A stretch of DNA of 39,249 nucleotides from an uncultured Bacillota bacterium (GCA_946611635.1 CAMODW010000008.1:1-39249), one strand, 5' to 3'. Numbered from the stretch's first letter, positions 1 to 39,249 are shown. Translations and numbers: made by a program. The notes: a model not told the origin generated them from the letters alone.

Positions 1-54
1 GCTATAGCTTACAATAAAACACTTGATATTAGATATCATTTAGAAAGTCAATAA
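1..54 (+). CDS. C-terminal end of an unidentified upstream gene (partial)
   Basis: The first 54 bases read open in frame 1 and end at a TAA, giving a 17-residue tail (…LDIRYHLESQ). A strong ribosome binding site for the next gene follows about 20 bases later, which is the spacing expected for the end of a gene. The tail is too short to identify a family. It could also be chance open sequence, because the window begins here. Confidence 0.4.
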   Translation, partial: AIAYNKTLDIRYHLESQ

Positions 55-86
55 TATTGGCTTTTTTTTAAAAAGGAGGTTTTTTG

Positions 87-1349
87 TTGGAAAAAGAAAT
101 AAAATCCTTGATGTCAACTATAATAAGTAAAGGATATGAAGTATATATAGTAGGAGGATATGTTAGAGACTATCTCTTAAATATACCAAATGATGATTAT
201 GATCTAACCACTAATATGCCTCTAGAAGATTTAAAAAAATATTATCCTAATCTTCATATAATGAAAGAAAATAATCATCGCATAACATCAATATTACACA
301 TAAATAATCTAAAAATAGAAATATCTTTGTTTAAAGGAATAAATATTCAAGAAGATTTACGTAATAGAGACTTTACCATTAATGCTTTAGCTTTAGATAT
401 TAACAATAATATTATAGACATTAATAACTATAGAGAAGATCTAAATAATAAAAAATTAAAATTAGTAAAAGCAGATGGTAGTGGTATAGATTTTGATCCC
501 CTTAGAATTCTAAGAGCAATAAGATTATCCTTATCTCACAATCTATCTATTGATCAAAATACTAAAGAAACAATTATTTCCAAAAGAAATCTACTAAATA
601 CTATTGCTAAAGAAAGAATATATAATGAAATAATTAAAATACTAAAATATAAAGAATCTACAAAATATATAGATGAATATAAAGAAATATTTTTCATCTT
701 AATACCTGAATTAAAAAAGACATATAAGTTTAACCAACATAATAAATATCATATATATGATGTCTTTTATCATACTCTTAAAGTAATAGATGGAGTAGAG
801 AATAATAAATATTTGAAATTAGCAGCTTTATTTCACGATTTAGGTAAACCCAAAACGTATACAATTGATAAATATGGTGAAGGACACTTCTACGGACATT
901 GGGAAGAAAGCAATAATATTTTTAAAAGATTTTGTAAAAATTATAAAGTAGATAAGAAGACAGAAAAAATAGTATCTTTATTAATTTTAAATCATGACCG
1001 AGATATACCTTCTAAAAGAAGTAGTATGATTAAATACCTTCAGGAGTTTAATCATACTAATTTAAACCTATTATTTAAATTACAAAAAGCTGATATACTA
1101 GCTCAAAACCCTCTATATCATAAAGAATTATTAAAAAAATTAGCTGAAGGTAAAAAAAGATTAGAAAAACTCCAAGATGAAAAACCTGTTTTAAGTATAA
1201 AAGAACTAGCTATAACAGGTAATGATTTAATACAGCTTGGTTATCATGATAAAGAAATAAGAAATATAAAAGAGAAAGTACTATCTTTAATTATTGAAGG
1301 AAAATTAAAAAATGATTATAATGATATTATAAAGTATTTAAAAAAATAG
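87..1349 (+). CDS. cca: CCA-adding tRNA nucleotidyltransferase with HD domain
   Basis: Class II nucleotidyltransferase that adds or repairs the 3' CCA end of tRNAs in the cytoplasm. Visible motifs, in order: GGYVRD near residue 24, a catalytic DYD near 38-40, the RNRDFTINAL motif near 93-102, the DPLRILRAIR motif near 138-147, and a C-terminal HD phosphohydrolase-like domain (FYH near 229, HDLGKP near 251). The length of about 420 residues is normal for HD-containing members. The ORF track starts at the TTG at 84, but AAAGGAGG at 72-79 lies 4 bases from that codon and 7 from a second TTG at 87, so I prefer 87; both starts are TTG. It is followed 18 bases later by a membrane-anchored gene, probably co-transcribed. 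The tRNA in this window encodes its own CCA, so a repair role is likely for at least that tRNA. Confidence 0.93.
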   Translation: MEKEIKSLMSTIISKGYEVYIVGGYVRDYLLNIPNDDYDLTTNMPLEDLKKYYPNLHIMKENNHRITSILHINNLKIEISLFKGINIQEDLRNRDFTINALALDINNNIIDINNYREDLNNKKLKLVKADGSGIDFDPLRILRAIRLSLSHNLSIDQNTKETIISKRNLLNTIAKERIYNEIIKILKYKESTKYIDEYKEIFFILIPELKKTYKFNQHNKYHIYDVFYHTLKVIDGVENNKYLKLAALFHDLGKPKTYTIDKYGEGHFYGHWEESNNIFKRFCKNYKVDKKTEKIVSLLILNHDRDIPSKRSSMIKYLQEFNHTNLNLLFKLQKADILAQNPLYHKELLKKLAEGKKRLEKLQDEKPVLSIKELAITGNDLIQLGYHDKEIRNIKEKVLSLIIEGKLKNDYNDIIKYLKK

Positions 1350-1367
1350 AAGAGAAAGTGAATAAAA

Positions 1368-2246
1368 ATGAACGAGGAAAAAAAGTTTAAAGAGACTAGG
1401 CTAGTAATAGTATTAATAGCTATTATCGTTATATTAGTATTTATAGTAGGAGTTCTATTAGGGGAAAGAATGAATCAAAAATCATTAAAGAATAAAGAAG
1501 AAATAGTGGATAAGAATGAAAAAGCTAAATCTGATAAAGACGATAGAATAGACACTGAAGATAATGAAAATCAAACCGATAAAAATAATAAAAAAAATAA
1601 AACTGAAAAAAAAGTTAATGAAGAAGATCTTGTATTGGAAGCTAGAGGACTTATTCCAACGCATATGTGTGGATATCCTGCCATGCCACTGAATAAAAAA
1701 GACATTACAATTGAACAATTAGCTGATGAAATAAAAGGTCAAATGATTATTAGTAAATATACAAATATGGATATAGATCATCCAGTTCATATAAAAGAAG
1801 AAGAACTTACTAAATATTTTGTTGATTTATCATTCTTAGATTATTTAAAAAAGAATAAAGAAAATCAATTTGAATTGGATCCAAGTATATTATCTTATTC
1901 CAATGGTGAATATATTGTTGAAACATATGCTACTGGTTGCGAAGGAGCATATGAAGGAGATACTATAGAATACATTGATTACAAACTAGAAGGAGATATT
2001 CTAACTTTAGTATATGCTTATTACTATGAAACATATAATTACGAAAATCAATACACTACATATTATAAAGAAAAGGATGGAAAAGTAATATTTGATAAAG
2101 TTACTGTTGATGAAATAAATGGAGAAAATAAACCACTATATAAAGGAAAAGAATTATCATTTGATCAATTTAATAAATATGAATTTTCTTTTGATATATC
2201 AAATAACAACTTACGTTTACAAAAAATGTCATACAAAGAAGTTTAA
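1368..2246 (+). CDS. Membrane-anchored extracytoplasmic protein, unknown function
   Basis: No family recognised. The protein has a short charged N-terminus, one membrane segment (about residues 12-32), and a Lys/Asp/Glu/Asn-rich low-complexity linker (about 40-85). A globular domain of about 200 residues, rich in Tyr, Glu and Ile, should lie outside the membrane. Only two cysteines are seen in that domain (MCGYP and TGCEG), so one disulfide is possible. The ATG has AGAGAAAGTG just upstream as a moderate ribosome binding site. It follows cca by 18 bases and its stop codon lies inside a terminator hairpin, so it closes that transcription unit. The same architecture (anchor, acidic linker, outer domain) recurs in the gene at 7188. 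Confidence 0.8.
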   Translation: MNEEKKFKETRLVIVLIAIIVILVFIVGVLLGERMNQKSLKNKEEIVDKNEKAKSDKDDRIDTEDNENQTDKNNKKNKTEKKVNEEDLVLEARGLIPTHMCGYPAMPLNKKDITIEQLADEIKGQMIISKYTNMDIDHPVHIKEEELTKYFVDLSFLDYLKKNKENQFELDPSILSYSNGEYIVETYATGCEGAYEGDTIEYIDYKLEGDILTLVYAYYYETYNYENQYTTYYKEKDGKVIFDKVTVDEINGENKPLYKGKELSFDQFNKYEFSFDISNNNLRLQKMSYKEV

Positions 2247-2262
2247 TAATAAACTTCTTTTT
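2235..2262 (+). terminator. Rho-independent terminator overlapping the stop codon
   Basis: Perfect 10-bp inverted repeat AAAGAAGTTT / AAACTTCTTT with a 6-base loop, running into a short T stretch. The TAA stop of the preceding gene sits at the junction of the first arm and the loop. Confidence 0.8.
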
Positions 2263-2287
2263 GACTGTAAAAAAATCACATGGTTTA

Positions 2288-2317
2288 TTTACAAACAAAA
2301 TATTTGTATTCTATAAT
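2288..2317 (+). promoter_or_regulatory. Sigma-A type promoter for the 2342 gene pair
   Basis: TTTACA at 2288-2293 and TATAAT at 2312-2317 with an 18-base spacer, 25 bases before the start codon. Confidence 0.6.
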
Positions 2318-2341
2318 TAAGATAATATAGGAGGAAAAAAT

Positions 2342-2890
2342 ATGAAAGATAAAACTATGACAGGTTTAATTACTGATTATGAAAATGCCAAATATCAATC
2401 GCCAGCAGCAAACAAAATGCGTAAAAGAATAACTAAAGTGTTAGTATTAACAGAACTAGAAAAAGAAAAAGCTAAAGGTATCAGAGCAAACCTTAAAGCT
2501 GCTTTAAGTTTTATTAATAGTGGATATCCCAGAATTCCAACTTTTGATGGCCAAAAAGATTTCAAAAAGACAGTAGAAGAATCTAATATACTTGAAAAAA
2601 TAGTTATAATACCAGGATGTATTATTCTGTTACCCATAATAGCTCTAAAAATGGGAATTAATACATTAACTTTAGCTAAATGGTTACTAGAAAAGAAATC
2701 ATTAAAAGAAGAGTTAGAAAGAGAAGGACTATTAGACAATATTATTGCTTATGCTACTGAAGATAAAAATGACAAAAGTAGATTAAGCGAACAAGAGTAT
2801 ATTGATCATTTACTAGATGGAAATAACAATTATAATGAATTAATGGATGACATGAGTGAAGAAGTTCAAAAGAAAGGAAGAGCTGCCTAA
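2342..2890 (+). CDS. Small protein with one membrane segment, unknown function
   Basis: Family not recognised. The 182-residue protein begins with a charged region likely to be helical (many Lys and Glu). It has one hydrophobic stretch near residues 86-104 (IVIIPGCIILLPIIALKMG), flanked by more charged helix, and an acidic C-terminal tail. There is no signal peptide, so both ends may be cytoplasmic with a hairpin or single pass. TATAGGAGGAAAAAAT gives a strong ribosome binding site. Its stop codon overlaps the next start codon (TAATG), so the two genes are translationally coupled and probably function together. Confidence 0.75.
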   Translation: MKDKTMTGLITDYENAKYQSPAANKMRKRITKVLVLTELEKEKAKGIRANLKAALSFINSGYPRIPTFDGQKDFKKTVEESNILEKIVIIPGCIILLPIIALKMGINTLTLAKWLLEKKSLKEELEREGLLDNIIAYATEDKNDKSRLSEQEYIDHLLDGNNNYNELMDDMSEEVQKKGRAA

Positions 2891-3123
2891 TGAACGCTGA
2901 ATTAAGTGAAATAAAATATATAGACGAAAAAAACAACGAATACATAATTGGTGCTCTATCTGATTATAATAATGAAAGATATGGTTTAATGATAAATATT
3001 CACAATCCTATAGATTTCTTTATTGCCAAAATTATAAACAACCAAGATAGTATCGAATTAGAAAAAGTAGAAGATTCTAAAAAAGCTAACGAAATAATGA
3101 ATGATTTAGTTGTAATAGAATAA
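2890..3123 (+). CDS. 77-residue acidic protein, weakly DUF1292-like
   Basis: Small soluble protein with a compact beta-rich pattern (YIDEKNNEYIIGAL…YGLMIN…IELEKVED). This order of strands is reminiscent of the DUF1292 small proteins of Bacillota, but the resemblance is only by eye and the acidic C-terminal signature is not convincing. The ATG overlaps the upstream TAA by one base, and no separate ribosome binding site is obvious, which points to translational coupling with the 2342 gene. A consensus promoter for the aspS leader begins one base after its stop codon. Confidence 0.65.
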   Translation: MNAELSEIKYIDEKNNEYIIGALSDYNNERYGLMINIHNPIDFFIAKIINNQDSIELEKVEDSKKANEIMNDLVVIE

Positions 3124-3152
3124 TTGACATTTATTATTTAAAGATATAAAAT
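3124..3152 (+). promoter_or_regulatory. Consensus promoter of the T-box-aspS transcript
   Basis: Perfect TTGACA at 3124-3129, a 17-base spacer, and TAAAAT at 3147-3152. Predicted transcription start is near 3159, which places the whole T-box in the leader. Confidence 0.75.
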
Positions 3153-3158
3153 ACACTT

Positions 3159-3390
3159 AGAAACGAAGAAAGAGAATAGTAAATATAATAATTATCAAAG
3201 AGAGTTCAAGTATGGTGAAATTGAATATAGTATTATATCGAATGACACTCTAGAGTTGATTAAGGAATAAATACTTAATCCGGTAGAAAACCGTTATAAT
3301 AAAAGAGATTACATATGTAATAAAATGGGTGGTACCGCGGAATAAACTAGTTTTCGTCCCTTGTGGATATAAACTAGTTTTTTAATTTTT
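3159..3390 (+). promoter_or_regulatory. T-box riboswitch (tRNA-Asp sensing) before aspS
   Basis: A T-box leader regulates an aminoacyl-tRNA synthetase by sensing uncharged tRNA. The conserved T-box GGGTGGTACCGCGG is at 3327-3340. A GAC (Asp) triplet at 3244-3246 sits in AATGACACTC, just 5' of the closing arm of Stem I (AGAGT / ACTCT), as expected for the specifier. A further stem (CGGTAGAAAACCG) precedes the T-box. The terminator is a 10-bp perfect repeat AAACTAGTTT at 3344-3353 and 3371-3380 followed by a T-rich tract. The T-box sequence is the predicted antiterminator partner of the first terminator arm and its flank. The Asp specifier agrees with the downstream gene. Confidence 0.93.
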
Positions 3391-3406
3391 TAGAAAGGTG
3401 ATAAAT

Positions 3407-5164
3407 ATGAAAAAAATCTATAATGAAACAGTAGATAAAAAATCTATTGGTAAAACAGTTACTTTAGCTGGATGGGTAGCTAAAAAACGTGACTTAGGAG
3501 GATTATTATTTATTGATTTAAGAGATAAAACTGGTATTATACAATTAGTAATAAATCCTGAGAATAAAAACTATGAACTTGCTAATACTTTAAAAAATGA
3601 ATATGTTATTGAAGTAACTGGTAAAGTAGTAGAAAGAAGTAATAAAAATCCTAATTTAAAAACAGGAGATATTGAGATAGAGGTAGAAAAATTAGAAATA
3701 CTTAATACTTGTGAAGAATTACCATTTCCTATTGTTGATGAAGTAAATACATCAGAAGATAATAGATTAAAATATAGATATTTAGATTTAAGAAGAAATA
3801 AACTAAAAAACAATATATTCTTAAGAAACGAAATACTTCATTTCTTAAGAAATAAAATGTATGATTTAGGATTTACAGAAGTACAAACCCCAATACTTAC
3901 AGCTTCTTCTCCAGAAGGTGCTCGTGACTTTGTAGTGCCATCAAGAGTATATCCAGGTAAGTTCTATGCACTTCCTCAAGCCCCTCAAATATATAAAGAA
4001 TTATTAATGGTATCAGGATTTGAAAAATACTTCCAAATTGCCCCATGTTTTAGAGATGAAGACCCTCGAGCAGATAGAACATTAGAATTCTATCAATTAG
4101 ATTTAGAAATGTCATTTGTTGAAGAAGATGATGTCTTAAATGTTGGTGAAGAAATATTCTATGATACGTTTACTAAATTTAGTAATAAAAAAGTATCTCC
4201 AAGGCCTTTTAGACGAATTCAATATAATGATGCTATAGATTTATATGGATCAGATAAACCAGACTTAAGATTTGGAATGGAAATACAAGATATTACTAAG
4301 ATATTCTCTAATACTGAATTTACAGTATTTAAAAATATTATTAGTGAGGGAGGTATGATAAATGCCATTGTAGCAAAAGATGCTGCTGATAAGTACTCAC
4401 GTAAACAATTAGATGAATTAACAGAATTTGTAAAAAGTAAAAAAGCTTCTGGCTTAGCATATTTAAAAATATCTGATGAAGTAACCGGTTCTATAGCCAA
4501 AGTAGTAACAGAAGATGAAGTAAAAGAACTAACAAAACAATTAAAGTTAGAAAAAAATGACTTAGTGTTAATTGTTTCTGGCCCAAGAAAAATAGTTAAA
4601 CCAGCTTTAGGAGCATTAAGATTGAGAATAGGCGATGACCTAGGTTTGATGGATCCTAATAGACTAGAATTATGTATTATTAATGATTTCCCAATGTTTG
4701 AATGGGATGAACAAAATGAAAAATGGGATTTTTGTCATAATCCATTCAGTTTGCCTCATGGAGGTATTCAAGCTTATGATAATACTACTAACTTAGAAAA
4801 TATCTTAGCTTATCAATTTGATTTTGTATGTAACGGAAATGAAATGGCTTCAGGAGCGATTCGTAACCATGACTTAGATAGTCTTGCTAAAGGCTTCGAA
4901 ATAGTTGGTTATAGTAGAGAAGAAGTAGAACAAAGATTTAAATCGATTTTTACAGCCTTTAAATATGGTTGCCCTCCTCATGGTGGAATGGCTCCGGGAC
5001 TAGATAGAATTATAATGTTAATCCAAGATGAACCAAACTTAAGAGAAGTTCAAGCTTTCCCACCAAGTGCATCAGGACAAGATTTAATGATGGGATCTCC
5101 ATCAGAACTAACAAAACAACAACTAGAAGAATTAAAAATACAATTTAAAAAAGAAAAAAAATAA
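3407..5164 (+). CDS. aspS: Aspartyl-tRNA synthetase
   Basis: Class IIb synthetase that charges tRNA-Asp in the cytoplasm. It has an N-terminal OB-fold (GWVAKKRDLGGLLFIDLRDK), class II motif 2 (FRDEDPRADRTLEFYQLD, near residues 214-231), a bacterial GAD-type insert, and motif 3 (GMAPGLDRIIM). The length of 585 residues is normal. I use the ATG at 3407, preceded by AAAGGTG, and not the GTG at 3398, which lies inside that ribosome binding site. Expression should be controlled by the T-box leader. The motif 2 and motif 3 wording (PRADR…EFYQLD, APGLDR) resembles the alphaproteobacterial-type AspRS as I remember it, more than the common RADRQPEFTQ / AFGLDR form. Whether it also charges tRNA-Asn cannot be told from sequence. 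Confidence 0.96.
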   Translation: MKKIYNETVDKKSIGKTVTLAGWVAKKRDLGGLLFIDLRDKTGIIQLVINPENKNYELANTLKNEYVIEVTGKVVERSNKNPNLKTGDIEIEVEKLEILNTCEELPFPIVDEVNTSEDNRLKYRYLDLRRNKLKNNIFLRNEILHFLRNKMYDLGFTEVQTPILTASSPEGARDFVVPSRVYPGKFYALPQAPQIYKELLMVSGFEKYFQIAPCFRDEDPRADRTLEFYQLDLEMSFVEEDDVLNVGEEIFYDTFTKFSNKKVSPRPFRRIQYNDAIDLYGSDKPDLRFGMEIQDITKIFSNTEFTVFKNIISEGGMINAIVAKDAADKYSRKQLDELTEFVKSKKASGLAYLKISDEVTGSIAKVVTEDEVKELTKQLKLEKNDLVLIVSGPRKIVKPALGALRLRIGDDLGLMDPNRLELCIINDFPMFEWDEQNEKWDFCHNPFSLPHGGIQAYDNTTNLENILAYQFDFVCNGNEMASGAIRNHDLDSLAKGFEIVGYSREEVEQRFKSIFTAFKYGCPPHGGMAPGLDRIIMLIQDEPNLREVQAFPPSASGQDLMMGSPSELTKQQLEELKIQFKKEKK

Positions 5165-5186
5165 AGATAACAGTAGTTATCTTTTT
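5163..5186 (+). terminator. Terminator of aspS
   Basis: AAAGATAAC / GTTATCTTT, a 9-bp stem with a 4-base loop and trailing T residues. It begins one base before the end of the aspS TAA. Confidence 0.85.
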
Positions 5187-5208
5187 CATTTAAATCTTAT
5201 TTATATTG

Positions 5209-5217
5209 TGATATAAT
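5209..5217 (+). promoter_or_regulatory. Extended -10 promoter of the 5245 operon
   Basis: TGATATAAT, a perfect extended -10, 23 bases after the aspS terminator. The -35 position (TTTAAA, 17 bases upstream) is weak, so the TGn element probably carries the activity. Confidence 0.6.
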
Positions 5218-5244
5218 CTAGAAGAATAATAAAGGAGTGTTTAT

Positions 5245-6120
5245 ATGACTAATAAGGAAATAAGTATAAGAAGTATAATATTCTTAATTATTGGTATTTT
5301 ATTAGTTTTATCTTTAGTTATTTGTATAAATATAGTAAATGGAGAAAAAGACCTTGTAGCTACAAATGCTACAGTTATTAAAATAAAAGAAGATAAGGAT
5401 GGAACCGGTAAAAATGATATTACCGCTGTATACGACGTTGGCAACACAACCTATCAATACAATTTTTATTATAAAGATGATGTAAAAATAGATGATGAAA
5501 TAAAAATCTATTATCATGAAAAAGATGTAACATCAGTTCAAGTAAAAAAGACCCCAAAATTAATCTTTATATTCCCTATAATAGGTATAGTATTATGTGT
5601 ATTTGGTTTATTTGAATTATTCTCTAAACAAAAAGACTTTGAAAAAGTAGTTGATGAAAATGATGAAAAAATTAAATTCCTAGATGAAGACGATAAAACC
5701 AAAACCTTTAAAATAATTAATAATCAAGAAAAAAGTAATTATACAAAAACCGAAGAAGAAAAAGCAGAGGTACCTGTAAGAAATATCAAAGAAAAAAAGA
5801 AGTCAATAAGTAGTAAAGAAACACCAGAGATTAAGAATAAAATAATACCAAGTGAATACAAAATTAATAATGATAAAATAATATATAAAGAAATAGGAAA
5901 AGAAAACCAAGAACTATTATTAGATAATATATCCAAAGTAATAAAAACTATAAATACTAATAAAGAATTAATCAAAGTTACAATAAAAGAAAATAATAAT
6001 ATATATATATTTACTAATATGAACGATATCAAAGTAAACAAATTTGCTGAAGACCTTCATAATAAACTTAAAGAAATAAATAAAGATATTCTAGAAGAAA
6101 TAGAATATAAAGAGTGGTAA
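5245..6120 (+). CDS. DUF3592-like two-pass membrane protein with cytoplasmic tail
   Basis: Membrane segments at about residues 10-30 and 105-126 enclose an extracytoplasmic beta-rich domain. Its pattern (ATVIKIKED…ITAVYDVGNTTYQYNFYYKDDVKIDDEIKIYYHEKD) looks like the DUF3592 domain. Function unknown. The C-terminal 160 residues are highly charged (Lys/Glu/Asn), probably cytoplasmic, with a second small folded segment at the end. AAAGGAGTG precedes the ATG. First gene of a four-gene operon ending at 8014; the next start codon follows the stop by two bases. The family assignment is by pattern only. Confidence 0.75.
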   Translation: MTNKEISIRSIIFLIIGILLVLSLVICINIVNGEKDLVATNATVIKIKEDKDGTGKNDITAVYDVGNTTYQYNFYYKDDVKIDDEIKIYYHEKDVTSVQVKKTPKLIFIFPIIGIVLCVFGLFELFSKQKDFEKVVDENDEKIKFLDEDDKTKTFKIINNQEKSNYTKTEEEKAEVPVRNIKEKKKSISSKETPEIKNKIIPSEYKINNDKIIYKEIGKENQELLLDNISKVIKTINTNKELIKVTIKENNNIYIFTNMNDIKVNKFAEDLHNKLKEINKDILEEIEYKEW

Positions 6121-6122
6121 AT

Positions 6123-6578
6123 ATGAAAAAAACAAAAAAACAAAATAAAATATATTTAATAGTAGGTTTTATTTGTGGCTTAATAATTTATCTAATAGGA
6201 TTATTTTTACTCTTTGGAGCAAGCTTAACAAGATTAGAAGGAGTAAAAAAACTATTACCTGACGTAATACTAACTAGAAGTACACTATTAAGTATAAAAG
6301 TTTTTGGAGCAATATTATTTCTAATAGGGTTTGTTATATTTATGATATCTGTTATTTTATTATACAAAGAAGATAAAATAAAAGAGAACATCAAAGAATT
6401 AATAATTGAAGGAAGAGCAGATGTTATTACTATAATTGTTATGACCTATGTTCTAATCTTTATGTTAGTAATATGTTTAATTTTTGATGAAGTAATAGGG
6501 GCTTTACTATTTGGTTTAGCAATCTTAGTACAAAGTGTTTTAAATAATTTCTTATTAAGATATTATCGAAGAAAATAA
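6123..6578 (+). CDS. Small polytopic membrane protein, unknown function
   Basis: A 152-residue protein with a basic start (MKKTKKQNK) and about four hydrophobic segments (near residues 10-32, 58-80, 97-117 and 120-143). No family recognised. The ORF track opens at a GTG at 6114 inside the previous gene. The ATG at 6123 gives a normal basic N-terminus and has AGAGTGG upstream, so I choose it. It sits two bases after the DUF3592-like gene, so the two membrane proteins are coupled and may form a complex (inference). Confidence 0.72.
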   Translation: MKKTKKQNKIYLIVGFICGLIIYLIGLFLLFGASLTRLEGVKKLLPDVILTRSTLLSIKVFGAILFLIGFVIFMISVILLYKEDKIKENIKELIIEGRADVITIIVMTYVLIFMLVICLIFDEVIGALLFGLAILVQSVLNNFLLRYYRRK

Positions 6579-6597
6579 TTAGAAGGGAGTAATTAGT

Positions 6598-7170
6598 ATG
6601 AATATAGCAGTTGATATTGACGATACTATAACTAATACATATGAATATATGTTACCATTAATAGCTATAAACTATAATTTAGATTTAAAAAAGTTATGGT
6701 CTAATAAACCATCATACAAAGAGTTAAGTAAAACATTACCTAACTATGATGATTTTATAAAAAACAATTACCATGTTCTTGCTAATATAGTCTCTGTAAA
6801 AGAAGATGCTATCGAAGTATTAAAAAAACTACGTAGTGAAGGCCATAAAATATTTATTATTACAGCACGTAATACAGAAGAATATGGTAACCCTTATAAA
6901 ATAACCTATGATTTTTTAATAAGTAAAGGTGTACCCTTTGATAAACTTATTACCAATGTAGCTAACAAAGGTTTACAATGTGCTAACGAAGGAATAGATG
7001 TTTTTCTAGATGATAATACTAAAAACTGTAAATCAGCAATGAAATATAATATAAGAACGTATCAATTTAATTCTAATTTTACTTCTTTAGAAGATAAAAT
7101 ACCTAGAGTAAAAAGTTGGCAAGAATTCTATAATATAATTTCAAGCATATCAAAAGAAAAAAATAATTAA
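6598..7170 (+). CDS. HAD-superfamily 5'-nucleotidase (NT5C / YqfW-like)
   Basis: Haloacid dehalogenase-fold phosphatase. The nucleophile/acid motif I is DIDDT at residues 6-10, motif II is ITAR near 90, and the acidic motif is FLDDNTKNC near 138. The cap region and length (190) fit the 5'(3')-deoxyribonucleotidase-like family, which removes phosphate from nucleoside monophosphates; the true substrate is unknown. AGAAGGGAG precedes the ATG. Third gene of the 5245 operon; its neighbours are membrane proteins without an obvious metabolic link. Confidence 0.83.
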   Translation: MNIAVDIDDTITNTYEYMLPLIAINYNLDLKKLWSNKPSYKELSKTLPNYDDFIKNNYHVLANIVSVKEDAIEVLKKLRSEGHKIFIITARNTEEYGNPYKITYDFLISKGVPFDKLITNVANKGLQCANEGIDVFLDDNTKNCKSAMKYNIRTYQFNSNFTSLEDKIPRVKSWQEFYNIISSISKEKNN

Positions 7171-7187
7171 GAAAGAGGGAATATTAC

Positions 7188-7991
7188 ATGGACAGCAAAG
7201 ATAATAGCAAAGTTTTTCAAATAATAATAGCAGTTTTATTAGTGCTAGCAGGTGTATGCATTGGATACATAGTAGGAATAAAATCTATGGAAAAAAGCAA
7301 TAACAATCAGGTTGATAAAAAGATAAATGATAACTATCAAAAAGAAAATGAAAATCAATCTGAGGAAACTGAAGAACAAAATAGCACAGAAAAACAAAAT
7401 GAAAATCAATCTGAGGAAACTGAAGAACAAAATAGCACAGGAAAACAAAATTCCGAAGTTAACTCACTCGAATCTAAGGGAACAAAGGAAAGTGTTGAAA
7501 TATCTTTAAATGGTAAGAATAATACACTGACATTATTGGATGGAACAACAACTAATGAAAGGAGCTATTTGACATTTGGGAATACCAATTTAATGATATT
7601 AAAAAGGTATGGAACGGGGCCAGCATATGAAGCCGGAATATTTCCAATGCCTATAATAAAATACAAAGTAGTAATTGGTAAAGACAATAAAGAATATCTA
7701 ATAGTATATTATGACTTTATATTTGAACATGCTCTTTTAGTGATTAATGATTCTACAAAAATAATAGGGAAGTATTTTAATGAAAATGGATGTGGCTTTG
7801 CTACACTCGAAGATATTGAAAAGACAATGACTATAATTGAAAATGATGATATATATTATTATAAACCAATCGAAACTAGCGATGGTAATTCTAGCAAATT
7901 AGAACTAACAAAGCTAGAAATAGAGAATGATACTATTAAGGAAGTTAAAACGAATACAGTAGTAACAGGAAAAATGGCTCAATGTACATAA
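7188..7991 (+). CDS. Membrane-anchored extracytoplasmic protein with tandem acidic repeat
   Basis: One N-terminal membrane segment (about residues 10-30, ending VGIKSMEKS) is followed by a Gln/Asn/Glu-rich spacer. The spacer contains a 17-residue unit (ENQSEETEEQNST core) present twice in tandem, and a folded outer domain of about 165 residues follows. Family unknown. The layout matches the gene at 1368 (anchor, acidic low-complexity stalk, outer domain), although the outer domains show no obvious similarity. Last gene of the operon; its TAA touches the terminator. GAAAGAGGGAATATTAC gives a good ribosome binding site. The +1-frame ORF at 7327-7509 is only a shadow of the repeat. Confidence 0.78.
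   Translation: MDSKDNSKVFQIIIAVLLVLAGVCIGYIVGIKSMEKSNNNQVDKKINDNYQKENENQSEETEEQNSTEKQNENQSEETEEQNSTGKQNSEVNSLESKGTKESVEISLNGKNNTLTLLDGTTTNERSYLTFGNTNLMILKRYGTGPAYEAGIFPMPIIKYKVVIGKDNKEYLIVYYDFIFEHALLVINDSTKIIGKYFNENGCGFATLEDIEKTMTIIENDDIYYYKPIETSDGNSSKLELTKLEIENDTIKEVKTNTVVTGKMAQCT
7347..7448 (+). repeat. 51-bp in-frame tandem duplication
   Basis: Two adjacent 51-base copies (7347-7397 and 7398-7448) differing at one base (GAA to GGA, Glu to Gly). The near-identity at DNA level points to a recent duplication that lengthened the stalk. Confidence 0.9.
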
Positions 7992-8014
7992 AGATAGTTC
8001 ATACTATCTTTTTT
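7990..8014 (+). terminator. Terminator of the 5245-7991 operon
   Basis: AAAGATAGT / ACTATCTTT with a TCAT loop and a run of T, beginning in the stop codon region of the anchored protein gene. Confidence 0.85.
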
Positions 8015-8016
8015 AA

Positions 8017-8025
8017 TGCTATAAT
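8017..8025 (+). promoter_or_regulatory. Extended -10 promoter of the DUF2779 gene
   Basis: TGCTATAAT three bases after the T-tract of the preceding terminator. Any -35 element would have to lie inside the terminator hairpin. Confidence 0.6.
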
Positions 8026-8044
8026 CAAATAAAGGAATGATATT

Positions 8045-9520
8045 ATGAACTTATCTAAATCTAAATATTGTGAAGGTATTACTTGTTTAAAAAAACTATG
8101 GTTAAGTACTTATAAACCAGAAGAAAAAGAAGATGTTAAAGAAAGTGTTTTTGAAACTGGTACAGAAGTTGGAGAATTAGCTAAAAAACTATATGGTAAT
8201 TATATTGATATAGATTTTAATACTAATCTAAATCAAATGTTAGAAGATACTAAAAAAGCTTTAGATACAAAAGGAGATATAAATATTACTGAAGCTTCCT
8301 TTAATTATAATAATAACTTCTGTAGTGTTGATATTTTAAGAAGAGTAGGAGATTCTTATGAAATAAACGAAGTAAAAAGTTCTACTCATATTAATTCCAT
8401 CTATCTTGATGATATTAGTTATCAATACTACATCTTAAAGAATCTTGGCTATAAAGTAGATAAATGTAATATTGTAATCCTAAATAGTGATTATATAAGA
8501 AAGGGAGATTTAGAACTAGATAAGTTATTTTCCATCAATGATATTACGGAAGAAGTACTAAAAAGACAAAAAGACATAAAACAAAACATAATTGATATTA
8601 ATAGTAATATGACGAAAGATGAACCAAAAACTTCTTTAGGTACTTGTTGTAAAGATCCTTATGATTGTCCATTTTTCAAATATTGTACTAAAAATCTAAA
8701 GTATCCTAATATCTTTGATATATCAGGTATGTCATTTAAAAAGAAAATAGATTATTATAAAAGAGGTTTAATAACCTTTAAAGACTTAGAAAAAGAAAAC
8801 TTAAATACCAAGTATATAGAACAAATCGAGTATGAATTAAATAATAAAAAAGATAAAATTAATAAATCAAGTATAAAAAAGTTTATGAGTACTTTAGAAT
8901 ATCCTTTGTATTTTCTAGATTTTGAAACATATCAAGAAGCTATTCCTCAATATGATGGAGTAAGTCCTTATATGCAAATCCCATTTCAATATTCTTTACA
9001 TGTTAAGAAGAGTGAAAAAAGTCCACTAGAACACTATGAATTCCTAGCAGAAGCAGGTATTGATCCAAGAAGAAGCCTTGCTGAATCACTAGTAAATGAT
9101 ATACCCAAAGATGTTTGTACAATTGCTTATAATATGAGCTTTGAAAGAACAGTAATAAAACATCTATCAGAATTATATCCTGATTTGAGTGAACACTTAC
9201 TTGACATAAGAGATAATATGAAAGATTTAATGATACCATTTAAAAATCGAGAATATTATAACAAAGATATGCAAGGATCATATTCTATTAAATATGTACT
9301 ACCAGCTTTATTCCCAGGTGACCCAGAATTAGATTATCACAATTTACCATTAATACATAAAGGAGATGAAGCATCTAATGCTTATTCTACTTTACATTTA
9401 AAACCAAAAAAAGAGCAAGAAGAAATAAGAAAAGGTTTACTAGTATACTGTGAATTAGACACTTATGCTATGGTAAAAATATGGGAAAAACTACAAGAAG
9501 TATTAGAAAGAAACGCGTAA
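8045..9520 (+). CDS. DUF2779 protein: RecB/Cas4-like nuclease plus DEDD-type exonuclease-like domain
   Basis: A 491-residue cytoplasmic protein with two apparent nuclease halves. N-terminal half: a PD-(D/E)XK core (D96 in SVDILRR, then E109-V-K111 in EINEVKSS). A cysteine set (C9 and/or C14 early; C201, C202, C208 and C214 later in CCKDPYDCPFFKYC) has the spacing typical of Cas4/AddB iron-sulfur nucleases. C-terminal half: an RNase H-like exonuclease pattern, DFET at 292-295, AYNMSFE at 361-367, and CELDTYAM with D472. This matches the DUF2779 proteins of Bacillota and Tenericutes, whose role is not known to me; nucleic acid processing or repair is inferred. It is a single-gene unit with its own promoter and terminator. 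No cas genes or CRISPR array are present nearby. Confidence 0.83.
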   Translation: MNLSKSKYCEGITCLKKLWLSTYKPEEKEDVKESVFETGTEVGELAKKLYGNYIDIDFNTNLNQMLEDTKKALDTKGDINITEASFNYNNNFCSVDILRRVGDSYEINEVKSSTHINSIYLDDISYQYYILKNLGYKVDKCNIVILNSDYIRKGDLELDKLFSINDITEEVLKRQKDIKQNIIDINSNMTKDEPKTSLGTCCKDPYDCPFFKYCTKNLKYPNIFDISGMSFKKKIDYYKRGLITFKDLEKENLNTKYIEQIEYELNNKKDKINKSSIKKFMSTLEYPLYFLDFETYQEAIPQYDGVSPYMQIPFQYSLHVKKSEKSPLEHYEFLAEAGIDPRRSLAESLVNDIPKDVCTIAYNMSFERTVIKHLSELYPDLSEHLLDIRDNMKDLMIPFKNREYYNKDMQGSYSIKYVLPALFPGDPELDYHNLPLIHKGDEASNAYSTLHLKPKKEQEEIRKGLLVYCELDTYAMVKIWEKLQEVLERNA

Positions 9521-9549
9521 AATATTTAATAAGATTAAACTATTATTTA

Positions 9550-9590
9550 AAAAAATATCTATTTATATAGATATTTTTTTCTAGTATAAT
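9550..9590 (+). terminator. Terminator of the DUF2779 gene, followed by the -10 of the next unit
   Basis: AAAAATATCTAT / ATAGATATTTTT with a TTAT loop and seven T (9551-9580). A TATAAT at 9585-9590 follows immediately and probably starts the next operon. Confidence 0.8.
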
Positions 9591-9610
9591 TAAATTAAGG
9601 AGATAATAAT

Positions 9611-10117
9611 ATGCAAGAATTTGATGAAAGCAGTTTAAAAGCTAAAGTATCTAATATGATGGTTCAATTGTTAATAGCAATTACTAAAGAAAACTTAGAT
9701 GATGTTTTACATTTTCTAAAAGAACAACCAAGAGAGTATGCAAAAAGCATTATTAATAAATTACAAACTAAAAAAGTCCATCAAGTATTTGATGAATTAA
9801 ATATTAGTAGTATTTCTCTTGGTTTTGTAGAAGAAAAAGATAATGCTCTAATCTATAGTGCTATTGTTAACACTAAAAGTTTAAATTATAAAGTAGATAA
9901 TAACAATAATATAGTAGAAGGTAATAATAGTTATCGAACAGATAAAACATACTATCTTAAATTAATTAAAAACAAACATACTAAAGAAGGTATTGTTCTA
10001 AGATGCCCTAGTTGTGGACATTCTATGGATGTTAATTATAGTGGTAAGTGTCCTTATTGTGACTCTATATTTAACCAAGAAGATTATGATTACCAAATAT
10101 TAGAAATAAAAGAATAG
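9611..10117 (+). CDS. Soluble Tim44-like domain protein with C-terminal zinc ribbon
   Basis: A 168-residue protein without membrane segments. The first 125 residues follow the Tim44-like (cone) fold pattern: helices, then FDELNISSISLGFV…ALIYSAIV, then an outer strand TYYLKLIK. The end is a zinc ribbon with C132, C135, C147 and C150 (CPSCG-x10-CPYC). Tim44-like domains bind membranes or lipids in mitochondria and have scattered bacterial relatives; the role here is unknown. It is the first of three related genes (10130 and 11583 follow) whose zinc ribbons have identical CxxC-x11-CxxC spacing. The next gene starts 13 bases later. Confidence 0.75.
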   Translation: MQEFDESSLKAKVSNMMVQLLIAITKENLDDVLHFLKEQPREYAKSIINKLQTKKVHQVFDELNISSISLGFVEEKDNALIYSAIVNTKSLNYKVDNNNNIVEGNNSYRTDKTYYLKLIKNKHTKEGIVLRCPSCGHSMDVNYSGKCPYCDSIFNQEDYDYQILEIKE

Positions 10118-10129
10118 AGGAGTAATAAT

Positions 10130-11137
10130 ATGAAAAAGTACATATTTCTGTTTATATTTGCTGTTACTCTTGTAAGTATAGTAGTAGTATATAAACCTAA
10201 CTTACGAACAATAACAACCGATTCTGGTTGGGACTCTAGTTATAGTTCTAGTAGTAGTTCTAGTAGTTCAAGTGATTCTTTTAGTGATAATGATGGAGGT
10301 GGTTCATCAAATACACCGGATACTCTCTTTATTAATATGAATAACATTCAAATTATAATTATTGAAGTAGTAGTTTCAACAGCTGTTTTAATTATGATTG
10401 GTAAATTGTCTCATAATTGGAAATTGGCTATTATTGCAAGCATTATAAGAATAATCCCTTTTTTACCATTAGAATTATATAATGATGGTAGATGGTTAAT
10501 GCTCAGTCTTTTTAGTTATATTCCATTGGCTATGATTATTTTAATAATTCTTTACTATAAAACTTCTAAAGCTAAGACTGAATTAGTTCAAAAACTTCTT
10601 ATTGAATGCTCTGATGAAGAACTGCAAAAAACGGGTATTTCTAATAGAGAAGAATTTAAAAATGAATTATATAATATCTTTGTTGACATTCAAATGGCTT
10701 GGATGAATTTTGATTATGATGCTTTATCAAAACTATGTTCAAATGAATTATTTAGTAGATATAAAAGTCAATTAGAAGTATTAAAATCTAAACATGGTAA
10801 AAATATTATGAGTGATTTTACTCCAGTTAAAATTATTATTAATTCTGTTGCTGTTAATAATAATATGATCTTAGTAAATCTTTTCCTTGATGTTATATTC
10901 TATGATTATGTAATTGATACTATAACTAATCAAGTTACAAGAGGTACTAAAAATAAAAAATTAAATAATATGTATCACTTACAATATACCAAAAAAATTG
11001 ATCCAATTGATACTTGCCCATCATGTGGTTCTAAGTTAACAGAATTAAAAGATAGTAAATGTCCATATTGTAATAGTACAATAATAAATAATAATCAAAA
11101 CTTTGTTTTATCAAATAAGGAGATTATTTGGTTATAA
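10130..11137 (+). CDS. Polytopic Tim44-like protein with Ser-rich loop and zinc ribbon
   Basis: N-terminal hydrophobic segment (about 4-20), then a Ser-rich stretch (nearly unbroken Ser around 36-50) ending in a Gly/Asn-rich segment. Further membrane segments lie near 73-91, 98-114 and 125-143. The C-terminal half is a Tim44-like domain (AWMNFDYDALSKLCSNELF, then DVIFYDYVIDT…VTRGTKNKK) and a zinc ribbon with C296, C299, C311 and C314. The topology places the Tim44-like and zinc domains in the cytoplasm, with the Ser-rich loop likely outside. Paralogue of the genes at 9611 and 11583. Its TAA is followed after one base by the ASCH gene's ATG, so they are translationally linked. Confidence 0.8.
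   Translation: MKKYIFLFIFAVTLVSIVVVYKPNLRTITTDSGWDSSYSSSSSSSSSSDSFSDNDGGGSSNTPDTLFINMNNIQIIIIEVVVSTAVLIMIGKLSHNWKLAIIASIIRIIPFLPLELYNDGRWLMLSLFSYIPLAMIILIILYYKTSKAKTELVQKLLIECSDEELQKTGISNREEFKNELYNIFVDIQMAWMNFDYDALSKLCSNELFSRYKSQLEVLKSKHGKNIMSDFTPVKIIINSVAVNNNMILVNLFLDVIFYDYVIDTITNQVTRGTKNKKLNNMYHLQYTKKIDPIDTCPSCGSKLTELKDSKCPYCNSTIINNNQNFVLSNKEIIWL
10225..10281 (+). repeat. Serine-codon low-complexity tract
   Basis: Irregular run of AGT, TCT and TCA codons encoding an almost pure Ser stretch in the Tim44-like protein. A likely site of length variation between strains. Confidence 0.6.
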
Positions 11138-11138
11138 T

Positions 11139-11531
11139 ATGATAAAAGTATTAAGTGTTAAAGAACCCTTTGCTTCTCTAATTGCTAGTAATATTAAACA
11201 TATCGAAACTAGAAGTTGGAAAACTAATTATCGTGGGGAAATATATATTCATGCTTCTTTAACTATTAATCCTTTAAAAGGAAGAGATGAACTAAAAGAA
11301 ATAGTAAAAGATCTTGAATTAAAACCATCATATATATTATGTAAAGCTAATTTAAAAGATTGTATATATATGGATAAAGAATTCTTAGATAAAATAAAAG
11401 AGGATCACCTTGAATATCTTTGTGGACATTATGAAGAAGGCCGTTATGCTTGGGTATTAACTGATATAAAAAGAATAAAACCTATAAGTGTTAAAGGTAA
11501 ACTAGGTATTTGGAATTATGAAGATTTATAA
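11139..11531 (+). CDS. ASCH domain protein
   Basis: A 130-residue single-domain protein. The start (IKVLSVKEPFASLIASNIKHIETRSW) and the following YRGEIYIHAS are the hallmarks of ASCH domains, a PUA-like fold thought to bind RNA or act on modified nucleosides. The ORF track opens at 11103, inside the previous gene. The ATG at 11139 starts the conserved domain and follows the upstream stop by one base. The AAGGAG at 11117 is 16 bases away, so initiation probably depends on coupling. It interrupts the series of Tim44-like genes. Its stop lies in a terminator hairpin, so this unit runs from 9611 to 11545. Confidence 0.85.
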   Translation: MIKVLSVKEPFASLIASNIKHIETRSWKTNYRGEIYIHASLTINPLKGRDELKEIVKDLELKPSYILCKANLKDCIYMDKEFLDKIKEDHLEYLCGHYEEGRYAWVLTDIKRIKPISVKGKLGIWNYEDL

Positions 11532-11545
11532 TCTTCATTTTTTTT
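11518..11545 (+). terminator. Terminator overlapping the end of the ASCH gene
   Basis: ATGAAGATT / AATCTTCAT with a 3-base loop, then eight T. The last codons and the stop of the ASCH gene form the first arm and loop. A TATAAT at 11557-11562 follows and likely starts the next unit. Confidence 0.82.
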
Positions 11546-11582
11546 AATAAACTTAGTATAATATTATTTAGGATAGATGGAT

Positions 11583-12398
11583 ATGAAAAAAATAATAAGT
11601 ATATTTTTAATTTTTATAATACTATTACAATTAGGTACAAAGCCTATAAAGAGTTTTTCTGATAATAGTAATTTATTAGGCATTAAATATACAATATGGG
11701 ATGATGATTACGAAGAAAAAGATACAATCACTCAAATAGTATATTATGGTATCTCTTTTATTATAGTTGGAACAATCTCCTTTCTAGCAATGAACTCCTT
11801 AAAAAAAAGTATGGGAGATACTAAACCAACAAAATCGGATTTACAATTTATTACTAGTATAGAAGACGTTGCAATAGAAAAGATTTACACTTATTTTTCT
11901 AATGAAAATATTAGTCAATTAAAAGAAAAACTATTCTTAAAATTTGTTGATTATAAAACATCTTATATGAAATATGACTATAATAGATTACAAGTATTAT
12001 GTGATACAAGTCTTTATAATTATATAGTTAATGAATTAAATACTTTTAGACAAAATGGATATAATACTTATTCTCATTCATTTTTATTAAAAGCATCTAA
12101 AATAGGAGATATACACGAGGAAGGAAATCTAATAGTTACTTCCATCTATTTACAATTAAACTATTATAATTATGTAGAAGATAGTAATAAAAATGTTATT
12201 GCTGGCAAAAAACTTGAACCAATAGAAGAATGTTTAAAAATAGATTATATTATTACAAAAAACAAAGATAATATTTCTTGTCTAAATTGCGGAAAAAAAG
12301 TATTCTTAGAAAAAAATGGTAATTGTCCTTATTGTGGAGCACCAGTTACTATTGATGCTCCTGATTATAAACTAAGAAGTATTACCAAATGTGAGTGA
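11583..12398 (+). CDS. Exported-start Tim44-like protein with zinc ribbon
   Basis: Third member of the local family. It has a hydrophobic start (MKKIISIFLIFIILLQLG), a short loop, one membrane segment near residues 55-77, and a helical region. A Tim44-like domain follows (FVDYKTSYMKYDYNRLQVLCDTSLYNYIV … SIYLQLNYYNYVED…VIAGKK). The C-terminal zinc ribbon is CLNCG-x10-CPYC, the same spacing as its paralogues. AGGA at 11570-11573 is 9 bases from the ATG at 11583 and only 3 from the ATG at 11577, so I prefer 11583. Followed by the patatin gene with no terminator between, so the two are co-transcribed. Confidence 0.78.
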   Translation: MKKIISIFLIFIILLQLGTKPIKSFSDNSNLLGIKYTIWDDDYEEKDTITQIVYYGISFIIVGTISFLAMNSLKKSMGDTKPTKSDLQFITSIEDVAIEKIYTYFSNENISQLKEKLFLKFVDYKTSYMKYDYNRLQVLCDTSLYNYIVNELNTFRQNGYNTYSHSFLLKASKIGDIHEEGNLIVTSIYLQLNYYNYVEDSNKNVIAGKKLEPIEECLKIDYIITKNKDNISCLNCGKKVFLEKNGNCPYCGAPVTIDAPDYKLRSITKCE

Positions 12399-12416
12399 TT
12401 AGAAAGGATGAAAAGG

Positions 12417-13559
12417 ATGAATAAAGATTATGCTGTAGTATTTGCTGGTGGTGGAACTAAAGGTTCCTATCAAGTAGGAGTAATTAAAGCGCTAAAAGAG
12501 TTAAAAATAAATATTACTGCTGTTTCTGGTACATCTATTGGTGCTATAAATGGTGCTTTAGTTGTCCAAGGTGATGAAGATAAACTAGAAAACATTTATA
12601 GTAATATAAGAATGCAAGATGTCTTAAAAATAAGTGAAAAAAGAAAAATATCTTCTAATGCCAATATTCTTGAACCTAAAAACGTTTTTAAACTTATTGA
12701 AGAATATATCTCTAATAAAGGTATTTCTAATGAGCCATTAAAAAGAATATTAGAAGATAATATCGATTTAGATAAATTATACTCTTCTAAAATAGATTTT
12801 GGTCTTATTACTTATGATACAAAAAAGAAAAAAGGTGTTGAATTATACAAAGAAGAAATACCTCGAGATAAAATGATAGAGTATTTATTAGCATCTTCTT
12901 GCTTCCCAATTTTTAAACCTCAAAAAATAGGAGATAATAAATATTTAGATGGTGGTTTATCTAATAATATGCCAATATCGTTACTTATCAAAAAAGGCTA
13001 CAGCAATATTATTCTAATCGACGTAATGGGTTTAGGATTAATAAAAAGAAACAAAGCTAATGACATATTCTTCAAAGTAATCAAACCTGATGAAGATGTA
13101 GTCGGATTATTTGACTTTGAACATGATAATATTATGAAAAGTATAACATTAGGATACTTAGATACCTTAAAAGCTTTTAATAAATTAGTGGGAAATTATT
13201 ATTATTTTCCTAAAGAAGAGTTTATAAAACTATTAAATGATTTTACACTAAAAGAAATCTATGGCTTAGAATATGCTGCTAAATCATATAAAATGGATCG
13301 CTTTCGTAAGTATTCGTCAAAAGAATTCTTAAAAGAATTATTATCATATTATGAAGAAGAAGTAAAAAATTATAAAAAGCTAAAAAAAGATATAACAAAT
13401 ATCAGTAATATTAAGAAGATATTTTCTGAAGGATATAAATTTGCTTTGATAGAAGATATATCTAACAACTATCCATCATTTTTAACAACCTATAAAGGTT
13501 TATTTAGTAAATATCTAGATGCTTCTAGATCACTATATATTTTATCTAAGATTAAGTGA
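12417..13559 (+). CDS. Patatin-like phospholipase
   Basis: Cytoplasmic or membrane-associated serine acyl hydrolase of the patatin/RssA type. It has an oxyanion-hole GGGTKG at residues 11-16, the nucleophile elbow GTSIG with Ser40, and the catalytic Asp in DGG at 178-180. These form the Ser-Asp dyad of the family, which cleaves acyl chains from (phospho)lipids. The C-terminal 190 residues are helical and unassigned. Two ATGs compete: 12408 touches AGAAAGG directly, while 12417 lies 9 bases from it, so I prefer 12417. Directly downstream of a Tim44-like gene and upstream of an acyltransferase unit, which suggests membrane lipid remodelling (inference). Confidence 0.9.
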   Translation: MNKDYAVVFAGGGTKGSYQVGVIKALKELKINITAVSGTSIGAINGALVVQGDEDKLENIYSNIRMQDVLKISEKRKISSNANILEPKNVFKLIEEYISNKGISNEPLKRILEDNIDLDKLYSSKIDFGLITYDTKKKKGVELYKEEIPRDKMIEYLLASSCFPIFKPQKIGDNKYLDGGLSNNMPISLLIKKGYSNIILIDVMGLGLIKRNKANDIFFKVIKPDEDVVGLFDFEHDNIMKSITLGYLDTLKAFNKLVGNYYYFPKEEFIKLLNDFTLKEIYGLEYAAKSYKMDRFRKYSSKEFLKELLSYYEEEVKNYKKLKKDITNISNIKKIFSEGYKFALIEDISNNYPSFLTTYKGLFSKYLDASRSLYILSKIK

Positions 13560-13580
13560 ACTTAACTAAGTTCACTTAAT
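13551..13580 (+). repeat. Perfect 30-bp palindrome at the patatin gene end
   Basis: ATTAAGTGAACTTA, AC, TAAGTTCACTTAAT: 14 bp of perfect inverted repeat around a 2-base centre, covering the patatin stop codon. No T-tract follows, so it is not a standard terminator for either strand. It ends 3 bases before the extended -10 of the next unit and covers its -35 region, so it could act as an operator. Confidence 0.7.
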
Positions 13581-13583
13581 CTA

Positions 13584-13592
13584 TGCTATAAT
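13584..13592 (+). promoter_or_regulatory. Extended -10 promoter of the acyltransferase operon
   Basis: TGCTATAAT directly after the 30-bp palindrome; no good -35 element. Confidence 0.6.
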
Positions 13593-13610
13593 TAACAAGA
13601 GGTGAACATC

Positions 13611-14843
13611 ATGAAAAACACTTGGTATAAATTAGACAACGTTGGTACATTTTATGCAAGTTTAACAAACAAAAAAATTCCAGGGGTATTCAGATTTACA
13701 GCTACTATGATAGAAGATGTTGATAAAGCAATCCTTTTAGAAGCCTTAAAAAAAACCATCTCTCTATTACCTAATATAAACGTATCTTTAAAAGCTGGTT
13801 TTTTTTGGTATTATTTAGAACAATCAAATGAAGAGGTAGCAGTTTTAGAAGACAATGGTAACGTTTGTTCTCGTATTTATACTTCTAAATATCCTCGTTT
13901 ATTTAGAGTTACATATTATAAAAAAAGAATAAACTTAGAATTATCCCATGTACTTTCTGATGGAAGGGGAACTCTAGAAATTTTCAAAGTATTAATAAAT
14001 AGTTATATAGCTTTAAAATATAATATAGAGATAAATGTTAATGAAACATCATCTTCACTACTTGAGAAAGTTGAAGACTCTTTTGATAAATATTATAAAA
14101 AAGGTAAGAAAGCTAAAAACAATAATAAAAATATCTATAGATATAATAAGATTAAACTAACTAACAATCGTATTAACTTCTATGAAGTTCATCTAAATTC
14201 TAAAAAGCTATTAGAAATAGCTCATAAATATAATGCTACTATCACTTCGTTTCTAATTAGTGTTATTATTTATTGTATAAAAGAAGAAATGAAAGAAAGA
14301 GAGCTATCTAAAAATATAAAAATTGATATACCAGTTGATTTAAGAACAATATATAAGTCTTCTACATTAAAAAACTTCTTTGCTTTATCAACAATTACTT
14401 ATAAAGTTCCAAGTAAAGATACAAAAATAGAAGATATAATAAAATATGTTAAAAAATATTTAAAAGAGAATTTAACTGAAGAGCAATTATCTCCACGTGT
14501 TAATAAAATGGAAGGCTTTGAAAAGCTAATTGCTGCTAGATTATTGCCTTTAATTATAAAGGAAATAGGAATAAATGTAATAGATTTCTTTACTAAAAAA
14601 CTAAACACAACTATAATATCTAACGTCGGAATTGTAACTTTTCCCAAAGAATGTGAAAAGTATATAGATAATATTAGTTGTTTATCTACAACAGAAAATT
14701 TCCAATTCACAGCAATAACATATAAAGATAATCTATGTATTGGAATATCTTCTCGTTACTATCATAATAATATAATCAAGAATCTTATTAGATACTTAAA
14801 ATCTTTAGATTTAGAATTATTAGTAAATACAAATGAGGTATAA
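13611..14843 (+). CDS. Condensation-fold acyltransferase (alcohol acetyltransferase-like)
   Basis: CoA-dependent acyltransferase superfamily fold (chloramphenicol acetyltransferase / NRPS condensation). The catalytic HxxxDG motif is HVLSDG with His113 and Asp117. A second half contains a typical IDIPVDLRTIYKS segment and TIISNVGIV near the expected DFGWG-equivalent position. The length of 411 residues is right for stand-alone alcohol acetyltransferase-like members. The substrate is unknown; alcohols, glycolipids or wall polymers are possible. I use the ATG at 13611, preceded by AAGAGGTG, and not the GTG at 13602. First gene of a three-gene operon, with the next ATG two bases after its stop. 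Confidence 0.78.
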   Translation: MKNTWYKLDNVGTFYASLTNKKIPGVFRFTATMIEDVDKAILLEALKKTISLLPNINVSLKAGFFWYYLEQSNEEVAVLEDNGNVCSRIYTSKYPRLFRVTYYKKRINLELSHVLSDGRGTLEIFKVLINSYIALKYNIEINVNETSSSLLEKVEDSFDKYYKKGKKAKNNNKNIYRYNKIKLTNNRINFYEVHLNSKKLLEIAHKYNATITSFLISVIIYCIKEEMKERELSKNIKIDIPVDLRTIYKSSTLKNFFALSTITYKVPSKDTKIEDIIKYVKKYLKENLTEEQLSPRVNKMEGFEKLIAARLLPLIIKEIGINVIDFFTKKLNTTIISNVGIVTFPKECEKYIDNISCLSTTENFQFTAITYKDNLCIGISSRYYHNNIIKNLIRYLKSLDLELLVNTNEV

Positions 14844-14845
14844 AT

Positions 14846-15484
14846 ATGAAAAAATGTAATAGTTGTGGTATAAACATTAATACAAATTATGATTATTGCC
14901 CATTTTGTCAAGATAAACTAGTTGGTGAATCATTCTCTTACTATCCTAAATATAAAAGAAAAAAAATGCCTAGCATTTTTAAAATAATTGTATTTATATC
15001 ACTTATAGCTGGCATTATAATAGGATTCATAGACTATAATATTAATTCTACATTCACTTGGAGTATTTATTGTTTCTTAGGATTACTATCTAATATTATT
15101 ATTAATTTTAGTATCTTTCATAGCGAAAAAGATATCCACAATTCAATAATAGGATATAGCTTAGTATTAATACTAATAGCTCTTATTTGGTATTTTAAAA
15201 CAAAATTTAATATTATCTCTAATTTAATAATTCCTATTATATGTATCTTTATTATGTTATATACATGTTGTATGTCATTCTTTACTAAAATAAAACCTTT
15301 ATCCTATTTATCAATTAATATATTAGTAATACTAATTCCAATATTATTAGTATTAAGACATTATACTACTAATAACATTCTAAGTTACTTAGCAATATTA
15401 ATCTTTATAATAATCTTTATTGCTTTATATTTCTTCCGTCATGATGAACTTAGAGAAGAATTAATAAAGATATTTAGAATATAG
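14846..15484 (+). CDS. Zinc-ribbon polytopic membrane protein (DUF6320-like)
   Basis: N-terminal zinc ribbon CNSCG…CPFC (Cys4, Cys7, Cys18 and Cys21), then a basic linker (YKRKKMPS) and about six membrane segments to residue 200. From memory, proteins of this layout (DUF6320) sit beside condensation-fold acyltransferases in Bacillota, and that is the arrangement here; the family name is tentative. It starts two bases after the acyltransferase stop. A plausible job is to recruit or feed the acyltransferase at the membrane (inference). Confidence 0.72.
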   Translation: MKKCNSCGININTNYDYCPFCQDKLVGESFSYYPKYKRKKMPSIFKIIVFISLIAGIIIGFIDYNINSTFTWSIYCFLGLLSNIIINFSIFHSEKDIHNSIIGYSLVLILIALIWYFKTKFNIISNLIIPIICIFIMLYTCCMSFFTKIKPLSYLSINILVILIPILLVLRHYTTNNILSYLAILIFIIIFIALYFFRHDELREELIKIFRI

Positions 15485-15491
15485 GTGAAAT

Positions 15492-16295
15492 ATGTATAAA
15501 GACAATATAGAATTAGTAAAAAAAATATTTACTCTAATAAATCTCCCTTATAAAGAAGAAAATATAGAAGATGCTTTTCTATTCTTAGATCAGTATACTA
15601 TATATTTTTTAAATCTAAGAGATTTATTAGAACAAGAAGATGCTTACTTAGTAGATAAACTAAATAAACAAGTAGAATACTATAATATGGTAGCCAAAGA
15701 GATAAATAATAATTCTTTTGAAGAAGTACTAGATAATAAAATATCTAACTTAAAAAAGAAGTATAAAGAAATGTTAAAATATAAAAATAAAAAATATGAT
15801 CCAACATTATCTTTTAAAGAATTATCTACTACAGTATCTAACTATTATAATTATTATGCTTATAATATTGAAATATCCTATCAAGCAGCTATAAGTAATA
15901 CTCTATATAATAGAAGAAATGATTATAAAACCAATATAACAGATATTGAAAGAATAATATTATTAGAAGATACTCTTAATAAGTTAGATAACTACCAAGA
16001 ACATGCTTATGATTATAAAGACTTTGAATTAGAAGACAATCAAACTTTTGAAGATTTACTAGATTTAGAAGATCTTAAGTATGAAGAACTATATAAAGAA
16101 ATACTAGATTATCATAATATTGAATATAATGAAGGAGATAATTACGAAGAACTAGCTACTATCTATTATCCACCTTTAAAAGACATACTTAAAATAGTCC
16201 ATTCTGCATCGCTACATAGTGGTACTTATATAGACATTTTAGATACTATGGAAAAATACTATAACAAGATTAAAGAAGATTATAAAAATTATTAA
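15492..16295 (+). CDS. Soluble helical protein, unknown function
   Basis: No family recognised. The 267-residue protein is very rich in Tyr, Asn, Glu, Asp and Lys, acidic overall, without membrane segments or cysteines. It appears mostly helical with coiled-coil-like stretches near residues 60-110. It begins seven bases after the membrane protein stop (AGGTGAAATATG, a ribosome binding site close to the ATG) and ends at a strong terminator, so it belongs to the acyltransferase operon. Confidence 0.75.
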   Translation: MYKDNIELVKKIFTLINLPYKEENIEDAFLFLDQYTIYFLNLRDLLEQEDAYLVDKLNKQVEYYNMVAKEINNNSFEEVLDNKISNLKKKYKEMLKYKNKKYDPTLSFKELSTTVSNYYNYYAYNIEISYQAAISNTLYNRRNDYKTNITDIERIILLEDTLNKLDNYQEHAYDYKDFELEDNQTFEDLLDLEDLKYEELYKEILDYHNIEYNEGDNYEELATIYYPPLKDILKIVHSASLHSGTYIDILDTMEKYYNKIKEDYKNY

Positions 16296-16296
16296 A

Positions 16297-16325
16297 ACCA
16301 AGTTTGTTTAAACTTGGTATTTTTA
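16297..16325 (+). terminator. Terminator of the acyltransferase operon
   Basis: ACCAAGTTT / AAACTTGGT with a GTTT loop and a short T-tract, two bases after the TAA. Confidence 0.85.
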
Positions 16326-16428
16326 ATTATTTACTTTGAGTTATATAAATAATCGTAGACAACCTGTTATAGTAGTTTTATAATAAAAAACTAATTAAGA
16401 AAACTACAAGAGAAGAGGAATAATTAAA

Positions 16429-16500
16429 TGCCAAAAATACCTTGTATATTTCCAACTATACCTATGCTGGAAGAATTTAAAAAAATATTGAATCCCTAAC
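16429..16500 (+). CDS. Possible 23-residue peptide ORF or gene remnant
   Basis: ATG preceded by AGAGAAGAGGAAT at good distance; the product begins MPKIPCIF and ends FKKILNP. One frame over, the sequence continues open after a TAA with another 26 codons rich in Leu, Lys and Phe (…TPVELLLLEKY…). This could be a frameshifted relic of a longer gene rather than a true peptide gene. No family recognised. Confidence 0.3.
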
Positions 16501-16576
16501 ACCAGTAGAATTACTCTTGTTAGAAAAATATTTTAAATTTTTCCAAAATAAAAAAATTTAAAATATATATTAATTA

Positions 16577-16680
16577 GGTTGGGATTGGCAATTTAAATAG
16601 TGTATTTGAGTTGTATAAATGCCCAACCGCTTATTGGATATCTGCTATAAGTTATCACTTACTTATACAGATGTCTTTTC
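16577..16680 (+). ncRNA. Candidate structured small RNA with terminator-like hairpin
   Basis: GGTTGGG at 16577-16583 pairs perfectly with CCCAACC at 16622-16628. An alternative stem, GGCAATTTA / TAAATGCC, shares bases with it, so two conformers are possible. Then ATATCTG-C-TATAAGT (16638-16652) pairs with ACTTATA-CAGATGT (16661-16674), a 14-bp stem with one bulge, followed by CTTTTC. This order (structured body, stem, T-run) looks like an independent short RNA. I see no convincing promoter and recognise no known RNA family. Strand is chosen from the T-run. Confidence 0.4.
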
Positions 16681-16774
16681 ATTTAAATAATAATGATTTA
16701 ATGATAACGAATAAAACCCAAAAGCAAGACAACTCTCAAATGCACTTTTTAAAGTAGAATACTGGTTTATATTT

Positions 16775-16783
16775 TGTTATAAT
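16775..16783 (+). promoter_or_regulatory. Extended -10 promoter of the surface protein gene
   Basis: TGTTATAAT 22 bases before the ATG at 16806, which has AGAGGTG as ribosome binding site. Confidence 0.6.
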
Positions 16784-16805
16784 AGTACATAATAGAGGTG
16801 TTCAT

Positions 16806-18968
16806 ATGAAATATCTAAAATACCTATTAATACTACTATTTATACCATTCCTAGTCCTAGCAGAAGAATGTGATGTTTCTAATATAACAATAACTTCTAT
16901 GAAACCAAATAAGATAGAAGGTAATACTGAAGTAATAAGTGAACCAACATTCGAAGATAGAACTATAAAACTAAATTTAAAAATGTATGATGTTGGAGAT
17001 TCTATTAGTTATGATATGACAATTAAAAATGATTCAGAAGAAGACTATATGATAGATGAAGATACCTTTAAAACTAATTCTAACTATATAGAATATACTT
17101 TAAAAACAAAAGATAATACTAATGTAGTAAAAGGAAATAGTACTAAAGAAGTATCACTAATAGTAACATATAAAAAAGAAGTAGAAGATGATAAATTAAC
17201 TAATAATAAATTCAATGCTTCTAATACATTAAAACTATCATTAAATACAAGTGAAAAAGAACAACCACTAGATATTATTACTACTGATAATATAAAAGAA
17301 TCATTAGATCCACAAGAAGTAAAAAATCCAATCACTAGTGTGTCTAGTATGTTGTTAATAAGTACAATCTTATTAACAACAATACTAATAATATATATAC
17401 TAATAAAGAGAAAAAACAAATATACAAAATATCTATTAATTGTGTTATCTATGATACTAATACCTACAGTATATGCCATATGTACATGTGACATAGAAGT
17501 AGAGTCAACTATAGAAATAGAAAAAAATCAAAAACTATTTGATACTGTAGTGGGATTATCAAAGGTGGATAATGCCTGTGTTACTAAATATGAAGGAGAA
17601 GTAACCGACGAAGTAGGTAAAACGGTAGCTGCAACAAATGTCTATTATGATAAATGTGTAGATAAAAGAAATGTAATATTTGGAGGATTTTGTTGGCAAG
17701 TAATCAGAACAACTGAAACTGGCGGAACAAAAGTTATATATAATGGTGAAGCAGTTGATGGTAAGTGTGAAAGTACTAGAGAAAGGCATATTGGTTACGA
17801 AGGTGACTCCGACCTACAAACAAATATGAGTGGTGAATATCTATATGGTTCATCAATTACAATTGATAAAGAAACAAAATCATTTGTCTTAAATGATACC
17901 TTTTCTGAGGAATGGTCGGAATCAACATTTGATAGGTTAATAGGCAAGTTTACTTGCAAAAACTCAACAGGCAAATGTAAAGCTGTATATAGTATAAGCG
18001 CCAAATATTCAAACCAAAACGCTTATGCATTAAAGATTCATTATGGAAATGTTTCTTACGATGTAATTGGGAACAACGCATATAATCATTATGGATTATC
18101 TCCAGCAATGGTCGGATATATGTTTAATAATGTATATGAAGTTCAAAAGTATAACACATATCGTTCACCAACACACAAGCTTTCTTCGGCATTTACATAT
18201 GATAGCGAAACAGGAAAATACACGCTTTCAGGAATTACTAAAAACGTGGATTTGTATCGAAAATATAATCAAATATCAGATACACACTATACTTGTTGGA
18301 ATGAAACTGGAGAATGTGATACCATATCCTATATTTATCAAACCGATAACAATAGTGTTGATTATATTAATATTACAAATGGAAAGAGTATAACCGATGC
18401 TTTAGATGATATGTTATCAAATAATGATGTGAATAAATATAATTCGACTATGAAGGGTATAATAGATTCATGGTATGCTCAAAATTTAAGTACTAAAACA
18501 GATATGTTAGAAGATACTGTGTACTGTAATAATCGAACCATTGCTGATTTAGGTTCTTGGAATCCAAATGGTGGAGACTATACATCAAATTTGCTTTTTA
18601 CCGATTATTATGGTTCTAATAATATATCGTGTTTACGGGAAACAGATCAGTTTTCTTTAACAAATAATAAAGCTCAATTAACTTATCCTATTGGACTTTT
18701 AACTAGTGGAGAATACTATAATTTGCGGATGCCACAAGAAACAAATGAGTTACCAAGTTCAGAATACTATTATTGGAGTATGTCTCCCAAATATTTTTCC
18801 ATAGATTCATTTGCTTTCTTGAATAGTGACTATAGCAATTGGAGTTTAGATAATCGTATAGGTGTTCAAAGTAATACTGGTGTACGACCTGCTATATCTT
18901 TAAAATCATCTTTGCAAATTGTATCTGGAACCGGTTCCGAAACTGACCCTTGGGTAATAAAAGAGTAA
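16806..18968 (+). CDS. Large surface protein: two exported modules joined by a membrane hairpin
   Basis: 720 residues. A signal peptide (MKYLKYLLIL…VLAEE, cut near 19) leads a first outer module to about residue 175. A membrane segment follows (178-200), then a basic loop KRKNKYTKY, and a second hydrophobic segment (209-224) ending TVYA like another signal peptide. The second outer module of about 490 residues is rich in Tyr, Ser, Asn and Thr. It opens with FGGFCWQVIRTT and closes with NTGVRPAISLKSS and SGTGSETDPWVIKE, a C-terminal pattern resembling the DUF6273-type surface modules of gut Bacillota (from memory). Eight or more cysteines could form disulfides. NPITS before the first segment looks like a decayed wall-sorting motif. 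Single-gene unit; surface adhesion or sensing is inference. Confidence 0.82.
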   Translation: MKYLKYLLILLFIPFLVLAEECDVSNITITSMKPNKIEGNTEVISEPTFEDRTIKLNLKMYDVGDSISYDMTIKNDSEEDYMIDEDTFKTNSNYIEYTLKTKDNTNVVKGNSTKEVSLIVTYKKEVEDDKLTNNKFNASNTLKLSLNTSEKEQPLDIITTDNIKESLDPQEVKNPITSVSSMLLISTILLTTILIIYILIKRKNKYTKYLLIVLSMILIPTVYAICTCDIEVESTIEIEKNQKLFDTVVGLSKVDNACVTKYEGEVTDEVGKTVAATNVYYDKCVDKRNVIFGGFCWQVIRTTETGGTKVIYNGEAVDGKCESTRERHIGYEGDSDLQTNMSGEYLYGSSITIDKETKSFVLNDTFSEEWSESTFDRLIGKFTCKNSTGKCKAVYSISAKYSNQNAYALKIHYGNVSYDVIGNNAYNHYGLSPAMVGYMFNNVYEVQKYNTYRSPTHKLSSAFTYDSETGKYTLSGITKNVDLYRKYNQISDTHYTCWNETGECDTISYIYQTDNNSVDYINITNGKSITDALDDMLSNNDVNKYNSTMKGIIDSWYAQNLSTKTDMLEDTVYCNNRTIADLGSWNPNGGDYTSNLLFTDYYGSNNISCLRETDQFSLTNNKAQLTYPIGLLTSGEYYNLRMPQETNELPSSEYYYWSMSPKYFSIDSFAFLNSDYSNWSLDNRIGVQSNTGVRPAISLKSSLQIVSGTGSETDPWVIKE

Positions 18969-18993
18969 AAAGTGACAGAAATACCGAAAAACC

Positions 18994-19021
18994 TTGCAAT
19001 TATAATATTTTGTGTTATAAT
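18994..19021 (+). promoter_or_regulatory. Promoter of the rimP-nusA-infB operon
   Basis: TTGCAA at 18994-18999, a 16-base spacer, and TATAAT at 19016-19021 with an upstream TG (TGTTATAAT). Starts a leader of about 60 bases. Confidence 0.72.
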
Positions 19022-19035
19022 CAAGTTACAGATTT

Positions 19036-19062
19036 AAGTGGGCGTAATATCCCACTTTTATT
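19036..19062 (+). promoter_or_regulatory. Leader hairpin / attenuator before rimP
   Basis: AAGTGGG / CCCACTT with an 8-base loop, followed by TTATTATTAG. It lies between the operon promoter and rimP. A GTGGG…CCCAC hairpin at this place is, to my knowledge, common before rimP in Bacillota, where partial termination could set operon output or allow NusA feedback. Here the T-tract is interrupted, so readthrough is expected to be high. Confidence 0.6.
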
Positions 19063-19085
19063 ATTAGTCTAATGTGAGGTGAGTT

Positions 19086-19343
19086 ATGGATAAAATATTA
19101 AATAAAATTAGAGCATCTATTGAAGAACCAATGCAAAAAATGAATATAATGATTACTAATATTGAATATGTAGAAGAAGGGAATTATAACTTCCTTCGTA
19201 TAGAATTAGATAAAGCTAGTGGTTTAGATTTAGATACGATAGTAGAAGCTACTAATATAATAAATCCTATAATAGATGAACTAGATTTAATAGATGATTC
19301 ATACATCTTAGATATTATAAGTAAAGAAAAAGGAGATAATTAA
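19086..19343 (+). CDS. rimP: Ribosome maturation factor RimP, N-terminal domain only
   Basis: RimP assists 30S subunit assembly. The 85 residues cover only the N-terminal alpha/beta domain (NIMITNIEYVEEGNYNFLRIEL, then EATNIINPIIDELDLIDDSYILDI). The usual conserved SSPG motif that follows this position and the whole C-terminal SH3-like domain are absent. Normal RimP is about 150 residues. nusA starts two bases after the stop, so there is no hidden downstream frame. The shortening is a genuine domain loss unless assembly is wrong. AGGTGAG precedes the ATG. Identification rests on the fold pattern plus position in front of nusA. Confidence 0.85.
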   Translation: MDKILNKIRASIEEPMQKMNIMITNIEYVEEGNYNFLRIELDKASGLDLDTIVEATNIINPIIDELDLIDDSYILDIISKEKGDN

Positions 19344-19344
19344 A

Positions 19345-20496
19345 ATGCCAAGAAAAAAACAAGCAGTAGAAGAATACAACCAAATGAATCCAGAAGAATT
19401 TATTAAAGCTGTAAAACTTATTAATAAAGAAAAAGGTATACCAGAAGATACTATTTTTGAAGCTATGGAAGTTGCCCTAGCAACAGCTTATAAGAAAAAT
19501 TTTGATTCAAAGACTAATGTTAGAGTAGATATTAATAGAACTACTGGAGAAATAAAAGTTTATTCTTATTATGTAGTTGTTCCTGAAATAGATGAAGGAG
19601 ATACTACAATAGATGAAGAAGGAAACGAAGTAGATGTACCACCTGAAATAAATATTGATGCTCAAATACTACTTGAAGACGCTAGAGAAATGGTTCCAGA
19701 TATAGAAGTAGGAGAGAGAATAGAAAGAGAAGTTACTCCAAAAGATTTTGGTCGTGTTGCAACTGGTACAGCTAAACAAGTACTTACTCAAAAGATGCGT
19801 GAAGCAGAAAAAAATCTTATAATTGAAGAATTCCAAGATAAACAAGATGAAATGTTAGTTGGAACTTTAGCTATGGAAGATACAAGAAATTATTATGTAG
19901 AACTTGGACATACTAGAGGTATTCTACCTAAATCAGAAATTATTCCTGGAGAAGAATTAAAAATGGGTAACAGTATTAGAGTTTATGTTACAAAAGTTGA
20001 AAATAATAATAAAGGACCATTAATTCTATTATCAAGAAAACACTTTGGATTTGTAAAAAGATTATTTGAATCTGAAATACCTGAATTACAAGATGGAACT
20101 TTAGTATTACATGCTGTAGCTCGTGAAGCAGGAATACGTAGCAAAGTAGCAATTGAAAGCTTAGATCCTCGTATTGATGCAATCGGATCATGTATAGGAG
20201 AAAAAGGATCAAGAATTGGTTCAATCTTAAAAGAACTTAATGGCGAAAAAGTAGATTTAATCGCTTATAGCTCTGATCCTGCTGAATTCATTCAAAATGC
20301 CTTAAGTCCTGCTAAAAATATTATTGTAAATATAATAGATCCTATGAAGAAAGAAGCTTTAGCTATTGTTGATGAAGATAATCTATCACTAGCTATTGGT
20401 AAAAGACATTCTAATGTAAAACTTGCTGTAAGACTTACTGGATATAAAATAGAAATTAAGACACTACAACAAGTAAATGAAGAAGGAAATAACTAG
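19345..20496 (+). CDS. nusA: Transcription termination/antitermination factor NusA
   Basis: RNA polymerase-binding factor that modulates pausing, termination and antitermination. Domains in order: N-terminal RNAP-binding domain (1-130), S1 domain (near 135-205, VGTLAMEDTRNYYVELGHTRGILPKSEIIPGE), KH1 with VAREAGIRSKVAIES, and KH2 (AIVDEDNLSLAIGKRHSNVKLAVRLTG near 345-372). The length of 383 is the normal Gram-positive form without the acidic repeats of proteobacteria. The ATG lies two bases after the rimP stop, with AAAGGAG at 19330. Second gene of the operon. Confidence 0.97.
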   Translation: MPRKKQAVEEYNQMNPEEFIKAVKLINKEKGIPEDTIFEAMEVALATAYKKNFDSKTNVRVDINRTTGEIKVYSYYVVVPEIDEGDTTIDEEGNEVDVPPEINIDAQILLEDAREMVPDIEVGERIEREVTPKDFGRVATGTAKQVLTQKMREAEKNLIIEEFQDKQDEMLVGTLAMEDTRNYYVELGHTRGILPKSEIIPGEELKMGNSIRVYVTKVENNNKGPLILLSRKHFGFVKRLFESEIPELQDGTLVLHAVAREAGIRSKVAIESLDPRIDAIGSCIGEKGSRIGSILKELNGEKVDLIAYSSDPAEFIQNALSPAKNIIVNIIDPMKKEALAIVDEDNLSLAIGKRHSNVKLAVRLTGYKIEIKTLQQVNEEGNN

Positions 20497-20508
20497 AGAG
20501 GTATAAAA

Positions 20509-20763
20509 ATGAAAAAAATACCAGAAAGGACCTGTGTTATAACACACGAAAAGTATCCTAAAAAAGAACTTATACGTGTTGTTAAAAACAAAGAAGGAGA
20601 AGTATTTATAGATACAACTGGTAAAGCTAATGGAAGAGGAGCTTACTTAAAAAAAGATATTGAAGTAATAGAGAAAGCTTCCAAATCTAAAGCTTTAGAT
20701 AGAATTTTAGAAATAGAAGTACCAGATAGTATCTATGAAGAATTAAAAGAATTAATAAAATAG
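20509..20763 (+). CDS. ylxR: YlxR / RNase P modulator family (DUF448)
   Basis: 84-residue RNA-binding protein. Signature: PERTCVITHEKYPKKELIRVV, followed by DTTGKANGRGAYLKKD (the GRGAYL motif). In Bacillus the homologue (RnpM) has been reported to bind the RNase P RNA. The classical second cysteine is replaced (CVITH instead of CxxC/T), which occurs in Gram-positive members. Position between nusA and infB supports the call. The L7Ae-like ylxQ, which normally follows in Bacilli, is missing: infB starts 21 bases after this stop. Confidence 0.92.
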   Translation: MKKIPERTCVITHEKYPKKELIRVVKNKEGEVFIDTTGKANGRGAYLKKDIEVIEKASKSKALDRILEIEVPDSIYEELKELIK

Positions 20764-20783
20764 AAAGTTGTGGTGAAGAGTTT

Positions 20784-22904
20784 ATGATGAGTGTTAAAGA
20801 ATATGCTTTAGATACTAATCACTCCGTAGCAGAAATCTTAAAGAAGTGTGGGGAATTAGGTATAAATGCTAAAAATGCTAATGATGAATTATCAGAAGAT
20901 GATATTATTATTCTTGATAATACAATCAATTTAATTAGTACTGATACCGATACTACTTTAGATGAACTAGATGACATTGAAGAAGATGTTGAAGAATTAG
21001 TACAAGCTAATAACTTAGATAAGAACTTTGGTAATAATTCCAGTAAAAAACAAAAGTTAAAAAAGAAAAGCCAATTACAAAGTTCAAAAGATGAATACAT
21101 GTCTAAAAGAAAAGAAATGTATAAACATAAAGAAAAATTAATGAGTAATAAATCTTCTGAAGATAATGTTGTTTTATATAAAGAAGGAATGACAGTTCAA
21201 GAACTTGCCGAAAACTTAAATGTAAGTGGATCAGAACTAGTAAAAAAACTAGTATCATTAGGTTTAATGTTATCATTAAGCGCTAGTATTGATTTTGATA
21301 CAGCTTCTTTAATAACCATGGATTATAATAAAACCCTAAAAAAAGAAGAAACTCAAGATATATCAAATTTTGAAGAATATGAAATAAATGATTCTGTAGA
21401 AAATTTAACACCAAGACCTCCAGTAGTAACAATAATGGGACATGTTGACCATGGTAAAACAACTTTACTTGATACTATTAGAAAAAGTGCAATTGTTGAT
21501 TCTGAATATGGTGGAATAACTCAAGCAATTGGAGCTTATCAAGTAGAAAAAGATGGACATAGAATAACTTTTATAGATACACCAGGTCATGCTGCATTTA
21601 CTGAAATGCGTGCTCGTGGAGCTTCCGTAACGGATATCGTAATAATAATAGTAGCTGCTGATGATGGTGTTATGCCACAAACAGAAGAAGCTATAGATCA
21701 TGCTTTAGCTGCTAATGTACCTATTATTGTTGCAGTTAATAAAATAGATAAACCAGATGCTAATCCTGAAAAAATAAGAACGGAAATGGCTGAACATAAT
21801 ATAACTCCAGAAGAATGGGGCGGAAATGTACCATTTGTAAATATTTCAGCTAAATCAGGACAAGGAATAGATTTACTTCTTGAAACAATTTTAGCAATTT
21901 CAGAAGTACAAGAATTAAAAGCTAATCCAAACCGTTATGCTTTAGGAACAGTAATAGAAAGTAAGATGGATAAAAATGTTGGTGGAGTAGCATCATTATT
22001 AATCCAAAATGGAACATTACGTATTGGAGATCCTCTTGTTGTTGGAACAACTCATGGTAAAGTAAGAACTATGAAAAATGATCAAGGAATTTCAATTGTT
22101 GAAGCCGGGCCATCAACACCAGTAGAAATAACAGGTTTACAAGGCAACCCTTCAGCTGGAGATAAATTTATGGCCTTTGAAACTGAAAGTGAAGCTAAAA
22201 ATGTAGCAGAAAAAAGAGCTATAAAAGCTAAAAATCAAAAATTCTCTAAACAAGCAATTTCATTAGATAACTTATTTGCATCTATTGATGCTGGCATAAA
22301 AGAAATAAATGTAATAGTAAAAACAGATGTAAGAGGATCTGAAGAAGCTGTTAAAAATGCTTTAGATAAAATAGATGTATCTGGAGTAAAAATCAAAGTA
22401 ATACGTAGTGGAATAGGAACTATTACTGAAAGTGATGTAGTACTTGCTCAAGCATCATCTGCTATCATCTTAGGATTCTGCGTTCGTCCTTCAAACTCAA
22501 CTAAAGATATGGCTAAAGAATATGGTGTAGATATAAGACTATATACTATTATTTATAAATTAGTTGAGGATATGGAACAAGCTATGAAAGGTGTTCTAGA
22601 TCCTGAATATGAAGAAAAAGTAATAGGAACAGCTCAAGTAAGACAATTATTCAAATTCTCTAAAGTAGGAACTATTGCTGGAGTATATGTAACAGATGGC
22701 TTAGTTAGAAATGGTGCTAATGCTAGACTAATTCGTGATGGTATTGTTGTAGTAGAATCAAAAATAGCTACTCTTCAAAGAGAAAAAGACCAAGTTAAAG
22801 AAGTTAAAAATGGTTATGAATGTGGATTAACTTTAGATAAATATTCTGATATAAAAGTAGATGATACAATCGAAGTTTATGAAGAAGTGGAGATTAAAAG
22901 ATGA
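20784..22904 (+). CDS. infB: Translation initiation factor IF-2
   Basis: GTPase that delivers initiator tRNA to the 30S subunit. It has N-terminal IF2N-type helical domains (SVKEYALDTNHSVAEILKKC and MTVQELAENLNVSGSELVKKL) joined by a basic, charged linker. The G domain follows with GHVDHGKT (G1), GGITQAIGAY (G2), DTPGH (G3), NKID (G4) and SAKSG (G5), then domains II-IV ending in GYECGLTLDKYSDIKVDD. The length of 706 is normal for the short Gram-positive form. GGTGAAG is 6 bases before the chosen ATG; a second ATG follows directly. The stop overlaps the rbfA start (ATGA). Confidence 0.97.
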   Translation: MMSVKEYALDTNHSVAEILKKCGELGINAKNANDELSEDDIIILDNTINLISTDTDTTLDELDDIEEDVEELVQANNLDKNFGNNSSKKQKLKKKSQLQSSKDEYMSKRKEMYKHKEKLMSNKSSEDNVVLYKEGMTVQELAENLNVSGSELVKKLVSLGLMLSLSASIDFDTASLITMDYNKTLKKEETQDISNFEEYEINDSVENLTPRPPVVTIMGHVDHGKTTLLDTIRKSAIVDSEYGGITQAIGAYQVEKDGHRITFIDTPGHAAFTEMRARGASVTDIVIIIVAADDGVMPQTEEAIDHALAANVPIIVAVNKIDKPDANPEKIRTEMAEHNITPEEWGGNVPFVNISAKSGQGIDLLLETILAISEVQELKANPNRYALGTVIESKMDKNVGGVASLLIQNGTLRIGDPLVVGTTHGKVRTMKNDQGISIVEAGPSTPVEITGLQGNPSAGDKFMAFETESEAKNVAEKRAIKAKNQKFSKQAISLDNLFASIDAGIKEINVIVKTDVRGSEEAVKNALDKIDVSGVKIKVIRSGIGTITESDVVLAQASSAIILGFCVRPSNSTKDMAKEYGVDIRLYTIIYKLVEDMEQAMKGVLDPEYEEKVIGTAQVRQLFKFSKVGTIAGVYVTDGLVRNGANARLIRDGIVVVESKIATLQREKDQVKEVKNGYECGLTLDKYSDIKVDDTIEVYEEVEIKR

Positions 22905-23260
22905 ATCAAATAAAATTAAAAAGAATTGCTTCTTCTATTAGTCAGGAACTAAGTTTAATCTGTGCTACAGAAGCTCATGATTCTTTATTAAAAAACATTA
23001 CTATTACAGGAGTAGAAGTTACTAATGATTTATCTTTAGCTAGAGTATATTTTACTTCTCAACTAGAAATGGATGAAAAAGAATTAGAAAAAAACTTAAA
23101 TGATGATACAGCAGGATATTTAAGAACTCAAATAGCTAATAGAATAGATATTAGACATACACCTAAAATAAGATTTATCTTTGATAAATCTATTGAATAT
23201 GGAAATAATATAGAACAAAAAATAAAAGAAATACATGAAAAAGATTCTAGTTTAAACTAG
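22901..23260 (+). CDS. rbfA: 30S ribosome-binding factor RbfA
   Basis: Late 30S assembly factor with a type II KH fold. IASSISQELSLI at the start, ITGVEVTNDLSLARVYFTS in the centre, and IRHTPKIRFIFDKSIEYGNNIEQKIKEI at the end are characteristic. Length 119 is normal. Its ATG overlaps the infB TGA (ATGA), so the two are translationally coupled, and ylxP is absent between them. The TAG stop lies in the bidirectional terminator that ends the operon against the convergent gene. Confidence 0.95.
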   Translation: MNQIKLKRIASSISQELSLICATEAHDSLLKNITITGVEVTNDLSLARVYFTSQLEMDEKELEKNLNDDTAGYLRTQIANRIDIRHTPKIRFIFDKSIEYGNNIEQKIKEIHEKDSSLN

Positions 23261-23276
23261 AATCTTTATTTTTTGT
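23240..23276. terminator. Bidirectional terminator between rbfA and the convergent gene
   Basis: Perfect palindrome AAAGATTCTAGTTT / AAACTAGAATCTTT. A T-rich run (ATTTTTTG) follows on the plus strand, and a run of T (the complement of GAAAAAG) follows on the minus strand. It can therefore stop both converging transcripts. It covers the rbfA stop codon. Confidence 0.85.
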
Positions 23277-23280
23277 ATTA

Positions 23281-24327
23281 CTAATGTTTCATAGAGAAGA
23301 CTATACCCTCATCATAACTGGATCTATATGTTCCATCTGAGGAGCTTGTAAAACTCTCTGTAATAGTTTGACTATCAACAAAAGCAGCATTACCATTTTT
23401 ATCTATATATGGAACTTGTCTAATATAAGCTGAATAAGGAGCAACTTCTAATGTAGCTAATTCCAAAACACTTCTAAGACCAAGATTTTCAACACCATCA
23501 AAATCTTCTATAGTATATCTTACTCCATTTATATCAAAGCCTTGTCCATATAATAAACTAGCTAAACATTGATAATAAGAATAAGTTAAATTCATAGCTT
23601 CTTCTTTACTTACACTAGATAGTATTCTCTTATGTAAATCATCTAAGTAATCAACAACTACAAATGCATTATAATCTTGACTAGGTAAAACGGTATAAGT
23701 TAAATCTAAACTATAATTCCATACTGGCAAAAAACTATTATCTTCACCGCTTTGAGCTCTACAATATGCATTATATTTTCTTTTATATTTATCGCTATTT
23801 AGTACAGCTAAATAAAATCTATCTAAATCCTTCATTTGAGTTTTGATTTCAGAATCATCATCACACTTATATTCACCATTCATTACTTCAATATATCTAG
23901 ATATATCTTCGGCAGTATATGCTTCATACTGATCCGGTACGTACTTTAAATAATAAGCACCTGTTTTTTCATAGAAATTCGCTATTATAGCAGCTCTTTC
24001 ACCTTCAGTTAATCCTCTTTGTTCATTGCTATCATAGGTAACATCTTTTTGTATGCTTTCTCTTTCACCAACGATTTCTATATCCTTATAATCATTGGCT
24101 TCTGTATCTTTTTGTTCTTCTTCAAAAGTAATATCTTGATCAGATTCTTGACTTGTCTTAGGTTTAAAATTAGGTAAATCAGGCATATATTTCTTTAATG
24201 CTCCTTTATTAGCCCAAACTGCTCCACCAATTAGAAGTGTTAATGCTGTAATACAAAGTATAACATTTTTTCTATTTTCTCGTCTTTCTAATTTTCTTTC
24301 TTCTTCATCAAAATCACGATAATCCAT
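23281..24327 (-). CDS. Membrane-anchored extracytoplasmic protein, unknown function
   Basis: Very charged 20-residue N-terminus (DEEERKLERRENRK), a single membrane segment at about 21-39, and an acidic spacer to about 105. A helical outer domain of about 240 residues follows, with three cysteines. No family recognised; the outer domain pattern (ERAAIIANFYEKTGAYYLKYVPDQYEAYTAEDISRYI…) suggests a folded helical unit. It is the only gene on the minus strand in the core region and is convergent with rbfA. It is transcribed from a divergent promoter region shared with the metallophosphoesterase gene. Ribosome binding site GAGGGGGG (complement of CCCCCCTC at 24336-24343). Confidence 0.8.
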   Translation of the reverse strand: MDYRDFDEEERKLERRENRKNVILCITALTLLIGGAVWANKGALKKYMPDLPNFKPKTSQESDQDITFEEEQKDTEANDYKDIEIVGERESIQKDVTYDSNEQRGLTEGERAAIIANFYEKTGAYYLKYVPDQYEAYTAEDISRYIEVMNGEYKCDDDSEIKTQMKDLDRFYLAVLNSDKYKRKYNAYCRAQSGEDNSFLPVWNYSLDLTYTVLPSQDYNAFVVVDYLDDLHKRILSSVSKEEAMNLTYSYYQCLASLLYGQGFDINGVRYTIEDFDGVENLGLRSVLELATLEVAPYSAYIRQVPYIDKNGNAAFVDSQTITESFTSSSDGTYRSSYDEGIVFSMKH

Positions 24328-24375
24328 TTTTATACCCCCCTCAGTTTTTAAAGCTTCTTTTATAAAGTCAATAAA

Positions 24376-24404
24376 ATTGTATTATAATACTTAATAATAG
24401 TCAA
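24376..24404 (-). promoter_or_regulatory. Promoter of the convergent membrane-anchored gene
   Basis: On the minus strand: TTGACT (complement of 24399-24404), a 17-base spacer, and TACAAT (complement of 24376-24381). Confidence 0.68.
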
Positions 24405-24407
24405 ATT

Positions 24408-24435
24408 TTGCCTATTTCATGAATTGTGTTAAAAT
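24408..24435 (+). promoter_or_regulatory. Promoter of the metallophosphoesterase-truB unit
   Basis: TTGCCT at 24408-24413, a 16-base spacer, and TAAAAT at 24430-24435 preceded by TGT. Back to back with the minus-strand promoter; their -35 elements are four bases apart. Confidence 0.6.
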
Positions 24436-24459
24436 GTAACAGGAGAAGGGGGATTTATA

Positions 24460-25323
24460 ATGGCGATAAGAACAAAATATGGAGATATAACTTCAGCAGA
24501 GAAAGATTATGCACTTGAATTATTACATAAAAAAGTACCAATAAAAGAAGTTGCTAGATTAACAGGTTTAAATCATAATGAAGTACTTTCAATATGTTTT
24601 AATAATGGTATTATAGTAAGAAAAAATCAACTACCTTTTTGCAGATTAAAAGATCGAGAAATCTTAATATATTCTGATTTTCACTCTGGCGGTAGATATG
24701 AAAGGCCAACATATAAAAACAAAATAAAGCAATATGCTAAAGAACACAATATTAGAACATTGATTAATTGTGGGGATGAATTTCAATCAAATATAGAGCC
24801 ATTTTATCATGATGTAAGATGGCAGACAAATGCTGCTAAAATGGCAAGAGTAGAAAAACATCTTACTACATATTTAGTTGGTGGAAACCATGATTATGAC
24901 GCCATTATTAAAAATCCTGAATTGGGAGAAATAATTGAAAGAAGAAAAGATATAGTATTTGCTGGTTTTAGAATAGCTTATTTTGAATGGCAAGGTCATT
25001 TAATCAAATTCTATCATCAAATACATGATTTAGATATTGCAATTCCAAATGTAGAAACTGAAATTATATTTGAAGGAGGCCATCATTATTATATGGCAAA
25101 AAATTTTACTTCAAAAAGTAGTTTAAAAAGAACTAAAGCATATGTTCCTCCATCTTGTGATGATATAAGAAAGCCTGGAGCAGTACCAGGATTCCTAGTA
25201 GCTTCCCTTGATAATAACGAATTAAAAATTAGAGTAAATACATTTAGAAGAGATCCAAAAAGTAGAAAAGGAGCAACTATTACTGAAACAGGGGTACAAT
25301 ATTCTAGAAAACTAAATAGATAA
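24460..25323 (+). CDS. Metallophosphoesterase with N-terminal helix-turn-helix
   Basis: Residues 10-55 read as a resolvase/sigma-like HTH (SAEKDYALELLHKKVPIKEV, then ARLTGLNHNEVLSICFNNG). From about 66 a calcineurin-like phosphoesterase follows: DFH (D73, H75), GDE (105-107), GNHD (142-145), H186 in YHQIHD, and GGHH (206-209), which is a complete dinuclear metal set. The substrate is unknown; nucleic acid ends or nucleotides are possible given the DNA-binding-like module. The ribosome binding site AGGAGAAGGGGG is strong. truB follows after 12 bases, so it heads a two-gene unit placed where the translation-factor operon would normally continue. Confidence 0.83.
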   Translation: MAIRTKYGDITSAEKDYALELLHKKVPIKEVARLTGLNHNEVLSICFNNGIIVRKNQLPFCRLKDREILIYSDFHSGGRYERPTYKNKIKQYAKEHNIRTLINCGDEFQSNIEPFYHDVRWQTNAAKMARVEKHLTTYLVGGNHDYDAIIKNPELGEIIERRKDIVFAGFRIAYFEWQGHLIKFYHQIHDLDIAIPNVETEIIFEGGHHYYMAKNFTSKSSLKRTKAYVPPSCDDIRKPGAVPGFLVASLDNNELKIRVNTFRRDPKSRKGATITETGVQYSRKLNR

Positions 25324-25335
25324 CGAGGTGTTCAT

Positions 25336-26193
25336 ATGAATGGTATTATCATTATTAATAAAGAACAAGGGTTAACATCAAGAGATGTAGTAAACAAATT
25401 AACTAAAATACTTAATACCAAAAAAATCGGACATACAGGAACTTTAGATCCTATCGCTAAAGGAGTATTAGTAGTAACTGTTGGTAGAGCTACAAAACTT
25501 TGTGAATTATTAACAAGTGAATATAAAGAATATATAGCTACAATGAAATTAGGTATAGAAACAGATACCTTAGATATTACTGGTAACACTATTAAAGAAA
25601 AAGAATACAATGTAAATGTAGATAAAATAAAAGAAGTACTAAAATCATTTTTAGGTAAAAGTATTCAAGAAGTACCCAAATATTCAGCCATAAAAATAAA
25701 CGGAAAAAAACTATATGAATATGCAAGAAATAATATTGATATAGAAGTTCCTAAAAGAGAAATAGATATTAAATCAATTGATTTAATATCTTATAAAGAA
25801 GATACAATAACTTTTAAATGTACAGTATCTAAAGGAACTTATATAAGAAGTTTAATAAGAGATATAGCTTATAAACTAAATACTGTAGGAACTATGACTG
25901 ATTTAATAAGAACTAAACAAGGTAATTTTGCTATAGAAAACTCTAATACTATAGAAGATATAGAGAATAATAATTACAAACTTATTACTTATGAACAAGC
26001 TCTAAATAATTATGAAATAGTAAATATAGATGATAATACTTATAATAAAGTAAAAAATGGTGGAATAATAAATAAAGATTTTAAAAATAAAATAGCTTTA
26101 CTAAAATATAAAGATGATATTATAGCAATATATAAAGAATATGTTAAAGATGTTACTAAAGCTAAACCATATATAATGTTGATAACTAACTAG
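25336..26193 (+). CDS. truB: tRNA pseudouridine(55) synthase TruB
   Basis: Makes pseudouridine 55 in the T-loop of tRNAs. NGIIIINKEQGLTSRDVV at the start and GHTGTLDPIAKGVL with catalytic Asp38 are diagnostic. Later conserved segments are KYSAIKINGKKLYEYAR and KGTYIRSLIRDIA. At 285 residues it is close to the usual Bacillota length. ribF/ribC, usually next, is absent: a terminator and cdsA follow. TAACGAGGTG provides the ribosome binding site. Confidence 0.96.
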   Translation: MNGIIIINKEQGLTSRDVVNKLTKILNTKKIGHTGTLDPIAKGVLVVTVGRATKLCELLTSEYKEYIATMKLGIETDTLDITGNTIKEKEYNVNVDKIKEVLKSFLGKSIQEVPKYSAIKINGKKLYEYARNNIDIEVPKREIDIKSIDLISYKEDTITFKCTVSKGTYIRSLIRDIAYKLNTVGTMTDLIRTKQGNFAIENSNTIEDIENNNYKLITYEQALNNYEIVNIDDNTYNKVKNGGIINKDFKNKIALLKYKDDIIAIYKEYVKDVTKAKPYIMLITN

Positions 26194-26211
26194 TTATCAA
26201 CTTTTCTTTTC
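26178..26211 (+). terminator. Terminator overlapping the truB stop
   Basis: GTTGATAAC / GTTATCAAC around a 6-base loop, followed by TTTTCTTTTC. The last truB codons form the first arm. Confidence 0.82.
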
Positions 26212-26234
26212 TTGAATAAAAGTAATAATAATAG

Positions 26235-26240
26235 TATAAT
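26235..26240 (+). promoter_or_regulatory. -10 element of the cdsA-rseP unit
   Basis: TATAAT 37 bases before the cdsA ATG; the -35 region is unclear. The leader contains a 6-bp hairpin GTAAGT / ACTTAC (26248-26263) that ends 3 bases before the GGAGG ribosome binding site. Confidence 0.45.
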
Positions 26241-26276
26241 CTTCTATGTAAGTTAATACTTACTATGGAGGAAAAT

Positions 26277-27092
26277 ATGAAACAAAGAGTAATTAGTGCA
26301 ATAGTTGCTGCAATTATCGTAATACCACTATTCTTACTAGGAGGATGGGTCTTTAATGCTGGAGTAGTTGCTTTAGCAGCATTAGCATATTTTGAAATAA
26401 TAAAACTAAAAGAAAGCCATAATAAATTATCTAATAATATAAGAATAATTGGCTTCTTATGCTTAGAATTAATAGTACTAAGTGGTTTTGATATTGGCTT
26501 TTCTATTAATGGTTTAACTAATTTATCAATTGGAATAACAATACTATTACTATTAACACCTTCCATATTTGATGAGAAGGGAAAATATACTACTAGAGAT
26601 GCATTATACTTAATAGGTTTTATTATCTTTATAGGTTTATTCTTAAATTTATTAGTAGTAACTCGTAACCAACCAGGAGGTCAATGGTTGTTATTATACT
26701 TACTATTAATCGCTATATTAACAGATACCTTTGCTTATATAATAGGTCGTTTAATAGGTAAACATAAATTAATACCTAGTGTATCGCCTAAAAAAAGTAT
26801 CGAAGGATGTGTAGCTGGTACTTTAATGGGAACAATAATACCAGTTGTTTACTATCAAATGGTAATAAGTAGTAACTTAAATATAGTATTAGTAATCATT
26901 ATGACCTTAGTACTAAGTATATTAGGTCAATTAGGAGATTTATTTTTTAGTAAAGTAAAAAGAGAAAATAAAATTAAAGACTTTTCTAATATTATGCCTG
27001 GTCATGGAGGCATACTTGATCGTGTAGATAGTTTAGCTTTCATTACTATTGGATATGTAGTAATTGTTAATATAATTAATTTAATAGTATAA
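26277..27092 (+). CDS. cdsA: Phosphatidate cytidylyltransferase
   Basis: Integral membrane enzyme making CDP-diacylglycerol from phosphatidate and CTP, the entry to anionic phospholipids. About seven or eight hydrophobic segments. The C-terminal signature is present: SPKKSIEGCVAGTLMG, then QLGDLFFSKVKRENKIKDFS and MPGHGGILDRVDSL. I use the ATG at 26277, five bases after GGAGG; the ORF track ATG at 26265 overlaps that site. cdsA-rseP is a conserved pair in Bacillota, but the usual dxr gene between them is absent. It gives a lipid link to the patatin/acyltransferase genes in this window. Confidence 0.95.
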   Translation: MKQRVISAIVAAIIVIPLFLLGGWVFNAGVVALAALAYFEIIKLKESHNKLSNNIRIIGFLCLELIVLSGFDIGFSINGLTNLSIGITILLLLTPSIFDEKGKYTTRDALYLIGFIIFIGLFLNLLVVTRNQPGGQWLLLYLLLIAILTDTFAYIIGRLIGKHKLIPSVSPKKSIEGCVAGTLMGTIIPVVYYQMVISSNLNIVLVIIMTLVLSILGQLGDLFFSKVKRENKIKDFSNIMPGHGGILDRVDSLAFITIGYVVIVNIINLIV

Positions 27093-27101
27093 GGTGATAA
27101 A

Positions 27102-28163
27102 ATGGGAACAATATTAAACATATTATTATTCATTTTTATTTTAGGTATCCTCGTATTTGTTCATGAATTTGGACATTTTATGACTGCTAAAAGAAGTGGA
27201 GTATATATTTATGAATTTTCTATAGGTATGGGACCTGAAATAAAATCTATAAAAGGAAAAGATGGAGTTAAATATTCAATTAGAGCTTTACCACTTGGTG
27301 GTTATGTCCAAATGGCAGGAGAAATATATGAAGATGATGATACTAAAATAATACCTAAAGAAAAATTTATGTGTAATCGTCCTTGGTACCAAAGATTAGT
27401 TATCTTAGTTGCGGGAGTATTTAATAATTTCTTATTAGCTATTATAATTCTAATTACTATTGGAGCAATATGGGGAAGTCCAACACTAACACCTGAAGTT
27501 GGTGAAGTAAAAGAAGGATATCCTGCTGCAAAAGCTGGAATGCAAAACGGAGATATAATTAAATCAATTAATGGTAAAAAAACAACTACATGGGATAAAG
27601 CTCAATTATTACTATTAGTAAAAGATAAAGATGGTATCTATGAAATAGAAGTAGAACATAAAAATAAAAAAGTAGAAACTTTAAAAATAAAACCTAAAGT
27701 AATAAAAGATGAACAAGGTAATAAAAGCCAAGTATTTGGTATTACTACTACGGGTGAAATAAGACATGGTTTTCTAAATGCTATTAAATATGGATTTGAA
27801 AAATTCTGCTCTACAATAGATCAAATGTGGCTAACAATAGTAAGTTTATTTAATGGTAGTATTTCTGTTAAATCATTATCTGGTCCTGTAGGAATATATA
27901 CAGTAGTAGGAGCATCTAGAAAATCTGGAATCCAAAGCGTATTATTCCTAATTGCCTATCTAAGTATGAATTTAGGTTTAATGAATATTCTACCAATACC
28001 AGCTTTAGATGGCGGACATGTTTTATTCTTACTAATTGAAAAAATAAGTGGTAGAAAGATTAATGCTGAAGTAGAAAGCAAAATAACAGTATTTTTCTTC
28101 TTCTTATTAATAGCTTTAATGATTTATATATCAATTTTTGATGTTATTCGAATTTTTAGCTAA
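27102..28163 (+). CDS. rseP: Site-2 intramembrane metalloprotease RseP/RasP
   Basis: Zinc intramembrane protease that cleaves membrane-bound regulators and leftover signal peptides. HEFGH at 21-25 is the metal site and LDGGH near 306 supplies the third ligand in the NILPIPALDGGH motif. A single PDZ domain (about residues 135-215) sits between membrane segments. The length of 353 is slightly short, as in low-GC Bacteria. ATG preceded by AAGGTGATAA, ten bases after the cdsA stop. Last gene of the unit. Confidence 0.95.
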   Translation: MGTILNILLFIFILGILVFVHEFGHFMTAKRSGVYIYEFSIGMGPEIKSIKGKDGVKYSIRALPLGGYVQMAGEIYEDDDTKIIPKEKFMCNRPWYQRLVILVAGVFNNFLLAIIILITIGAIWGSPTLTPEVGEVKEGYPAAKAGMQNGDIIKSINGKKTTTWDKAQLLLLVKDKDGIYEIEVEHKNKKVETLKIKPKVIKDEQGNKSQVFGITTTGEIRHGFLNAIKYGFEKFCSTIDQMWLTIVSLFNGSISVKSLSGPVGIYTVVGASRKSGIQSVLFLIAYLSMNLGLMNILPIPALDGGHVLFLLIEKISGRKINAEVESKITVFFFFLLIALMIYISIFDVIRIFS

Positions 28164-28180
28164 AATATTGCAAAAAGTAT

Positions 28181-28209
28181 TTGCAAAACAAACTATTATA
28201 TGCTATTAT
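28181..28209 (+). promoter_or_regulatory. Promoter of the tRNA-Met gene
   Basis: TTGCAA at 28181-28186, a 17-base spacer, and TGC-TATTAT (-10 at 28204-28209). Confidence 0.65.
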
Positions 28210-28211
28210 TT

Positions 28212-28237
28212 ACTTAGTCATTTTTTAATGACTAAGT
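28212..28237 (+). other. Hairpin immediately 5' of the tRNA
   Basis: ACTTAGTCATT / AATGACTAAGT, an 11-bp perfect stem with a TTTT loop and no T-tract after it. It may terminate rseP readthrough inefficiently or form the tRNA precursor leader; it overlaps the predicted transcription start. Confidence 0.5.
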
Positions 28238-28244
28238 TATTCAT

Positions 28245-28321
28245 GGCGCTGTAGCTCAGTTGGCTAGAGCAACCGGTTCATACCCGGTAGGTCGTGTGTT
28301 CGAATCACACCGGCGCTACCA
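28245..28321 (+). tRNA. tRNA-Met (anticodon CAT), elongator type
   Basis: 77 bases with all four arms. The acceptor GGCGCTG pairs with CGGCGCT (G1-U72 wobble, as I recall is usual for elongator tRNA-Met). The D arm is GCTC…GAGC, the anticodon stem ACCGG/CCGGT has loop TTCATAC (anticodon CAT), and the T arm GTGTG/CACAC has TTCGAAT. CCA is encoded. It lacks the three G:C pairs and unpaired position 1 of initiator tRNA, so elongator Met is the best call; an Ile2 (lysidine) tRNA is less likely. Confidence 0.94.
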
Positions 28322-28336
28322 TTTAATAATAAAATT

Positions 28337-28362
28337 CGAACTCTTATAGAGTTCGTTTTTTT
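28337..28362 (+). terminator. Terminator of the tRNA-Met transcript
   Basis: CGAACTC / GAGTTCG with a TTATA loop followed by seven T. Confidence 0.88.
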
Positions 28363-28490
28363 ATAAATAAACCGAATAATGATTTTAAAGACATAACTAT
28401 CTATGCTCTTATCAGTAGATATAATATATTTAAAATAAGAACTAGATGAAAATAGTATTCATTTAAAAACTATTTAAAAAAATGATAAAG

Positions 28491-28499
28491 TGCTATAAT
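28491..28499 (+). promoter_or_regulatory. Extended -10 promoter of the SUKH gene
   Basis: TGCTATAAT with the ATG 49 bases downstream. The 28363-28490 stretch shows nothing else recognisable. Confidence 0.6.
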
Positions 28500-28547
28500 A
28501 AACGTGACTAAAACTTGTGATAGTTATTATTAGGAGGTATAAATAAT

Positions 28548-28979
28548 ATGAGTAACAATGAATTAAAGAGCATAATCAATAATTTAGACAATAAAGGTAA
28601 AATGCATCTAATTGAGGGCGCGACTTCAAAACAAATTGCTAATTTTGAAAAAACAAATGGAGTTAAATTACCACAACAATTTAAAGATTGGCTAGAATAT
28701 TTTGATGGTGGAGAATTATTCTTACCTGCGGGAATTCAATTATATGGTGTTGCCCATAAACCATTAATTGAAATTGGCAATATATGGGAAGTATCCGATT
28801 CAAATTCAAACTATTTGACTATTGGAGCACTTTCAAATGGCGATCCAATATTATGTGAAAAAAACAATGAACGAATTTCAATATTTAATCACGAAAAAAG
28901 AAAAATTGAAGAAAACGAAGTTTATTCGAATTTTTACGAATTTTTAAATGCTTTACCAGATATATTAGGCATTGATTAA
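28548..28979 (+). CDS. SMI1/KNR4 (SUKH) family protein
   Basis: 143-residue single-domain protein. EGATSKQIANFEKTNGVKLPQQFKDWLEYFDGG is the classic SUKH opening, then a beta-rich middle (YLTIGALSNGDPILCEK) and a final helix (FYEFLNAL). SUKH proteins are often immunity proteins against contact-dependent or polymorphic toxins, but many are orphans. No toxin gene with a recognisable secretion domain is adjacent; the unknown gene at 29101 has its own promoter. TTAGGAGGTATAAATAAT gives a strong ribosome binding site. Confidence 0.88.
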   Translation: MSNNELKSIINNLDNKGKMHLIEGATSKQIANFEKTNGVKLPQQFKDWLEYFDGGELFLPAGIQLYGVAHKPLIEIGNIWEVSDSNSNYLTIGALSNGDPILCEKNNERISIFNHEKRKIEENEVYSNFYEFLNALPDILGID

Positions 28980-29066
28980 AACATTTTATATTCAATAAAA
29001 AGAAATATTTACTCAAGCAAAATTATAATATATAGTCCTTAAAAATATTTTTTGTAGCGAAAATTA

Positions 29067-29075
29067 TGTTATAAT
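29067..29075 (+). promoter_or_regulatory. Extended -10 promoter of the 29101 gene
   Basis: TGTTATAAT 26 bases before the ATG, which has AAGGAGGG as ribosome binding site. Confidence 0.6.
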
Positions 29076-29100
29076 AATTAACTATATTAAGGAGGGTTTT

Positions 29101-29925
29101 ATGAAAATTGTAAATATAGACGGGGTTCAATGTGTTGTTCTTGAAGAAGGTGAAAAAATATATATAACTACACCAAATAAAGTAAACCAAAGCAAAATAG
29201 AAATAAAAGGTGAAAGTGAGAAGTTAGATATTTTGGGAAATTCTTCTATTGTCAATGCTATACGTGGAGAAGGAATGCTTGAAAAAGTATGTATATCTCC
29301 AGCAATATTATCATCAGAAGAAATTATCAAAAAGTGTGATTTATGGCTTGATATGTTTAAACAAGTTCATGATGCATTTAAAAAACTAGTTCTAATGGAT
29401 AAATATAGAGAAAAACAAGTAACTATGGAATTATCTTTTCCAATTTTCCCCAAAATTACTGACAGAGATGATAAAGGAAGAAGAATTAGATTAAATTTAA
29501 AACAATATAGTAAAACTCTTAATGAAGGTGTTACTATTTCAATTGATGAGGCAAATGAAGATGTATATTCATATTTAGTTGCTAGTGCTTTAGATTATTA
29601 TGTATCACAAAATCTTAAAGGTCAACAAATTGATATGATGGATTTTAACAGCATTTTATATTCTAATAAAAAGCATAAACGAGGTACACCAGTTCCAATG
29701 CTAGCGCGTTTAGGTTCGTTAACTGAATCACCTAAATACCGTGAAATAGTTACTAAAATATTAATTAATCATAACGTAGGTGAATCATCTGAACAACTAA
29801 TTGCTAATTTAAGAAATAAGATTTCTAATCAACAAATTAGTGATAGAATGGATTCGGATATTAACAATTCATCCGTTCAATACAAACTTATTTTAGAAAC
29901 CTTAAATCCTAAAAAGTTACAGTAA
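29101..29925 (+). CDS. Unrecognised 274-residue soluble protein
   Basis: No family recognised. The first 70 residues are beta-rich (KIVNIDGVQCVVLEEGEKIYITTP…SKIEIKG). A helical region follows (CDLWLDMFKQVHDAFKKL), then a second beta segment (VTMELSFPIFPKITDRDDKGRRIRLNLKQY) and a helical C-terminus. There is no signal peptide or membrane segment. It lies between the SUKH gene and another unknown gene, each with its own promoter. About 210 bases of non-coding DNA follow (29926-30138), holding only the next promoter and a pair of direct GTTCGGA repeats. Confidence 0.78.
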   Translation: MKIVNIDGVQCVVLEEGEKIYITTPNKVNQSKIEIKGESEKLDILGNSSIVNAIRGEGMLEKVCISPAILSSEEIIKKCDLWLDMFKQVHDAFKKLVLMDKYREKQVTMELSFPIFPKITDRDDKGRRIRLNLKQYSKTLNEGVTISIDEANEDVYSYLVASALDYYVSQNLKGQQIDMMDFNSILYSNKKHKRGTPVPMLARLGSLTESPKYREIVTKILINHNVGESSEQLIANLRNKISNQQISDRMDSDINNSSVQYKLILETLNPKKLQ

Positions 29926-30065
29926 AGATTGCTGCTTTTTCTATAATTTAGTAAAACATATATAGTGATTAATAATTTATCAAATAATCCTTATATTTTG
30001 TACGTAATATTTAACTTTATTGTTTTAAAAAAATAGAGTTCGGACTATATGTTCGGATTTTTTTC

Positions 30066-30093
30066 TTGATATAAAAAAATAATATAATATAAT
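30066..30093 (+). promoter_or_regulatory. Promoter of the 30139 gene
   Basis: TTGATA at 30066-30071, a 16-base spacer, and TATAAT at 30088-30093. A second overlapping TATAAT (30083-30088) exists in the same AT-rich run. Confidence 0.5.
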
Positions 30094-30138
30094 AAAACAT
30101 AGTTTGTAAACACAACTAAGTATTAAGGAGAGATTATA

Positions 30139-30594
30139 ATGCAAGATGTAAGCGGTTTTATTTTAGAAGGAATATACCTTAAATTGTATGAACTTGATAG
30201 AAATTATGGTAATGGTTGTATATCATTTTTACAAGCTGACTTAGATAAACAAGCTGAGTGTTTTAAAAGAATACTATCAGAATACGAAGATATAGATACA
30301 GGCAATCTTTTTTCTCTAACCCCAGTATCTGAAAACTATGATTACTACCGAGCTTATTTATTTCAAAACACATTTCGTAATTCACAAGGAGCATATTTAG
30401 ATGAAGCAACTCATAAACTTGTATTCTGCTTTAGTGATTACTATGTTAAAAAAAGGTTAAAAGAACTAGAAAAGTATGAGGAACCAATCACAAAATGTGC
30501 AAAAACATATGCAGAAGAATACTTAGGCTATGTAGATTTCTCTGATTTATCAGAAACTCAAGAAAATGGTATATGTTATAAAATAGGACAATAA
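30139..30594 (+). CDS. Unrecognised 151-residue soluble protein
   Basis: No family recognised. The protein is helical and acidic, with four cysteines spread through the chain (CISF, ECFK, FCFS, KCAK) plus one near the end, and no membrane segment. Strong ribosome binding site AAGGAGAG. A single-gene unit between unknown genes in the accessory part of the window. Confidence 0.72.
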   Translation: MQDVSGFILEGIYLKLYELDRNYGNGCISFLQADLDKQAECFKRILSEYEDIDTGNLFSLTPVSENYDYYRAYLFQNTFRNSQGAYLDEATHKLVFCFSDYYVKKRLKELEKYEEPITKCAKTYAEEYLGYVDFSDLSETQENGICYKIGQ

Positions 30595-30626
30595 GTAGAG
30601 ATGAATTTGTATAAAAAAAATATGCA

Positions 30627-30635
30627 TGATATAAT
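30627..30635 (+). promoter_or_regulatory. Extended -10 promoter of the 30663 gene
   Basis: TGATATAAT, with a predicted start near 30642 and a short leader of about 20 bases. Confidence 0.6.
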
Positions 30636-30662
30636 AACCCCCGTTTGATTGAGGGGATTTAT

Positions 30663-31403
30663 ATGGAAAAATATTATCATTTTACCAAATATGAAAATTT
30701 GGAAAGTATATTAAATAAAGGACTTATTCCACAAGTCGGTGATAGAAGTAAAAGCATCGGCGAACAAAGAGTAGCTGTATTTCTTTCAAAAGATATAATT
30801 CCGACGCTTCTTATGCAATATTGTATATTTATAAATTATACCACCTATAGCAATGAACAAACGGTGCAAATAATAAATAATATGTATGATATTGCTACTA
30901 AAAAATTAAAAGATAATGGGGAACATTTTGATTCGATTATAGAAGAGCAAGGATATAATTTGATTTTGATGTGGAAAAATCTATGCGATGCCTTTGCAGA
31001 ATATAAAACATTTAAAGATTATATAGGAGAAGGAGTCTTTTTGTGTGTGGAGGGTATCGATAAAATAAAAGAAGATTCATCCTATGGTGGTGCACCAGAT
31101 TGTTGGATAGAAGAAACAATTCCTCCAGAGAAAATAAGAGTAGTTATATTAAGAGATAAAACTACAGGAGAATTAAAAGATTCTATGGATGATATTAGAA
31201 CATACTTTATAGCAATTACACCACTTGAAGAATTCTTAAATACTGCTTTGCCTCTTTATGATAAAAAGGATGATTTATCAAATTGGTGGACTATGTACTA
31301 CAAAGAAAATGATAAAATACTACAAGAATATAAAGATACGTATGAACTAATAGAAATACCAATAGAAGAATATTACGAATATATGAAGAGTTTTCATATT
31401 TAA
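30663..31403 (+). CDS. Possible ADP-ribosyltransferase-fold protein (DarT/Tpt1-like N-terminus)
   Basis: The first 45 residues (YYHFTKYENLESILNKGLIP…VAVFLSKD) have the H-x-T, NLxSILxxGL and FLS pattern seen at the NAD-binding start of several ADP-ribosyltransferase-fold families (DarT/DUF4433, Tpt1/KptA relatives). A later segment, IPPEKIRVVILRDK, resembles the closing strand of such domains. The middle is helical and unassigned, and no catalytic Glu can be fixed by eye. The ATG at 30663 follows GAGGGGAT with good spacing; the ORF track start at 30645 lies before that site. Single-gene unit. The fold assignment is tentative and toxin activity is not shown. Confidence 0.6.
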   Translation: MEKYYHFTKYENLESILNKGLIPQVGDRSKSIGEQRVAVFLSKDIIPTLLMQYCIFINYTTYSNEQTVQIINNMYDIATKKLKDNGEHFDSIIEEQGYNLILMWKNLCDAFAEYKTFKDYIGEGVFLCVEGIDKIKEDSSYGGAPDCWIEETIPPEKIRVVILRDKTTGELKDSMDDIRTYFIAITPLEEFLNTALPLYDKKDDLSNWWTMYYKENDKILQEYKDTYELIEIPIEEYYEYMKSFHI

Positions 31404-31558
31404 TCGTAATATTCTTTTTTTAGTAAAAAAATCTACAAAACGTAGAGAAAAATAGTATATCAAGTATGTTATCATTTACTTGAAGGAGGAAATAAAAAGC
31501 AAGAAGGATAATATGTTAATTAGTGATTAGTATAATTTTGAATATCTCGACGTAATCA

Positions 31559-31583
31559 GCATAGTTTAATACTATGCTTTTTT
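31559..31583 (+). terminator. Orphan rho-independent terminator
   Basis: GCATAGT / ACTATGC with a TTAAT loop and six T, 155 bases after the nearest upstream ORF and 77 before the next one. Confidence 0.8.
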
Positions 31584-31606
31584 AATGGATAAAAGATCAT
31601 AATAGT

Positions 31607-31634
31607 ATTTACTCTACCATTTTTGTGCTATAAT
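31607..31634 (+). promoter_or_regulatory. Promoter of the 31660-Nudix unit
   Basis: TTTACT at 31607-31612, a 16-base spacer, and TGC-TATAAT (-10 at 31629-31634). Confidence 0.68.
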
Positions 31635-31659
31635 GAAAGAGTAGAACAAGGGTGGTTTT

Positions 31660-32409
31660 ATGGAGTTCTCATATGATGTGCAAGAACAGGGAAAAAGGAT
31701 ATTAAAACATGATAGTAATACTATAGAAGGACAATTCAAGTACGCTGAAGATGAACTTAAAAAACAAAACATAGATGGAGAAAGAATAAAAAAATTAGCT
31801 ATAAAATATAAGCTGCTTTTTTGTAATCATTTTGTTGAAACATCTCATTTTGTAAGATATTTATTTAATAATGAATCTATAAATGAACAAAAAAATACTT
31901 TTTCCTATTATTTACTTATTTATATAAAACAATATTACTCTAATATTGATTATGTGAAAAATAATATAAAAGATGTAGAGAGTTTAAAAGAGTATTTTGA
32001 TTATTGTTATACAAATATTGAAAAAATAAGAGCTCCATTTGTAAAAGAAGGTAATTTTAAAAAAGTAGTAGAAAACATGGAATTAATCAATACAATATTA
32101 AATTTTTATAAAATAATAGAAGAGTTTTTAATTAGATACTATCAATATTCAATTATAGGAAAACCTTATATTATCACTGCACAAAATAATTGTGATAAAA
32201 TCTTTATCGAAGAACTAATGAAAGGCTATTCCTTATATAGATTACAAAAAGTTGGATTAGTTTATAACAGTGGATTAATGCCTTATTATGAGCTATTTCC
32301 AGTATTACCAACAGGGGACTTAATATTTCCTGGAGATGAGTATATAGAAGTATCTAGTACTGCTAATAAAATGGAAGGCATTTCTTTGGTAAAAGTATCA
32401 AGGCACTAA
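31660..32409 (+). CDS. Unrecognised 249-residue helical protein
   Basis: No family recognised. Mostly helical and rich in Tyr, Asn and Lys, with no signal peptide or membrane segment. The last 50 residues switch to a beta-like segment (GLMPYYELFPVLPTGDLIFPGDEYIEVSS). AAGGGTGG precedes the ATG. It shares an operon with the Nudix hydrolase, whose ATG follows 15 bases after this stop, so a nucleotide-related role is possible (inference from position only). Confidence 0.75.
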   Translation: MEFSYDVQEQGKRILKHDSNTIEGQFKYAEDELKKQNIDGERIKKLAIKYKLLFCNHFVETSHFVRYLFNNESINEQKNTFSYYLLIYIKQYYSNIDYVKNNIKDVESLKEYFDYCYTNIEKIRAPFVKEGNFKKVVENMELINTILNFYKIIEEFLIRYYQYSIIGKPYIITAQNNCDKIFIEELMKGYSLYRLQKVGLVYNSGLMPYYELFPVLPTGDLIFPGDEYIEVSSTANKMEGISLVKVSRH

Positions 32410-32424
32410 AAGAGGTGAAGTAAA

Positions 32425-32850
32425 ATGAAACCTGGTGTAGGCGTAGGTGTAATGATTTTAAAGGATAATAAAGTACTATTAGGGTTACGTAATCCAAATA
32501 AAGAAAAAGCTAGTAGTGAACTAAATGGTCAAGGAACATGGACAATGCCTGGTGGCAAAGTTGAATTTATGGAAAAGTTAGTAGATGCCGCCAAAAGAGA
32601 ATTAGAAGAAGAGACAAGTCTAAAAGCTACTAAGATTGAGTTTTTATGTATATCTGATGATATGACAGATACTGCTCACTATGTAACAGCAGGATTTATT
32701 GTAAAAGAGTATACTGGCGAAGTAAAAACTATGGAACCAGAAACTATTATGGAATGGAAATGGTTTGATATAAACAATTTACCTACTAATATCTATAAAC
32801 CAAGTTTAAAATGTATAGAAAAGTATAATAATGGAAAAATATACGAATAA
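32425..32850 (+). CDS. Nudix hydrolase (MutT-like)
   Basis: Hydrolyses a nucleoside diphosphate linked to another moiety. A Nudix box is present from residue 44 (GKVEFMEKLVDAAKRELEEETSL) with all metal-binding Glu residues. The usual Gly near its end is Ser. The start GVGVGVMILKDNKVLLGLR and PGG before the box are typical. Length 141 fits a single-domain member; the substrate (8-oxo-dGTP, ADP-ribose, CDP-alcohol and others) cannot be told. AAGAGGTGAAG precedes the ATG. Second gene of its unit, ending in a bidirectional terminator. Confidence 0.93.
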   Translation: MKPGVGVGVMILKDNKVLLGLRNPNKEKASSELNGQGTWTMPGGKVEFMEKLVDAAKRELEEETSLKATKIEFLCISDDMTDTAHYVTAGFIVKEYTGEVKTMEPETIMEWKWFDINNLPTNIYKPSLKCIEKYNNGKIYE

Positions 32851-32878
32851 AAAAATACTAGTTTCAACTAGTATTTTT
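32851..32878. terminator. Bidirectional terminator between Nudix and lipase genes
   Basis: AAAAATACTAGTT / AACTAGTATTTTT around TC: a 13-bp perfect repeat with A/T flanks that acts as a T-tract on either strand, between convergent genes. Confidence 0.88.
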
Positions 32879-32888
32879 AATTTATATA

Positions 32889-33683
32889 TTATCTTGATCT
32901 CCTACTTATTTGATAAGCTTCTTCAAAAGCTTTTTCAGTACCAGAATTAAAATGGTTATAATGCCCATTTTCAGCAACATAGTTAATTCCTAATCTATCA
33001 AATAATTCTTCACTATAAGTTACAACACCATCATTTTCTAATCCAGTTATAGTTTTAATCATTTTATATAAATCAAGTACATAACCCTTTTCAACATTTG
33101 GATCTAAACCACTTCCGATTACAACTAATTTATTTAAATCTACTTTCTTTAAATCGGCACCCGTAAAGTTATCTTTTTCAAATCCATAATTTGTATTTAT
33201 AAGTAATTTTAAAATTCTAACCAATAGTTTATTATCTAATACGCCTTTATATTGATCTAGTATTTTAGGATTAGCCAAAGGAGTACCTGTTATTGGAGGG
33301 TGTACTGCATATACCTTATGTATTCGATCACTATCTGTTGCTAATGCTCCTATCATGCCACCAAAACTATGAGTAACTAAATCAACATCTCCTAAATTTG
33401 CCATACATAATGACTCTTTTAAATTCTTAGCAAAATTCTCAGCATTTATTGCTTCTTTATCATCTGAAAAAATCGAATAATCATAAAACCAGTTACCAGT
33501 AAACATATTATGACCGGGGTCAAAAGTTTTTCCTGTTTGTTCTAATACATGCCATCTATGCTCCATTTGACCACCTATATAAATAACTGGTCTTTCATTA
33601 ATAGTAACTTTAGTTTTATCTAAGTACAAACTACCTAATTCATTAGGTATATATCTTATTTTTCCTTTTCTATAATCAAACAT
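32889..33683 (-). CDS. Alpha/beta hydrolase, lipase-like
   Basis: 264 residues, no signal peptide. The nucleophile elbow is THSFGG (Ser106), the acid is Asp218 in ENDGVV (a pattern familiar from bacterial triacylglycerol lipases), and His241 or His244 in GHYNHF completes a triad. VIYIGGQMEHRW gives an early strand and loop. The lack of export signal suggests an intracellular esterase or lipase. Minus strand, convergent with the Nudix gene. AAGGGGAG lies 7 bases before the ATG. Confidence 0.85.
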   Translation of the reverse strand: MFDYRKGKIRYIPNELGSLYLDKTKVTINERPVIYIGGQMEHRWHVLEQTGKTFDPGHNMFTGNWFYDYSIFSDDKEAINAENFAKNLKESLCMANLGDVDLVTHSFGGMIGALATDSDRIHKVYAVHPPITGTPLANPKILDQYKGVLDNKLLVRILKLLINTNYGFEKDNFTGADLKKVDLNKLVVIGSGLDPNVEKGYVLDLYKMIKTITGLENDGVVTYSEELFDRLGINYVAENGHYNHFNSGTEKAFEEAYQISRRSR

Positions 33684-33707
33684 ATCATTCTCCCCTTTAC
33701 TAAACTA

Positions 33708-33736
33708 ATTATATAATATGGTTTTTACTTATGCAA
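33708..33736 (-). promoter_or_regulatory. Promoter of the lipase-like gene
   Basis: On the minus strand: TTGCAT (33731-33736), a 17-base spacer, and TATAAT (33708-33713). Confidence 0.65.
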
Positions 33737-33807
33737 ATATTGATACCTGTATTCCCTCCCCTTTGATATTCCTATAATATAATAGTAATAGAAAATGAGT
33801 GGTTATA

Positions 33808-33885
33808 ATGAATAAAAAGCAGCTTATAATAGTATTAATAATTACTTTCATAATAATAGAAACATTTAATCTTTGGTTATTTTGA
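33808..33885 (+). CDS. 25-residue hydrophobic peptide (small ORF)
   Basis: ATG-started ORF of 26 codons including TGA. A basic start (MNKKQ) leads one uninterrupted hydrophobic helix (LIIVLIITFIII), then ETFNLWLF. GAGTGG six bases before the ATG is a weak ribosome binding site, and TATAAT at 33773-33778 could be its promoter. The shape is that of single-pass membrane peptides, including type I toxins and small regulators. No antisense RNA promoter is obvious. It occupies the otherwise empty 330-base interval between the lipase and the 34014 gene. Below the ORF track length limit. Confidence 0.4.
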   Translation: MNKKQLIIVLIITFIIIETFNLWLF

Positions 33886-33960
33886 TAAAGGGTTTATGCT
33901 ACAAAGAAGTATAATACAAGATAATATATCACAACGGAAAAATAAATATTAAGATAATAA

Positions 33961-33988
33961 TTGCAATAATAACATAATATGTTAAAAT
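33961..33988 (+). promoter_or_regulatory. Promoter of the 34014 gene
   Basis: TTGCAA at 33961-33966, a 16-base spacer, and TGT-TAAAAT (-10 at 33983-33988). Confidence 0.65.
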
Positions 33989-34013
33989 AAATTCCCAAAA
34001 GAGAGGGAAAATT

Positions 34014-35081
34014 ATGGCTAGATTAAAACATAATTTAGATTATGAAGAAAAATTAATATCACTATTAGGATATAAAATGGAAAAGTCTAAAATAATTAAT
34101 CATTGGAATATCTTTGATAAAGATGGCGAAATAGTAGGATTTATAATATACGAATTATTAGAAAAAACTATATACCAAGGGAAATCATTAATATCATATA
34201 GATATAAAACTATTATTGATAGCAAAGATATAAGTTTTGAAAATGATCGTACATCAGATTATATATTTGTTAATAGAGCAGCAAGAATAATTAATAATAA
34301 AGAAAAAGATTTTTATTATAAACTATCCATTAAAAGGAATGAAGAGAAAAGGGATAACTTATCATTTACTTTAGGAGATAAAAATACTATTTATTTAGAA
34401 AGTGAAAAGAATGGAATTTATAGTTTTGATATTCCTGAAGATGGTGAATTCCGATTAAGATTTTATAGTAAAATTCCATGGCAAAAAGAAGATGGTACAC
34501 AAGGATTTTATAACTCAGAAGATTTTCTTGTCTACAATTATAAAAAAGGAAGTTGCCTGTATCAAAAAAGTATCTGTGATGATAATATAGCAATCGCTTA
34601 CGACGGGAATAATCCTTGTACAACATTTGAAATTAGTGCTGGTAAAAGTGATTTTCCACAAAACCCTTCCGACGATTCTTTAATAAGACGTGCCAGAAGG
34701 GAACAACCAGATATTCCTGAAGAAAGAATGTTAATAATAAGAGAAAAAACATGGGAAAATAGACTCAAAAAAGGAGAAATATACCCAAAAATATTATTCC
34801 CAAATGCTAATGTTGTTGATGGAACTGTTGAAGAGTTTATTCTTAAAAGTGACTTTATTATGGACTCATTAAGGCAATTTATATATTTATTAAATCCTTT
34901 ATTACCTTTTGACAACAATTTTATGAAAGAAATATTTAATGAGAACTTCTTAGAAAGAAGAGAAATTATTCTTTTTAAAGATGCAATTCTTGAAGCTTTA
35001 TCATGGTGTGAAGCAAATGATGATAATATGAATTTAGATAATTCATCCAGTGGAAATAGTTCAAGAACATTAAAAATTTAA
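34014..35081 (+). CDS. Unrecognised 355-residue soluble protein
   Basis: No family recognised. The N-terminal half has alternating beta-like strands (GEIVGFIIYELLEKTIYQGKSLISYRYKT, then NGIYSFDIPEDGEFRLRFYSKI), and the C-terminal half is helical. A Ser/Asn-rich tail (NSSSGNSS) ends the protein. No membrane segment or signal peptide. AGAGAGGGAAAA precedes the ATG. The CIRCE operator of the next gene begins 16 bases after its stop, with no terminator between, so some readthrough into hsp20 is possible. Confidence 0.78.
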   Translation: MARLKHNLDYEEKLISLLGYKMEKSKIINHWNIFDKDGEIVGFIIYELLEKTIYQGKSLISYRYKTIIDSKDISFENDRTSDYIFVNRAARIINNKEKDFYYKLSIKRNEEKRDNLSFTLGDKNTIYLESEKNGIYSFDIPEDGEFRLRFYSKIPWQKEDGTQGFYNSEDFLVYNYKKGSCLYQKSICDDNIAIAYDGNNPCTTFEISAGKSDFPQNPSDDSLIRRARREQPDIPEERMLIIREKTWENRLKKGEIYPKILFPNANVVDGTVEEFILKSDFIMDSLRQFIYLLNPLLPFDNNFMKEIFNENFLERREIILFKDAILEALSWCEANDDNMNLDNSSSGNSSRTLKI

Positions 35082-35096
35082 AAAATATTATAAAAA

Positions 35097-35123
35097 TTAG
35101 CACTTGCTATTGACAAGTGCTAA
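35097..35123 (+). promoter_or_regulatory. CIRCE operator (HrcA binding site)
   Basis: TTAGCACTT-N9-AAGTGCTAA, a perfect inverted repeat of 9 bp with a 9-base spacer. It differs from the consensus TTAGCACTC-N9-GAGTGCTAA only at the innermost pair. HrcA represses class I heat-shock genes from this site. It overlaps the -35 element of the hsp20 promoter. Confidence 0.93.
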
Positions 35124-35138
35124 TTTTAGTGCTATTAT
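35110..35138 (+). promoter_or_regulatory. hsp20 promoter inside/after CIRCE
   Basis: TTGACA at 35110-35115 spans the CIRCE spacer and right arm. A 17-base spacer leads to TGC-TATTAT (-10 at 35133-35138). HrcA bound at CIRCE would block it. Confidence 0.82.
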
Positions 35139-35158
35139 TTAACTGTAGTAAGAAATAA

Positions 35159-35194
35159 AGCACTTACTAATGGTATTAAAACCATATCGGTGCT
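35159..35194 (+). other. Folded segment in the hsp20 5' leader
   Basis: AGCAC (35159) pairs with GTGCT (35190), enclosing ATGGT / ACCAT. The leader is about 90 bases, long for this genome. AAAGCACTTACTA within it resembles a CIRCE half-site. Confidence 0.45.
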
Positions 35195-35232
35195 ACCTAA
35201 TCGTAACACTTTATGAAAGGAAGTAGATATAT

Positions 35233-35667
35233 ATGATGTTAGTACCTAGAAAAAATAGTTTTGATTTATTTGATGATTTCTTTGATGATGAGTTCTTCCC
35301 AAGACATGAATTCTTTTCTAAAAAAGAAAGAAATCTAATGAAGACAGATATCAAAGAAAAAAAAGATAAATTTATTCTAGAAATAGATTTACCTGGATTT
35401 GAGAAAGATAAAATTAATATTTCATTAGAAAAAGGATATTTAAATATTCATGCCAAAGTAAATAAGGAAGAAAAGAAAGATGACGAAGAAAAATTCGTTC
35501 GTCGTGAAAGATTCTTTGGTGAATGTTCACGTAGCTTCTATGTAGGTGAAGATATTAAAGAAGAAGAAATTCATGCTGAATTTAAAAATGGTATTCTAAA
35601 AGTAGAAATACCTAAGAAAGAAGCTCTTGGCGGCACTAAAGAAGTAAAACAAATACCTATAAAATAG
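35233..35667 (+). CDS. Small heat shock protein, Hsp20/alpha-crystallin family
   Basis: ATP-independent holdase chaperone. Residues 35-130 form the alpha-crystallin domain: DIKEKKDKFILEIDLPGFEKDKI, then GYLNIHAKV, RRERFFGECSRSFYVGE and HAEFKNGILKVEIPK. The last contains the GIL motif in place of G-x-L. The N-terminus (FDLFDDFFDDEFF) is the usual Phe/Asp-rich arm. Length 144 is normal. GAAAGGAAG is 9 bases before the ATG. Transcription is predicted to be HrcA/CIRCE controlled, which in Bacillota is more often seen at groES and dnaK operons. Confidence 0.95.
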   Translation: MMLVPRKNSFDLFDDFFDDEFFPRHEFFSKKERNLMKTDIKEKKDKFILEIDLPGFEKDKINISLEKGYLNIHAKVNKEEKKDDEEKFVRRERFFGECSRSFYVGEDIKEEEIHAEFKNGILKVEIPKKEALGGTKEVKQIPIK

Positions 35668-35670
35668 AGA

Positions 35671-35696
35671 AAACAGTTATAAAACTGTTTTTTTTT
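35671..35696 (+). terminator. Terminator of hsp20
   Basis: AAACAGTT / AACTGTTT with a 4-base loop, running into eight T. Confidence 0.85.
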
Positions 35697-35716
35697 ATGC
35701 TATCAAATACTATTAT

Positions 35717-35745
35717 TTGCAAATAAATAAAATAGGTGATACCAT
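35717..35745 (+). promoter_or_regulatory. Promoter of methyltransferase-like copy A
   Basis: TTGCAA at 35717-35722, a 17-base spacer, and TGA-TACCAT (-10 at 35740-35745). It aligns with the promoter region of copy B at 36953, including ACCATAT and the following GGGGG. Confidence 0.6.
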
Positions 35746-35773
35746 ATGTCGTGTTTAAAGGGGGCATATATAT

Positions 35774-36082
35774 ATGGTAACAGTTACTAGAAAAGGTAGC
35801 CAAACAATGGAAGAGGTAAGAAGAGCTTTATTAATAGAGTCAGGGTTAAGAACAATTAATGCTTATATTACAGAAGATGAAGTAACTTTCAAAAGACTCA
35901 ATGAACTTTTAGAACTACAAGGTATGACCAAACTTAAAGATTACATAAAAATAGAAGAGAAAGATGCTGAGGAAATAGAAAGTGATCCATACATACAAGC
36001 CTTTAAAGAAATACCAAAAACTGTATCAGGTAATTTGGCATATTCAAATAATAGAAGATTATCTAAAAAGGTGTTTAGCTAA
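35774..36082 (+). CDS. Copy A, N-terminal fragment of a frameshifted methyltransferase-like gene
   Basis: Opens with MVTVTRKG after AAAGGGGG and reads 102 codons. Residues up to about 90 (…IESDPYIQAFKEIPKTVSGNLAYS) align with the N-terminal region of copy B (…LADPYYKSF…SSGGYTIG). From about base 36045 the homologous reading continues in the +1 frame (IIEDYLKRCLAKYRED…), so the last 10-12 residues here are out of frame and the stop at 36082 is artificial. The N-terminal region precedes the SAM-binding domain in intact relatives. Either a one-base indel has broken the gene, or the sequence has an error, or a +1 shift is used. Confidence 0.7.
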   Translation: MVTVTRKGSQTMEEVRRALLIESGLRTINAYITEDEVTFKRLNELLELQGMTKLKDYIKIEEKDAEEIESDPYIQAFKEIPKTVSGNLAYSNNRRLSKKVFS

Positions 36083-36941
36083 ATATAGAGAAGATCAAAG
36101 AGATCCAGGTTCTTTAATTACAAAAATTAGCTATTGCTATACTAGAAAAACATTATATCTACCAGTTTTATACGAAGGATTAATAAAAAAAGACCCATGG
36201 ATGACAGTTGAACCCCACGAAATACTAACGCATGATACTCGTGCTAAATACGTAAAAGGAAATGTTTTATTATTGGGTTGTGGTTTAGGATATACAGCGT
36301 TTAGACTTGCTCAAGAAGATCAAGTTAAGAGTATTGATATTGTTGAATTAAGTCCTGATGTAAAAAAACTATATGATGATAATGTTCGCGGTATAACTCC
36401 TAATAATTATAAGATTAATGATATTATCTTAGCAGATGCCATTGAATACTTATATACAACTAATTTAGAAAAATATAATCATATAGATGTTGACATATGG
36501 CGTGATACTTTAGATATGACTTATCCTTATTTAAAATGTCTTGCATTAGAAGACCGATATCCTAATATACAATTTACTTATTGGATAGAGAATTCTTTCT
36601 ATAATAATCTTCAAACTGAAATACTTAGAATCCTATATAAAAGCTTTTATAGAACACAAAAAGATTTAATCGAAGAAGATATACCTATTCCAGGTTTAGA
36701 TATATTAGCAGAATACATAGTTAATAATGAAAGCGTAATGATTTCTAGTACTCAAGTATTATTAAATTTTATTTCTTATCCAAACTTAAGACGAATAGTT
36801 AAAAATTTCGCTATAAATAATAGCGAAGGAGTAGAAAGAATAAAAAATCATATCGAAAGTAAATTAAAAGAATTAGATGATTTGATTGCTAAAGCAAATG
36901 AAATATTAGTTTCAAAATCAAATTCAACATTTAAATTATAA
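35982..36941 (+). CDS. Copy A, C-terminal fragment: spermidine-synthase-like SAM methyltransferase domain
   Basis: The homologous part begins near 36045, so the GTG at 35982 is not a credible start and lacks a ribosome binding site. The Rossmann methyltransferase core is VLLLGCGLGYTAFRLAQE (motif I, Gly-rich), VKSIDIVELSPDV (acidic end of strand 2) and ILADAIEYL, followed by IDVDIWRD and later FTYWIEN. WMTVEPHEILTHD just before motif I matches the WM(S/T)V.P.EI signature of the Bacillota class I SAM enzymes that resemble spermidine synthase (from memory). Substrate unknown. About 100 helical residues follow. Confidence 0.72.
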   Translation: MIHTYKPLKKYQKLYQVIWHIQIIEDYLKRCLAKYREDQRDPGSLITKISYCYTRKTLYLPVLYEGLIKKDPWMTVEPHEILTHDTRAKYVKGNVLLLGCGLGYTAFRLAQEDQVKSIDIVELSPDVKKLYDDNVRGITPNNYKINDIILADAIEYLYTTNLEKYNHIDVDIWRDTLDMTYPYLKCLALEDRYPNIQFTYWIENSFYNNLQTEILRILYKSFYRTQKDLIEEDIPIPGLDILAEYIVNNESVMISSTQVLLNFISYPNLRRIVKNFAINNSEGVERIKNHIESKLKELDDLIAKANEILVSKSNSTFKL

Positions 36942-36952
36942 AAAATATATAT

Positions 36953-36980
36953 TTGCAAAAAAATAAAAAAGTGTTAATAT
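36953..36980 (+). promoter_or_regulatory. Promoter of methyltransferase-like copy B
   Basis: TTGCAA at 36953-36958, a 16-base spacer, and TGT-TAATAT (-10 at 36975-36980). Similar in sequence to the copy A promoter, so the duplication included it. Confidence 0.6.
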
Positions 36981-37008
36981 ATACCATATTTTAGAGGGGG
37001 AATAAATT

Positions 37009-37425
37009 ATGGCAACAATATCTAATAACGCCGATAAGGTAAAAAAAACAATAGAAAGAGCAATAAGAAAGGAACTTTCTTCAGCTGAGTTAAGAACAAG
37101 AATAATTTATGGTGAAGTTAATAGGGATAATATAATCCAATTATTACGTCAATATAATCTAGAAGGATCAATAGATTATGATAGACAAATAAAACCAAAT
37201 GAGGGAGTATTAGCAGATCCGTATTATAAAAGTTTCAATATTGCTTGTCAAAGTTCTGGAGGTTATACAATAGGAAGAACAGAACATGTTTTGCCTCTTA
37301 CGCTTCGTTTATGGGATGAGGATATTAGAGACCCATATTCACTTATAAGAAAAACTAGATGTTGGTTCACAACTGAGCATCTTTTTATACCATGTTTATC
37401 AAAGGAAAAGGTAATACTTGGATGA
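37009..37425 (+). CDS. Copy B, N-terminal fragment of a frameshifted methyltransferase-like gene
   Basis: Begins MATISNNADKVKK after GAGGGGGAATAAATT. A helical region is followed by LADPYYKSFNIACQSSGGYTIG and then the segment missing from copy A's first fragment (PLTLRLWDEDIRDPYSLIRKTRCWFTTEHLFIPCLSK). After CLSK the frame is lost: the homologous protein continues in the -1 frame as GKGNTWMTAE, while this frame ends at TGA six codons later. The break is near bases 37400-37410 in AAAGGAAAAGG. It is a different position and direction from copy A. Confidence 0.7.
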   Translation: MATISNNADKVKKTIERAIRKELSSAELRTRIIYGEVNRDNIIQLLRQYNLEGSIDYDRQIKPNEGVLADPYYKSFNIACQSSGGYTIGRTEHVLPLTLRLWDEDIRDPYSLIRKTRCWFTTEHLFIPCLSKEKVILG

Positions 37426-38183
37426 CTGCTGAAGCATATGAAATTAATACTCACAATTCTCGAGCTGAAGAAATAAGAGACAAGGTTTGTTGTGCAGGAT
37501 TAGGACTTGGTTACACACCATATAGATTAGCTCAAGAAGCCAAAGTTAAAAGCATTGATGTTATTGAACTAAATCCAAATGTAATAAAGCTTTATGAGGA
37601 TCATATTCGTAGAATAACTCCTAATAATCAAAAGATAAAAGTAATTCAAGGAGATGCTATTAAATACTTGCGTGAGAATGCGTCCAAATATGATTGTATA
37701 GATGCTGATATTTGGCATGATTCAAATGATATGATTGACCCATATTTAAAACTTTTATATATGGAGCAAAAGAATCCTCAAGTAAGATTTTCTTATTGGA
37801 TGGAAAAAACATTCTATGTAGATTTACAATGTATAATATTACTAGAATTAAATGCCAAATATAATAACAATAATCTTAATATGTTGGCTAGTGGAATTCC
37901 AGAAATTATGAAAGCATTAGCCAGATATGTCATAGATAATACAGAAGGTGTTATTTATAATGTAAGTGATTTAAATAAACTATTATCTTATGAAAACTTA
38001 AGAGAAAAAACAAAGAAGTTTGCTATTGATTATTCACAAGGAGAGTATAAAGCAGAAGATAAGAGAAAAAGAATAGCTGCAATGTTTGGAATGGACGAAG
38101 AAAAATTTCAAAAAACTCTTGAAGATGCTATAAGATTATGGTTAGATCCGAATAATAGTGGACCAAGGTTTACTAAAAAATAA
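37392..38183 (+). CDS. Copy B, C-terminal fragment: spermidine-synthase-like SAM methyltransferase domain
   Basis: The first in-frame ATG (37392) has no ribosome binding site and lies upstream of the break. From GKGNTWMTAEAYEINTHNSRA onward it aligns with copy A. Motif I is CCAGLGLGYTPYRLAQE (GLGLGY form), strand 2 ends VKSIDVIELNPNV, then VIQGDAIKYL, CIDADIWHD and FSYWMEK. The DIWHD form is closer to the family pattern than copy A. The domain is intact, so loss of the N-terminal part may be recent. A terminator follows the stop. Confidence 0.73.
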   Translation: MFIKGKGNTWMTAEAYEINTHNSRAEEIRDKVCCAGLGLGYTPYRLAQEAKVKSIDVIELNPNVIKLYEDHIRRITPNNQKIKVIQGDAIKYLRENASKYDCIDADIWHDSNDMIDPYLKLLYMEQKNPQVRFSYWMEKTFYVDLQCIILLELNAKYNNNNLNMLASGIPEIMKALARYVIDNTEGVIYNVSDLNKLLSYENLREKTKKFAIDYSQGEYKAEDKRKRIAAMFGMDEEKFQKTLEDAIRLWLDPNNSGPRFTKK

Positions 38184-38204
38184 TATATAATTATTCACAT
38201 AAAT

Positions 38205-38227
38205 AAGAAGGAATAATCCTTCTTTTA
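38205..38227 (+). terminator. Terminator after methyltransferase-like copy B
   Basis: AAGAAGGA / TCCTTCTT with an ATAA loop and trailing T. Confidence 0.82.
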
Positions 38228-38282
38228 TTATAACTGCTTAAAAAAATAAATACATTAATTACCAAGTGAAAAATAGCAAAAT

Positions 38283-38311
38283 TTGTCTAAAACAGGTTAA
38301 TATGATACAAT
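38283..38311 (+). promoter_or_regulatory. Promoter of the zinc-ribbon repeat protein gene
   Basis: TTGTCT at 38283-38288, a 17-base spacer, and TGA-TACAAT (-10 at 38306-38311). Confidence 0.68.
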
Positions 38312-38336
38312 TTAGGCATATAAAGGGGAGATAAAC

Positions 38337-39146
38337 ATGAAATGTCCAGATTGTGGAGATGACATGGAATTTAATGATATTACACAAACATATAATTGTA
38401 CTAGTTGTGGAAAAGTTATACAAGAAGAAAATATAATAGGAGAAGCAATAGAAACTAAAAAAGCTAAAAATGTTTTATCAATAAAACTAACTACTGTAAT
38501 CGCCGGTACAACTCTAGTTGGTTTTATGGGATTAGCAATGCTATTCACTAGAGAATTTGGTAATAATAAATCAATTAATAATAAACCAGATACAAACGGA
38601 ACTCATACTGAAGCAGAATCTGATTATAATATTAATAATGATGATTTGTCTGAAAATATTGTATTAAAAGAAATTGATGAAGGAGACGTTATAGTAACAG
38701 TTGCATTACCAGAAGGATATGAACCAATAAAAATAGATGGTAAATACTATGGAGAAAAGAGAACAACTGTAACTAAACCAGTTGTTAGAAGAATAATTTA
38801 TGGTCTTACAAAAGAGGGATTAGAAAAATATAATATTATTGATAATAAAGGAGTAAGTAAAACTAATCCAGAAGATACAATTGATTTAATAGCAAGTATA
38901 GGATCAAATTCAGAAACAATTTATGGCCTTACAAAAGAGGAATTAGAAAAATATAATGTTATTGATCAAAAAGGAGTAAGTAAAACTAATCCAGAAGATA
39001 CAATTAGTTTAAGAACAAGTACACAATATTGTGCTGAATCAGGGTGGACACTATCAGGATCGTACCAAACAAAAACAATAATCAGCCAAGTTCCAGCTAC
39101 TGTAGTTAAAACAACTACAGTTAATAGAACATATAGAATAAAATAA
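38337..39146 (+). CDS. Zinc-ribbon membrane protein with two outer repeats
   Basis: N-terminal zinc ribbon (CPDCG at 3-7, CTSCG at 21-25), a cytoplasmic linker, and one membrane segment (about 47-71). The outer part includes two 31-residue repeats (IYGLTKEGLEKYNIID, then KGVSKTNPEDTI) about 41 residues apart. A final segment carries one Cys (CAESGWTLSGSY) and a Thr/Val-rich beta-like end. No family recognised beyond the zinc ribbon. AAAGGGGAG precedes the ATG. The cytoplasmic zinc ribbon plus membrane segment echoes the Tim44-like and DUF6320-like proteins in this window, although the rest differs. Confidence 0.78.
   Translation: MKCPDCGDDMEFNDITQTYNCTSCGKVIQEENIIGEAIETKKAKNVLSIKLTTVIAGTTLVGFMGLAMLFTREFGNNKSINNKPDTNGTHTEAESDYNINNDDLSENIVLKEIDEGDVIVTVALPEGYEPIKIDGKYYGEKRTTVTKPVVRRIIYGLTKEGLEKYNIIDNKGVSKTNPEDTIDLIASIGSNSETIYGLTKEELEKYNVIDQKGVSKTNPEDTISLRTSTQYCAESGWTLSGSYQTKTIISQVPATVVKTTTVNRTYRIK
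38796..39011 (+). repeat. Two 93-bp in-frame repeats at 123-bp spacing
   Basis: Copies at 38796-38888 and 38919-39011 are nearly identical at DNA level (for example TTACAAAAGAGG and GGAGTAAGTAAAACTAATCC in both). They are separated by 30 bp of unrelated sequence. Confidence 0.88.
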
Positions 39147-39162
39147 TTATATGATATACGTT

Positions 39163-39193
39163 AAAGAGGATTATCTAAATAATCTTCTTTTTT
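39163..39193 (+). terminator. Terminator of the zinc-ribbon repeat protein gene
   Basis: AAAGAGGATTAT / ATAATCTTCTTT with a CTAA loop (one G-U pair) and continuing T. Nothing recognisable follows to the window end. Confidence 0.82.
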
Positions 39194-39249
39194 CGTGACA
39201 ATCTAAATAAAGTCAAGTACTATTTTTAATAGTATTATTGCATAACAAA

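What the first reader, a model, noticed from the sequence alone, without database searches (positions are those of the whole stretch)
11583..16295. Candidate lipid-remodelling cluster: Tim44-like, patatin, acyltransferase, zinc-ribbon membrane protein
A Tim44-like gene is co-transcribed with a patatin phospholipase. The next operon encodes an HxxxD acyltransferase, a zinc-ribbon six-pass membrane protein and an unknown helical protein. A deacylase next to an acyltransferase, with membrane adaptor-like proteins, is what an acyl-exchange pathway on a lipid or lipid-linked polymer would look like. The whole may be an undescribed system.
Basis: inference. Interest (0 to 1): 0.62.

Follow-up and report, generated by a model that had tools for sequence, protein, structure and literature searches.

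The report
Membrane-tethered acyltransferase module with esterase partner
Two genes in this gut-type bacterium, an enzyme that should attach acyl groups to an alcohol and a six-pass membrane protein that probably holds it at the membrane, belong to a widespread but undescribed gene module that in other gut anaerobes often carries its own acyl-removing enzyme; the neighbouring patatin, Tim44-like and helical genes are mostly local neighbours.

Summary
All five genes are at 11577-16295, in two inferred transcription units. The idea of one five-gene lipid system fails. The whole block recurs only in one close relative (L062, 55-71% identity). Elsewhere the patatin, Tim44-like and helical genes sit apart from the acyltransferase, and patatin/acyltransferase presence is not associated (Fisher p=0.75).

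Inside the block is a real, undescribed module: HxxxD acyltransferase + DUF6320. Acyltransferase loci have DUF6320 next door or fused in 71/73; DUF6320 loci have the acyltransferase in 28/29 and 30/30. Four natural fusions, from several lineages, all lack the DUF6320 zinc ribbon, as if the ribbon normally docks the enzyme. Predicted fold: PapA5/TRI101-type CoA acyltransferase. DUF6320: N-in/C-in six-TM protein with no fold match in the PDB.

In other genomes a cytosolic serine esterase often completes the operon: a hormone-sensitive-lipase type directly upstream in 42/101 loci, a pectinacetylesterase type downstream in 8, never both. So 'acyl on / acyl off' is right in spirit, with the wrong deacylase.

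Best explanation: membrane-tethered, acyl-CoA-dependent O-acylation of a lipophilic alcohol, reversible where an esterase is present; substrate unknown. No held paper mentions DUF6320. New variant of a known kind.

The parts
13602..14843 (+). HxxxD acyltransferase (PapA5/AATase-like, CoA-dependent acyltransferase fold); core of the module; start GTG 13602 or ATG 13611
   Evidence: H113xxxD117G invariant in 44 relatives; AF2 model pLDDT 91 matches PapA5, TRI101, PtMAC2p; no Pfam match over cut-off for this member, a relative passes PF16911 PapA_C with 40.7 bits
14846..15484 (+). DUF6320: N-terminal zinc ribbon (Cys 4, 7, 18, 21), six TM helices, C-terminal amphipathic helix; inferred membrane tether/partner of the acyltransferase
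   Evidence: PF19845 E=2.9e-21; model pLDDT 90, no PDB fold match; positive-inside pattern N-in/C-in; near-obligate neighbour or fusion
13549..13595 (+). hairpin (13549-13582) followed by TGCTATAAT: inferred end of the patatin unit and start of the acyltransferase unit
   Evidence: fold -18.8 kcal/mol, z=-4.5; L062 keeps a hairpin and TATAAT with different sequence
12408..13559 (+). patatin-like phospholipase; neighbour, not a conserved member of the module
   Evidence: PF01734 2.5e-31; in 43/78 family genomes, on other contigs in all 6 other genomes that also hold the acyltransferase
11577..12398 (+). Tim44-like, zinc-ribbon protein with hydrophobic N terminus; belongs to a family of tandem paralogues; neighbour only
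   Evidence: PF04280 23.7 bits, below cut-off; relatives in 19/78 family genomes, tandem in many and beside neither patatin nor acyltransferase in the loci read
15492..16295 (+). unknown soluble protein of the same inferred transcription unit; rare and not linked elsewhere
   Evidence: 68% identical copy in L062; distant relatives in 3 other family genomes, unlinked in G060, which holds the acyltransferase on another contig
16297..16318 (+). terminator-like hairpin ending the acyltransferase unit

Best explanation
The working unit at this locus is the pair acyltransferase (13602-14843) + DUF6320 (14846-15484). The acyltransferase is a cytosolic, acyl-CoA-dependent O-acyltransferase of the PapA5/AATase/BAHD fold: His113 of HxxxDG should deprotonate the hydroxyl of an acceptor that then attacks the thioester. 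DUF6320 is a six-pass membrane protein with both ends in the cytosol; its zinc ribbon docks the acyltransferase at the inner face of the membrane so that it can reach a membrane-dissolved or lipid-linked alcohol. In many other genomes a cytosolic serine esterase in the same operon can remove the acyl group, making an acyl-on/acyl-off cycle; in the window's lineage that third gene is missing or perhaps replaced (the patatin is one unproven candidate). Shown: gene order, pairing, fusions, predicted fold, motif, topology signal. Inferred: CoA donor, docking, substrate class, reversibility.
For: Pairing in both directions: acyltransferase loci with DUF6320 next or fused 71/73; DUF6320 loci with the acyltransferase 28/29 and 30/30. 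Four natural fusions in one chain: L147/L174 638 aa, L131 669 aa, L253 634 aa, L260 653 aa; at least three separate origins on the tree; all four lack the ribbon, against ribbon in 99/101 and 26/28 unfused proteins. Fold: model pLDDT 91; PapA5 1q9j_A TM 0.64-0.67, TRI101 2zba_A 0.67/0.64, PtMAC2p 8jos 0.65 query-normalised. Topology: mean K+R N-term 7.1, loops 0.6/1.6/0.9/2.4/0.8, C-term 4.0, the positive-inside alternation. Esterase slot: HSL-type at -1 in 42/101 loci, PAE-type at +2 in 8 others, none with both; these families within 3 genes 57/574 versus 2/640 at 5-10 genes; esterases carry no signal peptide. A. colihominis VE303-02: alpha/beta hydrolase - acyltransferase - DUF6320 - diacylglycerol kinase family.
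Against: No substrate, donor or physical interaction is shown. Four unfused DUF6320 proteins lack the ribbon (L188, L190, L262, L266), so the ribbon is not strictly needed for unfused partners; L262 and L266 group with the fusion L260. No esterase of the four families tested lies beside the module in most RF39-type relatives and in many two-gene operons, so reversibility cannot be general. The esterase profiles were built from the neighbours themselves, which inflates the near/far contrast. Fold matches include NRPS condensation domains, so the donor need not be CoA.
Confidence: 0.62

Rival explanations
1. One reading: the five genes (Tim44-like, patatin, acyltransferase, DUF6320, helical) form one acyl-exchange system in which the patatin is the deacylase.
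For: Block order kept in L062 although the Tim44 paralogues and ASCH gene differ there; patatin occupies the -1 position where HSL-type esterases sit in other genomes.
Against: L062 is close and shares the flanking genes too, so synteny alone explains it. In G026, G033, G040, G041, G046, G072 patatin and acyltransferase lie on different contigs; presence not associated, Fisher p=0.75. Hairpin plus -10 separates the two units. G033, filed in the same genus, has DUF6320 followed by an alpha/beta hydrolase and no patatin nearby.
Confidence: 0.1
2. Biosynthetic rather than reversible: the acyltransferase makes an acylated (glyco)lipid or lipid-linked polymer and the alpha/beta hydrolase acts as a second transacylase, as in mycobacterial PapA/Chp pathways.
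For: The best-matching solved enzymes by TM include PapA5; PapA_C is the strongest family match in a relative; in M. tuberculosis cytosolic DAT synthesis is followed by a transesterase Chp2 (PMC4183827). A glycosyltransferase follows DUF6320 in L045.
Against: Chp2 acts on the periplasmic side, whereas the esterases here have no signal peptide. No conserved third biosynthetic partner recurs.
Confidence: 0.2
3. Small-alcohol ester formation or detoxification in the cytosol (AATase/TRI101-like), with DUF6320 only a localisation or export factor for the ester.
For: Fold similarity to TRI101 and plant/fungal alcohol acyltransferases; weak AATase matches in relatives.
Against: The near-obligate six-TM partner and its fusions point to a membrane substrate.
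Confidence: 0.15
4. Anti-phage or toxin-like phospholipase locus built on the patatin.
For: Patatin matches PADLOC phospholipase effectors (6.2e-10) and NCBIfam CBASS lipase weakly (29.9 bits, cut-off 200).
Against: No other defence family match in the block, scores far below the equivalog cut-off; patatin common across the family in varied contexts.
Confidence: 0.03

Closest known systems
Yeast Atf2 / Say1 sterol acetylation-deacetylation cycle
   Same: An alcohol acetyltransferase paired with a deacetylase acting on lipophilic alcohols at a membrane (PMC4076087); HSL-type esterases from two loci here match PF10340 Say1_Mug180 above its cut-off, though less well than Abhydrolase_3.
   Different: Yeast enzymes are separately encoded, Say1 has its own TM helix, and there is no DUF6320; the bacterial substrate is unknown and the window lacks an adjacent esterase.
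Mycobacterial PapA5 / PapA acyltransferases with Chp transesterases
   Same: HxxxD acyltransferase fold (1q9j TM 0.64-0.67) plus an alpha/beta-hydrolase-type enzyme in the same pathway (PMC4183827).
   Different: No polyketide synthase, FadD or MmpL partner seen here; esterases cytosolic; a dedicated six-TM zinc-ribbon partner is added.
TRI101 trichothecene 3-O-acetyltransferase, PtMAC2p, plant BAHD enzymes
   Same: Same fold, HxxxD, CoA-dependent O-acylation of hydrophobic alcohols.
   Different: About 10-13% identity in the structural alignments; no membrane partner protein known to me for these.
NRPS condensation domains
   Same: Same superfamily fold; lowest E-values in the fold search.
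   Different: The top-ranked ones have lower TM (0.51-0.55) than PapA5/TRI101; stand-alone gene, and no other NRPS gene recurs in the neighbourhoods.

Membership tests
CoA-dependent HxxxD acyltransferase superfamily (CAT/PapA/BAHD/C-domain fold) | two-lobed fold | tested here: met
   AF2 pLDDT 91; PapA5 TM 0.64-0.67, TRI101 0.67/0.64
CoA-dependent HxxxD acyltransferase superfamily (CAT/PapA/BAHD/C-domain fold) | catalytic HxxxD(G) motif | tested here: met
   H113, D117, G118 invariant in 44 sequences
CoA-dependent HxxxD acyltransferase superfamily (CAT/PapA/BAHD/C-domain fold) | acyl-CoA as donor | not testable with these tools
   inferred from fold; carrier-protein donors not excluded
PapA_C (PF16911) / AATase (PF07247) | match over curated cut-off | tested here: not met
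   window protein 13.2 bits against 30 for PapA_C; a Coriobacteriia relative reaches 40.7. Works like, but not filed as a PapA
DUF6320 (PF19845) | match over curated cut-off | tested here: met
   76.6 bits, cut-off 29.9
Patatin-like phospholipase (PF01734) | family match, GxSxG and DGG dyad | tested here: met
   109.8 bits; GTSIG and DGG
Tim44-like (PF04280) | match over curated cut-off | tested here: not met
   11577-12398 gives 23.7 bits against 29.6; paralogue 10130-11137 passes with 34.2
Atf2/Say1-type reversible O-acyl cycle | esterase encoded with the acyltransferase | tested here: inconclusive
   met in 42+8 of about 101 relatives' loci, not met in the window itself; only one Abhydrolase_3 protein elsewhere in its genome, unlinked
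Atf2/Say1-type reversible O-acyl cycle | lipophilic alcohol substrate | not testable with these tools
   no substrate data

The most novel reading that the evidence does not exclude
Acyltransferase-DUF6320-esterase is a widespread bacterial counterpart of the yeast Atf2/Say1 cycle: reversible O-acylation of a lipophilic alcohol (endogenous lipid alcohol, or a gut sterol/bile-acid/plant alcohol) at the inner membrane face, with DUF6320 as a dedicated scaffold that presents the membrane substrate to the enzyme.
Probability: 0.2. Interest if true: 0.75.

Novelty: new variant of a known kind. Interest (0 to 1): 0.5.

Why it matters
The module is present in about 22% of 291 sampled genomes of the class of C. 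aminobutyricum, about 9% of 295 sampled genomes of the window's phylum (over-cut-off counts), and in Adlercreutzia and Olsenella, yet DUF6320 has no described function and appears in no paper of the library searched. The fusions and paired esterases turn a 'domain of unknown function' into a specific, testable claim: it is the membrane partner of an O-acyltransferase. Cultured carriers (Anaerotruncus colihominis VE303-02, Clostridium aminobutyricum DSM 2634, Butyrivibrio sp. NC2002) make the test practical.

Tried and rejected
Patatin as module member: unlinked in 6/6 other genomes with both genes, no association. Tim44-like as adaptor: a separate family of tandem paralogues, beside neither patatin nor acyltransferase in the loci read. 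Helical gene as module member: relatives rare and unlinked. Other conserved neighbours of the module: none beyond the esterases; the rest are lineage synteny or housekeeping genes. Mbeg1-like lipases near four RF39-type loci look like shared synteny, not a fixed slot. Diacylglycerol kinase downstream in A. colihominis recurs only in L075. DUF6320 fold search: nothing. PDB sequence search with the acyltransferase profile: nothing. Mixed alignment of the fusion with separate partners misaligned DUF6320 onto the N terminus and was not used for prediction. Gut bile-acid 3-O-acylation was considered as a substrate lead; a review credits a beta-lactamase homologue for it (PMC13275213), and nothing here ties DUF6320 to it.

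Full report
What is there. The window is one whole contig of a 1.33 Mb draft genome (73% complete), A+T rich and gene-dense, otherwise largely housekeeping (aspS-like with a T-box, rimP-nusA, infB, truB, cdsA-like, M50 protease). Patatin and Tim44-like genes are 9 bp apart. Acyltransferase, DUF6320 and the helical gene are 2 and 7 bp apart and end in a terminator-like hairpin. Between patatin and acyltransferase lies a long hairpin (z=-4.5) followed by TGCTATAAT; L062 keeps a hairpin and TATAAT in the same place with different bases.

Does the set travel together? Only in L062, an uncultured Tenericutes bin whose proteins are 55-71% identical to the window's and which also shares genes upstream. 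In 78 genomes of the same family the acyltransferase occurs in 11 and the patatin in 43; the seven that hold both include six where they lie on different contigs, and presence is not associated. Tim44-like relatives occur in 19 of 78, often as tandem pairs, next to neither partner in the loci read. The helical protein has distant relatives in three other genomes, and in G060, which also holds the acyltransferase, it is on another contig. The five-gene system is not supported.

What does travel together? Acyltransferase and DUF6320. In the 80 named loci found through the acyltransferase, 73 had enough downstream sequence; ORF calling found DUF6320 next door in 68 and a six-frame check raised this to 71, one of them a fusion. 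Searching the other way, 28 of 29 DUF6320 loci in the window's phylum and 30 of 30 in the class of C. aminobutyricum have the acyltransferase adjacent or fused. Fourteen well-known control genomes have no DUF6320.

Fusions. Four natural single-chain fusions were found: L147/L174, L131 (uncultured Roseburia), L253 and L260. On a tree of 133 acyltransferases they fall in separate places, L253 and L260 within one clade of six but with different sisters. All four lack the zinc ribbon and have a linker instead, while 99/101 and 26/28 unfused DUF6320 proteins have it. The simplest reading is that the ribbon is the docking element and becomes unnecessary once the two are covalently joined. Four unfused ribbonless proteins show that this is a tendency, not a law.

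Structure. The acyltransferase model (pLDDT 91) matches PapA5, TRI101 and PtMAC2p better by TM-score than the NRPS condensation domains that top the E-value list. H113 and D117 are invariant. DUF6320 (pLDDT 90) is a ribbon, six TM helices and a C-terminal helix with no PDB fold match. Charge counts alternate as expected for both ends inside the cell. The acyltransferase is therefore placed at the cytosolic membrane face, where acyl-CoA is available; that step is inference.

Esterases. Immediately upstream of the acyltransferase, on the same strand and often overlapping it, 41 of 101 loci carry an Abhydrolase_3 (hormone-sensitive-lipase type) gene, one more on the other strand; in Lachnospiraceae-type loci a pectinacetylesterase-type gene sits directly after DUF6320 in 8, and no locus has both. 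Counts for these families plus patatin and Mbeg1-like lipases are 57/574 within three genes and 2/640 at five to ten genes; since the profiles came from these neighbours the ratio is inflated, but two unrelated esterase families in fixed, mutually exclusive slots is not what chance gives. Neither type has a recognisable signal peptide, with one borderline exception. In the cultured isolate A. colihominis VE303-02 the order is alpha/beta hydrolase, acyltransferase, DUF6320, diacylglycerol kinase family protein. The window itself has no such esterase beside the pair; one Abhydrolase_3 protein lies elsewhere in its genome.

Mechanism and rivals. The best-supported account is membrane-tethered O-acylation, made reversible by a dedicated esterase in many lineages. 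The closest working analogue is the yeast Atf2/Say1 cycle (PMC4076087); the closest pathway analogue is mycobacterial PapA/Chp (PMC4183827), which differs because Chp2 works on the periplasmic side. Substrate and donor are unknown. No paper in the library mentions DUF6320.

Verdict. A real, widespread and undescribed two- or three-gene module lies inside a local block of unrelated neighbours.

Noticed in passing
9611-12398: Three Tim44-like proteins with C-terminal zinc ribbons, two of them absent at this place from L062; similar short+long tandem pairs recur in many relatives (L228, L230, L231, L232, L234), a conserved pair of unknown function in its own right.
   Followed up: partly
16806-18968: Large protein with hydrophobic N terminus and an internal TM stretch, no family match at the thresholds used, between the cluster and rimP-nusA; L062 has two shorter, diverged relatives there.
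   Followed up: no
L131 / genome G370: An uncultured Roseburia genome carries two DUF6320 copies: one fused to the acyltransferase and ribbonless, one separate elsewhere.
   Followed up: partly
L269 (MT835493.1) and three other records of the phage collection: The acyltransferase occurs in four unverified faecal 'Bacteriophage sp.' scaffolds, with DUF6320 next to it in the one read; these may be mislabelled bacterial contigs.
   Followed up: partly
L268 (A. colihominis plasmid NZ_CP094683.1): The whole esterase-acyltransferase-DUF6320-diacylglycerol kinase operon sits on a 52 kb replicon.
   Followed up: yes
L066, L068: Contigs labelled Treponema carry Bacilli-like copies of the pair; contamination or transfer.
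   Followed up: no
3157-3364: T-box leader directly upstream of a class II tRNA synthetase gene (aspS-like).
   Followed up: no
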